A stretch of 64,000 bases of DNA. Origin: Aquabacterium lacunae (GTDB taxonomy: Bacteria > Pseudomonadota > Gammaproteobacteria > Burkholderiales > Burkholderiaceae_C). Positions 1 through 64,000 of this stretch are shown one piece after another; position 1 is the first letter of the stretch; each line of letters opens with the position of its first letter. Position numbers and translations under genes: made by a program. The notes beneath the pieces were generated by a model. The model was not told the origin of the DNA. It ran no database searches and was given only the letters and a program-made list of their open reading frames with translations. Location: NCBI RefSeq assembly GCF_004310865.1, contig NZ_SIXI01000003.1, positions 124,001 to 188,000 on the forward strand, given 5' to 3'.

Positions 1-347
1 AGGCGCTGCGCATCGTGCTGCTTGAGCAGGTAGCCGGTGGCACCGGCCTCGAACGAGCGCAACACACTCTGCTCGTCACCCAGCACCGTGCTGACCAGCA
101 CCTCCAGCCCCGCCCGGCGATTGGAGGCATCGCGGATCAGTTCGATGCCCGAGCCGTCGGGCAAGCCCAGATCGACCACGAGCACGTCGAGCCGTGGCTG
201 CTCCAGCAGGCTGCGCCCCGCCGCCAGGGTGGGTGCCGAGGCCACCACCTGCATGTCGGCCTCGGTGGCCAGTGCCTCCAGAACGAACTGGATGAAACGG
301 GCGTCGTCATCGACAACCGCCACATGGATCACGTGGTTCTCGCTCAC
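1..347 (-). CDS. Response regulator, NarL/LuxR-type, receiver domain (partial)
   Basis: About 115 N-terminal residues are present; the rest, presumably a LuxR-type HTH output domain, lies beyond base 1. The receiver signature is complete: an acidic pair in VVDDDAR, a phospho-acceptor Asp in DVLVVDLGLPDG, a Ser in VLVST, and a Lys in TGYLLKQ. I chose the GTG start at 347 because it overlaps the kinase stop codon (GTGA), so the two are translationally coupled. The kinase immediately upstream is its expected phosphodonor. The target genes cannot be seen. The output-domain type is inferred from pairing with a HisKA_3 kinase. Confidence 0.85.
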   Translation of the reverse strand, partial: MSENHVIHVAVVDDDARFIQFVLEALATEADMQVVASAPTLAAGRSLLEQPRLDVLVVDLGLPDGSGIELIRDASNRRAGLEVLVSTVLGDEQSVLRSFEAGATGYLLKQHDAQR

Positions 348-2251
348 GGGGTCTGCTCATCCGGGCCAGGCCCAGGGGTCAAGGGAATGCACAACAGGGT
401 CTCGGTGCCTTCGGGCCCTGATTGCCAGGACACCCGACCACCAATCGCCTGCGCGCGCCGTTGCTGGTTCTGCAGGCCACGGCCGAGCACAGACTGATCG
501 GTCTTCACCTGGAACCCGCGCCCATTGTCGCGGATCCGGATGCGCACGTCATGTGGCGTGACTTCGGACACCAGGGTCAAGCGGTCGGCACCGGAGTGCT
601 TGAGGCTGTTGGTCAGGGCCTCCTGCACGATGCGCATGATGTGCAGGGCCTTGCGAGGCTCCAGGCCCTGCAGTTCGGGCAGGTCATGCACCTGCCAGTC
701 CAGCGTCAGGCCCGCCTGTTTCAGGCGCGGGCCCAACCGGTGGCGCAAGGTGGCCATCAGCAACTGAAGGTCGGCGTGGGCCGGGTCCATCGAGTCGATG
801 GCCAGGTGCAAATCGTCGATGCAGCCGCGCAGCACGTCCAGCACGTCGGGCGCACTCAAGCGGCCATGCTCCACTGCACGCAGGGCCGAATGCAAGGCCG
901 AGCCCAGGCCATCGTGCATGTCCTGCATCATGCGCTGACGCTCGGTCTGCAGGGTCTGCTGACGTTCGATGTCACGCAGGCGTTCATAGCTCAGGCGCAA
1001 TTCGGCTTCGCGCTCGGACAGCTTCTGCCCCAGCAGCACGTTCGATTCGCGCACCCCGTCGACCGCACGCATGTAGTGTCGGAACATGATGGTGCAGAAC
1101 AGTGCAAAGTTCAGGATGTTGGCGTAGGGGCCGAGGTACCAGCTTTCAGCGCCCAGCAGGTTGTTCTGAATGGCCCAGTCGTTGAAGCCGAACAGCGTGC
1201 CGATGATCACGGCCAGGGCCACCAGCATGCCATCCACCGAGCGTCGCCACGACAGTCGGAAGCCCGCGTAAGCCACCAGCGGGCTGGTGACCATGGCCAG
1301 CACGTAGACCAGTGGGGAAAAATCAGGCGTGTTGGGCAGGTGGTGCAACACGGGCAGCGACACCACGAACACGGTACCGATGATGATGTGCAGCACCCGC
1401 GTCAGCCGGGGCATGGTGCGTTGGTGCAAGCGCATCTGCAGGTGGTGCACCGCGCCGATCAGCCAGAACAGCGAGTTCACGGTGAGCCAGCCGAGCAGAT
1501 CGTCACTGACGACCAGGTCCACGTAATAGTGCAGACCACGGATGAACGATGCCACGGCCAGCACGGCAAACAGCAGGAAGGCCACATCGCCCCGGCTGCG
1601 CAACCACACGAACAGAGCAAACAGCCCCACGGCCAGAAAGGCGCCCGCGCCCATGGCTGGCACCTGCAGTTGCAGCCACTGGCGCGCCACGTAGCGCCAG
1701 CGGATGCTGTCAGGGTGCCCCAGCCACAGCGAGGCCAGGGCCGTGCGGGTGTGGGCCGGGTGCGCCATGCGCACCAGCACCTCGCGGGGTGCGGCATGCC
1801 GCTGCCCTCCGTCGACCGTCAGCCAGAACGGGGCCCAGTACCACTGCACCCCGTCGAGCTGCCATTGCGCCACAAGCCGGCCGTCCACATACACCGCCAC
1901 CGGGCCATAGCCTTTGGCCCTGGCGCCGTACAGCATCAGCGGCTGAGCCGCCCAGGTTGTGGCGGGCACCTGAAGCCGGTACCAGGTCACGGCCGTGGTC
2001 TGCGGCCCAGACAAGGCGGCCGATGCCTGGGCCACGATGGCATGGGGCTGGGCATGCGGCAGTTGAACGGGCTGCCAAGCGCCAGGCAACTGGCGGCTGT
2101 CCACCACCATCGGTGGCGGCACTTCACGCGGCAGCACTTGCTGCACCACCTCGGCCTGTGTCAGGTGCAGGGGCTGAACGTCGGCACGGGCCGCCTGACC
2201 GACCAGCAGGGCCACCAGCAACAGCCAGAGCATGCGTGTGAACTGGACCAT
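344..2251 (-). CDS. Sensor histidine kinase, 7TM-DISM type with HisKA_3/HATPase
   Basis: A 635-residue membrane sensor kinase. It has an N-terminal signal segment, a periplasmic sugar-binding-like 7TMR-DISM extracellular domain (about 25-190), seven hydrophobic helices (about 195-395), then a short coiled coil. The dimerisation helix carries the phospho-acceptor His446 in MHDGLG, typical of the HisKA_3/NarX family. The ATPase domain shows an N box (EALTN, Asn548), a G1 box (RDNGRGF, about 574-580) and a G2 box (GRGLQNQ, about 590). It overlaps the downstream response regulator by 4 bp, forming a two-component operon. The signal sensed is unknown; DISM domains in other proteins bind small, often carbohydrate-like ligands. 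Confidence 0.9.
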   Translation of the reverse strand: MVQFTRMLWLLLVALLVGQAARADVQPLHLTQAEVVQQVLPREVPPPMVVDSRQLPGAWQPVQLPHAQPHAIVAQASAALSGPQTTAVTWYRLQVPATTWAAQPLMLYGARAKGYGPVAVYVDGRLVAQWQLDGVQWYWAPFWLTVDGGQRHAAPREVLVRMAHPAHTRTALASLWLGHPDSIRWRYVARQWLQLQVPAMGAGAFLAVGLFALFVWLRSRGDVAFLLFAVLAVASFIRGLHYYVDLVVSDDLLGWLTVNSLFWLIGAVHHLQMRLHQRTMPRLTRVLHIIIGTVFVVSLPVLHHLPNTPDFSPLVYVLAMVTSPLVAYAGFRLSWRRSVDGMLVALAVIIGTLFGFNDWAIQNNLLGAESWYLGPYANILNFALFCTIMFRHYMRAVDGVRESNVLLGQKLSEREAELRLSYERLRDIERQQTLQTERQRMMQDMHDGLGSALHSALRAVEHGRLSAPDVLDVLRGCIDDLHLAIDSMDPAHADLQLLMATLRHRLGPRLKQAGLTLDWQVHDLPELQGLEPRKALHIMRIVQEALTNSLKHSGADRLTLVSEVTPHDVRIRIRDNGRGFQVKTDQSVLGRGLQNQQRRAQAIGGRVSWQSGPEGTETLLCIPLTPGPGPDEQTP

Positions 2252-2262
2252 GCCCAGGCCCG

Positions 2263-2454
2263 TCAGCCCTGAGCAGGCGGTGGGGCCTGACGCGCTTCCC
2301 AGGCTTTCAGGGCCTTGCGGTAGTCGTCCATGGCCATGTCGTGCAGGTCAAAGATGCACGGGTCACAGCCATTGCCGCAGCAGGCGTCGAAATCTGGCGG
2401 CTCGGGTGGGGTGGGCTTGGGGTCGGTGTCCGCTGATGAAGAAACGTCGGGCAT
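2263..2454 (-). CDS. Small oxidoreductase-like, Cys-rich protein
   Basis: A 63-residue protein with a Pro-rich acidic N-terminus followed by CCGNGCDPCIFD, which matches the short 'oxidoreductase-like' N-terminal family (PF09791 type) found widely in proteobacteria. Four cysteines in ten residues suggest metal binding, but the function is not established. The ATG at 2454 is preferred because GAGGG sits 8 bases upstream; the in-frame ATG at 2460 is too close to that site. It lies 12 bp upstream of the kinase gene and may be co-transcribed with hss and the two-component system. Confidence 0.75.
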   Translation of the reverse strand: MPDVSSSADTDPKPTPPEPPDFDACCGNGCDPCIFDLHDMAMDDYRKALKAWEARQAPPPAQG

Positions 2455-2495
2455 GCTCATGGCCCTCATTGTCGCGCAGCGATGCCCTCGCGGCA

Positions 2496-3902
2496 TCAGT
2501 CCAGGAACTGATCCAGACACCAGCGCCCAGCGTCCTGGCTGGCCTGTCCCCCCCGAGGGTGCCACCCGAAGTGTCGCACCACCAGCGGCTCCCAGTACGG
2601 CGCGGCATGGTGCATCAGCACCGTGTGGTCCAGGTCTTCCGATTCGACAATGCCTGCCATGGGGTTCTGCAGCAACCAGTGCACCGCCCCCATGATGCTG
2701 CCCACCACCTGCAGGCTGGTGGCATTGTTGTGTGGCGCCAGTTCACGGGCTCGCGCCAGTGACAACTGCGAGCCGTACCAGCACGCGGGGTAGCGGTCAC
2801 TCAGCAACAACACGCCGAGTTCATCAACGCCATCCACTAGTTCGTCTTTCAGGACACGGGTGTGCGTCACGGCATCGCGGCTGCCATCGGCCAGCAGCTG
2901 CAGGCTGTCCGCCGCCTGGTCGCAAGGGTGGTAGGCGTAGTACACCGTGGGCCGGTAGTGCACCTGATCGCCGTGCTGCAACGTGAGCCAGGCCGCGATC
3001 GAGAAGGCCTCGTTGTGGCTGATCAGCCAGCCGCGCACCTCACCGGCCAATGGGGTGAAGGTTTTCACGCGGGTGTGCACCCCCAGTTGCTCGGCATACA
3101 CACCACTGCGGTCACCCTGGGCATGGCCATGCACGCGTTGCGCCCAGGGGCCATGGACTTCGTGTGTGCCCCAGCCCATCTCCACCGGCTGCAGGGCTTC
3201 AGCCACGAAGCCATCGACCGACCAGGTGTTCTGGAACTCGCCCGCGGCACGGGCCTGCGGGCTGAACTGCGTGTCGCGCTCGGACACCTGGATCACACGC
3301 ACGCCCAGCGTTTCGGCCAGCAGGGCCCACTCGCGGCGCCCCACCGGAGCCGCCCTGACCGGCAGGTGCAGCCGGGCCATGTGCAACAAGGCTTCCTTGA
3401 CGAAGATGGACACCATGCCGGGGTTGGCACCATGCGCCACAACGGCCGTGGGCATGGGCACCGTGGCCGCGCGCTGGGCCTGCTGCCGATCGATCACCGC
3501 CGCGCGCATGCGGTAGTTGGTGTTGGCGCCGTCGGCCAGTTCGCCGTCCTGGTAGGCCCAGGGGTCGATGCAGGTGTCCAGGTACCAGGCCCCACGGGCC
3601 TGCGCCCAGCTCAACACCGTCAGGCTGTCGATGGAGGTGGCCAGGTTCAGCACCAGCGCGCCAGGGCCCACCCAGGGGGTCAGCAGTGCTTCGTGGTTGT
3701 GCGCCTCGATGCGGGCCTGTTGCCAGCCAAAGCCATGGGCTTGTGCCACAGCCACCTGGTCGGGCGCCATGCGCTCGTCGATCACGTGCACGGGCATCTG
3801 AGCAAAGCACTGACGCAACAGGGGCGACAAGGCCTGAGCGATGTTGCCAAAGCCCATGATCAGCACGGAACGCAGTTCAGCCGGCTGGCTGTGGCGCCTC
3901 AT
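2496..3902 (-). CDS. hss: Homospermidine synthase
   Basis: A 468-residue NAD-dependent enzyme of the saccharopine-dehydrogenase fold that makes sym-homospermidine from two putrescines (or from spermidine plus putrescine). The N-terminal Rossmann motif GFGNIAQ is at about 16-22. Family signatures YLDTCIDPW and AHGANPGMVSIFVKEAL are clear, and the length matches bacterial Hss (about 470). The start codon overlaps the stop of the upstream SMR-type transporter by 4 bp, so polyamine synthesis and a small exporter are coupled. It probably supplies homospermidine as the organism's polyamine. Confidence 0.9.
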   Translation of the reverse strand: MRRHSQPAELRSVLIMGFGNIAQALSPLLRQCFAQMPVHVIDERMAPDQVAVAQAHGFGWQQARIEAHNHEALLTPWVGPGALVLNLATSIDSLTVLSWAQARGAWYLDTCIDPWAYQDGELADGANTNYRMRAAVIDRQQAQRAATVPMPTAVVAHGANPGMVSIFVKEALLHMARLHLPVRAAPVGRREWALLAETLGVRVIQVSERDTQFSPQARAAGEFQNTWSVDGFVAEALQPVEMGWGTHEVHGPWAQRVHGHAQGDRSGVYAEQLGVHTRVKTFTPLAGEVRGWLISHNEAFSIAAWLTLQHGDQVHYRPTVYYAYHPCDQAADSLQLLADGSRDAVTHTRVLKDELVDGVDELGVLLLSDRYPACWYGSQLSLARARELAPHNNATSLQVVGSIMGAVHWLLQNPMAGIVESEDLDHTVLMHHAAPYWEPLVVRHFGWHPRGGQASQDAGRWCLDQFLD

Positions 3903-4228
3903 GCCTCACGCCCCACATTCATCACCAGCACGGCCGCCAGGGCCAGGGCCACGCCTGCGCCTTCACGCCAGGTGAAGGGCTCCTTGAACACCACCACCCC
4001 CAGACCCGCCACGATGATCAGGGTGGCCACCGAATAGAAGACGGCCACGGTGGCCAGGTTGTGCTGCTGCATCAGCAGGTACCAGGCGAAGGCTGGAGAG
4101 CCATAACACAAGGCACCCAGTGCAAACTGCCAGGAGTTCAGGCCAGCGCCGGACGCAGCCAGCTTGATGAGGTAATCACCCACCACGGTGAGCAAGGTGG
4201 CCACGGCGAGCCAGAAAAGTGTGGTCAT
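3899..4228 (-). CDS. Small multidrug resistance/EamA-like transporter
   Basis: A 109-residue, almost wholly hydrophobic protein with four predicted transmembrane helices. It resembles the half-size EmrE/QacE and DMT families: an acidic residue sits in helix 1 (VVGDYLIKLAAS), and helix 4 is LALAAVLVMNV. Such proteins act as dimers in the inner membrane, exchanging protons for cationic compounds. It is first in an overlapping pair with homospermidine synthase, so polyamine or polyamine-like export is a reasonable inference, not a demonstrated function. The catalytic Glu of EmrE (helix 1) appears as Asp here. Confidence 0.75.
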   Translation of the reverse strand: MTTLFWLAVATLLTVVGDYLIKLAASGAGLNSWQFALGALCYGSPAFAWYLLMQQHNLATVAVFYSVATLIIVAGLGVVVFKEPFTWREGAGVALALAAVLVMNVGREA

Positions 4229-4332
4229 GGGGTCGATCCAGAATCGGACACGAAAAGTGCGCGATTCTCAGGACCTGCCCAGGTGACCACAAGCCCTAAG
4301 GTATGGGAGCCTCGTGGGCTGGATGCAACCCT

Positions 4333-5604
4333 TCATGCTGCCAGCAGGGCATCGACGCTGTCGATGCCCCGCGTGGCTTCGCGCCACCATTGCGAGAACG
4401 AATGGCAAGGGCGCGCCACGTGGGGAAACAATGCCGTGGGCGGCAGGCAGTCGGCCAGTGTCGGCAGCCAGGGCTTGAGGTGCGGATCGGTCACCGACAC
4501 CACACGGCGCGCACCGCGCAGCGCGTCCTTGACCTGGGCCAGGCTGCCATGCCAGCGCAGCGGGGTCAGCCCGGCCATGCGCTCGCCCACGAATTGCCAT
4601 CGCACCGGGCTCCAGGGCCGTGCCTGGTGGAACTCCGACAGGCACATCGCCACCACCACCGTGTCGGCCGTCACCACCGAGGGCAAGGGGCCCAGGCACC
4701 AGGGGTGCACCAGGAACACTTCGCGACCCGCCACGGCCTGCGCATCGGGGGGCGCAAAGCCCCAGGAAGTCGGAGGAGCGGTCATCAGGTCGGGCGGCTG
4801 CAGGGGCTCAACCACCGGGTCGAAACGCCGCTGGCCTGTGAAGGGCTGCAGTGGCCTGACGTGACGCGCCATGCGGTCCAGCGTGTCGTAATCGGTGTCG
4901 ATCACGGTGCCCGGGCTGTGCCATTCGGCAGGTGCGTACCGGGCCACGTTCTCGGCATTGAACAGGTAAGGCTTGTGGCTGCCGGTGCCGGCCACCCATT
5001 GCCAACTCAGGTGGTTGCTGGCCAGGTCACCGTCCAGCAGGTGGGCGTACAGCCAGTCGGCCCCCGCGCGCCAGTGCACCTTGCGCACATGCACCACGTA
5101 ACTGGCCAGCCACATGCGGGCGTGGTTGTGCAGGTAGCCTGTGCGGTACAGCGTGCGCACGGCCTGGTCGATCACCGGCACGCCCGTGCAGCCCTGCACG
5201 ATGTCGGCAGGCAGCTCGCGCACGTAGGCGGCATCGGGCAAGGGGCCTTCGTGAATGGACTGGAAGATGCCTTGTCCACGGTGCGCCCAGGCGTGGTGAA
5301 AGAAGGCCCGCCAGCCCAGTTCGTACACCCACTTGTGCTGCACGTCCAGCGGGTGCCGTGCATGCACCCTGGCCAGTGCCTCGTGCAGGCTCAGGAACCC
5401 GTGCGTGATGTAGGGCGACAGACCCGACACCGCGCCATTCAGCGCATTGCGTGTGCGGGCGTAGGCACCGGGGTGCACCTGGGCCAACCGCGCCAGAGCG
5501 GCCTCGCGCGTGGGCGCCCAGGCACCCGACGCCAGGGAAGCCACCGTGGCATGCTCGGCGTGCTCGGTGGGGTCCAGAAGGCTGGGCTGGTGCATCTTGC
5601 GCAT
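4333..5604 (-). CDS. Photolyase/cryptochrome-family protein with leading FAD domain
   Basis: 423 residues. Residues about 25-265 are a photolyase-type FAD-binding domain: GLSPYITHGFLS, ELGWRAFFHHAW, GVPVIDQAVRTL, TGYLHNHARMW, then LASNHLSWQWVAGTG. The usual N-terminal alpha/beta antenna domain is missing; the protein starts directly in the FAD half. The last 140 residues (from about REVFLVHPW) read as an alpha/beta segment, including RWQFVGERM and RRVVSVTDPHLKPWL, as if the antenna-like half had been moved to the C-terminus. DNA repair or blue-light sensing is possible. The missing chromophore domain makes a classical CPD photolyase assignment unsure. Confidence 0.75.
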   Translation of the reverse strand: MRKMHQPSLLDPTEHAEHATVASLASGAWAPTREAALARLAQVHPGAYARTRNALNGAVSGLSPYITHGFLSLHEALARVHARHPLDVQHKWVYELGWRAFFHHAWAHRGQGIFQSIHEGPLPDAAYVRELPADIVQGCTGVPVIDQAVRTLYRTGYLHNHARMWLASYVVHVRKVHWRAGADWLYAHLLDGDLASNHLSWQWVAGTGSHKPYLFNAENVARYAPAEWHSPGTVIDTDYDTLDRMARHVRPLQPFTGQRRFDPVVEPLQPPDLMTAPPTSWGFAPPDAQAVAGREVFLVHPWCLGPLPSVVTADTVVVAMCLSEFHQARPWSPVRWQFVGERMAGLTPLRWHGSLAQVKDALRGARRVVSVTDPHLKPWLPTLADCLPPTALFPHVARPCHSFSQWWREATRGIDSVDALLAA

Positions 5605-5793
5605 GTGGGCTCCTTTCTGCGAAGTCTAGGGGCCTGCAAGACACATCAGGCGCACGGCGTGCCACGCACACAGCGCACGGGCTTGCACAAACCGTGGACA
5701 CGCCCCCGGGCAACTCCAAGGTGCCGACCTTGAGGTCCTGACGGATAATTGCGAGATCAAACGCCAACCGGCCAAGCCCTTGAATCCACCGCC

Positions 5794-6405
5794 ATGGGAC
5801 ACGCGAAAGACGAAGACCTCGGGCTGAAGGACGCCTGCCTTCAGGCAGCGCGGGAGTCCATCGCCGAGCACGGTGTGGAACGGCTCAGCCTGCGAGAAGT
5901 GGCTCGGCGTCTGGGGGTTTCGCACCAGGCGCCCTACCGGCACTTCCCGTCTCGCGACCACCTGCTGGCCGAAGTGATCCGGCAGTGCTTTCAGGACTTC
6001 GCCTGCTTCCTGGACACCCGCGACAAGCAACCATCGCCTGACCAGGACCTCAATTGCCTGGGCACCCGCTACCTGCAGTTCGCGATGGAGCGCCCACTTG
6101 AGTACCGGCTGATGTTCGGCACCCCCTGGCCCGAACCGGCTGAAGAGGTGGGGCTGGTGCGCGATGCCCTGCACGCCTTCAACATCCTGCGCAGTGACCT
6201 CCAGGCCATGCATGGCGAGGGCGCCGAGGTGCAAGCCCAGGTCGATCTGGACGCCATGATGATCTGGTCATCGATGCACGGCCTGGCCTCGATCCTGCAA
6301 TCGAGCGCGGTGCGGCACCTGGACCTCGCGCCCGGGGTGCCGCCGCAGGTGCCTGCCTACATCATGGCGCGCATGCGCTCATTGCTGACAGGCACCGCGC
6401 ACTGA
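5794..6405 (+). CDS. TetR/AcrR family transcriptional regulator (WHG-type C-domain)
   Basis: 203 residues. The N-terminal TetR HTH reads LSLREVARRLGVSHQAPYRHF at about 35-55. The C-terminal half contains MFGTPWPE, typical of the WHG subfamily of TetR regulators. The ATG at 5794 is used; an upstream in-frame start at 5749 gives an unconvincing leader. It ends 17 bp from the convergent end of the RND efflux operon, making it a candidate regulator of that operon. A GATAAT -10-like hexamer lies at 5744-5749. No copy of the GTTGACA palindrome is visible in front of it, so autoregulation through that site is not supported. Confidence 0.85.
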   Translation: MGHAKDEDLGLKDACLQAARESIAEHGVERLSLREVARRLGVSHQAPYRHFPSRDHLLAEVIRQCFQDFACFLDTRDKQPSPDQDLNCLGTRYLQFAMERPLEYRLMFGTPWPEPAEEVGLVRDALHAFNILRSDLQAMHGEGAEVQAQVDLDAMMIWSSMHGLASILQSSAVRHLDLAPGVPPQVPAYIMARMRSLLTGTAH

Positions 6406-6422
6406 TTGCCCGCTGCGCGGCA

Positions 6423-7478
6423 TCAATCCACTTCGGAGGGCGTCGCGCACTCGGCGTTTTCGGCGTTGGCCGAACAACGCGCTTTCTTCAGCAGGTTGAG
6501 GGTGCGCTTCGCGTACAGCCCCTCCTGCGCGCCCATCAGTCGGCCCTGGCGCAAGGCGTCGACATAAGCGGGCAGCACCTCGGGAGACACCTCGACCCAC
6601 GCACGGCCCGGAATGCCCGCTTCAGCCCTCTGGATGTTCTGGACCTGACGGTCAAACTGCGCCAGCCAATGGGCGCGTGAAGCCTCGCCAAAGCCGGCTG
6701 GCAACTGATCGGCCCGGAACACCAGTTGCACGGTGGGGAACATGGCCGGCACGCGAATCACCGCCCCCTGAGTGCCCATGCCCTTGCCCAGCTCGAACGG
6801 CTTGTAGGTGATGGCTGGCAGGTGGATCATGTCCACCAGACCGTTGTTGAACTTGGTGCCCACGCTGGCAATGTCCACGGACACGGGCTGCGCGCCCAAT
6901 CGCTGGATCAACAGGGCCTGTGGCCGGTCCTGATCGAACACGCCAATGCGTTTGCCTGCCAGCTGGTCGATGCGGGTGGCGGTACGGTCTTTGACCATGG
7001 GGTATGCAGCGCCCACGGGCAGCATGCCCCCTATCTCGTGCTGGCCTTCGCGCATCAGTCGGGCCCCCTGCGGACTGGACAAGGCCGTGATGACACGCCG
7101 CAGCACCTCCTGACTGGCCGCCATGTCCACCTTGCCCGCCTTGACCACCAGGGCCGAGCCCATGCTGTCGATCGAGCCGCTGACCGCATTGAACACACGC
7201 GCACGAAAGCCCGTGACCACCAGGCCTGCACACTGGCCGGCGCGGTAGTCTTCCATGGCCACCCGTTCGTCGGTGTAAGGCCGCAAGTCAAAGGGCATGC
7301 CCAGACGGGCCATGTGCAGGCTGTGGTCCAGCACGAGGTTGTAGACATCACCCGACTTGCCCAGGATGTCCCACACACAGAACTGGGGTCGATCGGACGG
7401 CGTCTGGGCCTGGACCGAACCCCACGTGGCCAGGGTCATGCAGAGGGCGCCAAAGGCGCGAATGGCAGAGGTCTTCAA
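6423..7478 (-). CDS. AdeT-like putative solute-binding protein of an RND operon
   Basis: 351 residues with an N-terminal signal peptide ending about VQAQ. The motifs FCVWDILGKSGDVYN, YTDERVAMEDYRAGQC and GLVVTGF match the AdeT1/AdeT2-type 'putative solute-binding protein' family, related to TRAP-type periplasmic binding proteins. The start is a TTG at 7478: AAGGAG lies 7 bases upstream and the TTG overlaps the RND pump stop codon (TTGA). It is therefore the last gene of the efflux operon and presumably periplasmic. AdeT proteins have been linked to drug resistance in Acinetobacter; the role here is inferred from context. Confidence 0.8.
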   Translation of the reverse strand: MKTSAIRAFGALCMTLATWGSVQAQTPSDRPQFCVWDILGKSGDVYNLVLDHSLHMARLGMPFDLRPYTDERVAMEDYRAGQCAGLVVTGFRARVFNAVSGSIDSMGSALVVKAGKVDMAASQEVLRRVITALSSPQGARLMREGQHEIGGMLPVGAAYPMVKDRTATRIDQLAGKRIGVFDQDRPQALLIQRLGAQPVSVDIASVGTKFNNGLVDMIHLPAITYKPFELGKGMGTQGAVIRVPAMFPTVQLVFRADQLPAGFGEASRAHWLAQFDRQVQNIQRAEAGIPGRAWVEVSPEVLPAYVDALRQGRLMGAQEGLYAKRTLNLLKKARCSANAENAECATPSEVD

Positions 7479-10400
7479 CGAACTTCTCCTTCTTGAGGGG
7501 GCGCCACCTTGAACCAGGCGGCATAGAGCGCGGGCACGAACACCAGCGTGAGCGCGGTGGCCACCACCAGGCCACCCATGATGGCAATGGCCATGGGCCC
7601 CCAGAACACGCTGCGGCTGAGCGGGATCATGGCCAGGATGGCTGCAGCAGCGGTCAGCACCACGGGACGTGCGCGGCGAACCGTCGCATCGACAATGGCC
7701 GCCCAGGCCTGCTCGCCGGCCTGAATGTCCTGATCGATCTGGTCGACCAGGATGACCGAGTTGCGCATGATCATGCCGCCCAGGGCGATGACACCGAGCA
7801 GGGCCACAAAGCCGAAAGGTGACTGGAACACCAGCAAGGCGGGCACCACGCCAATGAGTCCGAGCGGGGCGGTGAGGAACACCAGCCACATGCGCGAGAA
7901 ACTCTGCAGCTGAACCATCAGGAAAAACAGCATCACCAGGAACATGACCGGGAACACCACGAACAGGGCCTGGTTGGCTTTGCTGCTTTCCTCGACGGCA
8001 CCGCCCACTTCGATGCGATGCCCCGCTGCCAGCCCTTGCTGGATGGGCTCCAGCATCGGTGCGATGCGGGCCGAGGCAAACGGCCCCTGCACCCCATCGA
8101 CCAGGTCGGCGCGCACCGTGATGGTGGTCTCGCGGTTGCGCCGCTGCATGACCGGCTCATCGAAGCCCGACTCCACCCGGGCCACCTGGGCCAGCGAGAC
8201 CGAGCCGCCCTGCGGCGACACCAGCTGGATGTCCTGCAGGCGTTCAAGCCGCAGCCGCTCGGCCCCTTCGGCCCGCACGACCACGTCCACCAGTTCTTCG
8301 CCACGGCGCATCTGCGTGACCGGTGCACCTTGCAACACGGTCTGCAGCACCTGGCTGACGTCGCTGCTGGCCAGCCCCAGTTGCGCCAGCTTGTGGGTGT
8401 CCAGCTGCACCCGCTGCACGCGGGCTTGCTCGCCCCAGTCCAGCTGCACGTCACGCACCAGCGGGCTGCGGGCCACCACCTGCCGCACGGCCTCGGCTGC
8501 GCGGCGCACTTCGTTCACATCCGGGCCCACCACACGGAACTGCACCGGAAAGCCCACCGGTGGCCCGAACTCCAGCCGCGCCACCCGCCCGCGCAAGGCG
8601 GGGAAGAGCTCGTTGCGCTCGAACAGTGCCATCAGTCGGGCGCGCACGGCTTCACGGGCCTGCAGGTCGCGGGTCATGATCACGAACTGGGCATACCCGG
8701 GGTTGGGCAGCTCAGGGGCCAGCGACAGGTAAAAGCGTGGCGAGCCCGCCCCGGTGTAGGCCGTGAAGAAGGCCACATCGGGATCCTTGATCAGCAGCTG
8801 CTCGAGCTTGCGCACCTCGGCCTCGGTGGCCTGGAAGGCGGCCCCCTCGCGCAGGCGCAGTTCGACCAGCAACTCCGGGCGCGAGGCCGTGGGGAAGAAC
8901 TGCTGCTGCACCCAGCCCATGCCCACCAAGGCCAGCACAAAGGCCACACCTGTGCCCCCCAGCACCCACCAGCGGCGCTGCACAGCCACCGTCACCCACC
9001 GACGGAGGCGACGCAGGATGGGCCGGTCATGCGGGTCCTGATGGACATGCCCCAGCGTGGCAGGCAAGAGCTTGACGCCCAGGTAAGGCGTGAACACCAC
9101 CGCCACCAGCCACGAGACCATCAGGGCCAGGCCCACGATCCAGAAGATGCCGCCAGCGTATTCCCCTGCGGTGGACTTGGCAAAGCCCACAGGCATGAAG
9201 CCGGCGACCGTGACCAGCGTGCCCGTGAGCATGGGAAATGCCGTGGAGGTGTAGGCGAAGGTGGCTGCCCGCACGCGGTCCCATCCCTGTTCGATCTTCA
9301 CCACCATCATCTCGACGGCGATGATGGCGTCGTCCACCAGCAGGCCCAGGGCGATGATCAGGGCGCCCAGCGAGATGCGGTCGAGGCTCCAGTCCATCAG
9401 GTGCATCACGATGGCCACCAGGCCCAGCACCAGCGGGATGGAGGCGGCCACCACGATGCCGGTGCGCCACCCCAGGAACAAGAAGCACACGGCCAGCACG
9501 ATGGCCAGGGCTTCGAGGAAGGCCCGCTCGAACTCCCACACCGAGGCCTTGACCACGCTGGGCTGATCGGCGTAGCGACTCAGGGTCACGCCCTGAGGCA
9601 GATTGCGCTGAAACTGGGTCACCTCGCGCTGCAAGGCCTCTCCCAGGTGCTGGATGTTGGCCTGGCGCATCATGGTCACCCCGATGGCCAGCGCGGGCTG
9701 CCCCTGGTGGCGCACCGTGAAGGTGGGGGGGCTTTCGTAGCCAGGTTCGACCGTGGCCACATCGCCCAGCCGAACCACCCGGGGCCCGACAGGCACCTGC
9801 ACGTCACGGACATCTTCCCAGCGTCGGAAGCCGCCCGACACCAGCACGTGCACACGGTCTTCCGCCGTTTCCTGAAAGCCCGACGGGGTGACCTGGTTCT
9901 GGCGGGCCAGCGCCTGCATGATCGACTGAAGTGACACGCCCTGCGCAGCCAGCCGCTGGCTGGAGAAGGTCACCAGCACCTGCTGCCGCTGCTTGCCCAG
10001 GATGTTGACCTTGGCCACATCGGGCACCGACTGCAGCCGCCGCTTGAGTTGCTCGGCCAGCTCCTGCAGTTCGGCCCCACCCAGGTCGGGAGACTGCAGC
10101 GCATAGAGCGTGGTGTACACATCGGTGTACTCGTCATTGAAAAAAGGGCCACGGATCTCGGGGGGCAATTGCCCACGGATGTCGGACACCTTCTTGCGTG
10201 CCTGGTACCAGATGGCTTCGAGCTCGGCCCTGGACTGGCGGCCCTTCATCCACAGGGTCAAGCCACCGTAGCCCTGTCGCGAGAAGCTGCGGATGTTGTC
10301 GATGCCCCCGATGTCCTGCAAGGCCTGTTCGATGGGATTGATGACGTGGTCGTGCATTTCGCGCGTGGTGGCACCAGGCCAGGCCACGACCACCGTCATG

Positions 10401-10543
10401 GAGGGCACGTTGAACTGCGGGTCTTCCGACTGACCCAGCTGGAAAAACGAGGCCACGCCACCGACGAGGGTGGCGATGATCAGGAACAGCACCATGGCCG
10501 GGTGCGACACCGCCCATGCCGACAGGTTGAAACGCGGGTTCAT
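7475..10543 (-). CDS. RND efflux transporter, inner-membrane pump (HAE-1/AcrB-like)
   Basis: A 1022-residue protein with full RND architecture: an N-terminal helix, a large periplasmic loop, helices 2-6 including the proton-relay motif GLLVDDAIIAVE, a second periplasmic loop, and the C-terminal helix bundle ending VFVPALYAAWF. It uses the proton-motive force to push substrates through a tripartite complex. It overlaps the adaptor gene upstream and the AdeT-like gene downstream by 4 bp each. The length and the PGATTREMHDHVINPIEQAL signature resemble AcrB/MdtB-like drug pumps more than CusA metal pumps. The substrate is unknown. Confidence 0.92.
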   Translation of the reverse strand: MNPRFNLSAWAVSHPAMVLFLIIATLVGGVASFFQLGQSEDPQFNVPSMTVVVAWPGATTREMHDHVINPIEQALQDIGGIDNIRSFSRQGYGGLTLWMKGRQSRAELEAIWYQARKKVSDIRGQLPPEIRGPFFNDEYTDVYTTLYALQSPDLGGAELQELAEQLKRRLQSVPDVAKVNILGKQRQQVLVTFSSQRLAAQGVSLQSIMQALARQNQVTPSGFQETAEDRVHVLVSGGFRRWEDVRDVQVPVGPRVVRLGDVATVEPGYESPPTFTVRHQGQPALAIGVTMMRQANIQHLGEALQREVTQFQRNLPQGVTLSRYADQPSVVKASVWEFERAFLEALAIVLAVCFLFLGWRTGIVVAASIPLVLGLVAIVMHLMDWSLDRISLGALIIALGLLVDDAIIAVEMMVVKIEQGWDRVRAATFAYTSTAFPMLTGTLVTVAGFMPVGFAKSTAGEYAGGIFWIVGLALMVSWLVAVVFTPYLGVKLLPATLGHVHQDPHDRPILRRLRRWVTVAVQRRWWVLGGTGVAFVLALVGMGWVQQQFFPTASRPELLVELRLREGAAFQATEAEVRKLEQLLIKDPDVAFFTAYTGAGSPRFYLSLAPELPNPGYAQFVIMTRDLQAREAVRARLMALFERNELFPALRGRVARLEFGPPVGFPVQFRVVGPDVNEVRRAAEAVRQVVARSPLVRDVQLDWGEQARVQRVQLDTHKLAQLGLASSDVSQVLQTVLQGAPVTQMRRGEELVDVVVRAEGAERLRLERLQDIQLVSPQGGSVSLAQVARVESGFDEPVMQRRNRETTITVRADLVDGVQGPFASARIAPMLEPIQQGLAAGHRIEVGGAVEESSKANQALFVVFPVMFLVMLFFLMVQLQSFSRMWLVFLTAPLGLIGVVPALLVFQSPFGFVALLGVIALGGMIMRNSVILVDQIDQDIQAGEQAWAAIVDATVRRARPVVLTAAAAILAMIPLSRSVFWGPMAIAIMGGLVVATALTLVFVPALYAAWFKVAPPQEGEVR

Positions 10544-11679
10544 GGATGCGCCCCCGAGCCCGTCGACACCTCGAGGTGCGTGTGGCTGCGCTCACGGGGC
10601 GCCACCAAGGTGCCAGCCACCAGCTTCTGCGCCCCCACCGACACCACACGGGCGCCCCTGGGCACGCCGTCCACCACCACCCCGTCGGTGGTGTGTCGGC
10701 GCACCACCACCGGCTGGCGCACGAGACGGTTGTCAGGGCGGCTCACCACCCACACATGGGGCGCCTGGTCCCGCAGCACCAGGGCACCGGCCGGCACGGC
10801 CATGGCCACGCCACTGGAGGCAGCCGGCCACCGCACTTCGGCGGTCTGTCCCCAGCGCCATGGGAGGGTCTGGCCAGCAGGCACGGCCAGGCTGTAGCGC
10901 ACCCTCACCTGCCGCGTGGGAGGCGTCCCCATGGGGGCCACCTCGCGCACGGTCAATGGCATGGGCTGGTGCGAGGTGGGCGAGCCCCCGGTCAGGACCA
11001 GCTGGGCCGCCACCTGTCGCGCCTGGGCCGCCAGGTCCTCCGGCAGGAAAACCTCGGCTTCGGCTTCACCACTGCGGGCCAGCATGAACATGGCCTGGCC
11101 CTCGGGCAGCACCTGCCCCACATCGGCCATGACCTGCAGGACCACCCCATCGAACGGCGCCTTGAGCACCGCATGGGCCACGCGGTTGGCCGCCAGCTGT
11201 TCGCCTTGTCGCGCTGCCTCCAGCCGAACCTGAGCCGCGCGCACCCGGGTGCGTTGTCGCTCCAGTTCGGCCGCAGGCGCCGACCCATCGACCGACAGCC
11301 GGGCCAGGCGCGCTTCATCCTGCTGCAGCTGGGCCAGTTCCGTCTCGGCGCCCAGCACCTGTTGCCGCGCGGCTTGCTGACCGGTGACCAGGTCGTCGGT
11401 GTTCAGCTCGGCCAGGGTCTGGCCCGCACGCACCTGCTGGCCGGCTTCCACCAGGCGCATGGCCACACGGCCACCCACCCGAAAACCCACCGGGCTTTCG
11501 ATGCGAGGCACGAGCACGGCAGGAAACACGCGGGCGTCTGTGTCGGCCACCGGCGTGGCCAGGCTGACCCACACCACGGGCACGGTGGCCGTGGGCGCTG
11601 TGGTGGGCTGGCAGGCGCCCAGCAGGGCCAGTGGCGCCAGGCTGCCCCAACGGATCAGGGAATGGACAGGGGGCTTCAT
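10540..11679 (-). CDS. RND periplasmic adaptor (membrane fusion protein), lipoprotein
   Basis: 379 residues. It starts at the ATG giving MKPPVHSL, followed by a lipobox LLGAC (about residues 19-23), so it is an inner-membrane lipoprotein facing the periplasm. Order of segments: barrel-sandwich strand (VGFRVGGRVAMRLVEAGQQVRAGQTLAEL), a coiled-coil hairpin with QQQ/LERQRTRVRAAQVRLEAARQG-type heptads, the second lipoyl half (ITAP-like LKAPFDGVVLQV), then beta barrel. It links the RND pump to the outer-membrane channel. It overlaps both neighbours by 4 bp. Confidence 0.9.
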   Translation of the reverse strand: MKPPVHSLIRWGSLAPLALLGACQPTTAPTATVPVVWVSLATPVADTDARVFPAVLVPRIESPVGFRVGGRVAMRLVEAGQQVRAGQTLAELNTDDLVTGQQAARQQVLGAETELAQLQQDEARLARLSVDGSAPAAELERQRTRVRAAQVRLEAARQGEQLAANRVAHAVLKAPFDGVVLQVMADVGQVLPEGQAMFMLARSGEAEAEVFLPEDLAAQARQVAAQLVLTGGSPTSHQPMPLTVREVAPMGTPPTRQVRVRYSLAVPAGQTLPWRWGQTAEVRWPAASSGVAMAVPAGALVLRDQAPHVWVVSRPDNRLVRQPVVVRRHTTDGVVVDGVPRGARVVSVGAQKLVAGTLVAPRERSHTHLEVSTGSGAHP

Positions 11680-13184
11680 GGCTGAGGCTCCGAAGGCAAG
11701 GATTGAACAGCGGCCGCATCGGCCTTGGCGGGGTGGGTTGGCCAACCACCCCCCAGGGCACGCTGCAGCTGGATGTGGGAGAGCCACGCCGCCTCGACCG
11801 CGTCGATGCGGGCCAGGCGCGCAGCCTCCAGGGCCTGCACCAGGGCCAGGCGCTCGGGCTGGGCAATCTGGCCCTCGGCATACAGGTGGGCCGCACGCTG
11901 GGCGGCACGTTCTCGCGCCGCCAGCACACGGGCCTGGTCTTGCGCGCGACGGGCCGACTGGCGGGCGTCCACCAGCGCCACCTCGACGTCTTCAAAGGCC
12001 TGGCGCGCAGCCTGTGCATAGCGGAGCTCGGCGCGTTGCAGCAGGGCGTCCTGGCGCTCGATGCCCGCCCTGATGCGGCCTGCATTGAACAGGGGCAAGG
12101 CAAAGGCCAGTGCAGACTCGTGAAAACTCACGGGCGACAGGTCCAGGCCATTGAGACGCAAGTCCTGGCGACCGGTCACCAGGCTCAGGAACACACGTGG
12201 CAGCAGGTCGGCCTCGGCCGACGCTCTGCGCGCCTGTTCGGCCATCCATTGGGCGCGGGCGGCCATGAGGTCAGGCCGGCGCTCCAGCAAGGTCACCGCC
12301 TGTCCCGACGGCACGGGTGGCGGCAGGTGGTCCCAGGGCAGTTGCACCGAGGCGTCCAGACAACCGGCCAGCTCGGCATCGGTCACGTCGGCCAGGGTCT
12401 TGAGCCGCCCGCGGGTGGCCGCCTGCAGGGTGTCCAGCTGCCGCTGCTGCGCGCGAAGCTCGTCCAGGCGAGCCGTGGCCGCGTCCACCGCCAGCAGGGA
12501 CTCCTCCCCTTCGGCGGCACGCCGTGTCAGGGCCTGCACCACCCCCGCCTGAGCCTCGGTCAGTCGCCCCAGGGCCTCCTGCCGTTGCGCTGCGGCCCGA
12601 TGCAGCACATGCTGCCGGCTGATCTCGGCCATCAACAGCAGGCGAGCCCCGGCCACACCGGCCTCGCTGGCCAGCACGTCCTGGGCGGCACCTCGACGGG
12701 CGGCCTGAGCCCGCCCGAACAGGTCCAGCTCCCAATCCAGGTTCAGCGACGCCTGCAGCGCTCGGGTGTCGGGGCGCCCCTGCTTGACGGGCGCCGGCAA
12801 GTCGGATGCCGTCGTGGCACGGGCGCCTTGCAAGGACAAGGTGGGCCAAAGGGCCGACCCCTGCGCCACCTCCCCTGCCCTGGCTTCCTGCACGCGGGTC
12901 AGTGCCAATGCCACGTCGTGGTTGCGCGCCAGGCCCCAGCGCACCAAGCGGTCCAGCGGTGCGCCACCCACGGCACGCCACCAGGCATCGTCGCGGACAG
13001 GCACGGGCTGCGCCCGCGAGGTCGCATCGCCAGCGTCAGCAGCGTCGGCCGTCGCCGAGGAAACCGATGTGAAACGGGCCTGGGCCAGCCAGGCCGCTGA
13101 TGCATCGTCGCGGGGGGCATGCGAACAACCGGCCAGCCCCGCCAGCGACAGCCCGACGGCCGCCCCCCATGACCCGGCCCTCAT
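11676..13184 (-). CDS. Outer-membrane efflux lipoprotein, NodT/OprM family
   Basis: 502 residues with a signal peptide and lipobox LAGLAGC (about residues 14-20). Two long alternating helical repeats typical of TolC/OprM channels are present, with the family motif LERRPDLMAARAQW preceding the first repeat. It provides the outer-membrane duct for the RND pump encoded downstream. The ATG at 13184 overlaps the stop of the upstream SDR gene (ATGA). Codon use and GC match the neighbours. Confidence 0.9.
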   Translation of the reverse strand: MRAGSWGAAVGLSLAGLAGCSHAPRDDASAAWLAQARFTSVSSATADAADAGDATSRAQPVPVRDDAWWRAVGGAPLDRLVRWGLARNHDVALALTRVQEARAGEVAQGSALWPTLSLQGARATTASDLPAPVKQGRPDTRALQASLNLDWELDLFGRAQAARRGAAQDVLASEAGVAGARLLLMAEISRQHVLHRAAAQRQEALGRLTEAQAGVVQALTRRAAEGEESLLAVDAATARLDELRAQQRQLDTLQAATRGRLKTLADVTDAELAGCLDASVQLPWDHLPPPVPSGQAVTLLERRPDLMAARAQWMAEQARRASAEADLLPRVFLSLVTGRQDLRLNGLDLSPVSFHESALAFALPLFNAGRIRAGIERQDALLQRAELRYAQAARQAFEDVEVALVDARQSARRAQDQARVLAARERAAQRAAHLYAEGQIAQPERLALVQALEAARLARIDAVEAAWLSHIQLQRALGGGWPTHPAKADAAAVQSLPSEPQP

Positions 13185-13981
13185 GCCGGGCCCCTGTCGG
13201 CGGTCATGCCCTGCATGATCTGCCCCATGATGCGCACACGCAGTCCGCGCGGGGCCGTGCCCAGGGACCAGCCCAGCACCTTGGCCAGCCACCCTGGTCG
13301 CACCGTGCTCTGACGACCCAGCGCCTTCAGGGTGGCCCGGGCCACCGCCTGCGGGTCGGCCGCCTGGGCCATCTGCATGCGCGCCCTCGCGGCAAAGCCC
13401 GTGTGCACGGGCCCCGGCGCGCACGAGAGCACATCCACCCCATGCGGCCGCCACTCAACGTGCAGGGCCTCGGCCAGCGACTGCACGTAGGCCTTGGTGG
13501 CGGCGTAGTTGGCCGAGCCCGGGGTGCCATGAAAGCCCAGCAAGGAGCCGAACAGCACGACCCCGCCGTGGCCACGGGCCTTCATGGCCCGGCCCAGGTG
13601 CCAGACCTGCGCCAGCACCGCGCGCACATTGACATGCACCATGTCCAGCTCGTTGTCGAGGGACTGGTCGAGCAAGGGGCCGGCACTGCCATGCCCTGCC
13701 GCAGCCACCAGCAAGCCCACCTCCAGATCGGCCACACCGGCCATCAGCTGCAGGTGGCCCGCGTCGGTGGACAGGTCGGCCGCCACCACACGCACCTGCA
13801 CGCCATGGGCGGCCTGGAGGGTGTTGGCCAGCGCGATGAGGCGTTCGACACGCCGGGCCACCAGCACCAGGTGCAGGCCCTTGGCGGCCAGTTCCTGGGC
13901 ACAGGCCCGGCCCATGCCGTCGGTCGCTCCGGTGACCACGCCCCAGGGGCCATACCGTTCGCGGAAGGTCTTGTCTTGCAT
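13181..13981 (-). CDS. Short-chain dehydrogenase/reductase (SDR)
   Basis: 266 residues. The Rossmann motif TGATDGMG is at about 17-24, NVRAV is the conserved Asn region, and the catalytic YAATKA (YxxxK) is in the second half. NAD(P)-dependent oxidoreductase of the DltE/YqjQ-like type ('SDR family NAD(P)-dependent'); substrate unknown. It is the first gene of the RND efflux operon and sits directly behind two palindromic operators. The linkage suggests that the pump substrate, or its detoxification product, is a carbonyl or alcohol compound; that is inference. The 4-bp overlap with the downstream NodT gene shows coupling. Confidence 0.85.
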   Translation of the reverse strand: MQDKTFRERYGPWGVVTGATDGMGRACAQELAAKGLHLVLVARRVERLIALANTLQAAHGVQVRVVAADLSTDAGHLQLMAGVADLEVGLLVAAAGHGSAGPLLDQSLDNELDMVHVNVRAVLAQVWHLGRAMKARGHGGVVLFGSLLGFHGTPGSANYAATKAYVQSLAEALHVEWRPHGVDVLSCAPGPVHTGFAARARMQMAQAADPQAVARATLKALGRQSTVRPGWLAKVLGWSLGTAPRGLRVRIMGQIMQGMTADRGPA

Positions 13982-13996
13982 GCATCACCCCACACA

Positions 13997-14042
13997 GTTG
14001 ACACTGTCAACCATGTTGGGCGATTTTGTTGACAGTGTCAAC
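13997..14042 (-). promoter_or_regulatory. Twin perfect palindromes (putative TetR operators) with promoter
   Basis: Two 15-bp perfect palindromes differing only at the centre base: GTTGACACTGTCAAC at 13997-14011 and GTTGACAGTGTCAAC at 14028-14042. Their centres are 31 bp apart (about three helical turns). Read on the minus strand, TTGACA in the distal copy works as a -35 hexamer, and CAACAT 17 bp downstream is a weak -10. The proximal copy ends 16 bp before the SDR start codon. A dimeric repressor bound here would block the whole SDR-efflux operon. The nearby TetR gene at 5794 is a candidate binder. Confidence 0.8.
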
Positions 14043-14075
14043 AGGGTGTTCCATGCGCCCTTGGACGCCTCTCGC

Positions 14076-14303
14076 TCACAGGCCCCGTGCGCGCCTCCAG
14101 GTCTCCACGTACAGGGCTTCCACCTTCTCCCGCGCCCAGGGGGTCTTGCGCAGGAACTTCAGGCTGGACGACACGCTGGGGTCGTGCGTGAAGCAGCGGA
14201 TGGGCACCATGCGGCCCAGGGTGTCCCAGCCGTAAAAGTCGGCCAGGCTTTCGACGATGTGCTGCAAGGTGGCGCCTTGCAAAGGGTTGTTCGGTTGGTC
14301 CAT
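14076..14303 (-). CDS. VF530 family DNA-binding-like protein (DUF2132)
   Basis: 75 residues with the family's strong signature: [47 protein letters not shown] and VEALY. VF530-type proteins are small, widespread in gamma- and betaproteobacteria and structurally HTH-like; their function is not settled. I prefer the ATG at 14303 because the conserved sequence begins right after it. A GTG at 14339 would add 12 residues of no visible conservation. It is monocistronic, between the efflux operon promoter and the Nit1C cluster. Confidence 0.8.
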
Positions 14304-14520
14304 GCCGGGTGATGGGGGCAGATCTTTCGGGGTCGTCACTGCGGGTGACGCTGGTGCTGACCTGCTTCTCGGAAGGGTTCAGGGTGCGCAAGGTGTCGCG
14401 GACCACCGTGAAGTATGGCACCGGCGCACAGCCGTGCCACTGCTTGAGCCGCTTCAAGCTACACAGGCGCGCGCGTCTTGGCATGCGAGCACAGACCCCA
14501 CGGCATGTTGACAAGGCGCG

Positions 14521-15828
14521 TCAACAAGGCGTGGCGGAGGCCGACCTCGGCGAACTTGTGCCGGCCTGCTTCGCGGGCAGGTGACGGCACTGCGCGGCAT
14601 CGATCTGCTCGGCCAGGTAGAGCGCATCACGCGCCACACCTGAAAAGCGCCCCGACCCCCAGGTGTGCAGCCAGGGCAGCCCGAGGAAGTACAGGCCCGG
14701 TTGCGAGGTCACGCCACGGTGGTGCACCGGCTGACCACGCCCATTGAACACCGGCGCATCGACCCAGGCAAAGTCGGGCTTGAAGCCGATGCACCAGATC
14801 ACGGCCGTGATGCCGGCCGCGGCCAGATCGAGCCGGGTGTGGTCCACGCTGGCCAGCGGCTGCCACACCGGCTCGTACACCGATGGCGGCGGTGCATCCA
14901 GGCCCTGCTGGGCAATGTGCCGGTCGATGGCCGCATTGATGCCGTTGTAGACGCGGTCGGCCTGGTCCAGCGAATCCTTCAGCGTGTCCTGAAAGGTCAT
15001 CACACCGTCCTGCAATCCTTCCAGCAGGCCGTGCAGCTTCATGCCTTGCAAGGCAAAGGCACGCAGGTCGATGTCCCGGCCACCGTCACGCCCGGTGACA
15101 TAGTGGTTGGTGTTGTCGCGCACGCCTTCACGCAAAGGGTGCTGGTCCACCGGCATGTCGTAGTAGCCCATGTCGGCCAGCCAGTCGACCACGTCACGAC
15201 CACGGTAAAAGCGCGCGCACCGCGGTGCATCGCCCACGGCCAGGTGCACTTGCTTGCCGGCCAGGTGCAGGTCTTCAGCGATCTGTGCGCCCGACTGGCC
15301 CGAGCCCACCACCAGCACGGCCCCATCCGGCAGCGCTTGCGGGTTGCGGTACTGCTCGGAGTGCAACTGCACGATGTGAGCCGGCAACCGCTCGGCCAGG
15401 CGCGGCACCACCGGCTCGTGGTAACCGCCTGAACACACCACCACCTGCCGCGCCGAGAACTCGCCCGCCGAAGTGTGCACGGTGTAGCCTGTTGACGTGG
15501 GCTTGACATGCCGCACGGTGACACCGGTCATCAAGGGTGGGTTGACCTTGACCAGGAAAGCCTCCAGGTAGGCAATGATCTCGCCCTTCTTCATGAAGCC
15601 GTGGGGCTCCGGGCCTGCGTAGTCGTGCCCGGGCAGCTTGCACTGCCAGTTGGGCGTGACCAGACAGAAGGCATCCCAGCGCTGGTGCCGCCAGGCGTGC
15701 ATGGGGGTGTTCTTCTCCAGCAGCAGGTGGTCGATGCCGCGCTGCTGCAGGTAATGGCTCAGCGACAGGCCAGCCTGGCCTGCGCCCACGACGATGACAT
15801 CGTGGTGTCGGGGTGGGGTGTGGGTCAT
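14521..15828 (-). CDS. nitH: Flavin-dependent oxidoreductase of Nit1C cluster (MSMEG_0569 family)
   Basis: 435 residues. The N-terminal FAD Rossmann motif is VVGAGQAGLS (about 13-22) and a second NAD(P)H motif is VVGSGQSGAQIA (about 175). The overall form is CzcO-like flavin monooxygenase. It is the last gene of the leftward Nit1C cluster, 46 bp after the MSMEG_0570-type gene. In Nit1C of other bacteria a flavoprotein monooxygenase is a constant member, and the cluster has been tied to growth on cyanide as nitrogen source. Start: the ATG at 15828; upstream in-frame sequence is not protein-like. Confidence 0.85.
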   Translation of the reverse strand: MTHTPPRHHDVIVVGAGQAGLSLSHYLQQRGIDHLLLEKNTPMHAWRHQRWDAFCLVTPNWQCKLPGHDYAGPEPHGFMKKGEIIAYLEAFLVKVNPPLMTGVTVRHVKPTSTGYTVHTSAGEFSARQVVVCSGGYHEPVVPRLAERLPAHIVQLHSEQYRNPQALPDGAVLVVGSGQSGAQIAEDLHLAGKQVHLAVGDAPRCARFYRGRDVVDWLADMGYYDMPVDQHPLREGVRDNTNHYVTGRDGGRDIDLRAFALQGMKLHGLLEGLQDGVMTFQDTLKDSLDQADRVYNGINAAIDRHIAQQGLDAPPPSVYEPVWQPLASVDHTRLDLAAAGITAVIWCIGFKPDFAWVDAPVFNGRGQPVHHRGVTSQPGLYFLGLPWLHTWGSGRFSGVARDALYLAEQIDAAQCRHLPAKQAGTSSPRSASATPC

Positions 15829-15874
15829 GGGTGTCCTCAGGGGGGCAGATGGCAGGCAGCGAGGTGCTGTGGGT

Positions 15875-16162
15875 TCAGGTGTCGAAGCGAAGCACTTCGA
15901 CCTGTGCGTTGTGCTGGTTCGCATAGGTTTCAGCGTGGTGCGCAATGGCCGACCACTGGTCCATGGCGCGCGAGCAGGCAAAGCCATACTTGGCCGCCAC
16001 GCGGTCACTGGCGATGGTCAGCGCCTCCTGGGTGCGGGCCAGGAAGTCAGGCAGGGGGTAGCGTTGACCCGGCACCAGGAAGTCCTGGACGACCAGCGAA
16101 GGCGAGTAGCAGGTGTGCTCCTGGCCATCGGGCCAGAGAACGGTGAAATGCATTTCAGGCAT
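15875..16162 (-). CDS. nitG: MSMEG_0570-family nitrogen starvation response protein
   Basis: 95 residues: MPEMHFTVLWPDGQEHTCYSP, then VPGQRYPLPDFLARTQ, then GFACSRAMDQW. This matches the small uncharacterised protein always found beside the Nit1 nitrilase in cyanobacteria, mycobacteria and betaproteobacteria. Its length and position in the cluster agree with the family. No membrane segment or signal is visible. Molecular function unknown. Its start overlaps the end of the glycosyltransferase gene by 8 bp, so it belongs to the same transcript. Confidence 0.85.
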   Translation of the reverse strand: MPEMHFTVLWPDGQEHTCYSPSLVVQDFLVPGQRYPLPDFLARTQEALTIASDRVAAKYGFACSRAMDQWSAIAHHAETYANQHNAQVEVLRFDT

Positions 16163-17372
16163 GGCTGTTCAACGTGTGGGTGGATTGGCGGGCGGTGGAT
16201 GCCAGCGCCCTTCGGTACAGGGAGAGGTGCTGCTGCGCACAGGCCGACCAATCGAATCGGGCGGCCACGCTGCGGGCGCACCTGGCGACGCGTGCACGTT
16301 GCTCAGGATCGAGCGTCAAACGCAAAGCCTGCTGGATGTCGTGCACGTCCAGCGGGTCGACCCAGAAAGCTTCGCCGGGCTGCAGGTGCTCTGTGAACGG
16401 CGCCACACGGGACACGATGGCGGGCGTGCCGCAGGCCATGGCCTCGATGGCCACCAGCCCAAAGCCTTCCTTGGTCGAGGGCATGGCCAGGGCCGTGGCG
16501 CGTCGGTACAGCGCAGGCAGCACGCCATCGGGCACAGGCCCGGTCACCACCAGGCGGTCGGCATGGGGCTGCCCAGGCGCCAGGCCGTGTGCTTGGCGGA
16601 TGCTTTCGAACTCGGCCTGGGCCTGCGCATGCTCGAGCAGGCTTGCCCCTCCGACAATCACCAGGCGTGCGGAAGGTGCGGGTGCCCTCAGCGTGGCAAA
16701 GGCCTCCAGCAAGCGGGGCGTGTTCTTGCGTTCTTCCACCCCGCCCACGGCGAGCCAGTAGGGTGAGCCGTCCTGCAGTCCGAGCTGGGCCAGCACCCGG
16801 GCATCGGCCTCGTGCTGTGCAGCGCTGAGCGCCGGCTGAAACCGACGCAGGTTCACGCCGTTGCGCACGCGGTGCGCGGCACGGTGCCAGTCGTGAGCCA
16901 GGGTTTGCTGCCACAGGTCGCTCACGCACAGCAACTGGGTGGCGGCGTTCACGCCGCGTGCCTGCCATGCGCTGAGCTGGGCATCGTCAAAAGCATCCAG
17001 GTGGTGCACCGTGCGCCAGAAGCCTTCGATGCGGCCCTCGGCCTTCAGGTCGGCCAGCGCGTTGGCGGTGATGCTGTCTTGCGAATGCAGCACATCGAAG
17101 GCGCTCAGGTCGAGCCTGCGCAAGTGGGCGGCCACCGCCTGCATGCGTGCGCCCACCATGGGCACGAGCGCGGGCGGCAAATCGCCGAGCGGGGCCACCG
17201 ACAAAGCAGCGGCCGTGGGGCGAAACAGGGCCTGGCCAGGGCGCCCTGCCGCAATGACCGTGACCGCGTGGCCCTGCGCACACAGTGCGTCGGCCAGCTC
17301 CAGCGTGTGCACCACACCGCCGCGCGGGTTCAGCGAATGCATCAGCAAGGCAATGCGTAGCGGGCGGTTCAT
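16155..17372 (-). CDS. GT4 glycosyltransferase of Nit1C cluster (MSMEG_0565 family)
   Basis: 405 residues. The N-terminal glycine-rich donor-fold motif is LNPRGGVVHTLELADAL, and the C-terminal GT4 retaining motif is KEGFGLVAIEAMACGTP (E-x7-E). This GT-B enzyme probably uses a nucleotide sugar; the acceptor is unknown. It overlaps the AIR-synthase-like gene by 4 bp and the MSMEG_0570 gene by 8 bp, so it is inside the operon. The Pseudomonas Nit1C set lacks a glycosyltransferase, while the mycobacterial set has one (MSMEG_0565), so this cluster is the extended version. Confidence 0.87.
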   Translation of the reverse strand: MNRPLRIALLMHSLNPRGGVVHTLELADALCAQGHAVTVIAAGRPGQALFRPTAAALSVAPLGDLPPALVPMVGARMQAVAAHLRRLDLSAFDVLHSQDSITANALADLKAEGRIEGFWRTVHHLDAFDDAQLSAWQARGVNAATQLLCVSDLWQQTLAHDWHRAAHRVRNGVNLRRFQPALSAAQHEADARVLAQLGLQDGSPYWLAVGGVEERKNTPRLLEAFATLRAPAPSARLVIVGGASLLEHAQAQAEFESIRQAHGLAPGQPHADRLVVTGPVPDGVLPALYRRATALAMPSTKEGFGLVAIEAMACGTPAIVSRVAPFTEHLQPGEAFWVDPLDVHDIQQALRLTLDPEQRARVARCARSVAARFDWSACAQQHLSLYRRALASTARQSTHTLNSHA

Positions 17373-18460
17373 GCCTTGCCCCGGGCCAGGTGGCCGCCGA
17401 TGAAGGGCTCGCACGCCCAGTCCCACAGCAACGCGGTGTCGTGGGTGTCATGGCGCTGAAGCCACACAGCGCTGCCCTCGACCACCTCGCCGATGGGTGC
17501 ACAGGCCAGGCCACGGGCCAGGAATCGGCCCTGCACCGCGGGCACGGCGTCTGTCGCCACGCTCAGCAGATAGCCAAAGCTGGGGAAGGCCTGCAGCCAG
17601 CGCAGCCTGGCGTCGGGGGCATCGCCGGGCCCATGCCCTGCAGGATGCGGCAGGGCGCTCAGGTCGATGCGCAGGCCCACCTGCGAGCACTCGGCCAGCA
17701 TCAGCGCCGTGCCCAGCACACCCGCCATGCTGATGTCTTTGGCCGCACCACACAGGCCAGCCTCTGCGATCTCGGGCAGCAGGGCCAGGTCGTCGCGCAG
17801 GCGATGGGCCGGCGCCCCGGTGGAGGCATTCCAGAACGGGTAGCCACCTTCCCACTGACCGCGCAGGTCAACGGCCATCAAGAGGGTGTGGCCTGGCCGG
17901 GCCGCAAAACTGCTGAGCAAGGCCTGCGCACGGCCCAGCACCGCCACCGCCAGTTGGGCCCGTGCCGCCTGCTGGTTGCTGTGGCCCCCCACAATGGGCA
18001 CGCCGTAGGCCGCCGACGCAGCCGCCATGCCCTGCAAGATGGGCTCGGCCTGCGCACTGCCTGCGCTCCAGAGCGCATCGACCACGGCGATGGGGCGCCC
18101 TCCCATGGCCGCGATGTCGCTGAGGTTGACCATGACGGCGCTGTACCCGGCGAACCAGGGCATGGCCTCCACAAAATCGTCCACCAGGCCTTCGATCGCG
18201 AACAGCAGGTGGCCGCTGTCGTCGGGGATGACAGCGCAATCGTCACCCAGCATCACGCCTTCGCCATGCGCCAGCGTCAGGTCGGCGCGACCGCCAGGCA
18301 AATGGCGCGTCAGGGCGTCGGTCACGGCCGAGATGTCTTTCTTGTGCGCAAAGCCGCGGCTGCTGCGCAAGGCCTGCACCACCGCACTGAGCGGCATCGT
18401 GGGCGCGGGCTCGGGCGTGCCGTGCCCGACAGACCGCGGCGGGGTGGACACCATGCTCAT
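17369..18460 (-). CDS. nitF: AIR synthase-like protein of Nit1C cluster (Sll0787 family)
   Basis: 363 residues. PurM/AIR-synthase fold: an N-terminal Gly-rich GEGVMLGDDCAVI with the metal and ATP-binding Asp pair, then VNLSDIAAMGGRP (the DIAAMG motif of ThiL/PurM/HypE proteins), and GGHSNQ. Such enzymes activate a substrate with ATP, as acyl-phosphate or imidate. In mycobacteria the equivalent is fused to the GNAT domain (MSMEG_0567); here the two are separate genes with a 4-bp overlap (starts MSMVSTPP at 18460). Precise reaction in the Nit1 pathway unknown. Confidence 0.85.
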   Translation of the reverse strand: MSMVSTPPRSVGHGTPEPAPTMPLSAVVQALRSSRGFAHKKDISAVTDALTRHLPGGRADLTLAHGEGVMLGDDCAVIPDDSGHLLFAIEGLVDDFVEAMPWFAGYSAVMVNLSDIAAMGGRPIAVVDALWSAGSAQAEPILQGMAAASAAYGVPIVGGHSNQQAARAQLAVAVLGRAQALLSSFAARPGHTLLMAVDLRGQWEGGYPFWNASTGAPAHRLRDDLALLPEIAEAGLCGAAKDISMAGVLGTALMLAECSQVGLRIDLSALPHPAGHGPGDAPDARLRWLQAFPSFGYLLSVATDAVPAVQGRFLARGLACAPIGEVVEGSAVWLQRHDTHDTALLWDWACEPFIGGHLARGKA

Positions 18461-19062
18461 GCCGAGGCTCCCGTGGTGACCGTGGTGTCCGTGTGCCGTG
18501 CAGACCACTGGGTCATGAAGCCCCAGTCGGGCGCATGGCAAGGCGGGTAATGGGCCAGGTCGGCCTGCATGCGTGCATGGGCACGGCCGTGCAGCATGAG
18601 GTCGTCCACACGCGCCCAGTGCAGTCGGGTGAACAGCGGCACATTGGGCTGCTGCACGTGCGCCCAGAAGGCGGTGGCGCCCTGCGCGTGGGCGGAGCTC
18701 ACGGCCAGCTGGATCAGCGTGGCCCCGATGCGGCCCACATGCCGGAAAGAGGGGTGCACGGCCAGGCGCGAGCCCCACCACACGCCCGGCCCGCTCTGGT
18801 GGATGCGCACCGTGCCAACCACCTGGTCGCATTCACCGGCCACGGTGGTGCAGGCCACCAGCAGCTGCGCGTGGTCGTCGATCGCATCGCGGTCGTCTCC
18901 CACAAACAGGCCCTGCTCCACACAGAACACGGCGCGGCGCAAGGCATGCGCGTCACGCACCGCCCAGTCCTGGCTGGCGCGTTGCACCCGGAAGGCCACC
19001 GGCTGGAAGGTCAGCGGCAACTCGCACAGGGCTGTGGTGTAAGGAACGGTGTCGACATTCAT
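18457..19062 (-). CDS. nitE: GNAT N-acetyltransferase of Nit1C cluster (Sll0786/MSMEG_0567-N family)
   Basis: 201 residues with a GNAT core: RRAVFCVEQGLFVGDDRD at the start of the fold, VGTVRIHQS for strand beta4, and the acetyl-CoA loop SRLAVHPSFRHVGRIGATLI (Q/RxxGxG/A-like). It probably N-acylates an amine in the Nit1 pathway. Start is the ATG at 19062, 35 bp after the radical SAM stop; the stop overlaps the next gene. It contains an unusually well conserved family opening PLTFQPVAFRVQ. Confidence 0.85.
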   Translation of the reverse strand: MNVDTVPYTTALCELPLTFQPVAFRVQRASQDWAVRDAHALRRAVFCVEQGLFVGDDRDAIDDHAQLLVACTTVAGECDQVVGTVRIHQSGPGVWWGSRLAVHPSFRHVGRIGATLIQLAVSSAHAQGATAFWAHVQQPNVPLFTRLHWARVDDLMLHGRAHARMQADLAHYPPCHAPDWGFMTQWSARHTDTTVTTGASA

Positions 19063-19097
19063 GGGCGTGTCTCCGTGGGGTGGCGATGGGCCTGGCC

Positions 19098-20270
19098 TCA
19101 GGCGTCTGCGGCGTCTGCGGCCTTTTCGTAGACCGACAGCGACGAGCAGGCCCCGCATTTGCCGCACCCCGCCTTGATGTCGTCGGCACGCAGGCCGGCC
19201 TGTCGCACCATGCGGCCCAAGGGCGCCAGCACCGCCTGCATGAACTGCGGATCGGGCGCCGGGTGGCCTTCCAGCGGGGTGCCGCTGATCGGCACGAAAG
19301 GCACGACAAAGGGGTACACGCCCAGGTCGAGCAGGCGCTGGCTCATGGCCAGGATGTCGTCCACGCTGTCACCCAGCCCGGCCAGGATGTAGGTGCTGAC
19401 CTGGCCCCTGCCGAACACCGACACGGCCGCCTCGAAGGCGCTGAAGTAAAGCGACAAGGGCACGCTGGCCTTGCCGGGCATGATGCGTTCGCGCACCGCG
19501 GGCGTCACGGCTTCGAGGTGCAGGCCCACGGTGTCGACCCCGGCGTCTTTCAGGCGCTGGAACCACACGTCGTCATCGGGTGGCTCGCACTGCGCCTGGA
19601 TGGGCAGATGCGGCACGGCCGCCTTGATGGCGCGCGCACTGTCCACCAGCACCGCGGCACCACGGTCAGGCGTGGCGGGCGTGCCCGTGGTCAGCACCAT
19701 GTGCTTCACGCCGTCGAGCTCGACGGCTGCGCGTGCCACCTCGGCCAGCTGTACAGGCGTCTTGTGCGCGATGGTTCGCCCTGCGGCCAGCGACTGCCCG
19801 ATGGAGCAGAACTGGCAGGTCTTCTTGCGGCTCTCGTAGCGGATGCAGGTCTGCAGCACGGTGGTGGCCAGCACATCGCGGCCGTGCAGCGTGGCGATGT
19901 GCGAATAAGGCACGCCCTCGGCGGTGTGGCGCTCGTAAAAACGCGGGGTGCTCGGGAAGCTGATCTGCGCAATCGGAATGCGCGCATGCTTGAGCATGCT
20001 CACCCCGCCGGCGTCAGGTGCCTCGGCCACAAAGGGCGAATCGAAGGCCGGTGCGGTGTGCACCGGCACCATGACCGTGTGGCCATCGATGGTGACGGCC
20101 TTGTGGTCGGAGGGCCCCGCGCCCCCGCGGCGGCTGGCCACCCCGGCCGACGGGTCGGTCAGGCGCAAACCGCGGGACTGGAGCTCGGCGATCAATGCTG
20201 CCGTCTGCGCAGACATCGCCACGTCTGGCGGGATGGGGTCTGACGGTGAGGTGTTGAGCACGGCCGACAT
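19098..20270 (-). CDS. nitD: Radical SAM protein of Nit1C cluster (MSMEG_0568 family)
   Basis: 390 residues. A biotin-synthase/lipoyl-synthase-like radical SAM barrel. The cluster-binding cysteines lie in CIRYESRKKTCQFC, that is C-x9-C-x2-C rather than the usual C-x3-C-x2-C, followed by SIGQSL. A second cysteine set, CGKCGAC, sits near the C-terminus and could bind an auxiliary iron-sulfur cluster. GGAGACC 3 bases before the ATG at 20270 fixes the start. It follows the nitrilase by 23 bp. The reaction is not known; it is a constant Nit1C partner. Confidence 0.88.
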   Translation of the reverse strand: MSAVLNTSPSDPIPPDVAMSAQTAALIAELQSRGLRLTDPSAGVASRRGGAGPSDHKAVTIDGHTVMVPVHTAPAFDSPFVAEAPDAGGVSMLKHARIPIAQISFPSTPRFYERHTAEGVPYSHIATLHGRDVLATTVLQTCIRYESRKKTCQFCSIGQSLAAGRTIAHKTPVQLAEVARAAVELDGVKHMVLTTGTPATPDRGAAVLVDSARAIKAAVPHLPIQAQCEPPDDDVWFQRLKDAGVDTVGLHLEAVTPAVRERIMPGKASVPLSLYFSAFEAAVSVFGRGQVSTYILAGLGDSVDDILAMSQRLLDLGVYPFVVPFVPISGTPLEGHPAPDPQFMQAVLAPLGRMVRQAGLRADDIKAGCGKCGACSSLSVYEKAADAADA

Positions 20271-20293
20271 GGCGGTCTCCTTCGGTTGTGGCG

Positions 20294-21352
20294 TCAAGCG
20301 ACGCGCAGCGGTTGGGTGGCAGACACAGGCGCGCAAGCCAAGGGAACCAGCAAGGTCTCGGTGGCTGCCCCTTCGGCTGCCACACCGCCTGCACGGCTTC
20401 GCGCATGCACAGGGGTGGTGGGCCGGTCATCGAGGTTCAGGCTGAGCAACTCGGGGCGCGCGTAGTGCCCCACCGAATCCATCATGCGTTTGCGCTTGGT
20501 GACCAGGCTCATGTCCAGGTCGGCGATCAGCAGGCCCTCGCCCTCCTTCAAAGGCGGCGCCAGGTGCACGCCTTCGGGCGACACGATGGCCGTGCAGCAA
20601 CCGCCCCGCAGCGCACGCTGCAGCCCCGGTTCCGGCGTGATCGACTGGATCTGTTCGTCGGTCAGCCAGCCGGTGCTGTTGATGACGAAGCAACCCGCCT
20701 CCAGGGCATGGTGGCGGATGGTCACTTCCATCTGGTCGGCAAAGATGGGACCTACCAGGGAGCCGGGGAACTGCGCGCAGTGGATCTCTTCGTGCTGCGC
20801 CATCAGCGCATATCGGGCCAGCGGGTTGTAGTGCTCCCAGCAGGCCAGGGCCCCCACGCGGCCGACACCGGTGTCGACCACCTTGAGGCCGCTGCCATCG
20901 CCCTGCCCCCACACCATGCGCTCATGGAAGGTGGGCGTGATCTTGCGACGCTTCAGCCGCAAAGCGCCCGTCTCGTCAAAGATGATCTGGGTGTTGTAGA
21001 TCGTGCCGTGGTCGCGCTCGTTGACCCCCAGCACGACCACCATGCCGTGCTGGCGGGCGCGCTGCGCCACCGCGTCGGTGACAGGACCGGGCACCACCAC
21101 CGCATGCTCGTACAACGCCATGTGCTCGGCCCCGGAGGTCATGGGCGGCCGGATGAACGAGAAGTAGGGGTAGTAAGGCACGAAGGTTTCGGGGAACACG
21201 ATGATCTGCACACCCTGGCGAGCAGCCTGATCGATGGTGTCCAGCACCTTGTGCAGGGTGCCCTCGGCTTCGTTCAGCACCGGCGAAATCTGCGCCGCTG
21301 CGGCCTTGATGATGCGTGCGTGGCTCATGGTGGGGTGCCCGTTCTGGCTCAT
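20294..21352 (-). CDS. nitC: Nitrilase, Nit6803/Nit1 type
   Basis: 352 residues. The catalytic triad is visible: Glu55 in [13 protein letters not shown], Lys137 in [10 protein letters not shown], and Cys171 in [12 protein letters not shown]. The sequence is of the Nit6803 (Synechocystis Sll0784) subgroup, which hydrolyses nitriles to acids and ammonia. It is the second gene of the Nit1C operon, 7 bp after the MSMEG_0572-type gene. I take the ATG at 21352; an alternative at 21328 (MSHARII) aligns equally well with family N-termini, and neither has a strong Shine-Dalgarno. Confidence 0.92.
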
Positions 21353-21359
21353 GCTGGGG

Positions 21360-21842
21360 TCACAGGGTCCAGGTGTCGATCACGACGGCGTTGGCCTTCT
21401 TGTGCAGCAGCACGATGTCGAGCACATCGAGCGGGTTGATCGGGCGGATGCCTTCGATCAGCGAGCCTTCACCGTGGCCATACAGGGCCTGCAGGGCAAA
21501 GCGGCAGGCGTACACCTTGCCACCTTCTTCCATGAACTTGGTGATCTGCTTGTTGAAGTTCTGGTGCCCCGGGAAGGCTTCGTCACCCAGCTTGGGAAAG
21601 CCTCGCTTCACCCCCAGGGTCACGCCCGGTCCATACAGCAGCACCGAGGTCTCGTAGCCCTTGCGCTGCAGTCGCGTGGCCTGCAGCAGGTTCACGAAGC
21701 CGATCGAGCCCTCGAACGCCACGGTGTGGAATGTCACCAGGGCCTTCTCGCCCGGCGCGGCCTTCACGTCTTCAAACACCTTCTCTTCGTAGTCGACCAG
21801 GAAGTCGCCGATGGCATTGGGGGCTTTGGTCACAGCAGGCAT
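21360..21842 (-). CDS. nitB: MSMEG_0572/Sll0783 family nitrogen starvation response protein
   Basis: 160 residues: [40 protein letters not shown] is the family core. This is the first gene of the Nit1C operon, as in Synechocystis sll0783 and the Pseudomonas nitBCDEFGH set. The fold resembles DsrE-like small proteins (a nucleotide or sulfur-relay type), though this is only a guess from the alternating strand and helix pattern. GGAGAGATCCC precedes the ATG at 21842. Function unknown, but conserved Nit1 context suggests a role in nitrile or cyanide nitrogen use. Confidence 0.87.
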
Positions 21843-22205
21843 GGGATCTCTCCATTGGGTGGGTGGTGGAACTGCGTGCATTGCACCGATGTGCGCACTG
21901 CCCTCCTCCGTGCATCGGGTGTGCCAATGCAGGCCATGAAGATCCGATCAATGCGCGATCAAGCGCGGCTTTCATGCAGATGTCATGGGGTTGGCCAGGG
22001 CGCCTGGCCATTGATCGGGTGAAATGCCATCAAGCACCGATGGCATGTGGATCACACGCCGAGGACATGGCCGCGGCCCTTGCGCACCAGAAGCGATCAA
22101 TCACACATTCAGCATGAACCAAACAGGCGCAACCGGCAGCCCACGCACCCATTGAGTGCCATGAAGCACACAATCAATTGGCACACCGCATGCAATCAAT
22201 GGGGC
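21843..22205. promoter_or_regulatory. Nit1C/MocR divergent intergenic region with ATCAAT repeats
   Basis: 363 bp without a convincing gene between the leftward Nit1C operon and the rightward MocR regulator. It is dotted with copies of GATCAAT or CAATCAAT: 21946-21952, 22095-22101, 22171-22178 and 22193-22200, plus an inverted copy ATTGATC at 22010-22016. The CAATCAAT pair is spaced exactly 22 bp start to start, about two helical turns, as expected for a MocR dimer. These are likely the regulator's binding sites for the operon and for itself. An ATG at 22161 would extend MocR over part of this region. Confidence 0.55.
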
Positions 22206-23600
22206 ATGACCTCTTTCACACGCCATTGGGCCCAACGCCTGCGCGACAGCCACAAGCCTGCCTACCTGCTCATTCCGGAACTGCTGGCCGAAGACCTGGC
22301 CAGCGGCCGGCTGACACCCGGAGACCGCCTGCCCCCCTTGCGTGAACTGGCGCAGGCCCTGGAGCTGAACTACACCACCGTGGCACGGGGCCTGGCCGAA
22401 GCGCAAAAGCGTGGGCAGATCGATGCACGCCCCGGGCGCGGCAGCTTCGTGCGCAGTGCCGCACCCTCTGTGCCTTTGCGGGGCGGCACCGCGGCCGAGA
22501 TGACCATGAACCTGCCGCCTGAGCCCGACGATGCCGCGCTGCTGCAACGCATGGCCGAGAGCTTCGCGCAGATGTGGTCTGACCCGCAGCGCTTGCGGGC
22601 CCACCTGCGTTATCAGGATTTCGGCGGCAGCCCGGCCGACCGGGATGCGGGCGCACGCTGGCTGCAAGGCATCATGGGCCCCACCCAGGCCGACCGCGTG
22701 CTGGTGGGGCCGGGCATCCATGGGGTGTTGAGCGGCTTGCTCAGCCTGCTGGCCCGCCCGGGTGACACCGTGTGCGTGGAGTCGGTGAGCTACCCCGGCA
22801 TCAAGGCCCTGGCCACGCAGTTGGGCATCAAGCTGCATGCCCTGCCAGTGGACGACGAAGGCCCTTGCCCGCAGCACTTCGAGGAGGCCTGCAAACACGT
22901 GCACCCCAAGGCGCTGTACTGCAACCCCACCATGCTGAACCCCACGGCGATCACGGTGAGTGCTGCACGGCGCGAAGCCCTGGCCGACATTGCCCTGCGC
23001 TACGCCATCCCGATCATCGAAGACGATGCCTACGGCGCGCTGCCCTCGAAGCGACCCACCACGCTGGCCGAACTGGCGCCAGAACTCACCTACCACGTCA
23101 CCGGGTTTGCCAAATGCCTGGGCGCCGGGTTGCGCGTGGCGTATGTGCAGGCCCCCACCGTGCAGGCCGCACAGCGTGTCGCGGGCGCCTTGCGCGCCCT
23201 GACCGTGATGGCAGCGCCACCCATGGTGTCACTGGCCACCCAGTGGATCAACGACGGCACGGCCAGCGCCGTGGTCCACGCCGTGCGCCGCGAAACGAAT
23301 GTGCGACAGGCCTTGCTGCTCAAGCACCTGCAGGGCTGGAACGTGTGGAGCCAGCCCGACTGCTTCCACGCCTGGCTGAAGCTGCCCGACACACTCAGCC
23401 CCAATGAAGCGGCCTCGTTCTGGCGCTCACGTGGTGTGGCGGCGGTGGCCAGCACGGCCTTTGCCACCAACACCGCGCCCCCCAGGGCCGTGAGGCTGTG
23501 CCTGGGCGGGGCGACCACGCTGGACCAGTGTGAACAGAGCCTGCGCGTGGTGGCCGATGTGCTGCGCCACCCCGAACAGGTTCATGCGTCGGTGATGTGA
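22206..23600 (+). CDS. MocR-family regulator (GntR HTH plus aminotransferase domain), Nit1C-linked
   Basis: 464 residues. An N-terminal GntR winged helix (about 20-85; GDRLPPLRELAQALELNYTTVARGLAEAQKRG) is joined to a fold-type-I aminotransferase domain. The PLP lysine is expected in VTGFAKCLGAGLRV; the aromatic and Asp positions of PLP binding are in IIEDDAYGAL. It is transcribed divergently from Nit1C across 363 bp, so it is the probable cluster regulator, sensing an amino compound through PLP. Start MTSFTRHW at 22206 fits the GntR domain; an ATG at 22161 is an alternative. Confidence 0.87.
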   Translation: MTSFTRHWAQRLRDSHKPAYLLIPELLAEDLASGRLTPGDRLPPLRELAQALELNYTTVARGLAEAQKRGQIDARPGRGSFVRSAAPSVPLRGGTAAEMTMNLPPEPDDAALLQRMAESFAQMWSDPQRLRAHLRYQDFGGSPADRDAGARWLQGIMGPTQADRVLVGPGIHGVLSGLLSLLARPGDTVCVESVSYPGIKALATQLGIKLHALPVDDEGPCPQHFEEACKHVHPKALYCNPTMLNPTAITVSAARREALADIALRYAIPIIEDDAYGALPSKRPTTLAELAPELTYHVTGFAKCLGAGLRVAYVQAPTVQAAQRVAGALRALTVMAAPPMVSLATQWINDGTASAVVHAVRRETNVRQALLLKHLQGWNVWSQPDCFHAWLKLPDTLSPNEAASFWRSRGVAAVASTAFATNTAPPRAVRLCLGGATTLDQCEQSLRVVADVLRHPEQVHASVM

Positions 23601-23618
23601 GGCCAGCGACTGGTCAGC

Positions 23619-25022
23619 TCACCTCGGCACCCCGAACGTGCTGCCCTCGGCCACGCGACTGGTGCCTTGTGACGTGCGCGTGGCCACCTCGAACTGCAAG
23701 GGCAAGGTCTGCCCTGCCAGCCGAGCGACCTGCTGCGCAGGCAAGCGCACCGACACCTGCACCCATCGGTCTTCCAGCGGGGCCAGCACCACCGCCGGGG
23801 CCTGCAAGGCAGCACCCTCCAGGCCGCCGAGTTGCAGATCCACCTGCAGAGGCTGCTCGGTCTGGCTCATCAAGCGCACGCGGTACACGTTTTCAATGGC
23901 ACCTTCGTCGAGCACGCGGGCCATCACGCCACGGTCGCGCATCACGTTCACGCGCACATCGGGTCGCACCGCCAGGCTCCAGGCCAGGGCGGCCAGCAAG
24001 GCCCCCATGATGCCCAGGTACATGTGCACACGCCGCTGGTGCCAGGCCGGGGCCTGCGGTGCCGGCTGCGCCCGCCCGGAAGCCGCCAGTGTGCGCTGCG
24101 TGGCCATGCGCACCAGGCCACGCGGCTGGCCGATCTTGTCCATGACCGCGTCACAGGCGTCGATGCACACGCCGCAGCCGATGCAGGCCGCCTGCAATCC
24201 ATCGCGGATGTCAATGCCCGTGGGGCACACCTGAACGCAGATCGTGCAGTCGATGCACGCACCGCCCTGCTGGCTTCCTCGCGGCTCACCACGCGCTCGG
24301 TCATAGGCCACGATGCGGGTGTCGGCGTCCATCAGGGCGCTCTGGAAGCGGCCATATGGGCACATGTGCAGGCACACCTTCTCGCGCAGCACACCGGCAT
24401 TGAGGTAACAGAAGCCCCCATAGAACAAGGCCCAGAAGCCGTCCCAGAAACCGAGCTGCCCCTGCCACGCGCTGGCCGCCAGCTCACGCAGGGGCGTGAA
24501 CCAGCCCACAAATGTCAGGCCCGTGGCCAGACTGATCAGCACCCAGCCCAGCTGCTTGCCGCCTCGGCGCCAAAGCTTGTCGAAGGTCCAGCCTGCACGG
24601 TCCAGCTGCAGGCGGCGGTGGCGGTCGCCCTCCATGCGGCGCTCCACCCACATGAACAGCTCGGTGTACACGGTCTGCGGGCAGCTGAAACCGCACCACA
24701 GGCGGCCATACAGCGTGGTGGTCACGAACAGCAGCATGGCACTGAAGACCAGCAGCCCGGCCAGGAAGATCAGGTCTTGCGGCAGCAGCACCAGGCCCCC
24801 CAGGTAGAAGCGTTGCGCCTCGATGTCGAAGAGCACCATCTGTCGGCCGTTCCAGTTCAACCAGGGCAGCACCAGAAAGAACAGCTGCGTGGCCCACAGG
24901 GTGGCCGTGCGCCAGCGCGTGAAGCGCCCCTGGGTGGCGCGGGCCTGCACCTTGTGGGCCGCCTCGACGCCTCCCAGCAGTTCGCTCGGCAGGATCGGGA
25001 TGATGCGTCGGGATTCACTCAT
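23619..25022 (-). CDS. ccoG: Cytochrome c oxidase accessory protein CcoG (FixG/RdxA)
   Basis: 467 residues. Membrane-bound polyferredoxin with several transmembrane helices in the first 240 residues. Cys motifs: WCGFSCPQTVY and CLHMCPYGRFQ (family hallmarks), then two 2[4Fe-4S] motifs CIDCTICVQVCP and CIGCGVCIDAC. The C-terminal periplasmic part is Ig-like. CcoG reduces copper for cbb3-type cytochrome oxidase assembly; the ccoNOP operon is not in this window. It is transcribed divergently from a MocR regulator with 76 bp between start codons. Confidence 0.92.
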   Translation of the reverse strand: MSESRRIIPILPSELLGGVEAAHKVQARATQGRFTRWRTATLWATQLFFLVLPWLNWNGRQMVLFDIEAQRFYLGGLVLLPQDLIFLAGLLVFSAMLLFVTTTLYGRLWCGFSCPQTVYTELFMWVERRMEGDRHRRLQLDRAGWTFDKLWRRGGKQLGWVLISLATGLTFVGWFTPLRELAASAWQGQLGFWDGFWALFYGGFCYLNAGVLREKVCLHMCPYGRFQSALMDADTRIVAYDRARGEPRGSQQGGACIDCTICVQVCPTGIDIRDGLQAACIGCGVCIDACDAVMDKIGQPRGLVRMATQRTLAASGRAQPAPQAPAWHQRRVHMYLGIMGALLAALAWSLAVRPDVRVNVMRDRGVMARVLDEGAIENVYRVRLMSQTEQPLQVDLQLGGLEGAALQAPAVVLAPLEDRWVQVSVRLPAQQVARLAGQTLPLQFEVATRTSQGTSRVAEGSTFGVPR

Positions 25023-25071
25023 GCCTGCATGGTGCGCGGCCACCATCTGATCCACCAGACTCAGATTTCTG

Positions 25072-25094
25072 CGAAACTGACCAGATCAGTTTCG
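25072..25094. promoter_or_regulatory. Perfect inverted repeat in ccoG/MocR intergenic region
   Basis: CGAAACTGA at 25072-25080 and TCAGTTTCG at 25086-25094, separated by 5 bp: a 9-bp-arm perfect inverted repeat ending 4 bp before the MocR ATG. It overlaps the expected transcription start or Shine-Dalgarno of the regulator, so autorepression is the simplest reading. No T-run follows it and it is too close to the start to be a terminator. Confidence 0.7.
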
Positions 25095-25098
25095 CCCC

Positions 25099-26511
25099 AT
25101 GAGCACCCTGTACGAACAGCTGGCCGATGCGCTGGCCCAGCGCATCCACGAAGGCAACCTGCAACCCGGCGAGCGCCTGCCCTCGGTGCGGCAAGCCTGT
25201 GCGCAAGCCCAGGTCAGCCCGGCCACCGTGTTCCAGGCCTACGACCTGCTGGAAACACGCGGCTTGATCGAAGCACGGCCACGCTCGGGCTTTTATGTGC
25301 GGCGCACCCCGCAAGCCTTGCGGCAGCCCGCGCTGCCAGCCACCGCGCGCCGCGAGAGCACGCCTGTGGCCATCAGCGAGCTGGTGTTCGAGGTGCTCAG
25401 CAGCACGCGCGACAAGGAGGTGGTGCCCCTGGGCTCGGCCTTCCCTTCGCCGACCCTGTTCCCGCTGGAGCGACTGGCCCGTGATGGCGCACGCGCCATG
25501 CGGCAATTGGCGCCTCTGGCCTTGACCACCGAGCTGACCACGGGCAATGCGCGGCTGCGTGAAGCCGTGCGGGCACGGTGCGTGCGCCACGGCCTGCGGG
25601 TGAGCGCGCAAGAGCCCGTGATCACCAATGGCGCCATGGAGGCACTGAACCTCAGCCTGCAGGCCGTGACGCAACCGGGTGATGTGGTGGCCGTGGAGGC
25701 CCCCACCTTCTATGCCGCATTGCAAGCCCTCGAACGCCTGCACCTGCGCGCCGTGGAGGTGCCCACCGACCCGCAGCTGGGGGTGGATCCCGATGCGCTG
25801 GCCGAGGTGCTGCAGCGCCACCACGTGGCCGCCTGCTGGCTGATGCCGAACTTTCAGAACCCGCTGGGGGCCCTGATGCCGCACGCTCGCAAGCAGGCCG
25901 TGATGCGCACCCTGCAGCAAGCAGGCACACCGGTGGTGGAAGACGATGTGTACGGCGAGTTGCACCACGGCAGCGAGCGCCCCTTGCCGCTCAAGGCCTT
26001 CGACACCGAGGGGCAGGTGCTGTACTGCAGCTCGTTCTCGAAGTGCCTGGCGCCAGGCTACCGTGTGGGATGGGCCCTGCCCGGCCGGCACAGCCATGCA
26101 GTGCAGAAGCTGAAGATGATGAGCTCGCTGGCCACCTCGGTGCCTTCGCAGCTGGCCCTGGCCGAGTACCTCGAAGAAGGCGGCTACGACCGCCACCTGC
26201 GGCAATTGCGCAAGACCCTGGCCGACAGCCTGCACCAGTTGCGCACGGCCGTGCTGAAACACTTTCCGAAGGGCACGCGCGTGTCACGCCCGGCGGGCGG
26301 TTACTTCCTGTGGGTGCAACTACCCGACGGCGTGGACACCCTGGCCCTGCACCGCCAAGCCCTTGCGCAAGGCATCAGCACGGCGCCGGGGGCGCTGTTT
26401 TCGGCCGATCAGCGCTTTCGCTCGGCCCTGCGGCTCAATGGCGGGCACCCGCATGACGCGCGGGTGCTGGCAGCGGTGAAGGTGCTGGGCCGGCTGGCGG
26501 GCAAGACCTGA
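25099..26511 (+). CDS. MocR-family PLP-dependent regulator/aminotransferase
   Basis: 470 residues: GntR winged helix at about 1-75 (GERLPSVRQACAQAQVSPATVFQAYDLLETRGLI), linker, then an aminotransferase class I/II domain. PLP-binding landmarks: VEDDVYGELH, and SSFSKCLAPGYRVGW with the Schiff-base lysine in SFSKCLAPG. Resembles the YdcR group of MocR regulators. The target is not obvious: ccoG is divergent and unrelated in function, and the next gene (26531) is convergent. It carries its own palindrome directly in front. Confidence 0.88.
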   Translation: MSTLYEQLADALAQRIHEGNLQPGERLPSVRQACAQAQVSPATVFQAYDLLETRGLIEARPRSGFYVRRTPQALRQPALPATARRESTPVAISELVFEVLSSTRDKEVVPLGSAFPSPTLFPLERLARDGARAMRQLAPLALTTELTTGNARLREAVRARCVRHGLRVSAQEPVITNGAMEALNLSLQAVTQPGDVVAVEAPTFYAALQALERLHLRAVEVPTDPQLGVDPDALAEVLQRHHVAACWLMPNFQNPLGALMPHARKQAVMRTLQQAGTPVVEDDVYGELHHGSERPLPLKAFDTEGQVLYCSSFSKCLAPGYRVGWALPGRHSHAVQKLKMMSSLATSVPSQLALAEYLEEGGYDRHLRQLRKTLADSLHQLRTAVLKHFPKGTRVSRPAGGYFLWVQLPDGVDTLALHRQALAQGISTAPGALFSADQRFRSALRLNGGHPHDARVLAAVKVLGRLAGKT

Positions 26512-26530
26512 TCGTCAACCCGCCGAGGCC

Positions 26531-27412
26531 TCAATAGGCAGCGCGGTACAGCGCCGCACCCGCTTCCATCGGGTCACCTGTGCGCTCATAGGCTTCGACC
26601 CAGGCGTCGTAGTTGTGGATGGCCTCTTGCTGCCAGGGGTGGAAGCCCGGCTTGAAGTAGGCCAGCAGCGTGCCCAGGTGGCTGGAGATGATGCCCTTGT
26701 AGCCGAACAGCCACCAGCGGCACTTGGCCATCATCCACATGCGCTTGCCGAACGAGAAACCGTCGTTCTTGAGCAGGCGGTTGGTGAAGCGGATGGTCAG
26801 GTAGCTCAGGAACAGGGTCACGTGGATCATGGCGGCGCAACGCTTGAAGTAGCCCACCTTGGCCACCTGCTGCATCACGTCATAGGCCACAGCCTTGTGC
26901 TCCATTTCTTCCACGGCATGCCAAGCCATCATGGCGCGCAGCTTGGGGTCGGCGTTCTCCATCGTGCGCTTGTTCACGAAGAAGATCTCGGCCAGCATGG
27001 CCGTGAAATGTTCGAAGGCCGAGGTCAGGGCCAGGTTGTATTCCTTCGAGAAGTGCTTGGTGTGGAAGTTGTTGTTGGCGTTGATGAAGTCAACGATGGC
27101 GTCGATGTCCATGCCCTGCTCGCGCAGGCGCTGGTTGTACTTCGAGTGCACGATGCCGTGCTGCCCTTCCTGGCGGATGAAGGTCTTGATCTCGGCCAGC
27201 AGCTTGGGGTCGGTGGTCTGCTCGCGGAAGGCGCGCACACAACTGATGAAGTAGCGTTCACCATCCGGAAAGGCGGCCTGCAGGGCGTCGACCAGGCGCG
27301 ACTTGTAGGGGTTGTTCTCGTACCACCAGCGGGGCAGTTCCCCGTCCAGGCCGAAGTCCAGTTTCTCGCGGGCCACCAGTTCCTTGGCGTTGTGCAGGGC
27401 TTGATTGCTCAT
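26531..27412 (-). CDS. Predicted metal-dependent hydrolase (PF10118-type)
   Basis: 293 residues. Helical bundle with likely diiron ligands: EQTTDPKLLAEIKTFIRQEGQHGIVH (ExxxH type) and HAVEEMEHKAVAYDV (EExxH). This is the 'predicted metal-dependent hydrolase' family common in Actinobacteria and Proteobacteria, with no proven substrate. GGAGAC precedes the ATG at 27412. It is divergent from the NylA-like amidase. Confidence 0.85.
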   Translation of the reverse strand: MSNQALHNAKELVAREKLDFGLDGELPRWWYENNPYKSRLVDALQAAFPDGERYFISCVRAFREQTTDPKLLAEIKTFIRQEGQHGIVHSKYNQRLREQGMDIDAIVDFINANNNFHTKHFSKEYNLALTSAFEHFTAMLAEIFFVNKRTMENADPKLRAMMAWHAVEEMEHKAVAYDVMQQVAKVGYFKRCAAMIHVTLFLSYLTIRFTNRLLKNDGFSFGKRMWMMAKCRWWLFGYKGIISSHLGTLLAYFKPGFHPWQQEAIHNYDAWVEAYERTGDPMEAGAALYRAAY

Positions 27413-27602
27413 GTGTGTCTCCAGTCGGGCGCCGTGATCGGCTCTCGGTTTGATCTGGCGCAATGGTAGGAGCGGCAACTGGCAATGCAAGGCACTTGGA
27501 ACGACACAAGGGCAGCGTGGACGTCAGCGTCGCGCGCGGCCTTCGACAAAGGCTGGTCGAGCGCCCCCCTACAATCCAAACGGAGCACATGCAACAACCC
27601 AC

Positions 27603-29054
27603 ATGAGAAACACAAGCACACCGCGCGTCCATGCTTTCCAGGCTGATGCGCTGGCCGACCACGATGCCGTCGGGCTGGCACAGGCCCTGCGCCGTCGTCA
27701 GGTGTCCGTGCAGGAGGTGACGGCGGCTGCGGTGGCCCGCATCGAGCAGGTCAACCCCATGCTCAATGCCATGGCGCTTCGCACCTACGAGCGGGCCCGA
27801 AGCTGGCACGCCCGCGCGGATGCCCCGGGTGCATTCGCAGGTGTGCCCACCCTGCTGAAAGACACCGTGGACCTGGCCGGCCACCCGACCCAGCTGGGGT
27901 CACGCCTGTTCGTGTCGGCCAAGGCCCGCAAGGACGATCCCTTTGTGCGTCAGTTCCTGGCCCAGGGATTCAATGTGCTGGGCAAGACACGCCTGCCCGA
28001 ATTCGGCTTCAACGGCACCACCGAGTACCAGGACGGCAGTGCCACGGCCAACCCCTGGCACACGGCCTATTCATCGGGCGGCTCCTCAGGGGGTGCTGCA
28101 GCGCTGGTGGCCGCAGGTGCGGTGCCCATCGCCCATGGCAATGACGGTGGCGGCTCCATCCGCATCCCGGCCGCCGCATGTGGGCTGGTGGGCCTGAAGG
28201 TGACGCGCAACCGGCTGGTCAATGCGGCCTTGTCGCGCACCCTGCCCTTGAACCTGATCACCGAAGGCGTGCTCACGCGCAGCGTGCGCGACACTGCCAC
28301 CTTCCTGGCCGAGGCGGAAAAAACCCATCACCACCGTGGCCTGCCGCGCGTGGGCCTGGTGGAGGGGCCCGCGTCGCGGAAACTGCGGATCGGCCTGTGG
28401 ACCACGCCGCCCAGCGGTGGTGCACTCGACGCCGACACCGAAGCTGCCGTGTGGCGCGCGGCCCGGCTGCTGGAAGCGGCAGGCCACCATGTCGAGCCAA
28501 TCCAGGCGCGCCTGTCCCAGGCTCACATCGACAGCTTCCTGCTGTATTGGGGGTTGCTGAGCTTTGCGGTCGGGCGCTTCGGCCGTGTGATGTTCAGGGG
28601 CACCGACTGGGACCTGAACCAGTACGAGGGGCTCAGCCGCGCGCTGATGCACACCTTCCAGCGGGGCTGGTACCGCATGCCTTCAGCCGCCATGGCGCTG
28701 CTGAGCGCCCAGCGTTGGAACGCGACCCACCTGGCCCCGTTCGATGCCGTGCTCAGCCCGGTGCTGACCCATGCCTCACCGCGCCTGGGTTACCTGAACC
28801 CCGCGACCGACCCCGACACCTTGTTGCCCCGCCTGATCGAGTATGTGGCGTTCACGCCCCTGCAGAACGCGCTGGGCACGCCAGCCATCTCGGTGCCCAT
28901 GGGCATGACGCAGGAAGATCCACGCCCCATCGGCATTCAGTTGTCGGCCCAAGCCGGGCAAGAGGGCACCTTGCTGTCGCTGGCCTATGAACTGGAGGCC
29001 CAGGCGGCCATGCCGCACTTGGCGTCCACCCCCATGGGACACAAGCTCGGCTGA
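27603..29054 (+). CDS. Amidase signature enzyme, NylA-like
   Basis: 483 residues. Complete amidase-signature triad: Lys86 (LLKDT), cis-Ser161 in SSGGSSGG, nucleophile Ser185 in GGGSIRIPA. Upstream and following stretches (AHGNDGGGSIRIPAAACGLVGLK) resemble 6-aminohexanoate cyclic-dimer hydrolase NylA more than GatA. It cleaves an amide of unknown identity. It ends 7 bp before the convergent lipase. A NylB-like serine hydrolase lies about 4 kb downstream in the same window. Confidence 0.85.
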   Translation: MRNTSTPRVHAFQADALADHDAVGLAQALRRRQVSVQEVTAAAVARIEQVNPMLNAMALRTYERARSWHARADAPGAFAGVPTLLKDTVDLAGHPTQLGSRLFVSAKARKDDPFVRQFLAQGFNVLGKTRLPEFGFNGTTEYQDGSATANPWHTAYSSGGSSGGAAALVAAGAVPIAHGNDGGGSIRIPAAACGLVGLKVTRNRLVNAALSRTLPLNLITEGVLTRSVRDTATFLAEAEKTHHHRGLPRVGLVEGPASRKLRIGLWTTPPSGGALDADTEAAVWRAARLLEAAGHHVEPIQARLSQAHIDSFLLYWGLLSFAVGRFGRVMFRGTDWDLNQYEGLSRALMHTFQRGWYRMPSAAMALLSAQRWNATHLAPFDAVLSPVLTHASPRLGYLNPATDPDTLLPRLIEYVAFTPLQNALGTPAISVPMGMTQEDPRPIGIQLSAQAGQEGTLLSLAYELEAQAAMPHLASTPMGHKLG

Positions 29055-29061
29055 CAGGCTG

Positions 29062-30021
29062 TCACAGCCCCATGGCCTTGAGCCGCCCGGCTTGGCCCAC
29101 GTAAAAGGCCACCGGGTCAGGCGCGCCCTTGCCGATCAGGCCAAACACCTGGTTGATCTGGTCCATGTGGTTCCAGGGGTAGTCGGCGCGCAGCATCTTG
29201 CCCCAGTGGGCCGCGCACACGGTGACCAGGCCGTCACTGGGTTCAGGACCTGCCTTGAACAGGGCGTCGACCGGGTCCCAGGCATTGGTCTTGACCCCCA
29301 CACCGGCCACCGAGTAATAGCGCACACCGTTGCTGGCCAGCTCGGGACCGCTGCGGCAAGGCTGCAGTGGCGCACCGGCCGGGAAGGCGCTGTTGAAGCG
29401 GGCCGTGTCGGTGGCCCAGGCCTTCAAGGCCTCAGGGTCTTGCGGCAGCGTCGGCGAGCCGCTGAGGGTGTCGATGAACTTGCCCACGCTGGCCACCGTC
29501 TTGGGGTCGGCCAGCAGCTGCTGCAGCACCGGGTCTGGGTTGGTGGCGTCGATCACGTGGGGTGAGCCCACGGTGGTGACGCTGGCCACCAGCTCGGGCG
29601 CCACACCGGCCACATAGCGCACGGTAGGGCCGCCCTGGCTGTGCCCAATCAGGTTGAACTTGCGGTAGCCCTTGGCCGCAGCCCACTGCTGCAACTGGGC
29701 CAGCAACTGCTCACCACGCACGTTGTTGTCATGGACCGCGGACACCTTGGCCACCAGCACGGTGGCACCGCCCTTGCGCAAGGCGGTGGGGATGCCGTAC
29801 CAGTAGTCGTAACCCAGGATGGCATCCCAGCCCATCAGGCCATGCACCAGCACGATGGGGTGGCGGGTCTGGGCGGAGGTGGCGGCGGTGGTGGCCGTGC
29901 TGGGTGCGGGTGTGTGTGCCTGTGCACGTGCAGGGCTTGTGACACTGGCGGCAGCCAACAGGCCCACCGCCATGGTCACCAGGCGCCCAAGCCGACCCCA
30001 GCCAGGGGCAATGCGTGTCAT
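29062..30021 (-). CDS. Secreted triacylglycerol lipase (LipA-like, family I)
   Basis: 319 residues with a signal peptide ending about TSPARAQA and a Pro/Thr-rich linker. Oxyanion motif HPIVLVHGLMGWD; nucleophile Ser in GHSQGGPTVRY; the calcium-linked catalytic Asp/His region DGLVTVCAAHWGKM and YPWNHMDQINQV are as in Burkholderia/Pseudomonas lipases. Those enzymes usually need a foldase (Lif) encoded next door; none is adjacent here, so folding may be independent or the foldase lies elsewhere. Confidence 0.87.
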   Translation of the reverse strand: MTRIAPGWGRLGRLVTMAVGLLAAASVTSPARAQAHTPAPSTATTAATSAQTRHPIVLVHGLMGWDAILGYDYWYGIPTALRKGGATVLVAKVSAVHDNNVRGEQLLAQLQQWAAAKGYRKFNLIGHSQGGPTVRYVAGVAPELVASVTTVGSPHVIDATNPDPVLQQLLADPKTVASVGKFIDTLSGSPTLPQDPEALKAWATDTARFNSAFPAGAPLQPCRSGPELASNGVRYYSVAGVGVKTNAWDPVDALFKAGPEPSDGLVTVCAAHWGKMLRADYPWNHMDQINQVFGLIGKGAPDPVAFYVGQAGRLKAMGL

Positions 30022-30138
30022 GGGTTGACTCTCCAGGTAGACAAATGGATGCACGCCAGCATAACCGGGCTCAAGCCCGGACACACACACACCGATATAA
30101 ACCGTGCAGATTGCATACCTCACCTGAAAGGATTTCGA

Positions 30139-30591
30139 ATGATTCGTCGCTCTGTGCTCATGGCCGTGGCCCTGTCTTTGCCTTTGCTGGCCCATGCCGG
30201 GGAAGCGCCAGAGACGCCTCAGCAACTCAAAGGAGGCAAGGTCATCAGCGTGGAAGAAGCCGGCAAACTGGCCCAGGGCAAAGGGGTGACTTTTGTGGAC
30301 ACCCGCAGCGTGATCAACTTCGGCAAGGGACATGTGCCCGGCGCGGTCACGGCCGCCTACAAGGAAAAGAGCGAGAAAGTGGAGAACTTCGACGCCAGCG
30401 TCGACAGCTTCGACTTCGCCAAGATCCCCGCAGACAAGTCCGCCAAGATCGTGTTCTACAGCGATGGCCCCACCGGCTGGAAGTCTTACAAGGCGTCGGT
30501 GCTGGCCATCCAGAAGGGACACACCAACGTGATGTACATGCGTGGTGGCTTCGCTGAGTGGACGGCCAAGAGCCTCCCGGTCGAACGATAA
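30139..30591 (+). CDS. Secreted rhodanese-like protein without catalytic cysteine
   Basis: 150 residues, signal peptide ending LLAHA, then one rhodanese domain ([31 protein letters not shown]). The active-site loop reads [15 protein letters not shown]; in related periplasmic rhodaneses this loop carries a Cys where Ser is found here, so sulfurtransferase activity is unlikely. It may be a binding-only domain. AAAGGA precedes the ATG at 30139. It lies 65 bp upstream of a chemoreceptor gene. Confidence 0.85.
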
Positions 30592-30656
30592 GTCACGTCA
30601 AAGTCTGGATCAGGTTGCCCCCCGGCCAGAGGGGCCAATGCAAGAAGTGGATCGAC

Positions 30657-32144
30657 ATGAACGACAAGACTTTGTGGCCCCAATCGCTCGCTGGCCAAGT
30701 CAAACTGGGTGTCATCGTCATGGTGCTGTCAGGCCTGCTGTTGGGGCTCTTTGCGGTTGACGGCTATCGCCGGGCCAACCACATCCTGGAAAGTGCACGA
30801 CTGGCCACCCAACTGAGTGCATCCCTGCAGAGCACCCTGCGGGGTGTGGGGGAGTTCATCCTCACGGCGGGCGCCAAATCGGCACGCGACCAGACCAGCC
30901 ACGGCATGGCTGAAACCGAACGGCTGATGCCCTTGGCCCAGGCGGCCAACCCCGGCTTCGCCGCGTCGGCCCAAGCCTGGCCTGAGCACCGTGAACTGAT
31001 TCAGACCATCCTTCAACAGAAGTCACCCAGTGGCGAAGACGAAGCCACCGTCCTGGCCTTTGGGAAACTCATCGGCAACATCACCGACACCACCCAGCAC
31101 ATCGAGCAACTGGCGAGCAAGACCGAAGCGGAAGCTCGTCAGCAGATCCGCACAACCCTCACCGTGCTGATTGGCGGCACAGGCCTGCTGGTGGGCATGT
31201 GCATCATTGCAGGCGTGGCCATCACCCGCACCCTGAAAGCACGCCTGGGCGCCGACCCGAGGGATGTGGTGCGGGTGGTGCGCAAGGTGGTGACGGGCGA
31301 CTTGTCGACTCCCGTCCGAGTCGAACCTGGCGACGACAGCAGCTTGCTGGCGGAGGTCCACACCATGCAGCAGGCGCTCAATGGCATGGTGACCTCGATC
31401 AGGCAGTCGGCGGAGAGCATTGCCACCTCATCGTCTCAGATCGCCGCCGGCAACCTGGACCTGAGCCACCGCACCGAACAGACTGCGGCCAACCTCGAGA
31501 ACACGTCGGCCGAAGTACAGGCCATGGCCAACTCGGTGCAATGCACGGCGTCCACGGCCCGCACAGCCACCGACATGGCCAGCGCAGCAGCCAGCGCGGC
31601 TGCACAAGGCGGCGAGGTCGTGTCCCAGGTGGTCGACACCATGCAGCGCATCGATGCGTCGTCGCGCAAGATCTCGGAGATCATCGGTGTGATCGATGGC
31701 ATCGCCTTTCAGACGAACATCCTGGCGCTCAACGCAGCCGTCGAGGCCGCCCGCGCAGGCGAGCAAGGCCGCGGCTTTGCGGTGGTGGCCAGCGAGGTCC
31801 GCGCACTGGCCGGCCGCAGCGCATCGGCCGCCCGCGAGATCAAGGGCCTGATCCAGTCAAGCGTCGAAGAGGTGGAGACCGGCCGACACCTGGTCGAAGA
31901 CGCCGGCCACTCCATGCAGAACATCGTGGAACGGGTGGATCAGGTCACGGCCATGATCGACCAGATCGCGAGCTCTGCCCGCCATGAAAGCGAGGGCATC
32001 GAGAAGCTCTCCAACGCGGTCAAGAGCCTGGACACCATGACGCACCAGAACGCAGCCCTGGTCGAAGAAGCCTCGGCCAGCGCCAGCAGCCTGGCAGGCC
32101 TGGCCGAACAGTTGTCGGGCATGGTCAAGTCGTTCAAGCTGTGA
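30657..32144 (+). CDS. Methyl-accepting chemotaxis protein
   Basis: 495 residues: helix at about 15-40 ([16 protein letters not shown]), a periplasmic four-helix-bundle-type ligand domain (about 45-160), a second helix ([19 protein letters not shown]), HAMP region, then a long coiled-coil signalling domain. The hairpin tip [35 protein letters not shown] is the invariant MCP signature. It communicates with CheA/CheW elsewhere. The ligand is unknown. No C-terminal CheR-binding pentapeptide is visible (ends SFKL). Confidence 0.92.
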
Positions 32145-32181
32145 CGGCCTCCGGGCCCCCCTGGAAGGAAGTTTGACGGTC

Positions 32182-32250
32182 GCGGACAAACCCCAATGTC
32201 CGCTGGCGCCTGGATGCGTACATTTGTCCTCTTATTGTGAGTGGACAAAT
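32182..32250 (+). promoter_or_regulatory. Two GGACA/TGTCC inverted repeats before amidohydrolase gene
   Basis: Four half-sites of the type GGACA or its complement form two dyads: GCGGACA at 32182-32188 with TGTCCGC at 32197-32203, and ATTTGTCC at 32222-32229 with GGACAAAT at 32243-32250. Dyad centres are about 44 bp apart and the second overlaps the start-codon region of the amidohydrolase (GTG 32241/ATG 32253). They are probable operators of the TetR regulator encoded at 34553-35215, which would control the amidohydrolase and NylB-like genes. Confidence 0.55.
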
Positions 32251-32252
32251 CC

Positions 32253-33335
32253 ATGGGCATGCCGTCCAGCGCCTCAAGGCGCCATTGCCTTCAAAGTGCG
32301 TTGGGCCTGGCTGCAGGGGCAGCCACCCAGTTCGCGGCCTTGCCCACCCGGGCAGCCGCGGCACCGACTCGCATCGACGTCCATGCGCACCTCATTCCCG
32401 ACTTCTACCGATCGGCCCTGAAGACCCACGAGGTCGAGGGCGATGGCGGCCTGCCCACCCCCGCCTGGTCACCCGATGCCGCGGTGGACTTCATGAACAA
32501 GTTCGGCATCCAGGCCCAGGTGGTGTCGCTGTCAGAGCCGGGCTTTGGCTTCCTGCCAGATCCGTCATTGCGGCGGCAGATGGCCCGGCAGATCAACGAC
32601 TACATCCGAGATGCGCTCGTGGGTGCACCGGCCTGGTCGAGGTCGCACCGGCGGTTCGGCGGCTTCGCCAGCTTGCCGCTGGGCAACGCCCGAGACAGCA
32701 ACGAAGTGCTCGCCGCCATCGATGAAGCCAACCGGGCCATGAACCTCCTGAAGCTCGATGGCATCGGGCTGTACACCCACTACCAGGGCGTCTACCTGGG
32801 TGATCCGTTGCTGAACCCGCTGATGCGCGCACTCAATGACCTGGAGGCCATGGTCTTCATTCACCCGGTCGCACCGCCTGTGCAGCCCGAGTTGAAGATG
32901 CCCACCTTCGTGCTCGAGTTCCCCTTCGAGACCACGCGCGCGGTGACCAACATGCTCTACAAGGGCATCTTCTGGCGTTACCCCAAGATCCGATGGCTGC
33001 TGCCGCACGCGGGGGGCACGATCCCCTTCCTCTCGCACCGTGCGGGCCTGTTGGCCTTGCAGCTGAACCCTCGCAACAGTGCGTTCAGCCAGCTGTATTT
33101 CGACACGGCCTTGTCGGCGGCGCCGGCTTCCATGGCCGCCACGCGAGAGATCACGCCCACCAGCCACATCCTGTTCGGGTCGGACTTCCCGTATGCCCAG
33201 CTGGTGTACGGCCTCAAGTTCCCGGGCGACCCCAACCCCGAACTCAACGACAGCTTCAGTGCGGCCGAGCGACAGATGGTCGACCGCAGCAATGCCCTGA
33301 CCCAACTGCCCCGCCTGGCCCAACGTCTGGGCTGA
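32253..33335 (+). CDS. Amidohydrolase family protein (Amidohydro_2), Tat/Sec exported
   Basis: 360 residues. An N-terminal twin-arginine-like segment (SSASRRHCLQSALGLAAGA) precedes a metal-dependent TIM-barrel amidohydrolase: IDVHAHLIPDFY metal-binding HxH, FIHPVAP, LPHAGGTIPF and LFGSDFPYAQ as later ligand strands. Similar to ACMSD-like decarboxylases/hydrolases. It is followed 33 bp downstream by a NylB-like hydrolase. The start is uncertain: GTG at 32241, ATG 32253 or ATG 32259. Confidence 0.82.
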   Translation: MGMPSSASRRHCLQSALGLAAGAATQFAALPTRAAAAPTRIDVHAHLIPDFYRSALKTHEVEGDGGLPTPAWSPDAAVDFMNKFGIQAQVVSLSEPGFGFLPDPSLRRQMARQINDYIRDALVGAPAWSRSHRRFGGFASLPLGNARDSNEVLAAIDEANRAMNLLKLDGIGLYTHYQGVYLGDPLLNPLMRALNDLEAMVFIHPVAPPVQPELKMPTFVLEFPFETTRAVTNMLYKGIFWRYPKIRWLLPHAGGTIPFLSHRAGLLALQLNPRNSAFSQLYFDTALSAAPASMAATREITPTSHILFGSDFPYAQLVYGLKFPGDPNPELNDSFSAAERQMVDRSNALTQLPRLAQRLG

Positions 33336-33368
33336 CGGCTTTCAATCCATCCATCACACCCCAACATC

Positions 33369-34565
33369 ATGCGACACCACTCTGCCCACACCCGCCCATG
33401 GAACCGCCTGCTGGCGGGCATCGCATTCAGCCTGGGCCTGACCCAAGGCGTTCTGGCCCAGGGCCTGCCACCGGCCTTGTTCCTGCCTGAGGCGGTGCTG
33501 CCCCGCGCCACCATCGATGCGGCCAAAGACGGCCACACCCTGCCCACCGCCGCGCCGCGATCGCCGATAGCGAACTTCCGGTACACGCATGAGGGCGTCA
33601 GCAAGTCCTTGGCCCAGTACCAAAGCGAAGCCAAGGTGCGCGCGTTGCTGGTGATCAAGGACGGCAAGATCGTCCACGAGTACAACCGCTTCCCATACCA
33701 CAAGGGCTCTCTGCACCAGTCATGGTCGATCGGCAAGCAAGTGCTGTCGGCGCTGATCGGGATCGCCATCCACGAAGGTGCGATCCGCTCGGTCGATGAC
33801 CGCATGGACCGCTATGCCCCCGAACTGGCACTCAACGGCTTTGCGGGCGTGACCTTCAAGCAGGCCTTACAGATGTCCTCAGGTGTTCAGTACGACGAAG
33901 AGGCCGATCGCTTCAAGCTGTTCACGGACGTGATCACCGACTACCTCACCGTCGGCCTGTCGGGCAAGACCGTGCTGGACAAGACCCTGGCCCCGGAGCT
34001 GACCCCAGCTTTTGCCCCAGGCAGTCGCTACCAGTACGCCAGCATCAACAGCCAGGCCTTGTCACACGCGCTGGAGAAAGCCGTGGGCATGCCGTACCAG
34101 CGCTACCTGGAGACTCGCTTGTGGAAGCCGATGGGCACGGCAGACGCGGCCAAGGTGCTGCAGGATCGTGAGAAGAAGGCCTTCACCTTCTGCTGCCTGT
34201 ACGCCACCACGCGCAGCTACGCCCTGTTCGGGATGCTGTATGCCAATGGCGGCCAACTGAATGGCCGACAGATCGTGCCCGCACAGTGGATCAAGCAATC
34301 GACCACCTTCGAGGGCGACCCGAGCAACTGGCGCTCGGTGCCGCGCGCAGGCAGCACCGGCCTGTACGGCTTTGGCTACCACTGGTGGCCACTGGAAGGT
34401 GACCGCGGTGATTTCTCAGCGCTTGGCGTGTTTGGGCAGGCCATTCATGTGTTGCCGCGCCAGAACACGGTGATCGTGCGCATGAGCGGTGACTTCGACA
34501 CGCCGGGCGCGCATTCGGAAGAAAACGTGGCCATGGGCCGCGCGTTGGCCGATTACCTCGACTGA
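33369..34565 (+). CDS. NylB-like serine hydrolase, beta-lactamase class C fold
   Basis: 398 residues with a signal peptide (cleavage after VLAQ). Catalytic Ser120-x-x-Lys123 (SIGK) and Tyr223-Ala-Ser225 (YAS) match the SxxK and YxS of 6-aminohexanoate dimer hydrolase NylB. The C-terminal GYHWWP and GVFGQAIHVLP also agree with that group, as does FTFCCLYATTRSYALFGMLYANGG. It hydrolyses an ester or amide; nylon-oligomer activity is not implied. Its stop overlaps the convergent TetR gene by 13 bp. Confidence 0.85.
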   Translation: MRHHSAHTRPWNRLLAGIAFSLGLTQGVLAQGLPPALFLPEAVLPRATIDAAKDGHTLPTAAPRSPIANFRYTHEGVSKSLAQYQSEAKVRALLVIKDGKIVHEYNRFPYHKGSLHQSWSIGKQVLSALIGIAIHEGAIRSVDDRMDRYAPELALNGFAGVTFKQALQMSSGVQYDEEADRFKLFTDVITDYLTVGLSGKTVLDKTLAPELTPAFAPGSRYQYASINSQALSHALEKAVGMPYQRYLETRLWKPMGTADAAKVLQDREKKAFTFCCLYATTRSYALFGMLYANGGQLNGRQIVPAQWIKQSTTFEGDPSNWRSVPRAGSTGLYGFGYHWWPLEGDRGDFSALGVFGQAIHVLPRQNTVIVRMSGDFDTPGAHSEENVAMGRALADYLD

Positions 34566-35215
34566 GCCTTGAGTGATTGCATCGCGCCCCCCAGGATCCA
34601 CTGGTACCCCATCTCGGCGCGATGCAGCAGTGCTTCGCGCCGCTCGGGGTGATGGATGCATTCGAGGCAGAGCAGGAAGCTTTGCTCCATGATCATCCGG
34701 ACGGCGATGGCCACCACCTCGGGTGCAGGGCTTGGAATGCGACCGGCCTGAGCCCATTCCCTGAGCATGTCGGACTCGATGTCCCGAAGGCCCTGCTCGA
34801 CCCATTCGGCGGATTCACCCGCCACCCGAAAGCGCTCTCGCATCGACACCACAAACATGTCGCGGTTGGCCTGCGCGAAATCGAACAGCCAGGGCACCAC
34901 CGTTTTCGACGGTGGCTGGCCAGCCGGCACCCGACGGCGCGCCTGTGACAGCCCCGCCCGAAGCGCCTGGTGAAAATCATGAACCAGCGCGGCCATCAAG
35001 GCATCGACGCTCTCGAAGTGCCGGTACACCGAGTTGTGGCCCAGCCCGGCCTCCCGGGCCAGTTCACGCAAGCTGAACCCGGTGTGCCCGTGGCTGGCGG
35101 CCAGGCGCGCAGCAGCCTTCAGCAGCTTTTGCCGCCCTTCGCCATACACGTGGGGTTGCGGCTCGGCAGCCACAGCGGGTTGTGCGCCAGAGCGGGCTTG
35201 TTTCGGGTGGGACAT
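34553..35215 (-). CDS. TetR family regulator
   Basis: 220 residues. HTH: FSLRELAREAGLGHNSVYRHFESVDAL (about 48-74). The C-terminal domain is helical and unrecognised. It is convergent with the NylB-like hydrolase (13-bp overlap) and is the only regulator of the amidohydrolase/hydrolase pair. Those genes carry GGACA-type dyads, consistent with TetR control. Start ATG at 35215. Confidence 0.85.
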   Translation of the reverse strand: MSHPKQARSGAQPAVAAEPQPHVYGEGRQKLLKAAARLAASHGHTGFSLRELAREAGLGHNSVYRHFESVDALMAALVHDFHQALRAGLSQARRRVPAGQPPSKTVVPWLFDFAQANRDMFVVSMRERFRVAGESAEWVEQGLRDIESDMLREWAQAGRIPSPAPEVVAIAVRMIMEQSFLLCLECIHHPERREALLHRAEMGYQWILGGAMQSLKAQSR

Positions 35216-35451
35216 GGCCCGTCATCATAAACAGCGGCACCACGGATGACGTGGGGGCGCGCGGCCGGCTGGCATGGCGTCGCGCCAAGGAGGCTATTCA
35301 CAGCAGTTGGGTGCGCAGTGGCGAGAACAGTCACCACCGTTTGGCTGCATGCGGCCTGAGGGTGCGCTTGCTTGGGGAGTGACAGCCATGCAGCGGGTGC
35401 AGATGTGTGCCAATCTCAACAGGGCGACTGATTTTCAAGGTTGAAGCTGCT

Positions 35452-35886
35452 TCAGGCGAGAGAGTCCGCACGATGGCACGCACAAGCCTCGCCGTGAGCA
35501 GCAGACACAAGCTCATCGAGAATGCCGCAGTGCCCGCCCAGGCTCTCCCGGCACTGTGATCGCAGCAGCATCAATTGCTTTTCCAAAGCACGCATGCTTT
35601 TCAATCTGGCACGCACCCGAGACAGTTGCTGATCCACCAGATCGTTCACATCGCCGCAGTGCATCTCGGGTTCGTCAAGAAAGGACAGCAGGCGTGCCAC
35701 GTCCGAGAGCGGCATGTCCAGCGCCCGACAATGGCGAATGAAAGACAGTCGCTCCAGATGCGATTCGGCGTAGTTTCGGTAACCGTTGTCACGCCTGGCA
35801 GGCGGCGGTAGCAAGCCCTGTTTTTCGTAGAAACGGATCGTCTCCACGTCGACGCCCGTCGCCTGGGAAAGCTCTTTGATCTGCAC
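35452..35886 (-). CDS. MerR-family heavy-metal regulator (CadR/PbrR-like)
   Basis: 144 residues with GTG start at 35886 (AAGGAG upstream). Winged helix QIKELSQATGVDVETIRFYEKQGLL, then a long dimerisation helix. Metal-binding cysteines: Cys77 (MHCGDV), Cys112 (SQCRES) and Cys120 (GHCGIL), plus Cys135/Cys137 near the end. The first two agree with the CadR/PbrR pattern for Cd/Pb/Zn. It is divergent from a CDF transporter whose promoter has the distorted MerR spacing. Confidence 0.9.
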   Translation of the reverse strand: MQIKELSQATGVDVETIRFYEKQGLLPPPARRDNGYRNYAESHLERLSFIRHCRALDMPLSDVARLLSFLDEPEMHCGDVNDLVDQQLSRVRARLKSMRALEKQLMLLRSQCRESLGGHCGILDELVSAAHGEACACHRADSLA

Positions 35887-35912
35887 GCGAACTCCTTCGC
35901 TTCAGAGAGAAG

Positions 35913-35943
35913 TTGACATTGTAGTAACTCCAAGGTTTTCAAT
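35913..35943 (+). promoter_or_regulatory. MerR-type promoter/operator for the CDF transporter
   Basis: -35 TTGACA at 35913-35918 and -10 TTCAAT at 35938-35943 are separated by 19 bp, the over-long spacer that MerR activators correct by twisting DNA. The spacer holds an imperfect dyad around AGTAACT (TTGTAGTAACTCCAAGG), like CadR/PbrR operators. It reads into the CDF gene (ATG 35977) and lies next to the merR start, so the regulator also covers its own gene. Confidence 0.8.
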
Positions 35944-35976
35944 GTGATGACCATTTAACCCTGCCCAGGAGCGCCC

Positions 35977-36633
35977 ATGTCGGCACATTGCTGTTCACAC
36001 GATCCAACCGATCCGAAATCCATCACCCACCTGACCCGTTACCGCCGGATTCTGTGGATCGCGCTGACCGTGAACGTGTTCATGTTTCTGGTGGAGGTGG
36101 TTGCAGCCTGGAGCGCAGGATCTTTGTCGCTGTTGGCTGACGCAGTGGACTTCGCGGGGGACGCAATGAACTACGCGGTCTCCTTGGCGGTGCTGGCTAC
36201 TGCGCTGGCATGGAGGGCACGCGCTGCCGTTTTGAAGGCTGTCAGCATGATGGGCTTTGGTCTGTACGTGCTGGGCGCTGCTGTTTGGTCGGTGTGGAAT
36301 GGCGAGGTTCCCCAAGCCAGCACCATGGGCGCGGTGGCGGTCGCGGCGCTGTTGGCCAACATCGGGGTGGCTTGGCTGCTGTATGCCTTCCGGGATGGAG
36401 ACGCCAACATGCGCAGCGTCTGGCTGTGTTCGCGCAATGATGCAATTGGCAACGTCGCGGTGCTGATCGCCGCACTGGGGGTGTTCGGGACCGGGACTGC
36501 GTGGCCTGATCTGATCGTTGCAGGCTTCATGGGGGCACTGGCCTTGCATGGCGGCTCGGCTGTGATCAAACAGGCAAGCGCTGAATTGCGTCATGGCAAG
36601 ACGGCCCCGGAGGAGCACGGCCGTGTCCACTGA
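35977..36633 (+). CDS. CDF-type heavy-metal efflux transporter, no C-terminal domain
   Basis: 218 residues with six helices. CDF signature LLADAVDFAGDAMNY (metal-binding Asp residues of helix 2) and SRNDAIGNVAVL in helix 5. Full-length CDF proteins (about 300) have a C-terminal cytoplasmic metallochaperone-like domain; it is absent here, as in the short CDF members often linked to MerR and DUF3703 genes. An HCCSHD Cys/His group at the N-terminus may bind metal. It exports Zn/Cd/Co-type cations; specificity unknown. Confidence 0.87.
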   Translation: MSAHCCSHDPTDPKSITHLTRYRRILWIALTVNVFMFLVEVVAAWSAGSLSLLADAVDFAGDAMNYAVSLAVLATALAWRARAAVLKAVSMMGFGLYVLGAAVWSVWNGEVPQASTMGAVAVAALLANIGVAWLLYAFRDGDANMRSVWLCSRNDAIGNVAVLIAALGVFGTGTAWPDLIVAGFMGALALHGGSAVIKQASAELRHGKTAPEEHGRVH

Positions 36634-36637
36634 TGCA

Positions 36638-36988
36638 ATGCACCGGAACCTGTGGAACGCAAGAGCCTTTGAACGCTTGCTGGCCGGCGCGAGCCACTGC
36701 CGATCCAGTGAGCAGGCGTGGCTTCACCTTGAGGCTGCCCACGTTGTGGGGCAAATGCGGTGGAAGCCTCACCTGGCTGTTCACTGCCACATGCTTGTGC
36801 GTGCATGCAGAGAGCGCAACGTGGCCGAGGTGCTTGGTCAGGCGTTTCGCCTGGGACTTGTCCCGCTGGGGCACTTGTTCCAACGCCTGCCGCGAGGCAA
36901 CACCGGACGATCCCATGTGAGCGCGTTCCAAACCATGGTCGTTCGTCCGGAGTTGTTGATGCTGATTGACCGCATGGGTGCACCCTGA
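36638..36988 (+). CDS. DUF3703 family protein, metal-cluster-linked
   Basis: 116 residues: AWLHLEAAHVVGQMRWKPHLAVHCHMLVRA, EVLGQAFRLGLVPLG and LPRGNTGRSHVSAFQ fit DUF3703, a short helical family commonly following CDF and MerR genes. His and Cys residues in HVVGQ, HLAVHCHM might bind metal. The start ATG lies 5 bp after the CDF stop; a GTG at 36623 is an overlapping alternative. Function unknown. Confidence 0.8.
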   Translation: MHRNLWNARAFERLLAGASHCRSSEQAWLHLEAAHVVGQMRWKPHLAVHCHMLVRACRERNVAEVLGQAFRLGLVPLGHLFQRLPRGNTGRSHVSAFQTMVVRPELLMLIDRMGAP

Positions 36989-37331
36989 ATGGGGCGCCTC
37001 ATGCAGTATGCAAATGCGTTGCCTGAGCGCTAGAGAATCGAGTCAGCTTGAAGCTGACCATGCCTTGTGGCGGGCTGCTTTGCAGCGAATGCAGCCGGTC
37101 GCCGGCTGCGAACCAACATCCGTTAAACGTCATCAAGATGACTTTCGCATCGGAGAGCAGTAGCGGCTTGGATGTCAGCTATTAAGCGCAGAGCTGACGT
37201 CGGTATCGCGACTGTGCGGACGTCCAATACACATGGTGGCGACGCTCGCAGCACGCCCGCTCGTTGGGTGTCTTCGGGCGCATGAATCGGGGCCGAGCCA
37301 GTCATGCTGACCGCTGGGTCTACGCTTCACG
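36989..37331. other. Intergenic region between metal cluster and ABC-3C module
   Basis: About 340 bp with no gene I can support. It holds a palindrome GTCAGCTT-G-AAGCTGAC at 37042-37058, a second spaced pair GTCAGCT 37174-37180 and AGCTGAC 37192-37198, and a strong stem GCAGCCGG/CCGGCTGC at 37091-37109 with a 3-base loop. It could contain the 3-prime end or a terminator of either neighbour, or an old integration boundary; nothing decides between these. Confidence 0.5.
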
Positions 37332-39158
37332 CTATGGCTGGGTCTTGTCTGCAGGCGGGGGTGGTTCCTCGACGGCCAACAGGTCGCCGTGCTTGCCCAG
37401 ATACATCGGCTTGTCGGGACCCTTGTAAGCTGGTAGCCACCGCTTGTCGTTCTGACCCGTCGGATGGTCATACTCGGTGGAGGAGAAGACGAGCTGCGCA
37501 TCATTGGCTTCGCACATCTTCTCAAGCTCCGTCAGATACTGTGCCAAGTCAGCGGTATGAAGTTCTTCTTGCTTCGGCGTGTCCAGAATCAAGAACCGGA
37601 ACGGGCGCGACTTGTTTGAGAGGTACGCTTCAAACAAGGCTGCGTGAATGGCAAGAACCAACCGAATGGTTGTACTGCTGGTGCCGCCACTTCCGATGGT
37701 TTCAATCGCCTCTCCGCCGAACGTGAACCGCAGATTCAAGTCGATGTCTACGTTTGTCGACACATTCTGCGTGACCAGCGTCCGCATCCACTTCACGGTG
37801 AGCTCGCGAAGCGTCATCCGCAGCATCTTGAAGTCGTTGTCTGCCCGACCCGTGTTGGTCAGACCGTCGATGCGGTCCTGAATGCGGTCGCGCTCTCGCT
37901 CCAGATCGAACAACTTCGACTTCTCGGTCTTCAGCGCCGCTATGCGGCCCAGGTTCGACTGCACGTCGACAAGTTGCTTTGTCATGGCCTGGACGGCTGT
38001 GACTAGCTGATCGACTTCCGAAGCGGATGGCGAGTCCAGGTTGTCGGCAAGCGTCTTTCGCTCTGCGCGGAGCTCTTCCAGTCGCTCCTGCAACTGCTCG
38101 GCCCGAACTTCCGCGCGCATGCTGTTGCGCTCAAGATCCTTGATCTGGTCCTTGAGATAGAGGAGATTCTTTCCGTACGACTCTGTGCTACCCAGGAAGA
38201 GGCCGCAGTTTGGCACCCGGCAGATTTCCTGGAACGAGGTGAATACACGCCTGGCCTCTTCGTTCAAACCAAGCGTCTTGACCTCGCCATCAATCTCGGC
38301 GCGGATAGTCTCAATGCCCGCAACGCGGTTCTTAAGGTCGAAAAGTTCGAGCTGTTTGGCGCGAATCTGGACATCCTTCTGGCGCAACATCTCCGTGAGG
38401 GCGGAACTTGCTGTGCCCTTCGCGTCTACCGACGTGCGCAACGCGTCGATCTGCGCCGTCAGGTCATCAGCCATGCGCCGCAGCGCCGCTTGATGTGAAT
38501 CGCTGTCATCTACACCGCGACTTTGGTACTCCAGCACCCGCTGCGCGCCGACGATCTTGCGCGTCTGCGCCTCGAGGGCGGCCTTCTCCTCGATGAGGTT
38601 CTTCTTGACCTCGTATGAGTGCTTCGGGTTTAGTCCAAAGGAGAAGCGGACCATCTCTGCGAACTGGTCCTCAATGAAGGCGTTGGGCGACTTGTAGGCG
38701 GCGGAGTACCCGTAGCCTTGAATCAGGTAGAAGACCGGCAGCAGTGTCGAGATGTAGGGCTGCGCCTCCTCTCCCTTGTTCGAGACCAGTCGTGGGGGCT
38801 TGAGGCCGAGCAGCTTGAACAGCGCGATGGAGAAGGAGCCCTCCGAGTGGTGCTCGGTCTCCTCGCCATCGAAGTCAATCGTCGCATAGAACTCGTTGTT
38901 CGTCGCACCCAGCACCCTGCGGATCGTGAGTGGCTTGCCCTCGGACTCTGCGATGAGAACCACAGCCTTGCACTTCTCAAGGATGTCGGTTCGAAACTTG
39001 TTCTGGAATCCGAGTGCTGACGCAAGCCCTCGGATGACAGGCGTCTTGCCGCTGCCGTTGGGCGCGAACAGCATCGTCGTCCGCTCGCCGAAAGTCAGAA
39101 GCGGGCTTTCCCACCCCGTATCGCCCAGTGGCTCGATCTGCAGTGACTTCAGCCTCAA
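37332..39158 (-). CDS. ABC-3C system ATPase, SMC/Rad50-like
   Basis: 608 residues. Walker A FAPNGSGKT (31-39); a long coiled coil (about 180-430); ABC signature-like IGSGGTSS (488-495); Walker B FLILDTPKQEE with Asp526. This is the head-and-arms design of Rad50/SbcC-type ABC ATPases, used in ABC-three-component conflict systems to sense a trigger such as foreign DNA and license an effector. A Cys313-x4-Cys318 pair sits in the middle of the coiled coil, where Rad50 has its zinc hook (C-x2-C). Its start overlaps the middle-component gene by 4 bp. Lower GC than the flanks. Confidence 0.87.
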   Translation of the reverse strand: MRLKSLQIEPLGDTGWESPLLTFGERTTMLFAPNGSGKTPVIRGLASALGFQNKFRTDILEKCKAVVLIAESEGKPLTIRRVLGATNNEFYATIDFDGEETEHHSEGSFSIALFKLLGLKPPRLVSNKGEEAQPYISTLLPVFYLIQGYGYSAAYKSPNAFIEDQFAEMVRFSFGLNPKHSYEVKKNLIEEKAALEAQTRKIVGAQRVLEYQSRGVDDSDSHQAALRRMADDLTAQIDALRTSVDAKGTASSALTEMLRQKDVQIRAKQLELFDLKNRVAGIETIRAEIDGEVKTLGLNEEARRVFTSFQEICRVPNCGLFLGSTESYGKNLLYLKDQIKDLERNSMRAEVRAEQLQERLEELRAERKTLADNLDSPSASEVDQLVTAVQAMTKQLVDVQSNLGRIAALKTEKSKLFDLERERDRIQDRIDGLTNTGRADNDFKMLRMTLRELTVKWMRTLVTQNVSTNVDIDLNLRFTFGGEAIETIGSGGTSSTTIRLVLAIHAALFEAYLSNKSRPFRFLILDTPKQEELHTADLAQYLTELEKMCEANDAQLVFSSTEYDHPTGQNDKRWLPAYKGPDKPMYLGKHGDLLAVEEPPPPADKTQP

Positions 39159-39634
39159 TTCACTTCCCCCCTGGCTCTAGCTTCATCCCGGATGTACTGG
39201 TAGCTGAGCTCGATTGTTTTCATGGACACAGCCAGCAGGTTGTCTCCATCCACAGCACCGTTGTAGACCTTCTTCCCTAGGTCGGTTACGGAGATTCGCC
39301 GAGTCGCTTCGTCAATGGTCACTTGGCCGGTAGCCTCCAAGAACGTAAGTGCCTTGATCGTGCGGATGCGAAGGTTGCCTGACCAGCCGATTTCCTGCGA
39401 AGACCCCTTGAAGCCGGCGACCGTGCGCTCCAAGCACTCACCGACCAGCTGGCCAATTTCAGGTAAGTGTGGCTTAGACTGTCCCTTCGAGATGGCGAGG
39501 ATGGTCATTGCAAGAAGGGGCAGCTGAAAGAGAGCCTCATTGTCGAGCGTATGAGCTGGGGAAAGTCCTTCCCCTGACACGCTCAACTTCAGCTTGAGCC
39601 GCCTGGCTTCGCTGAAGAACTCAGCGGTACTCAT
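39155..39634 (-). CDS. ABC-3C middle component, winged-helix type
   Basis: 159 residues. The C-terminal half looks like a winged helix: LRIRTIKALTFLEATGQVTIDEATRRISVTDLGKKVY. The N-terminal half is helical (FQLPLLAMTILAISKGQ). In ABC-3C systems the small middle gene bridges the ATPase and effector; size, wHTH form and position between the two fit. It overlaps both neighbours by 4 bp. No closer family is recognised by eye. Confidence 0.75.
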   Translation of the reverse strand: MSTAEFFSEARRLKLKLSVSGEGLSPAHTLDNEALFQLPLLAMTILAISKGQSKPHLPEIGQLVGECLERTVAGFKGSSQEIGWSGNLRIRTIKALTFLEATGQVTIDEATRRISVTDLGKKVYNGAVDGDNLLAVSMKTIELSYQYIRDEARARGEVN

Positions 39635-40797
39635 CGTGCGGACCTTCTGACCACAGCGGCACAGAACCCGCCGAACACCAGGTCAGTGTCGAGCGTCGGG
39701 AACTTCTTCCCGATGCTCGAACTTAGGATGCCTTGAATGAATTCTTCGAGGTCCGAAAAGACGCCGCCAGCGAGCAGCCAGCTCTTGCATTTGCTGTCGA
39801 TTTCTTGGGTCAAGAGGTCGAAGGTGAACTCCGGGACGTCATGCCGAGCCTTCCGCACCCACATATCCCAAGACACCTTGGCCCGGGAGGCGGTCTCGAT
39901 CATCGACTCGGTGGCGCCGACCTCCTTAAGCTTGCGCTGAAGGATGGACGCTGCCTTGATGGCCGCAGGGTCGCCCCCGTCTACTATGGTCTGGTAAACC
40001 TGCGTGGAGATGCTTAGAACTTTAAGCAAGTCTTCCAGGCCAACGCTCGCTGCCAGGTCGATTCCCGATTTGGAAAGCCCGCTGATGGGGGCGCAGGACT
40101 TCTCTTCGACCAGCGTTACCAAGCCTGTCGCGATGCGCTCAACCTCGTGTTGATGCAACTCGATTTCGCTATGCCGGTAGATGGCGGTATGCGCGGCGGC
40201 GGCAAAACCATCAAGCGTTTCGCCGATGTACTGCACATTAGCCAGCAGCGACAGCTTCTTCCGTGCGGCCTCGACCTCCTCGGGCGTCATGGCTTTGGTC
40301 GGGGAGACAACGTCCGCGAACCTACCAATGAATTGGGTGATGTACTTCTTGCTGGATGACCCAGCTGCCAAGTCCGCTACGACTTCGTGAACGTCGTCGT
40401 CGAAGTGCACATTGCTGAGGATCGTGACCTCTCTGCACTGTTCGCCGAACTCTAGCGTGTGCACAAAGAGCTTGCCGGCGATGCTCTTTCGAATCGCTTC
40501 AAGCTTCTCCTCGGTATCCAAGGCACCCTTCTTCTTGAGCGCGAACACTTCGGCTACGTCCCACTGCTGGTTTGCCTTGCCCTTTGTCTTGACTTGGAAG
40601 AAGTGGTACTCGACGACGCCGGCAACGGTGCGGCGCACGACGAAATCGTCGTGGTAGTCACAGTAAACACGGTCGACCTCTTTGCCGCCCAGAATCTCAA
40701 GCGCCGCGTAAGCGGCTGCTTGGAACTGCATTCTGAAACGCGACACCGTGTTTCGCCCGACGGTCTCCCGCGGCGCCTTGGCATGTATGGTGTCCAT
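39631..40797 (-). CDS. DUF4297 (Cap4-like) nuclease effector of ABC-3C system
   Basis: 388 residues. The N-terminal about 120 residues form a PD-(D/E)xK-type nuclease domain: CDYHDDFVVRR (Asp50/Asp51) and YHFFQVKTKG (Gln68-x-Lys70), as in DUF4297/Cap4 endonucleases. The rest is a helical region without a family I recognise, possibly a sensor or ATPase contact. It is probably the toxic effector that cuts DNA once the ATPase is triggered. ATG at 40797 is chosen; the frame stays open upstream to 41343 but that part is not protein-like. Lower GC than the flanks. Confidence 0.82.
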   Translation of the reverse strand: MDTIHAKAPRETVGRNTVSRFRMQFQAAAYAALEILGGKEVDRVYCDYHDDFVVRRTVAGVVEYHFFQVKTKGKANQQWDVAEVFALKKKGALDTEEKLEAIRKSIAGKLFVHTLEFGEQCREVTILSNVHFDDDVHEVVADLAAGSSSKKYITQFIGRFADVVSPTKAMTPEEVEAARKKLSLLANVQYIGETLDGFAAAAHTAIYRHSEIELHQHEVERIATGLVTLVEEKSCAPISGLSKSGIDLAASVGLEDLLKVLSISTQVYQTIVDGGDPAAIKAASILQRKLKEVGATESMIETASRAKVSWDMWVRKARHDVPEFTFDLLTQEIDSKCKSWLLAGGVFSDLEEFIQGILSSSIGKKFPTLDTDLVFGGFCAAVVRRSAR

Positions 40798-41495
40798 GGG
40801 AATGTTATTTTGCTCCCCGCTTCGCGCACGCCCACTTTGTAGCAGATTAATCCTGGTGGGCGCATAGCGAAGATCACCCGCTCTACGTTTGCGCACTCGC
40901 CAGCCTGGAGCTAACCTGCCATGCAGGTGCAGTATCGATCGACCGACATGCAGTCGGACGGCGTATGGAGAGGCGAGATCAAACATTGACATGGCTGTAT
41001 AAATATACAGTATTCGCGTTTTCGGCGCCTGAAAGCCTTTTGCCGAGACATTGCCGCCGCAACTGCAGCGGACGGGGCACCTACCCCAGGACGCGTGCCC
41101 AAGCTCTCTCGTCCTACAGCACCTTGGCGGACTACTGCACTTCCTAGGCGAACTCGTGGAATGCTGCGTTGCGTGAGGCCATACACCTTTCGAAGAGCCG
41201 CTGTCAGCCGGAGCCGACATTCCGCCCCAAGGGGCGACCGACTGCATCCAGCCTTGAGCAGCCACTGCTTGGTAAACGGCCGCACTGCACCGATAGTAGG
41301 CCTCCACTTGGCCTTCAGCGCTGAAACCCCGATGAATTGGCATCGGTAGCTCCTGTGTCCTTCAGAAGGGCGGCCCGCAGCGCCCCCGGATGACCGCGCT
41401 GTGAACCGGCCAACCTGAGCCAATGAATCGCTGAGCCCTTTGATGAAGCCTGGCTGACCGCCAGAACCAGCTGCTTGCAAGCCGTGGCGGGCCGC
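40798..41495. other. 700-bp region without an intact gene; contains LexA box
   Basis: No ORF here is convincing on either strand; those that appear are short and compositionally unlike proteins. The region holds the SOS box at 40995-41010 and may be decayed sequence at the edge of the ABC-3C insertion. GC rises toward the AraC gene. I see no transposase, integrase or repeat pair in it. Confidence 0.5.
40986..41014. promoter_or_regulatory. LexA (SOS) box with TTGACA -35
   Basis: CTGTATAAATATACAG at 40995-41010 matches 15 of 16 positions of the LexA consensus CTGTATATATATACAG. A TTGACA -35 hexamer lies at 40986-40991 on the plus strand; the -10 would be near AGTATT at 41009-41014, the placement seen in recA-like SOS promoters. 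No intact gene follows on the plus strand. On the minus strand the box is 198 bp upstream of the DUF4297 start. Confidence 0.8.
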
Positions 41496-42530
41496 TCAAG
41501 GCAGCCTTGCTCGCCAGGCACTGGGCGTGAGCCCTGTCCACTGTCTGAACGCGCGGGTGAAGTTCGCAGGGTCGGCATAGCCCAGCATCTGAGCGATCTG
41601 CGCCACCTCCAGCACTGGGCGCTCCAGCAACGACAGGGCATCTCTGCGGCGCGCCATGTTGAGGAGGTCCATGTAGCCCACGCCTTGCTCTCGCAGCCGA
41701 CGGCGCAAGGTTCGGGTGCTCATGTGCAGCCGTTCGGCCACGGCCTCGAAACTGGGGTAGCCATCAACCTGCCACACCAACTCGTGTCGCACCCGCTCTG
41801 CAATGTCGTCCGTGTGCTTACCCTGCAGGCGCTCCAGCGTCTCGCATTGGCTCAATGCATCGTTCAATCCCAGCGCACTGGCGTTCGGCAGCGGGTCATC
41901 CAGCAGGTGCTCGGGAAAACGGATGCAGCATGACGGCATGCCCCAGTGGACGTTGCCCAAACGATCGCGCACAGAACTGGCCCATGGTGGCGTGTCGACA
42001 TCGAACCAGATGACGATGCCCTCTGACGCATCGCGGTGCAGGCCCAGGATGCCCCGTGCGAAGCCAGCCACCATGGCCTCCAACACCGTTTGGCGGTGTG
42101 CGGCCGGGACCACGGCTGGCTGCGTTTGAAAAGACAGCGTGCACACATCGTCGTCGGTCGAGATGCCCAGCGTCACCCCGATGCCATAGAAGCGCCAGAA
42201 ACGGCGACACAAGGCCAGGGCCTCGCGCCCTGTCGGGCAGGACAACACGGCTGCGCCCAACGGCCCCAACGCGGTCGGTGGGATCCGCCAGCCCATCTCG
42301 ACGCCAATGCACACCTGTGGCCCCAGCAGGTCGCCGACGGCACTCAGCAGGCGCAGGTACTCAGGCAACGACAGCTCATGTCCCGATGCGATATGCGAAG
42401 CCGAGATCCCCGCGCGTCGCAGAACCTGCTGTCGCGCATGCCCATGCTCCTCTGCCAGCGCCAGGTAGCTGCGCGTGAACAGCGCAGGAACCGTGACTGC
42501 GGGCAGAGATCTGTTTTCGGATGAGGGCAT
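41496..42530 (-). CDS. AraC-family regulator (OruR/ArgR-type N-domain)
   Basis: 344 residues. N-terminal arabinose-binding-like domain of the PF12625 type (LSLPEYLRLLSAVGDLLGPQ...), C-terminal double HTH: FEAVAERLHMSTRTLRRRLREQGVGYMDLL and VAQIAQMLGYADPANFTRAFRQWTGLTPSAWR. It is divergent from an amidase gene, 112 bp between starts, and is probably its activator. ATG at 42530 preferred over a TTG at 42560. Confidence 0.88.
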   Translation of the reverse strand: MPSSENRSLPAVTVPALFTRSYLALAEEHGHARQQVLRRAGISASHIASGHELSLPEYLRLLSAVGDLLGPQVCIGVEMGWRIPPTALGPLGAAVLSCPTGREALALCRRFWRFYGIGVTLGISTDDDVCTLSFQTQPAVVPAAHRQTVLEAMVAGFARGILGLHRDASEGIVIWFDVDTPPWASSVRDRLGNVHWGMPSCCIRFPEHLLDDPLPNASALGLNDALSQCETLERLQGKHTDDIAERVRHELVWQVDGYPSFEAVAERLHMSTRTLRRRLREQGVGYMDLLNMARRRDALSLLERPVLEVAQIAQMLGYADPANFTRAFRQWTGLTPSAWRARLP

Positions 42531-42642
42531 CGGTCGTGGATGGTTGGCCGAAATTGACAAGCATTATGGCCGCGGAGTCTCTCACGCCGTGGCGCGCCGC
42601 GCGCCCACAATCCCGCGTCGCCAACGAGAAGGACTGCCCAGG

Positions 42643-44142
42643 ATGAGTGCCACCGACAATCTGCAAAGCGCCAGGGAGCTCGCCAAGGGTTTGGCTGCGG
42701 GACGCCTGGGAAGCCGCGATCTGCTGGAGCAGCATCTGTTGAGGATCAATGAGCGCAATGCCGCCGTCAATGCCGTGGTTGCGCTTGACATTGAGCGGGC
42801 ACGCAGACGTGCCGATGAGGCGGATGCCGCCATCCGTCGGGGCGAATGCTGGGGGCCCTTGCACGGTCTGCCCATGACGATCAAGGACACCTGGGAAGTG
42901 CCCGGCATGCCTTGTACCGCGGGCGCACCCGAGTACGCCAACCACCACCCGCGGCAGCCTGCGCCCGTGGTGCAGCGGCTGCAGCAGGCCGGCGCCATCA
43001 TCTTTGGCAAGACCAATGTGCCTTACAAGGCGCTGGACATCCAGACCGACAACCCCGTCTACGGTCTCAGCCGCAACCCATGGGCGCCAGAGCTGACCAC
43101 GGGTGGCTCATCGGGTGGCGCGGCCGCAGCACTTGCATGCGGCTTCACACCCTTGGAAGTCGGCAGCGACATCGGTGGCTCGATCCGCATTCCAGCGCAC
43201 TTCTGTGGGGTCTATGGGCACAAGACCACGCACGGGATGATCTCGATGCGCGGCCACATCCCAGGCGCCCCCGGGCACATTGGGGAGCCGGACCTCGGGG
43301 TTGCCGGCCCCATGGCGCGCAGCGCCGACGATCTCGCGCTTTTGCTGCACATCATCACGGTGCCTCCACCGGGCACGCAGCCCGGCTGGCGACTGGATCT
43401 TCCGCCACCTCGGTACGATCGCCTGGCTGATTTCCGGGTATTGATGTGGACAGACGACGACGATTGCCCCATTGATTCGCGCTTGGCCAGCGCATACGGG
43501 GATCTGGCCGCGCAACTGTCACAAGCAGGGGCCCAAGTGAGCCGGGGAGCCCCTGCGAACCTGGGACTCATGGACCTGTACCCCAACTACACCTTGCAAA
43601 TGGGGGCACTGATGAAGGCCTGGCTGACGAGAGGCGAGCGGATGGCAAAGGGCATGGTCGCGCCGGCCATGGGCTGGACGCCGGCTTTGCTGCGGACCTT
43701 GGCGAGGTTCATGAGTTCGCCCCAATGCATCGACAAGTTCGTGGAGGGGATGACCATGAGCCACAGCCGTTGGCTGAACGTGCTCGAAGACTCGCTCGTT
43801 CTGCGAGAGCGGTTCACGGCCGCCTTTGAGCAATACGACGTGATCCTGGCTCCGCCCACGATGACCACAGCCTTCCCCCACGACGCCTCGCTGTTTGCCA
43901 CACGCAAGCTGAAGGTCGATGGTCGCTCCCGGCATTACAGCGACCTCTTCATGTGGATTGCCCCTGCCACCGTGCTGGGCCTGCCCGCCACCAGCGCGCC
44001 GGTCGCTCGAACATCGGAAGGGCTGCCGGTCAACGTGCAGATCATCGGCGCCCCCTATGAGGACCGGATGACCATTCAGTTTGCAGGGTTGTTGTCCGAG
44101 ATGCGAGGAGAGGTGTTGGCACCGTTGGCGGGGCGGAGGTAA
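42643..44142 (+). CDS. Amidase signature family enzyme
   Basis: 499 residues. Catalytic Lys81 (TIKDT), cis-Ser156 in GGSSGG and nucleophile Ser180 in DIGGSIRIPAHFCG. The middle resembles acylamidase/aryl-acylamidase group enzymes rather than GatA. GAGAAGGA lies upstream of the ATG at 42643. Divergent AraC regulator suggests an inducible catabolic step, substrate unknown. It ends at a bidirectional terminator shared with glmS. Confidence 0.87.
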   Translation: MSATDNLQSARELAKGLAAGRLGSRDLLEQHLLRINERNAAVNAVVALDIERARRRADEADAAIRRGECWGPLHGLPMTIKDTWEVPGMPCTAGAPEYANHHPRQPAPVVQRLQQAGAIIFGKTNVPYKALDIQTDNPVYGLSRNPWAPELTTGGSSGGAAAALACGFTPLEVGSDIGGSIRIPAHFCGVYGHKTTHGMISMRGHIPGAPGHIGEPDLGVAGPMARSADDLALLLHIITVPPPGTQPGWRLDLPPPRYDRLADFRVLMWTDDDDCPIDSRLASAYGDLAAQLSQAGAQVSRGAPANLGLMDLYPNYTLQMGALMKAWLTRGERMAKGMVAPAMGWTPALLRTLARFMSSPQCIDKFVEGMTMSHSRWLNVLEDSLVLRERFTAAFEQYDVILAPPTMTTAFPHDASLFATRKLKVDGRSRHYSDLFMWIAPATVLGLPATSAPVARTSEGLPVNVQIIGAPYEDRMTIQFAGLLSEMRGEVLAPLAGRR

Positions 44143-44212
44143 GAGGAGCCTCCAGCGAAGGATGCCCACGGGTCTTCAGAGAAGGCCGTGAGCTGGCAGT
44201 GGCCACACACAC

Positions 44213-44236
44213 AAAAGGGACCCAAAGGTCCCTTTT
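44213..44236. terminator. Bidirectional rho-independent terminator
   Basis: AAAAGGGACC (44213-44222), loop CAAA, GGTCCCTTTT (44227-44236): a perfect 10-bp stem flanked by A and T runs on both sides, so it works in both directions. It sits between the convergent amidase and glmS genes. Confidence 0.9.
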
Positions 44237-44288
44237 GTTCTTCGCATAGCGCCTGAACCTCAGCCAGGCACCAGGCGGTCAAGTCACA

Positions 44289-46181
44289 TCACTCCACCGT
44301 CACACTCTTGGCCAGGTTGCGCGGCTTGTCCACGTCGGTGCCCTTGGCGCAGGCGGTGTGATACGCCAGCAGCTGCAGCGGCACCACGTGCAGGATGGGG
44401 CTGAGCGCGCCGTAGTGCTCGGGCATGCGGATCACGTGGATGCCGGGCTCGGCGTGGATGTGGGTGTCGCCGTCCGCGCACACGTACAGCTCACCACCGC
44501 GGGCCTTCACTTCCTGCATGTTGCTCTTGAGCTTTTCCAGCAGCACGTCGTTGGGGGCCACCACCACCACGGGCATTTCGGCGGTCACCAGGGCCAGGGG
44601 GCCGTGCTTGAGTTCGCCGGCGGGGTAGGCCTCGGCGTGGATGTAGCTGATCTCTTTGAGCTTCAACGCACCTTCCAGGCCAATGGGGTAGTGCAGGCCA
44701 CGGCCCAGGAACAGGGCGTTGTCTTTGCGGGCAAAGGCTTCAGCCCAGGCCACCACTTGCGGCTCCAGCGCCAGCACGGCCTGCAGCGCGGCGGGCAGGT
44801 GGCGCAGCTGCTTGAGGTAGCTGGCTTCGGCCTCGGCGTTCAGGTGGCCACGCAGCTTGGCCAGGGTCAGGGTCAGCAAAAACAGGCCGGCCAGCTGGGT
44901 GGTGAAAGCCTTGGTCGAGGCCACGCCAATTTCCACGCCCGCACGGGTCACGTAGGCCAGCTTGCATTCGCGCACCATGGCGCTGGTGGCCACGTTGCAG
45001 ATGGTCAGGGTGTGCTCCATGCCCAGGCTGCGCGCGTGCTTCAGGGCCGCGATGGTGTCGGCGGTTTCGCCTGACTGGCTGATGGTGACCACCAGGGTGC
45101 GGGCATCGGGCACGCTGTCGCGGTAGCGGTATTCGCTGGCGATCTCGACATTGCACGGGATCTTGGCGATGCTTTCCAGCCAGTACTTGGCGGTGCTGCC
45201 CGAGTAGTAGCTGGTGCCGCAGGCCAGGATCAGCACGCGGTCGATCTGGCTGAACACCTGCTCGGCCTGCGTGCCAAACAGCGTGGGCGTGATGGCCTCC
45301 ACGCCTTCCAGCGTGTCGGCAATGGCGCGCGGCTGCTCGAAGATTTCCTTTTGCATGTAGTGGCGGTACGGGCCCAGCTCCACGGCGCCGCTGTGGGCGG
45401 TCACGGTGCGCACGGGGCGCTGGGCTTCGCTGATGCGCACGTGGGCCACCGCACCGCCCTCGCCGGCCTGGGCTTGTTCGATCCAGTGGCGGCCGGGTTG
45501 CAGGTCGACCACGTCGCCTTCTTCCAGGTACACGATCTGGTCGGTCACGCCGGCCAGGGCCATGGCGTCAGAGGCCAGGAAGCGCTCGCCGGCATCCACA
45601 CCGCCGACACCCATCACCAGGGGCGAACCATGGCGCGCACCCACCACACGCTGTGGCTCATGGGCACAGAACACGGCAATGGCGTAGGCACCGGTCAGGC
45701 GCAGGGTGGCGGCCTTCACGGCGGCGAACAGGTCGCCTTCGTACAGGTGGTCAACCAGGTGGGCAATGACCTCGGTATCGGTCTGGCTGAGGAAGAGGTA
45801 ACCCAGGGCCTGCAACTCGGCGCGCAGCTCTTCGTGGTTCTCGATGATGCCGTTGTGCACCAGAGCGATGTGGCCAGGCTTGGTGTTGGGGGCCTCGGCG
45901 CCCGGGCCATGCGAGAAGTGCGGGTGGGCGTTGTGCACGGCCGGCGCACCGTGGGTGGCCCAGCGGGTGTGGGCAATGCCAAGGTTCGCACCCAGGCCAT
46001 CGGCCTGCACCTGCTCTTGCAGCTCGGCCACGCGCGAGGTGCTGCGGGCGCGTTGCAGGGCGCCGTCTTTCAGCACGGCCACGCCGCAGCTGTCATAGCC
46101 GCGGTATTCGAGGCGCTTGAGGCCTTCGGTGAGGACGGGAACGATGTTGCGCGAACCAATGGCGCCGACGATGCCGCACAT
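44289..46181 (-). CDS. glmS: Glutamine-fructose-6-phosphate aminotransferase (isomerizing)
   Basis: 630 residues. Starts MCGIVGAIG so the N-terminal catalytic Cys is exposed after Met removal; the glutaminase domain (about 1-240, [10 protein letters not shown]) is followed by two SIS isomerase domains ([26 protein letters not shown]). It ends [13 protein letters not shown] as in all GlmS. It makes glucosamine-6-phosphate for peptidoglycan and LPS. It faces the Lrp gene and its promoter region; glmU is 1.5 kb upstream on the same strand. Confidence 0.97.
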
Positions 46182-46315
46182 GCTTTGAACTCCGGTAACG
46201 GGTGTGTCGGTGGGAATGCTACGGTGCGCACAGCACATGCGCATTCCATTTCATGCCATTTTTTGGATCAAAATTCCATACCATGACCAACATGAAACAA
46301 GAATATCAATAAATC
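46182..46315. promoter_or_regulatory. glmS/Lrp divergent promoter region, AT-rich
   Basis: 134 bp, markedly AT-rich compared with the surroundings. ATTCCAT occurs at 46243-46249 and again at 46273-46279, 30 bp apart, with ATG-rich repeats between. Such phased AT-rich repeats would suit an Lrp/AsnC protein regulating its own gene, and perhaps glmS. I cannot define -10/-35 hexamers with confidence. Confidence 0.4.
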
Positions 46316-46828
46316 ATGAAAATGAATCAAAGCAATCAACTGGATGCGCTTGACCGGCATTTGCTGAGCCTGCTGCAAGAGAACTGCCAACTGTCGGTGC
46401 AGCAACTGGCAGAGCGCACGGGGTCGTCGGGCGCCACCTGCCATCGGCGTGTCAAGGCCATGGAGGAGGCTGGCTACATCGAGCGCAGGGTTGCGCTGCT
46501 GTCACATGACCGGCTCAAGGCGGCTGGTGTGTCTGTCTTGCATGCCCTGGTGGAGGTGACCTTGGAGCCGCAAACCCAGGAAAACATGGCACGTTTTGAA
46601 GCGGCGAGCCTGGCCGAACCCGCCGTTCAACAGTGTTGGCGTACGGGTTCAGGCCCCGATTTCATGCTGGTGCTGGCTGTGCAGGACATGCCTCACTACC
46701 AGCAGGTGGCGCAGCGCCTGTTCGTGCAGGCGCACTGTGTGCGCAATGTGAGGGCGTTCTTTGCAACGCACCGGCCGAAGTTCTCGCATGCACTGCCGCT
46801 TCAGGCGCCCCAGGGCACAACCCACTGA
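46316..46828 (+). CDS. Lrp/AsnC family transcriptional regulator
   Basis: 170 residues. N-terminal HTH LDALDRHLLSLLQENCQLSVQQLAERTGSSGATCHRRVKAMEEAGYIER, C-terminal RAM-type domain (VEVTLEPQTQENMARFE... FMLVLAVQDMPHYQQVAQRLF). Typical one-component Lrp family, ligand probably an amino acid. Divergent from glmS. It ends 10 bp from the convergent J-domain gene. Confidence 0.9.
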   Translation: MKMNQSNQLDALDRHLLSLLQENCQLSVQQLAERTGSSGATCHRRVKAMEEAGYIERRVALLSHDRLKAAGVSVLHALVEVTLEPQTQENMARFEAASLAEPAVQQCWRTGSGPDFMLVLAVQDMPHYQQVAQRLFVQAHCVRNVRAFFATHRPKFSHALPLQAPQGTTH

Positions 46829-46838
46829 GCCGCCCCGA

Positions 46839-47642
46839 TCAGGGCGACGTGGCAGAGGACACGTGCCCCGCACCCACCATCAGCGCCATGTTGGGCTGCA
46901 GGTCAAGAGACAGGCTGAGGGCCTCGCCGTCGAGCAGGTGTTTGTCTGGAGCGACGCCCGGCACAAAGGGAGAGACCACAGGGGGTGCTGCAGCGCCAAC
47001 GGCTGAGGCCACCTGACGGGCCATCAGCTCCTGTTCGCGATGCTCGAGCGATCGCACGTCGGGTGGCACCAGCTGCTCCGGCGATCCCTTTTGCCCCAGG
47101 TGAGCAGACAAGGTTCGTTCTGCGTCCATCTGGGAGGTGATCTGCTGCACCCACCACACCAGCCCCAAGGCGACCAAAAATGAGGCGGCCAGGGCCATGG
47201 GCACCAGCCGACTCTTTTGCAACCAGGGGTTGACCGGCGCCCCAGCCTTCAAGCTGTCCCAGTCGATGTCCTTGAATTGCTCCAACGTGGATGCAGTGGC
47301 ATCGGCATCCTGAAAGCTGCTGCCCACGCTCGACAGGTCGTCGGCATCGGCGCCGAATCGCGTGTTGCGCCACGCGCCACTGCGTTCAGTGGCCTTGCGT
47401 GTTGCATCTGCCGTGGGCTGCGGCTTGGGCTGTGCGGCCGCCAACCCTGCGTCGTAATCGGCACGCAGCACAGGGTCGCTGAGCACTTCATAGGCCGCAT
47501 TGAGCAGGGCCATGTCATGGTTCGCGCCCTCCGACTGCCCATGCCGATCGGGGTGCATTTTGGCGGCCAGGGCACGGTAGGCGGCACGGATGACCTCCAG
47601 GGGGGCATCTCGGCTGACCCGCAGGCGTTGGTAGTGGTCCAC
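46839..47642 (-). CDS. J-domain (DnaJ-like) membrane protein
   Basis: 267 residues from a GTG start at 47642. The J domain is at 1-70 with the HPD motif at 30-32 (KMHPDRHG), followed by a polar linker and one transmembrane helix (about 150-170, PMALAASFLVALGLVWWV); the C-terminal part is periplasmic or cytoplasmic, unassigned. It would recruit DnaK to the membrane. No good Shine-Dalgarno precedes the GTG; no alternative start keeps the whole J domain. Confidence 0.8.
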   Translation of the reverse strand: MDHYQRLRVSRDAPLEVIRAAYRALAAKMHPDRHGQSEGANHDMALLNAAYEVLSDPVLRADYDAGLAAAQPKPQPTADATRKATERSGAWRNTRFGADADDLSSVGSSFQDADATASTLEQFKDIDWDSLKAGAPVNPWLQKSRLVPMALAASFLVALGLVWWVQQITSQMDAERTLSAHLGQKGSPEQLVPPDVRSLEHREQELMARQVASAVGAAAPPVVSPFVPGVAPDKHLLDGEALSLSLDLQPNMALMVGAGHVSSATSP

Positions 47643-47713
47643 GTGGATTCAGGGCAAAACTTGACAGAGCATCGATGTTAGCGGCTTGTGCATGGTGACC
47701 GTCTCGGTGCTTG

Positions 47714-49111
47714 TCAGGGCTTGGCAGCCTTTTTCGGGCGAACCCAGCCCGACAGGCTGAGTTGCTTGGCACGGGCCACCGTGAGCTGGCCCGCGGGCGC
47801 ATCCTTGCTCAAGGTGCTGCCGCCGCCGATGGTGGCGCCATCGCCCAGGGTGATGGGCGCGATCAGCACGCAGTTGCTGCCCACGTGCACGTCATTGCCG
47901 ATCACGGTGCGGTGCTTGTTGGCGCCGTCGTAGTTGGCCGTGATGCTGCCCGCGCCGTAGTTCACGCGCTCGCCCACGGTGGCGTCTCCCAGGTAGGCCA
48001 GGTGGTTGGCCTTGGCGCCGTCGGCCAGCGTGCTGTTCTTGACCTCGACGAAGTTGCCGATGTGCACCTCACGGCCGAGCTGGGCACCCGGGCGCAGGCG
48101 GGCAAAGGGCCCGATCAGCGAGCCGGCGCCCACGGTGGCGCCGTCTTTGTCGCCATCGATGTGGGTGAAGGGGTGGATGACCGCGCCGGCGTCGATGCGG
48201 GCATTGCGGATCACGCAGTTCGCACCGATGCGCACGTCATCGCCCAGCTGCACACAGCCTACGAACACGCAGTTCACGTCGATCTCGACGTCGCGGCCCA
48301 CCTCCAGGCTGCCGCGCAGGTCGAAGCGGGCCGGGTCGGCCAGGCGCACACCGGCTTCCATCAGGCGCACGGCCTGGGCCTGCTGATGGCGGCGTTCCAG
48401 GTCGGCCAGTTGCAGCGGGCTGTTCACGCCCAGCACTTCCACTTCGTCACGCGGCTGGGCGGCCACCACGGCCACGCCGTCGGCCACGGCACGGGCCACC
48501 ACGTCGGTCAGGTAGTACTCGCCCTGGGCGTTGTCATTGGTCAGGCCAGCCAGGGCCTGCTTGAGCCAGCGGGTGGGCGCGGCCATCATGCCGGTGTAGA
48601 CCTCGGTGATGGCGCGTTGCGCTTCGGTGGCATCTTTGTGTTCGACGATGGCCAGCACCTGGGCGCCATCGGGCGTGCGCACGATGCGGCCATAGCCGGT
48701 GGGGTCGGCCAGCGTGATGGTGAGCAGGGCCAGGCGCTCGCCTGCGCAGGCATCGACCAGGGCCTGGGCCGTGACGGCTTCGATCAGGGGCACGTCGCCA
48801 TTGAGGATGAGGGTGATGCCTTCGTCAGGCAACACCGGCACGGCCTGCTGCACAGCATGGCCCGTGCCCAGTTGCGGCTCCTGGCGCACGAAGCTCAAGG
48901 GCGCCTGCGCGAACTCGCGGCGCATCTGCGCTTCGACCAGCTCGGCGCCGTGGCCGGTGATGACCACCTGCTGGGCCGCCTGCAAGGTGCCGGTGGTGGC
49001 CAGCACATGCGACAGCATGGGGCGGCCCGCCAGGGTGTGCAGCACCTTGGGGCGCGACGACTTCATGCGGGTGCCTTTGCCCGCGGCCATGATCACGATG
49101 GACAGCGACAT
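47714..49111 (-). CDS. glmU: Bifunctional GlcN-1-P acetyltransferase/UDP-GlcNAc pyrophosphorylase
   Basis: 465 residues. N-terminal uridyltransferase (AAGKGTRM at 9-16; [15 protein letters not shown]), C-terminal left-handed beta-helix with hexapeptide repeats (about 255-440) ending in the acetyltransferase motif [23 protein letters not shown]. Makes UDP-GlcNAc for peptidoglycan and lipid A. Pairs with glmS nearby and lpxC further along for cell-envelope precursor supply. Confidence 0.97.
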
Positions 49112-49120
49112 CTGAGTTTC

Positions 49121-49783
49121 TTATCGGGGTTGTGAGGCTGCGGGCGACGATGCAGTCGATGCGGCAGGTGCAGCCAGTGGAACGGTGACTCGCCGCGGGC
49201 TGATGGCCACGGCGGGGAAATCAAACAGGGCGGCCTGGAACAGGGGCGCCATCAGGCTGTCAGGTGCCGAGCCCAGTCGCAATGTGGAGGCTGACGCCTC
49301 GTACAGCACGGAACTGCTGGCCTTGTCTCGCACCAGCAGGCCCACCTGCAAGGTGGTGCGGGGCGTGTCGAAGTTCAGGCCAATGCCCACGCCGCCACGG
49401 CCGCCCCACAGGCCACCGAAGCCGATGTTGCCGAAGACGTGGCCATCGTAGGGGCGGTAAAAGGGGTCATCGCGCCAGCTGTAGCCAGTTTGCCGCTGCA
49501 CCGACACCTGCACCAGCACCTGGGCGTCTTCGGGCCGCGCGGCGACCACAAAGCCGCGGGCGCGCAAAGCCGGCTCGGCCGCGGCCTCGATGCGGGCCTG
49601 CTGCTCGGGCTGCACTTGCTGCGAAGGCAGGCGCTCGAACACGTAACGAGGCGCCTGCAGGCTGGCCGGCCACTGGCCGTGCGTGTTCACGTCGGCCGTG
49701 AGCTGCTGCAAGCCGGCGCACCCGGCCAACCCCATCAGGACGCTGGTGCCAATGGCCACGGCCAGCAGGCGTTGCGGGGTCAT
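49121..49783 (-). CDS. DUF4136 lipoprotein
   Basis: 220 residues with lipobox GLAGC (about 18-22) and a DUF4136-like domain: [36 protein letters not shown], then [16 protein letters not shown]. It is probably an outer-membrane or periplasmic lipoprotein of unknown function. The start overlaps the ttcA stop by 4 bp, giving a ttcA-DUF4136-glmU arrangement. Confidence 0.82.
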
Positions 49784-50871
49784 GCGGCAGGCTGCGGGTT
49801 GGCACTGCCTTCGGGCTCATCGGGCAGCTCGAAGGGATTGGAGGCGGCCTTGGGTGTCACCTTCAGCGAGGTCAGCGAAATGGCCTGCGTGCCGGCGCCC
49901 AGGCTGCCTGGTGTGCCGTCTGCTGGCGAGCCACAGCCCTCGTCTTCGTCGAAAGCGATGTCACCCCCTGGCACGGGCGCGCCCGTGGCCTTGACGGTCT
50001 GGAAGGGGTAAAGCTGGCGGTCCATCAGGTGCGAGGGCACCACGTTGGCCAGGGCCGTGAACATGTTGTCGACACGGCCGGGGAATTTGCGGTCCCAGCC
50101 CTGGATCATCTCTTTCATGGCTTGGCGCTGCAGGCCGTCTTGGCTGCCACACAGGTTGCAAGGGATGATGGGGAACTCGCGGTGGGCGGCGAAGCGCTCG
50201 ATGTCCTGCTCGCGGCAGTAGGCCATGGGGCGGATCACGGTGTGCTCGCCGTTGTCGGTGACCATCTTGGCGGGCATGCCCTTCAGGCGCGAGTTGAAGA
50301 ACATGTTCATCAACAGCGTTTCCAGGATGTCGTCGCGGTGGTGGCCCAAGGCGATCTTGGTGCAACCCAGTTCCTTGGCCACGCGGTACAAGATGCCGCG
50401 GCGCAGGCGCGAACACAGGCTGCAGGTGGTTTTGCCTTCTGGGATGACTTTCTTGACCACGCTGTAGGTGTCTTGCTCTTCGATGCGGAAGGGCACACCC
50501 ACCTTGGTGAGGTACTCGGGCAGCACGTGCTCGGGGAACCCGGGCTGCTTCTGGTCGAGGTTGACGGCCACCAGCTCGAAGTGGATGGGCGCCCGGCGCT
50601 GCAGGTTCATCAGGATGTCGAGCATGGCGTAGCTGTCTTTGCCACCCGACATGCACACCATGACCTTGTCACCCTCTTCGATCATGTTGAAGTCGGCAAT
50701 GGCCTGGCCCACCTCGCGGTGCAGGCGCTTGCTGAGCTTGTTCATCTCGAAGGCGTGGCGTTTGGCAGCGGCCGCGGCCTGGGCGTCGGCCTCGCTCAGG
50801 GAGGCACCCGGGGGAACGCCCTCAGGGGCACCCGGGGCGTTCAGGATCTGGGGGGAGACAGCGTCGTTCAT
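49780..50871 (-). CDS. ttcA: tRNA 2-thiocytidine(32) synthetase TtcA
   Basis: 363 residues. PP-loop SGGKDS at 75-80; Cys150/Cys153 (CSLC) and Cys238/Cys241 (CNLC) supply the catalytic and [4Fe-4S] cysteines; [14 protein letters not shown] is the family core. It thiolates C32 of some tRNAs. The C-terminal about 50 residues ([17 protein letters not shown]...) are an extra acidic tail compared with the about 310-residue E. coli enzyme. ATG at 50871. Confidence 0.95.
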
Positions 50872-51013
50872 CCTGCGATTTTCGCCGATTGGCGCGGCTT
50901 GCGCCACCCGTACCGCCGCCCCGCCCCCTTCAGGCAGGGGAAGACCCGATCGAGAATTTGCGCCCACCCAGAATAATCAACCCCATTAATCACCACTCAT
51001 TCAGGAGCACCTC

Positions 51014-52210
51014 ATGCACCGTGCGCGTCCTCTCGCATGGGTTTGGCCCACCTCACACTGTCTTGGCTTGGGTCTCAGCCTGGCATTGCTGTGCGGCCCC
51101 ACCCTGGCCCAGAACTACACCGGCGTGTCCGTGATCGAGCGCTTTGGCACGATCCGCACGGTGGCCGGCGACATCTTGCCCAGCGGCTACCCGGTGTTCA
51201 TGGCGCAGGACGGCACCGTGGTGGGGCATGCCAAAACCGGCACCACGCGCGCGTTCAACCTGGCCACGCTGTCTTACGACTACCGCTACACCTTGCAAAC
51301 CTTGCGGTGGGCCGCCGGCAATGTCAAAAGCGCACCGGCAGTCAAGGTGAACACTTCGGTGTGGCCCACCGCTGGTAACGCCCAGGGCAACTGGGCAGGC
51401 TATGCGCTTGGCAGCACGCAAGTTTTTCAGGGCACGTCGCTGCCACGCCGTGGGCAGGACCTGCCAGCCGTGTGGATCAACGGCAAGATGACCAAAATCA
51501 ACGGCGCCACCGGTGCTTACTTCGACCCCATCGACATGAATGCGCAGAACTGGGTGCTGGGCACACGCCCCCCCAGCCTCGCCCGGGGCGACGAGATCCA
51601 GGGCGTGATCTGGAAGAACGGGACACTCACCATTCTGGACAGCGGTGTGGCACGCAAAGCGTTCCCCGAGAAGATGAACGACCAGGGTGACGTGGTGGGC
51701 ATGGTGCGCGACGAAACCTGGAGCCCAGAGGGCGCCTTGCTGTCCTACACCGAGCGCGCGGCGCTGTGGGTGAACGGCAAGCTGACCTGGTTGGGCCCTG
51801 ACCCGTCGAAGGCGTTTTCGATCAACAACCAGGGGCAGTTCCTGGTCCTCAATCGCGCCGAACCGGGCTGGGGCTGGGAGCTGCGCAACACGTCAGGGGG
51901 GTTCACTCCGCTGAGCTGGCCCGATGACGTGTCGGTGGGCAACCTGATGCTCAACAACAAAGGTGAAATCGGCGGCCTCTACAGCCGTTACGACCCACAG
52001 ACCTTCCAAACCTCACCCCAGCGCCCCTTCGTGATGAAGAACGGCGTGATGGTCGATGTTTACACCCAACTGGACGCCAAGGGCATTGCCTTGACGGACG
52101 GACAGCGCAACTGGGTGCAGCGCCTGGTCGACTTCAGCGACCAGGGTGGCATGTTGATCAACCACGATTCGCCCTTCAACAGCACCATGCGCATCAACGT
52201 GGCCCCTTGA
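51014..52210 (+). CDS. Secreted HAF-repeat-like protein
   Basis: 398 residues with a signal peptide (cleaves after TLAQ). Repeats of the form AVWINGKMTKING, GVIWKNGTLTILDSG, AALWVNGKLTWLGPDPSKAFSINNQGQ and PFVMKNGVMVDV recall HAF repeats (probable extracellular beta-propeller blades). No enzymatic motif is visible. It stands alone between ttcA (divergent) and folB (convergent). Function unknown. Confidence 0.75.
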   Translation: MHRARPLAWVWPTSHCLGLGLSLALLCGPTLAQNYTGVSVIERFGTIRTVAGDILPSGYPVFMAQDGTVVGHAKTGTTRAFNLATLSYDYRYTLQTLRWAAGNVKSAPAVKVNTSVWPTAGNAQGNWAGYALGSTQVFQGTSLPRRGQDLPAVWINGKMTKINGATGAYFDPIDMNAQNWVLGTRPPSLARGDEIQGVIWKNGTLTILDSGVARKAFPEKMNDQGDVVGMVRDETWSPEGALLSYTERAALWVNGKLTWLGPDPSKAFSINNQGQFLVLNRAEPGWGWELRNTSGGFTPLSWPDDVSVGNLMLNNKGEIGGLYSRYDPQTFQTSPQRPFVMKNGVMVDVYTQLDAKGIALTDGQRNWVQRLVDFSDQGGMLINHDSPFNSTMRINVAP

Positions 52211-52236
52211 CCTGTTCGCCAACAAGGCCGGGCAAC

Positions 52237-52608
52237 TCACCACTGCCCGGTTTCCATGCGGATGGCCACTTCGCAGTCGTCGAAGATTTCCAGCTTGGCG
52301 ATCTTGACGCGCACACCCAGCACGCCGGGCAGGTCCATCAGGCGCTTGCACAGCTTGCCGATCAGGGTTTCGAGCAGGTTCACATGCTCGGACCGGCACT
52401 CCTCGATGATGATGCTGCGCACCTTGCGGTAGTCGAGCACATTGAGGATCTCGTCGTCGTGCGGCAGCAGGGGCTGGCTGCCCATGTTCAGCTCGGCATC
52501 GACCTGGATGGGCTGCGGTGCATTGATTTCGTGATCGAGCACGCCCAGGCTGGCGTCGAAACGCAGGCCGGTCAGGGTCAGGATCTGGTTGCCTTTGGTC
52601 AGGGACAT
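52237..52608 (-). CDS. folB: Dihydroneopterin aldolase
   Basis: 123 residues: LTGLRFDASLGVLDHEINAPQPIQVDAELNM (substrate-binding opening), LDYRKVRSIIIEECRSEHVNLLETLIGKLCKRL (catalytic Lys/Glu region) and VRVKIAKLE. Tunnelling-fold homo-oligomer in folate synthesis. It follows a pteridine-reductase-like SDR by 10 bp on the same strand, giving a small folate/pterin operon. Confidence 0.9.
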   Translation of the reverse strand: MSLTKGNQILTLTGLRFDASLGVLDHEINAPQPIQVDAELNMGSQPLLPHDDEILNVLDYRKVRSIIIEECRSEHVNLLETLIGKLCKRLMDLPGVLGVRVKIAKLEIFDDCEVAIRMETGQW

Positions 52609-52618
52609 GGCTGGGGCC

Positions 52619-53389
52619 TCACATCATGGAAAAGTCGCGCTCGAAGCGCTGCAGGTGCTGGCCCCCGTCGACCAGCAAGGTGGTGCCCGTGATCGAGCGA
52701 TTGGCCAGGGCAAAGGCCACGGTGGCGGCCACGTCGGCCGCACTCGATGAACGCCCCAGTGGCGACAACTGATGCAGCTGCTGGAACTTCTCGCCCTGCA
52801 GCCATTCGCTGGTGAGCGTCAGGCCCGGGGCCACGCCCACCACGCGCACGGCCGGCGCCAGGGCCAGGGCCAGCAAGGTGGTGGCCGATTCCAGGGCCGC
52901 CTTCGACAGCGTGTAGCTGAAGAAATCAGGGTTGGGATTCCACAGCTTCTGATCGAGCAGGTTCACCACCGCACCTTCGGCTTGTCTGGCCTGCAGGTGC
53001 TCGGCCAGGGCCTGCGCCAGCACGATGGCCGGCGCGGTGTTGGCGCGCAGGTGCTTTTCCAGCGCGGCATAGGTGAAGCTGCCCACAGCGTCGTATTCAA
53101 AGGTCGAAGCGCTGTTGACAACGGCGTCGCACTGGCCCAGGGCAGACACCACCCCGGGCAGCAGCTGGCGGCAGGCGGCTTCGTCGGCCAGGTCGGCCTG
53201 CAGCACGGTGGCACGGCGGCCCAGCGCCCGGATCTCGTCGGCCGTCTGGTCGGCCTCGGCACGGGAGCTTCGGCAGTGCACGGCCACGTCCCAGCCTTGG
53301 GTGGCCAGGGTCAGGGCGATGTCACGGCCCAGGCGCTTGCCCGCCCCTGTCACCAGGGCCACGCGCACAGTGGGAGATGGAGGATTCAT
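52619..53389 (-). CDS. SDR family pteridine reductase-like protein (FolM/PTR1-like)
   Basis: 256 residues. VTGAGKRLGRDIA (TGxxxRxG, the PTR1/FolM variant of the SDR nucleotide motif, at about 14-22), VVNSAS for the NNAG position, and YTLSKAALE (YxxxK). FolM reduces dihydrobiopterin and dihydrofolate. The 10-bp gap to folB supports a pterin role, but specificity is inferred. Note N-S-A-S instead of N-N-A-G. Confidence 0.82.
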   Translation of the reverse strand: MNPPSPTVRVALVTGAGKRLGRDIALTLATQGWDVAVHCRSSRAEADQTADEIRALGRRATVLQADLADEAACRQLLPGVVSALGQCDAVVNSASTFEYDAVGSFTYAALEKHLRANTAPAIVLAQALAEHLQARQAEGAVVNLLDQKLWNPNPDFFSYTLSKAALESATTLLALALAPAVRVVGVAPGLTLTSEWLQGEKFQQLHQLSPLGRSSSAADVAATVAFALANRSITGTTLLVDGGQHLQRFERDFSMM

Positions 53390-53478
53390 GACAGCTCACG
53401 AAGTGGGATGACAGTGTAGTCAACCCGGGCGCGGCCCGCTGGCGGCTGCCGCACAGGTTTGCGTCGACAATTCGGCCC

Positions 53479-54669
53479 ATGAGTGCCCCGCATCGCCCCG
53501 ACGCCGCCGTGGCCCAGGCCACCACCCTGCCCGACAGCCCCCTGGCCCGCCTGATCGCCGACGAAATCCGCCAGCGTGGCGGCTTCATGCGCTTCGAGCG
53601 CTACATGGAGCTGGCCCTGTACACGCCCGGGCTGGGCTACTACAGCGGCGGGCGACGCGTGCTGGGCCAGGGCCCGCAAGACGGCAGCGACTTTGTCACC
53701 GCCCCTGAAATGAGCCCGCTGTTCGGCCAGGCCGTGGCCGCGCAACTGGCGCAGGCGCTGGAGGTGACCGGCACCGACCAGCTGTGGGAGTTTGGCGCGG
53801 GCACCGGCGCCCTGGCCGAGCAGCTGCTGGGCGAGCTGGGCGACCGCATCCAGCGCTACACCATCGTCGACCTGTCGGGCACGCTGCGCGAGCGCCAGCA
53901 CGAACGCCTGGTCAAGGCGCACCCGGCGCTGGCGCACAAGGTGGTGTGGGCCGACACCCTGCCCGACCGCTTCGAGGGCGTGATCGTGGGCAACGAGGTG
54001 CTCGACGCCATTCCCGTGCACCTGCTGCATTTCGACGGCCAGCAATGGCGCGAACGCGGCGTGACCCTGGCGCCCGACAGCACCGATGCGCACCCCGTGT
54101 TCGCCTGGGCCGAGCAAGAACTGCCCGAGGGCGTGCGCCCGCCCACCGAACAGCCCGACAGCGTGTTCGTGCCCGGCACCGTGGTCGAAACCCATGGCCC
54201 GGCCGAAGCCTTCGTGGCCACGCTGGCGCAGCACATGGACAAGGGCGCGGCCTTCTTCATCGACTATGGCTTTCCGGCCGACGAGTTCTACCACCCGCAA
54301 CGCACGGGTGGCACCCTGATGTGCCACCAGGCCCACCGCGCCGACCCCGACCCGCTGGACCAGGTGGGCGCCAAAGACATCACCACCCACGTGAACTTCA
54401 CGGGCGTGGCGCTGGCGGGCCAGGAGGGCGGCTGGACCGTGCTGGGCTACACCAGCCAGGCCCATTTCCTGATGAACTGCGGCCTGCTGAACCTGCTGCC
54501 CCCACCGGGCGACACCCTGAACGCGGCCCAGATCAAGGCCACGGCCGCCGTGCAGAAGCTGCTGGGCGAACACGAAATGGGCGAGCTGTTCAAGGTGGTG
54601 GGCTTCGTCAAGGGCGACTGGTTCGACGCCCTGGGCTTTTCACGGGGTGATCGCACCCACCTGTTGTGA
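53479..54669 (+). CDS. SAM-dependent methyltransferase, MidA/NDUFAF7-like
   Basis: 396 residues. Gly-rich SAM motif LWEFGAGTGALAEQLL with preceding DFVTAPEMSPLFGQ; then VGNEVLDAIPVHLL and FFIDYGFPADEFYHPQRTGGTL. This is the MidA (NDUFAF7) family, protein-arginine methyltransferases in mitochondria; the bacterial role is unclear. It is divergent from the SDR-folB pair and 57 bp upstream of lpxC. Confidence 0.87.
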   Translation: MSAPHRPDAAVAQATTLPDSPLARLIADEIRQRGGFMRFERYMELALYTPGLGYYSGGRRVLGQGPQDGSDFVTAPEMSPLFGQAVAAQLAQALEVTGTDQLWEFGAGTGALAEQLLGELGDRIQRYTIVDLSGTLRERQHERLVKAHPALAHKVVWADTLPDRFEGVIVGNEVLDAIPVHLLHFDGQQWRERGVTLAPDSTDAHPVFAWAEQELPEGVRPPTEQPDSVFVPGTVVETHGPAEAFVATLAQHMDKGAAFFIDYGFPADEFYHPQRTGGTLMCHQAHRADPDPLDQVGAKDITTHVNFTGVALAGQEGGWTVLGYTSQAHFLMNCGLLNLLPPPGDTLNAAQIKATAAVQKLLGEHEMGELFKVVGFVKGDWFDALGFSRGDRTHLL

Positions 54670-54726
54670 CAAGGCCAATGCCCTGCGCGCAGGACAGACC
54701 TTGAACGAAACGCGATAATCTGGGCC

Positions 54727-55662
54727 ATGCTGCAACAACGCACCCTGAAATCGCTGACCCGCGCCGTGGGCGTGGGTCTGCACAGCGGCCAGCGGGTCGA
54801 GATGACCCTGCGCCCGGCGCCGGTCAACACCGGCATCGTGTTCCGCCGCGTTGACCTGCCCAACCCGGTCGACATCCCGGTCACGCCGGCCTCGGTGTGC
54901 GACTGCCGCATGGCCACCACCATTTCCCCCGGTGGTGACCCGGGCGCAGCCAAGGTCAACACCATCGAACACCTGATGTCGGCCTGTTGCGGCCTGGGGC
55001 TGGACAACCTCTACGTGGACATCACCGCCGAAGAGGTGCCCATCCTCGATGGCTCGTCGGCAGCATTCGTGTACCTGCTGCAAAGCGCCGGCATCGAACT
55101 GCAGAAGGCGCCCAAGCGCTTCTTGCGCGTCAAGCGCCCGGTGGAATACCGCGAAGGCAGCGGCGCCAGCCTGAAGTGGGCCCGCCTGGAGCCCTACCAC
55201 GGCTACAAGCTCACCTTCGAGATCGACTTCGACCACCCGGCCGTGGACCAGACCGGCCAGTGCGTGGAGTTCGATTTCTCCAGTGGCCAGTACAAGCGCG
55301 ACATCGCCCGCGCCCGCACCTTCGGCTTCACGAAGGACGTGGAGATGATGCGCTCGCGCGGCCTGGGCCTGGGTGCCAGCATGGACAACGCCATCGTGGT
55401 CGATGACTACCGCGTGCTCAATGGCGACGGCCTGCGCTATGACGACGAGTTCGTGAAGCACAAGATCCTGGACGCCATCGGTGACCTGTACGTGGCAGGC
55501 TTTCCGCTGCTGGCGCACTACAGCGCCTTCAAGTCGGGCCACGCGCTGAACAACCTGCTGCTGCGCGAGCTGCTCAAGCAGGAAGACGCTTACGAGATCG
55601 TCACCTTCGAAGACAAGGCCAAAGCCCCGCGCGGCATGGCCGAACTGGCTCCGGCCTGGTAA
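54727..55662 (+). CDS. lpxC: UDP-3-O-acyl-N-acetylglucosamine deacetylase
   Basis: 311 residues with the two-domain LpxC fold. Zn ligands: the His in TIEHLMSA (His82), the His in [10 protein letters not shown] (about 239) and the Asp of the same motif; catalytic His in SGHALNN (about 267). GVGLHSG (His19) opens the protein. First committed step of lipid A synthesis. A short two-helix membrane protein gene follows 6 bp later. Essential core gene. Confidence 0.97.
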
Positions 55663-55668
55663 GACCCC

Positions 55669-55857
55669 ATGGTGGCCCTGCTGCGATTTCTGGTGCTGGG
55701 CCTGGTCCTGGCCTTCGTGTTCTGCGTGATCATGGGGCGCCTGACCGGCCAGCCCGTGTGGCGCGAGCGGGGCATGAACGTGCTCAAGTGGGGCGTGGTG
55801 CTGGCCATGATTGCCTTCGGCGGGTTCATCTTGCGGCGCGCTGCCTTGTTCATGTGA
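55669..55857 (+). CDS. Small two-helix membrane protein
   Basis: 62 residues, almost wholly two transmembrane helices (about 5-25 and 40-60) linked by a polar turn with WRERGMNV. It starts 6 bp after lpxC and has the same base use, so it is probably real and co-transcribed. No family recognised. Confidence 0.6.
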   Translation: MVALLRFLVLGLVLAFVFCVIMGRLTGQPVWRERGMNVLKWGVVLAMIAFGGFILRRAALFM

Positions 55858-55999
55858 GGCGATCACTTCAGCCGCTGGACCGAGACACAGTGCGCAAGCC
55901 CCAGGCAGGTGTGGCAGCCTGACACAGGGTGAACCCTGACGCGCCGACAAACCCCCGTGCCTAGCATGGTGAAAACCTCTCCCCTGGAAGGCGATCACC

Positions 56000-57913
56000 A
56001 TGAACTACGCTGAGCTGCACCGTCGATCGATCACCGAACGCGACGCTTTCTGGCGCGAACAGGCCACCCGCATCGACTGGGCCACGCCGCCGGGCGACGG
56101 GCACGAGGCCATCTGCGACGCCAGCCAGCCCCCCTTTGCCCGCTGGTTCCCGGGCGCCACCACCAACCTGTGCCACAACGCGGTCGACCGCCACGTGGGC
56201 CCGCGTGGTGACCAGCCGGCCCTGACCTACGTTTCCACCGAGACGAACCAGGAACGCACCTGGACCTTCCGCGAGCTGCACCAGGAGGTGCAGACCATGG
56301 CCGCCATCCTGCAGCAGCTGGGCGTGGGCCGTGGCGACCGCGTGCTGCTGTACATGCCCATGGTGCCCGAGGCCATCTTCGCCATGCTGGCCACGGTGCG
56401 GCTGGGCGCCATCCATTCGGTGGTGTTCGGCGGCTTCGCCAGTGCCTCGCTGGCCACCCGCATCGACGACGCCCGCCCCAAGGTGATCGTCACGGCCGAC
56501 GCGGGTTCGCGCGGCGGCAAGGTGGTGGCCTACAAGCCCCTGCTAGACGACGCCCTGCGCCTGGCCACGCACTCGGTTGATCACGTGCTGCTGGTGGACC
56601 GCGGCCTGGCCCCGGCCGAGCGGCAGGCCACGCGCGATGTCGATTACCTGCCCCTGCACGAACAACATCGCCAGGCCCACGTGGGCTGCACCTGGGTGGA
56701 CAGCACCCACCCCAGCTACATCCTGTACACCAGCGGCACCACCGGCAAGCCCAAGGGCGTGCAGCGCGACACCGGCGGCTATGCCGTGGCCCTGGCCACC
56801 TCGATGGACCTGATCTACCAGGGCAAACCGGGCGAAACCTTCTTCTGCACCAGCGACATCGGCTGGGTGGTGGGCCACAGCTACATCGTCTATGGCCCGC
56901 TGGTGGCCGGCATGCGCACCGTGGTGTACGAGGGCCTGCCCACCTGCCCCGACGCCGCCGTGTGGTGGTCGCTGGTCGAAAAGTACCAAGCCACGGTGAT
57001 GTTCTCGGCGCCCACGGCCATCCGGGTGCTGAAAAAGCAGGACCCCGAATGCCTGAAGCGGCACGACCTGTCGTCGCTCAAGCACCTGTTCCTGGCGGGT
57101 GAACCGCTGGACGAGCCCACCGCCCGCTGGATCAGCGACGCCATCGGCAAGCCCATCATCGACAACTACTGGCAGACCGAAACCGGCTGGCCCATCCTGA
57201 GCGTGGCCCATGGCGTGGAGCCCGGCTTCCCCACGCGCTTCGGCTCGCCTGGCGTGCCCATGCCCGGCTTTGACGTGCAGCTGCTCGACGACAGCACCGG
57301 CCAGCCCATCACCACGCCCGATACCAAGGGCGTGGTCACCATCTCGCACCCCTTGCCGCCCGGCTGCCTGCAAACGGTGTGGGGCGACGACGCCCGCTTT
57401 GCCAAGACCTACTGGAGCAGCTTCCCGCAGCGCCAGCCCATGGCCTACAACACCTTCGACTGGGGCATCCGGGATGCCGACGGCTACTATTTCATCCTGG
57501 GCCGCACCGACGACGTCATCAACGTGGCCGGGCACCGCCTGGGCACCCGCGAGATCGAAGAAGCCGTGAGCGGCCACAGCGCCGTGGCCGAGGTGGCCGT
57601 GGTGGGCGTGGCCGACAGCCTCAAGGGCCAGGTGCCGGTGGCCTTTGCCGTGCTGCGCGACGCCAGCCGCGCCGCCACGCCCGAACTGGCCCAGGCCCTG
57701 CAGGCCGAGATTTTCAAGACGGTCGACCAGCACCTGGGCGCCGTGGGTCGCCCCAGCCGCGTGGTGTTCGTGAACGTGCTGCCCAAGACCCGCTCGGGCA
57801 AGCTGCTGCGCCGCGCCATCCAGGCCGTGTGCGAAGGCCGTGACACGGGTGACCTGACCACCATCGAGGACCCGACCGCGCTGGCGCAACTGAAGGAGCG
57901 CTGGGGCGGTTGA
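56000..57913 (+). CDS. prpE: Propionyl-CoA synthetase (AMP-forming)
   Basis: 637 residues of the acetyl/propionyl-CoA synthetase family. ATP loop YTSGTTGKPKGV, A5-type YWQTETGWP, hinge Asp in FILGRTDDVINVAGHRLGT, catalytic Lys region PKTRSGKLLRR. Family-specific opening (RRSITERDAFWREQA) agrees with PrpE. It activates propionate with ATP and CoA for the methylcitrate cycle. A G9 run follows its stop at 57942-57950. Confidence 0.9.
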   Translation: MNYAELHRRSITERDAFWREQATRIDWATPPGDGHEAICDASQPPFARWFPGATTNLCHNAVDRHVGPRGDQPALTYVSTETNQERTWTFRELHQEVQTMAAILQQLGVGRGDRVLLYMPMVPEAIFAMLATVRLGAIHSVVFGGFASASLATRIDDARPKVIVTADAGSRGGKVVAYKPLLDDALRLATHSVDHVLLVDRGLAPAERQATRDVDYLPLHEQHRQAHVGCTWVDSTHPSYILYTSGTTGKPKGVQRDTGGYAVALATSMDLIYQGKPGETFFCTSDIGWVVGHSYIVYGPLVAGMRTVVYEGLPTCPDAAVWWSLVEKYQATVMFSAPTAIRVLKKQDPECLKRHDLSSLKHLFLAGEPLDEPTARWISDAIGKPIIDNYWQTETGWPILSVAHGVEPGFPTRFGSPGVPMPGFDVQLLDDSTGQPITTPDTKGVVTISHPLPPGCLQTVWGDDARFAKTYWSSFPQRQPMAYNTFDWGIRDADGYYFILGRTDDVINVAGHRLGTREIEEAVSGHSAVAEVAVVGVADSLKGQVPVAFAVLRDASRAATPELAQALQAEIFKTVDQHLGAVGRPSRVVFVNVLPKTRSGKLLRRAIQAVCEGRDTGDLTTIEDPTALAQLKERWGG

Positions 57914-58030
57914 GCCCCCCCGCGAACGCGGGCCCCATTGCGGGGGGGGGACACCAGGAAAAGCACCCCCAATGGCATCACGGTTCTTTACATTCCAACC
58001 CATTCGAAACCGAGTGGGGAGAACCTGTTC

Positions 58031-59764
58031 ATGCCGTTGCTGTCACACGCACGGGCGCCTTGGGCCGCCCTGACCCTGTCTGCCCTGCTGAGCGCATGCG
58101 GCGGCGGAGGCTCGCCGGCCTCGGTGACGCCCAGCAGCCAGGGTGAAGCCCCGGCGGCCCCCGTGAATACCGAAGCCGCAGCAGGCACCTTGGTGCTGGT
58201 CGATGCCGGCACGTCACAAGTCAGCGTGGGCAGCTACAGCCTGACCGACAACGCCTCGCGCTTGAACCGCGCTTACTACACCACGATCGGGGTCCTGGAA
58301 ATCAGCGGGGTTGAAACCAAAACCTTCGAAACCTCGGTGGCGTACATGCAGGGCAACCCCGAACGCTACGTCATCTCCTGGACCCGGAAATCGCCCGACC
58401 GTCGCCTATACGGCTGTGCAGGCAAGGGCTGGCTGACGGGCGAACTGGCGCAACTTGCCTTCGAATTCAGCGACAGCCGCATCGCCAACCTGCCGCTGTG
58501 TGACGCCACCATCGCACTGGATGCCGACAGGCGCGAGGCGCGATTCACCAGCATGACACTGGGCACACAAGCCAGCGGCGGTGAAAAGGTGCGCACCAGC
58601 GTGAACTTCAGCTGGCAGGCGCCCGTGGGCATCAGCCCGATCATGGACACTGGCAATTCGGGCTCCGGATCAGGCGGCACATCCACCGGCACATCCACCG
58701 GCACTGCCAGCACCGTACCGCCCGCCACCCTGCAACTCAAGGGCGCCGACCTGCTCAGCGGTACCGTGAACACGGTGCGTCTGTTCGGTGACCCGTATGC
58801 CACCTCTGGCTTGTTCGGGGCCGGCAGCGTCACGATGCAGGCGGCGCAACTCACCACCGATTTTTACCGTCGCGTGGCCGTGGCGGTGAACCCGCTGCAA
58901 CCCAACCAGTACCTGGTGCTGGTGCGCCTGGGCAACACCGTGACCGGCTCCAACCAACGGGTCGAGCGCGACTACGTGTGCCGCAGCGCCGACTGGTCAG
59001 ATGCCGAGTTCGAACAAACAGGCATGGCAGGCACGCCCTACAGCAGGCCCTGCAGCGGCACCGCCGAGTTCACACGGGTACCCGACGGCTGGGAGGTGCA
59101 GATGAACCAGCTGGTGGTGCCAGAAGCATCGGGCACCAGCACAGCCCTGACCGTGTCCATGAACACCGGGTGGGTGGACCAAAACCGCAACATATCGGAA
59201 TACAGCAGTGTCATGGGCATGTTCCTCGAAGCCAATCTGCCCCTGCCTGACGGAGTGATCGTCAGCGACTCGGTCGGTAGTGCTAAAACGCCTGCACTCG
59301 ACAGTGGTCAGTACCAGCTGGCCCCCCAATCGTCTGGATTCAGCCAGCCCCAGATCATCGAGAGCTCGGCCGGCGAATCCCTAGCGTGGCGCCCTGTCGA
59401 CTTGCAGGGTGCCCCCCCCGTCGCGCTGGGCCTGGTTCACAGCGCATCCAACCCGAAGGACTTCGTGCTGTACCTGCGCAGCACGGCCAGCCCAACCGAT
59501 TGGCTGCTTGCTTGCCGTTCAGGCGAAATCTCAGACACTCGGGCAATGGAGCTGATGCAGGCACTGGTGGACTACATCGGCGGCACGCTGTCGCGAGTGG
59601 TCGACCCGTGCCCAGAAGGCGTCAGCTTTGACCCGAACACAGAGCGCCTGCGCGTCGCAGGAGTGCGCCTGACGCACAACGCCCGGTCAAGGCCCTCAGG
59701 CCCATGGATTCAGGTGCAGTCGGCAGTGCTGGGCGCCAACGTGAACATCGGGCCGAACCGGTGA
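58031..59764 (+). CDS. Lipoprotein with three tandem Cys-pair repeats
   Basis: 577 residues with lipobox LLSAC (about 22-26), then a Gly/Ser/Thr linker (GSGSGGTSTGTSTG) between the first and second parts. Three repeats of about 170 residues can be aligned by their Cys pairs and following strands: YGCAGKGW ... LCDATIALDADRREARFTSM; YVCRSADWS ... PCSGTAEFTRVPDGWEVQM; LACRSGEI ... PCPEGVSFDPNTERLRVAG. Each pair probably forms a disulfide. No family recognised; likely a surface or periplasmic protein. GGGGAG precedes the ATG at 58031. Confidence 0.8.
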   Translation: MPLLSHARAPWAALTLSALLSACGGGGSPASVTPSSQGEAPAAPVNTEAAAGTLVLVDAGTSQVSVGSYSLTDNASRLNRAYYTTIGVLEISGVETKTFETSVAYMQGNPERYVISWTRKSPDRRLYGCAGKGWLTGELAQLAFEFSDSRIANLPLCDATIALDADRREARFTSMTLGTQASGGEKVRTSVNFSWQAPVGISPIMDTGNSGSGSGGTSTGTSTGTASTVPPATLQLKGADLLSGTVNTVRLFGDPYATSGLFGAGSVTMQAAQLTTDFYRRVAVAVNPLQPNQYLVLVRLGNTVTGSNQRVERDYVCRSADWSDAEFEQTGMAGTPYSRPCSGTAEFTRVPDGWEVQMNQLVVPEASGTSTALTVSMNTGWVDQNRNISEYSSVMGMFLEANLPLPDGVIVSDSVGSAKTPALDSGQYQLAPQSSGFSQPQIIESSAGESLAWRPVDLQGAPPVALGLVHSASNPKDFVLYLRSTASPTDWLLACRSGEISDTRAMELMQALVDYIGGTLSRVVDPCPEGVSFDPNTERLRVAGVRLTHNARSRPSGPWIQVQSAVLGANVNIGPNR

Positions 59765-59810
59765 GGCTGAGCGGTCAACGCATCGTTGACCGCACCTCAC
59801 AGCCAAGGCT

Positions 59811-61064
59811 TCACAACGCCACCTGGTGGATCACCTCCCGCACCCGCGGATAGATCTCGTTCTGCCAGCGTCGGCCGCTGAACACGCCATAGTGGCCGAC
59901 GCCGGTCTGCACATGGTGGTTGCGCAGGTAGGGCCGCACGCTGGTGCACAGGTCTTGCGCGGCCACGGTCTGGCCGACCGAGCAGATGTCGTCTCGCTCG
60001 CCTTCCACCGTGAACAGCGCTGATTTGCGGATGGCCCGGGGCTCGACCCTCTCGCCGCGGAAGGTCAGCTCGCCGCGGGGCAGGTCGTAGGTCTGGAACA
60101 CCTTGTTCACGGTCTGCAGGTAGAACTCGGCCGGCAGGTCGGCCACGGCGAAATACTCTTCGTAGAAGGCCTTGACCGAGGCGGCCTTGTCGTGCTGCCC
60201 ATCGCGGATCTGCACGGCCAGGTCGTCAAAGGCCTTGAGATGGCGGCCCATGTTCATGCTCATGAAGGCCGTGAGCTGCACGAAGCCAGGGTACACCTGC
60301 CGCCCTGCGCCCTTCTGGGTGGCCGGCACGGTGTGGATCATGTTCTCTTCGAACCAGCCAATGTCGCGGCTGGTGGCCAGCTCGTTCACCGAGGTGGGGT
60401 TCACGCGGCAATCAATGGGGCCGGCCATCAAGGTCACGCTGCGGGGCTGGGCCGGGTGGTTGTCTTGCGCCATCACGGCGGCGGCGGCCAGCGAGGCCAC
60501 GCAGGGCTGGCAGATCGCCATCAGGTGAGCCCCCGGGCCCATCTTGGCCAGGAATCGGATCAGGTGGTCGGTGTAGTCGTCCAGGCTGAACTCGCCATGT
60601 CGCAGGGGCACGTCACGGGCGTTGTGCCAGTCGGTGATGTACACGTCGTGGTCTTGCAGCAAGGTGCGCACGGTGTCGCGCAACAAGGTGGCGAAGTGGC
60701 CCGACATGGGCGCCACCAGCAGCACGGGCGGCTGGGCCAGCGCACGGTCTTTGCGGAAGTGCAGCAGCGTGCCGAAGGGCGTGCTCATCACGGCCTCTTC
60801 TGAAATGCCGCATTCCAGGCCGTTGCTCACCACCGAGGCAATGCCGTAATCGGGGCGGGTGTGGGTCAGGCGCCAGCGCGAGAACACCTCGCTGGTGGCG
60901 GCCAGGCTGCGCGTCAGCACGCCCCCAGCGAACATTTCGCGCCAGCTGGGCACGCCCTCTGCGGGTGCGGGCAACACATGGTGCAACCAGTCGGCCCCCT
61001 GGCGGGCCATCAGGCGCCAGGGCTCCATGAACATGTGCTGCGCGTCGTAGGCGGCGTAAAGCAT
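59811..61064 (-). CDS. phaZ: Intracellular polyhydroxyalkanoate depolymerase
   Basis: 417 residues. The lipase-box-like AICQPCVA holds the nucleophile Cys185, as in Ralstonia intracellular PhaZ (Cys instead of Ser). Opening MLYAAYDAQHMFMEPWR and the C-terminal GVGHYGVFSGRRWQNEIYPRVREVI are family hallmarks. It releases 3-hydroxybutyrate from PHB granules. ATG at 61064; the GST gene is divergent, with 137 bp between start codons. Confidence 0.92.
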   Translation of the reverse strand: MLYAAYDAQHMFMEPWRLMARQGADWLHHVLPAPAEGVPSWREMFAGGVLTRSLAATSEVFSRWRLTHTRPDYGIASVVSNGLECGISEEAVMSTPFGTLLHFRKDRALAQPPVLLVAPMSGHFATLLRDTVRTLLQDHDVYITDWHNARDVPLRHGEFSLDDYTDHLIRFLAKMGPGAHLMAICQPCVASLAAAAVMAQDNHPAQPRSVTLMAGPIDCRVNPTSVNELATSRDIGWFEENMIHTVPATQKGAGRQVYPGFVQLTAFMSMNMGRHLKAFDDLAVQIRDGQHDKAASVKAFYEEYFAVADLPAEFYLQTVNKVFQTYDLPRGELTFRGERVEPRAIRKSALFTVEGERDDICSVGQTVAAQDLCTSVRPYLRNHHVQTGVGHYGVFSGRRWQNEIYPRVREVIHQVAL

Positions 61065-61201
61065 GCGATCCCCAATCAGACATCTGACAGGGTGTTCTGC
61101 AAGATGCAGGCCAAGCCACCTGCCGGTGCACGGCGCACTGCCTTGGCACGTGGCTTGCTCACCATCAAGGTGCCGAGACGAGACACCCACGCCCACGCAC
61201 C

Positions 61202-61975
61202 ATGAGCACCACCACTGCAACGCGCAAAGCTGCGGCCACGAAGCCGGCGGCCAAGAAGTCTTCCACCCGGACGACCGCACGGCCCGCGGCCAGCGCCAAC
61301 CAGGCGACGGTGCGGCCCACCGCCCGGGCGGTGCTCACCATCACCAGCAAGAACTACTCGTCGTGGTCCTTGCGCGGCTGGTTGCTGACCCGCTTCTCGG
61401 GCCTGCCGTTCGAGGAAAACGTGCTGCCGCCCGATGACCCGTCGAACCGGGCCGACCTGCTGCTGCTGTCGTCGTCGATCCGTGTGCCCGACCTCAAGGT
61501 GGGCGATGTGCATGTGTGGGACACCCTGGCCATTGCCGAATACCTCAACGAATGCTCTCCTGAAGCGCACCTGCTGCCGGCCGACCCCAAGGCACGCGCC
61601 CACTGCCGCGCCATCAGCGGTGAAATGCACTCGGGCTTTGCGTCGCTGCGTTCGGCCCTGCCCATGAACCTGCGGGCCCACTTCCCGAAGTTCAAGGTGT
61701 GGTCGCGCGCCCAGGCCGACATCGACCGCATCACCACCATCTGGCGTGAATGCCTGCAGGCCTACGGCGGCCCCTACCTGTTTGGCGCGCACCGCAGCAT
61801 CGCAGACGCCATGTACGCCCCGGTGTGCACGCGTTTCAGAACCTACGACGTCAAGCTTGATGCGGTGTGTGACGCCTACTGCGACACCATCCTGGCCATG
61901 CCCGAGATGAAGGAGTGGATCAAGGCGGCACAGGCCGAACCGGCCGACATCGACGAGCTCGATGTCGAGTTCTGA
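61202..61975 (+). CDS. Glutathione S-transferase with Lys/Ala-rich N-terminal tail
   Basis: 257 residues. The first about 42 residues are a basic low-complexity tail (KAAATKPAAKKSSTR type) like histone H1 tails. A thioredoxin-fold GST-N follows (LTITSKNYSSWSLRGWLLTRF with catalytic Ser/Tyr position, VPDLKVGDVHVWDTLAIAEYLNE) and a helical C-domain. The tail could bind DNA or polyanions, or may be a mis-extended start; no later ATG precedes the fold, so it is real if translated. Confidence 0.85.
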   Translation: MSTTTATRKAAATKPAAKKSSTRTTARPAASANQATVRPTARAVLTITSKNYSSWSLRGWLLTRFSGLPFEENVLPPDDPSNRADLLLLSSSIRVPDLKVGDVHVWDTLAIAEYLNECSPEAHLLPADPKARAHCRAISGEMHSGFASLRSALPMNLRAHFPKFKVWSRAQADIDRITTIWRECLQAYGGPYLFGAHRSIADAMYAPVCTRFRTYDVKLDAVCDAYCDTILAMPEMKEWIKAAQAEPADIDELDVEF

Positions 61976-62097
61976 GGGCTGGCGCCAGACAGGCACCACG
62001 GGCGGTGCGCGGCTGACAGGCAGATTCACGGCAAGTCCCGGCACAATGCGGGTTTGAACACACCGACTTGCGCCCGGCCCCGGGCGCGCCGCACCCC

Positions 62098-62814
62098 ATG
62101 AGCGCTGCCCCCACCCTGACCGACGCCGAGATCCACGAGATCGACGAACTCCTGGCCCTGGTGCCGGAACCCTACGAAACGCTGGACGCCGTCATCCTCG
62201 ATGGGTACCTGTGTGGCGTGCTGGTGCAGCCGGTGCAACTGCCCCCCGAGCAGTGGCTGCCGCCCATCTTCGGCACCGAAGGCATTCCCGAGGTGGGCCC
62301 CAAATGGAGCCAGAAGCAGCACGACCGCCTGGTCCAGCTGATCCAGCGCCGCTACGACGAGCTGCTGCACGGCATCCTGGAAGACGGCTGGTTCGACCCG
62401 CTGGTGCCTCTGGTGGAAGACGAAGACGGCCAGGTGCTGACCGGCAAGGACGCCTTCGAAGGCATCGGCTACTGGGTCGCCGGTTTCGAATGGGCCCTGG
62501 CCAACTTCCCGCAACTGGAAGAGGCGGCCCTGAGCGGCGTGCCTGACCTGCTCGACAGCCTGTGGCGTCACCTGCCCGATCAGGACGACACCCAGAAGGC
62601 CATGACCAAGGCCCTGGACGAAGAGCACCCGCTCAAGAACATGGACGAAGCCATCGAGGCCCTGGTGTTCGACGTGGTGGACCTGGCCGGCATCGGCATT
62701 GCCGAGCGCCACAAGGTGCAGCAGGTGGTGCGCGACCAGCCCAAGACCGGCCGCAACGACCCCTGCCCCTGCGGCAGTGGCAAGAAGTACAAGAACTGCC
62801 ACGGCGCCAACTGA
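62098..62814 (+). CDS. UPF0149/YecA family protein with C-terminal SEC-C motif
   Basis: 238 residues. UPF0149-like helical domain (about 15-200: [34 protein letters not shown]), then the SEC-C zinc motif [17 protein letters not shown] at the C-terminus. Such proteins are linked to SecA-type or ribosome-associated functions; precise role unknown. ATG at 62098. It is followed by a phosphoesterase, 19 bp later. Confidence 0.87.
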
Positions 62815-62833
62815 GCGCAGGGGTGCCCCGGGT

Positions 62834-63613
62834 TTGAAGATCCAGATCCTGTCGGACCTGCACCTGGAAACAGAGCAGACCGACTGCCCCCCGGCCCCCG
62901 AGGCCGAACTGCTGGTGCTGGCCGGTGACATCGACAGCCGCTGGCAGGCGCTGGGCCGTTTTGCGAACTGGCCGGTGCCCGTGGTGTTCGTGCCGGGCAA
63001 CCACGAGTTCGACCGCCGAGACGTGGACGAGGCCCTGGCCCAGCTGCGCCAGCGCTGTGCAGGGTGGGGCATCACCCTGCTCGACCGCGAAGAAACCACA
63101 CTGACCGACCGCCAGGGCCGCCGCATCCGGCTGCTGGGCTGCACACGGTGGTGCGATTTCGACCTGTTCGGCCTGGCCGCACGCCCCAAGGTGATGCGCG
63201 CCGCCTCGTATTTCGTCAAGGTGATGCAGTCCACCCGCGACGGCCAGCCCTTTGACCCCATCGCGGTGCGTGAAGAAGCCCTGGCACACCGCCAATGGCT
63301 GCTCGACGCCTTGCAGCACACCGCAGCGCCCGGTGAAGGCTGGGACGCCACCGTGGTGGTCACGCATTTCGGGCCCAGCCTGCTGAGCGCCGACCCACGT
63401 TACGGCCGCCAGCCCGGCACGGCCAGCTTCTGCAACGCCGACGACGACCTGCTGCCCCTGGCCGACCTGTGGATCCACGGGCACCTGCACTGTCGGCACG
63501 ACTACCGGGTGACGCACCCGGGCGGACACACCCGCGTGGTCAGCAACGCACGCGGTCACTCCCACAAGGGTGAAACGCTGGGCTGGGACCCGCTGTTCAC
63601 GGTCGAGGTCTGA
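62834..63613 (+). CDS. Metallophosphoesterase, cytoplasmic
   Basis: 259 residues with TTG start at 62834, since conserved LKIQILSDLHLE begins exactly there. Motifs: SDLHLE (metal 1), AGDIDSR, VPGNHEFD, VVVTHFGPS and HGHLHCRHDY (metal-binding His). Calcineurin-like phosphoesterase fold; substrate unknown. Its tail overlaps the convergent hydrolase gene by 58 bp. Confidence 0.85.
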   Translation: MKIQILSDLHLETEQTDCPPAPEAELLVLAGDIDSRWQALGRFANWPVPVVFVPGNHEFDRRDVDEALAQLRQRCAGWGITLLDREETTLTDRQGRRIRLLGCTRWCDFDLFGLAARPKVMRAASYFVKVMQSTRDGQPFDPIAVREEALAHRQWLLDALQHTAAPGEGWDATVVVTHFGPSLLSADPRYGRQPGTASFCNADDDLLPLADLWIHGHLHCRHDYRVTHPGGHTRVVSNARGHSHKGETLGWDPLFTVEV

Positions 63614-64000
63614 GCGTTCGGCCAGCCCTGCGCCTGCAGGGCCTGCCACACCCGCGGCATCACAGGCGCCCACCCCTGCAGCGGCGGTGCCAGGCAGGCC
63701 AGCAAGCTGATGTGGCCGGTGCGGGGCATGGTCAGCCAGTCGCTGTGTGCCCCGGCGGCGATCAGGCGGCGGTGCAGGGCACGGCTGTTCAGGTCGGGCG
63801 ACACCCAGCGGTCATGGGGCGCCGTGAGCAGCCAGCTGGGCGGTGCTTCGCGGTGTACATGGGCCACCGGCTGGCAATCTGCGCCAATGTCTGCCCCGGC
63901 AAACACCGGCTTGAGTTCGGGCACCGTGACAGGCCAGAAGTTGTACGGGCCGGCCAGCCCGATCCAGCCGGCCAACCAGGCCGGCGTGCCCCCCTGGGCT
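63556..64000 (-). CDS. Alpha/beta hydrolase, C-terminal part (partial)
   Basis: 148 codons are visible and the frame is open to the window edge; the start and nucleophile Ser lie beyond base 64000. GLAGPYNFWPV, SWLLTAPHDRWVSPDLNSRALHRRLIAAGAHSDWLTMPRTGHISLLACLAPPL includes the Asp (about PHDRWV) and His (RTGHISL) positions of the catalytic triad. It resembles the alpha/beta hydrolase/BNA7 esterase group. Tail-to-tail overlap of 58 bp with the phosphoesterase. Confidence 0.8.
   Translation of the reverse strand, partial: AQGGTPAWLAGWIGLAGPYNFWPVTVPELKPVFAGADIGADCQPVAHVHREAPPSWLLTAPHDRWVSPDLNSRALHRRLIAAGAHSDWLTMPRTGHISLLACLAPPLQGWAPVMPRVWQALQAQGWPNAQTSTVNSGSQPSVSPLWE

Follow-up and report, generated by a model that had tools for sequence, protein, structure and literature searches.

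A probable photolyase of swapped domain order in Aquabacterium lacunae

The gene and its domains

The window, the whole stretch of DNA that we analyzed, comprises 64,000 nucleotides of the Aquabacterium lacunae genome; all positions are counted from its first letter. At 4333–5604 on the minus strand lies an open reading frame of 423 codons, seen in our list of open reading frames and in orthologues, with its ATG start at 5604 and its stop codon at 4333–4335. A Shine-Dalgarno-like GGAG, read from the sequence, lies 5 nt upstream of the ATG (5610–5613, minus strand). The encoded protein has a FAD-binding catalytic domain (aa 28–223, ends approximate; 4936–5523, minus strand), a linker placed by alignment to relatives (aa 224–293; 4726–4935, minus strand), and a C-terminal alpha/beta domain (aa 294–412; 4369–4725, minus strand), which we interpret as a relocated antenna-type domain on the basis of models, VIA-align, and hhalign. 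Residues 1–24 have a pLDDT below 50 in the AlphaFold2 model.

The original prediction held that the reading frame starts inside the FAD-binding domain and has no N-terminal antenna domain. Pfam, phmmer, and the structural model all agree with this. Pfam places FAD_binding_7 (PF03441) at aa 92–219 (E = 8.7e-28, 97.5 bits against a cut-off of 27), although this match spans only positions 1–131 of the 203 in the profile, and finds no DNA_photolyase (antenna, PF00875) domain in the protein. In phmmer, aa 31–221 match residues 207–411 of the class I photolyase 1tez (E = 2.4e-23), that is, its catalytic half only; Foldseek also supports the catalytic domain. Matches in NCBIfam are all below threshold, including that to crypto_DASH (93.1 bits against a cut-off of 317).

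Divergent from this gene is a gene for a TetR-type regulator (5749–6405, plus strand; Pfam TetR_N and TetR_C_33), and further on come a gene of the AdeT-like solute-binding kind and one for an RND-type efflux permease (7475–10543; 64% to Aquabacterium olei). The downstream neighbors encode a saccharopine-dehydrogenase-like enzyme (2496–3902, minus strand) and a small EamA/DMT-like protein below the Pfam cut-offs (3899–4228, minus strand). Neither of the two shows a link to repair.

Relatives and place in the family

The gene is conserved and not a chance reading frame, since 47 of 399 genomes of the order (its own included) have a match at E ≤ 1e-35, many of them over most of the length. Among 61 genomes searched (its own and 60 relatives), five besides its own carry relatives (L005–L009) with 49–54% identity over most of the length. 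Conserved orthologues rule out a truncated class I photolyase or a pseudogene. A phage origin was rejected as well: none of 37 pattern matches in viral contigs was confirmed, and ten phage records reach 28–31% identity over 37–51% of the query. Compared with plasmid records, the 16S rRNA of the genome comes closest to Mitsuaria sp. (96.5%) and Comamonas (93.2%), and on this basis we speak of Burkholderiales as the window's order. Plasmid records with relatives come from Deinococcus, Persicobacter, and Ruegeria, among others. Two relatives, L114 and L130, have in-frame stop codons (TAG in G211, TGA in G421) and are either decaying genes or affected by assembly errors.

We use “alpha-type” as a working label for the next inverted group, which we take to be NewPHL. 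It is very common, with at least 586 confirmed stretches, of which we kept the best 80; among the matches listed, many, though not all, are from Alphaproteobacteria, and two (L010 and L011) come from the window's own order. The window-branch set consists of the window protein and 30 of 32 relatives (L114, with its in-frame stop, and the truncated L120 were left out). For the alpha-type, 81 of 84 rows passed the motif cut.

Our tree of the FAD core contains 90 rows, 76 of them inverted (including 22 alpha-type) and 14 conventional. The inverted proteins form one group against the conventional ones (100/99), the alpha-type rows form a clade that leaves the window protein outside (100/99), and the window protein falls into a set of ten rows from its own order (100/92). 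These values have to be read with two warnings, that long branches meet and that the bootstrap had not settled. The position of the root within the inverted class is not stable. When the 14 conventional rows are included, the alpha-type branches first; when four long rows are removed it nests with the split clade, and in that tree the 17-row clade of split, Deinococcus, and fused proteins can be imposed at a cost of 2.07 log units (AU p = 0.469). In quick trees, the 17 rows are broken up when ten conventional rows are included and stand on one side of a branch with support of 100 when there are none.

The first part of the linker aligns with a segment that bears three Fe-S-type cysteines in relatives. 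This three-cysteine motif occurs in all three Deinococcus rows, seven of the 11 split rows, and three of seven further fused rows (L149–L151), and the column of the fourth cysteine holds a cysteine in three, ten, and three rows of the same groups. The motif is absent from all 31 window-branch rows and all 22 alpha-type rows; the window protein has none of these three cysteines, no C..C..C motif, and a valine at the place of the fourth. The window protein is thus a member of a branch of Burkholderiales proteins, devoid of Fe-S cysteines and separate from the alpha-type (NewPHL-like) clade.

Split two-gene forms

Five of the matches within the order are short open frames of 259–306 aa, with the alpha/beta domain as a separate open frame directly behind. 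Two adjacent genes of this kind, FAD gene first, are present in 11 distinct genomes of the same phylum (G234, G202, G161, G264, G122, G450, G800, G806, G922, G1157, and G860; loci L144–L148, L153, L159, L162, and L167–L169). Two further short-frame genomes of the order, G393 and G324, in which the frame is near a contig end, are counted separately from these 11. Measured from the end of the FAD stop codon, the closest start codon for the alpha/beta protein is at −4 in seven genomes (ATGA or GTGA, a 4-nt overlap of start and stop), at −1 in two, at −8 in one, and at +8 in one. The FAD frames end 3–10 residues past the same LF pair. With 11 genomes and junctions within these limits, sequencing error was rejected as the source of the split forms.

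On the tree, fused forms stand among split ones and vice versa. A single clade of the 11 split rows, a group that we named after having seen the tree, is rejected (AU p = 0.0096), and hence fusion or fission has probably happened more than once. Given the two-gene relatives with the FAD gene first, and the interleaving of fused and split forms, the swapped domain order may simply be the order of an operon. Most simply, a FAD gene would have been followed by an alpha/beta gene, and their products could be fused as they stood.

One could also argue for a more far-reaching scenario, in which the inverted photolyases arose from a translationally coupled two-gene photolyase and have repeatedly changed back and forth between the two states; the FAD protein (about 250 aa) and the alpha/beta protein (about 125 aa) of the two-gene form would assemble into one enzyme. 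In that case the order in the fused proteins would simply be that of the operon, and two independent fusions of once separate proteins would have given rise to the conventional and the inverted photolyases. We put this forward tentatively and regard it as rather doubtful.

Active site and proposed function

Residues were mapped by a phmmer alignment to 1owl. At the site that binds cyclobutane pyrimidine dimers (CPDs), the window protein keeps R52, E95, W98, N160, M164, and W203, and R350 is replaced by H161. N160 and M164 are part of a GYLHNHARMW motif (aa 156–165; 5110–5139, minus strand) and correspond to N349 and M353 of the PCC 6301 enzyme. Equivalents of E95, W98, N160, and W203 are found in all 30 relatives of the branch and of M164 in 28 of them. 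Of the tryptophans of the electron chain, W201 and W178 are kept, and the third (W314) has become D124. A second motif, DGDLASNHLSWQW (aa 191–203; 4996–5034, minus strand), contains the FAD contacts D191, D193, and N197 as well as W201 and W203. Ten of the 13 FAD residues named in a figure legend of PMC9426592 are identical in the window protein; the legend gives T346 where the 1owl chain has W.

The window protein is probably a swapped-order photolyase, with a FAD domain followed by an antenna-type domain, that repairs cyclobutane dimers with light and whose domain order may come from a two-gene operon. The architecture is well supported and the function inferred; photorepair of cyclobutane dimers is the most likely activity. 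FAD would be photoreduced via a tryptophan dyad (W201 and W178). A flipped-out cyclobutane dimer would dock on E95, W98, N160, M164, and W203, and would be split by electron transfer from excited FADH−. The C-terminal domain would pack onto the FAD cleft and close it, probably without an antenna pigment. By analogy with NewPHL, single-stranded DNA may be the preferred substrate.

Could the protein instead be a cryptochrome light receptor or a signaling flavoprotein that has lost its repair activity? Its genome contains three PF03441 genes at E ≤ 0.001, and the other two fail the DASH cut-off: L001 resembles class I photolyases, and L002, on another contig, is a relative with two domains (PF00875 and PF03441). 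The absence of the third tryptophan from the electron chain would also fit a cryptochrome without repair. However, the CPD-site residues are kept in all or nearly all relatives of the branch, and Pfam reports no signaling domain in the window protein. Moreover, a second photolyase-type gene is found close to swapped or split genes elsewhere: of 62 distinct genomes or records, which cover 69 loci, 14 have an L002-like gene in the flanking sequence that was fetched (about 1.5 kb in most cases). They are from the window's order and from Bacteroidota and include both Persicobacter records. We consider a loss of repair activity unlikely. The loci with such a neighbor are L126, L130, L150, L144, L147, L146, L159, L164, L134, L132, L025, L140, L152, and L112. 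L002 itself (L002:679–2286) has WLNFRMRAM in place of the usual HN-RM motif.

The window protein is also related to split and fused forms that bear Fe-S cysteines, which raises the question whether it could be a (6-4) photolyase. For the Fe-S relatives Phr4 and Phr5 this activity has been proposed from their cysteines, as described in PMC9426592. In the window branch, however, the Fe-S motif is missing from every row. The asparagine and methionine that are kept in the window protein are of the CPD type. A (6-4) activity therefore seems improbable to us.

Origin of the C-terminal domain

The C-terminal 140 residues had been predicted to be an alpha/beta segment, to be compared with the alpha/beta domains of photolyases by structure prediction. 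AlphaFold2 returns such a segment both for the whole protein (pLDDT 75.3; 69 rows, the window protein and 68 kept of the best 80 related loci, rows of the distant alpha-type) and for aa 284–423 alone (pLDDT 78.0; 70 rows), with moderate confidence for the protein and its C-terminal domain. Strands at 295–299, 316–320, 349–352, and 367–371 alternate with helices in the whole-protein model. The antenna domain of photolyases has the same alternation of strands and helices, with a first helix that is missing here.

When VIA-align was applied to 1000 Foldseek chains for the isolated C-terminal model, ranks 1–9 were all photolyases or cryptochromes. The best match is 8ijy (Z 9.0, rmsd 2.3, 105 residues aligned, model 11–117 to chain 2–127), followed by 8a1h (8.6), 7ykn (8.5), and 3zxs (8.3). 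Only these four rows exceed a Z of 8; the other five lie at about 7.1–7.8, and a universal stress protein comes next with a Z of 7.1, about level with ranks 8–9. All nine matches start at chain residues 1–21, in the N-terminal antenna domain, and four of them end by residue 152, while the others extend further.

Alternatively, a Rossmann-like domain unrelated to that of photolyases could have been recruited separately at the C-terminus, and its likeness to the antenna domain would be convergence. The Foldseek list for the isolated domain has no match with E ≤ 0.001, and its first 50 entries consist mainly of alpha/beta proteins, Rossmann-like or other, with no photolyase among them. In addition, hhalign gives a weak direct link between the window-branch domain and the conventional domain (Prob 1.1, score 18.0, with shuffles reaching 15.7), so that the connection to the antenna domain needs intermediates. 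The intermediates, however, speak against convergence. Window-branch C-terminal domains (31 rows) align to a set of 17 alpha/beta sequences (11 split, three Deinococcus, and three fused) with Prob 98.1 and a score of 88.3 (best of 40 shuffles 18.9). This set in turn aligns to the conventional N-terminal domain (19 rows) with Prob 96.9 and a score of 65.3 (at most 16.1 in 40 shuffles). When taken alone, the 11 split sequences do so with Prob 95.7 and a score of 55.0 (shuffles ≤ 16.6). As a control we used an unrelated Rossmann domain, from the saccharopine dehydrogenase type protein of the same window; its scores are 20.8 against the 17-row set, 17.1 against the split sequences, and 12.7 against the window branch. 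The chain from the window branch via the split set to the conventional domain is therefore well above its controls.

Other links need more caution. The Deinococcus C-terminal domain (three rows) aligns to the antenna domain over 110 columns with Prob 97.5 and a score of 75.1 (best of 60 shuffles 26.5), but this small profile also reaches 35.5 (Prob 69, 33 columns) against the Rossmann control, a point in favor of convergence. Scores near 35 are hence not specific, which makes the links of the alpha-type C-terminal domains (32.4 and 34.9) unsafe on their own; the Deinococcus score is above the control and the alpha-type scores are not. Window-branch and alpha-type C-terminal domains score 21.3 against each other (shuffles up to 20.4), and Persicobacter C-terminal domains align to the conventional domain no better than shuffles, 5 of 60 of which score as high. 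The DNA_photolyase model of Pfam gives matches below its cut-off to one Deinococcus C-terminal domain, at E = 7e-4, and to one stand-alone domain of two, at 0.02; these count against convergence. With the profile chain and the structural ranking against it, convergence is very unlikely.

By profile score, the Deinococcus plasmid proteins L026, L141, and L142, which have Fe-S-type cysteines, possess the most antenna-like C-terminal domain; they are annotated merely as FAD-binding domain-containing proteins.

The best explanation for the C-terminal part of the window protein is that it is a photolyase alpha/beta domain in reduced form, located behind the FAD domain. Because the three strong hhalign alignments start at the first strand, we conclude that the domain moved whole. 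The original prediction had considered a circular permutation or a new C-terminal domain. A relocated photolyase alpha/beta domain is what we find, whereas a cut through the middle of a domain is not: whole domains are swapped. That the C-terminal half folds as something unrelated is contradicted by the model, VIA-align, and the hhalign chain. Our computations show the folds of both domains and their order. They also show that the protein retains most of its FAD and CPD-site residues, as well as two of the three chain tryptophans.

Comparison with known systems

An inverted topology, in which the C-terminal domain seals the FAD site, was reportedly described by Emmerich in 2020, together with CPD repair in single-stranded DNA. 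A swapped photolyase was expected to be new when the window was first read, but as a class swapped photolyases are already published. The NewPHL/SPL (short photolyase-like) class dates from 2020–2021 (Emmerich 2020; Xu 2021; named in PMC13274461 and PMC9426592), and NewPHL of D. shibae is described as having a mere tryptophan dyad (PMC8948257). In marine picocyanobacteria, a reverse-order Phr6 and a split pair, Phr4/Phr5, were reported in 2022, and Prochlorococcus Phr7 is described with a C-terminal Z-domain (Haney 2022, PMC9426592). Where they discuss the pair, the authors leave undecided whether it is a heterodimer or a frameshift (PMC9426592); a heterodimer had already been suggested in 2012 (PMC3441193). 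According to the same 2022 account, UV-C survival of a phr4 mutant was 20 to 30 times lower, phr4/phr5 protected E. coli from UV-C equally in light and dark, which counts against our reading, and the Fe-S cysteines of RS9916 Phr4 are C169, C254, C257, and C263 (PMC9426592).

Among the open-licence papers listed in our searches, none describes split or swapped photolyases from Burkholderiales or Deinococcus, and split forms are described for picocyanobacteria only. Our analysis adds the homology chain of the C-terminal domain, the branch without Fe-S cysteines, and the touching or overlapping split pairs in the window's phylum. The window gene extends a recent and little-studied class of photolyases to a Burkholderiales branch whose antenna-type domain comes last and which has no Fe-S motif. 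Among the relatives of the gene, conventional order, split genes, and swapped fusion form a graded series. This series allows each of the two photolyase modules to be studied by itself, and it bears on the nature of the ancestor of photolyases and cryptochromes.

With class I CPD photolyases (1tez, 1owl, and 1dnp) the window protein shares a homologous catalytic domain (the 1tez match being the best) and most FAD and CPD residues; unlike them, it has the opposite domain order, no N-terminal PF00875, and neither the last third of FAD_binding_7 nor the third chain tryptophan. With Phr6 and Phr4/Phr5 it shares the reverse domain order, and its relatives, too, are both fused and encoded by two adjacent open frames. 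Phr4 and Phr6, compared here by description, have four Fe-S cysteines each, whereas the window protein has none. NewPHL/SPL and Phr7 also have the FAD domain first, a short alpha/beta (Z-) domain last, and no N-terminal antenna domain. The window protein lies outside the alpha-type clade that we take for NewPHL (100/99), in a tree in which alpha-type rows stand in for the characterized D. shibae and M. mesophilicum proteins. Its FAD domain is about 40% identical to those of the alpha-type proteins L010 and L011, and the C-terminal domains are comparable by profiles only, and weakly. Like NewPHL, it has a tryptophan dyad instead of a triad and no Fe-S motif, and the alpha-type proteins, taken as NewPHL, group with the window branch against conventional photolyases.
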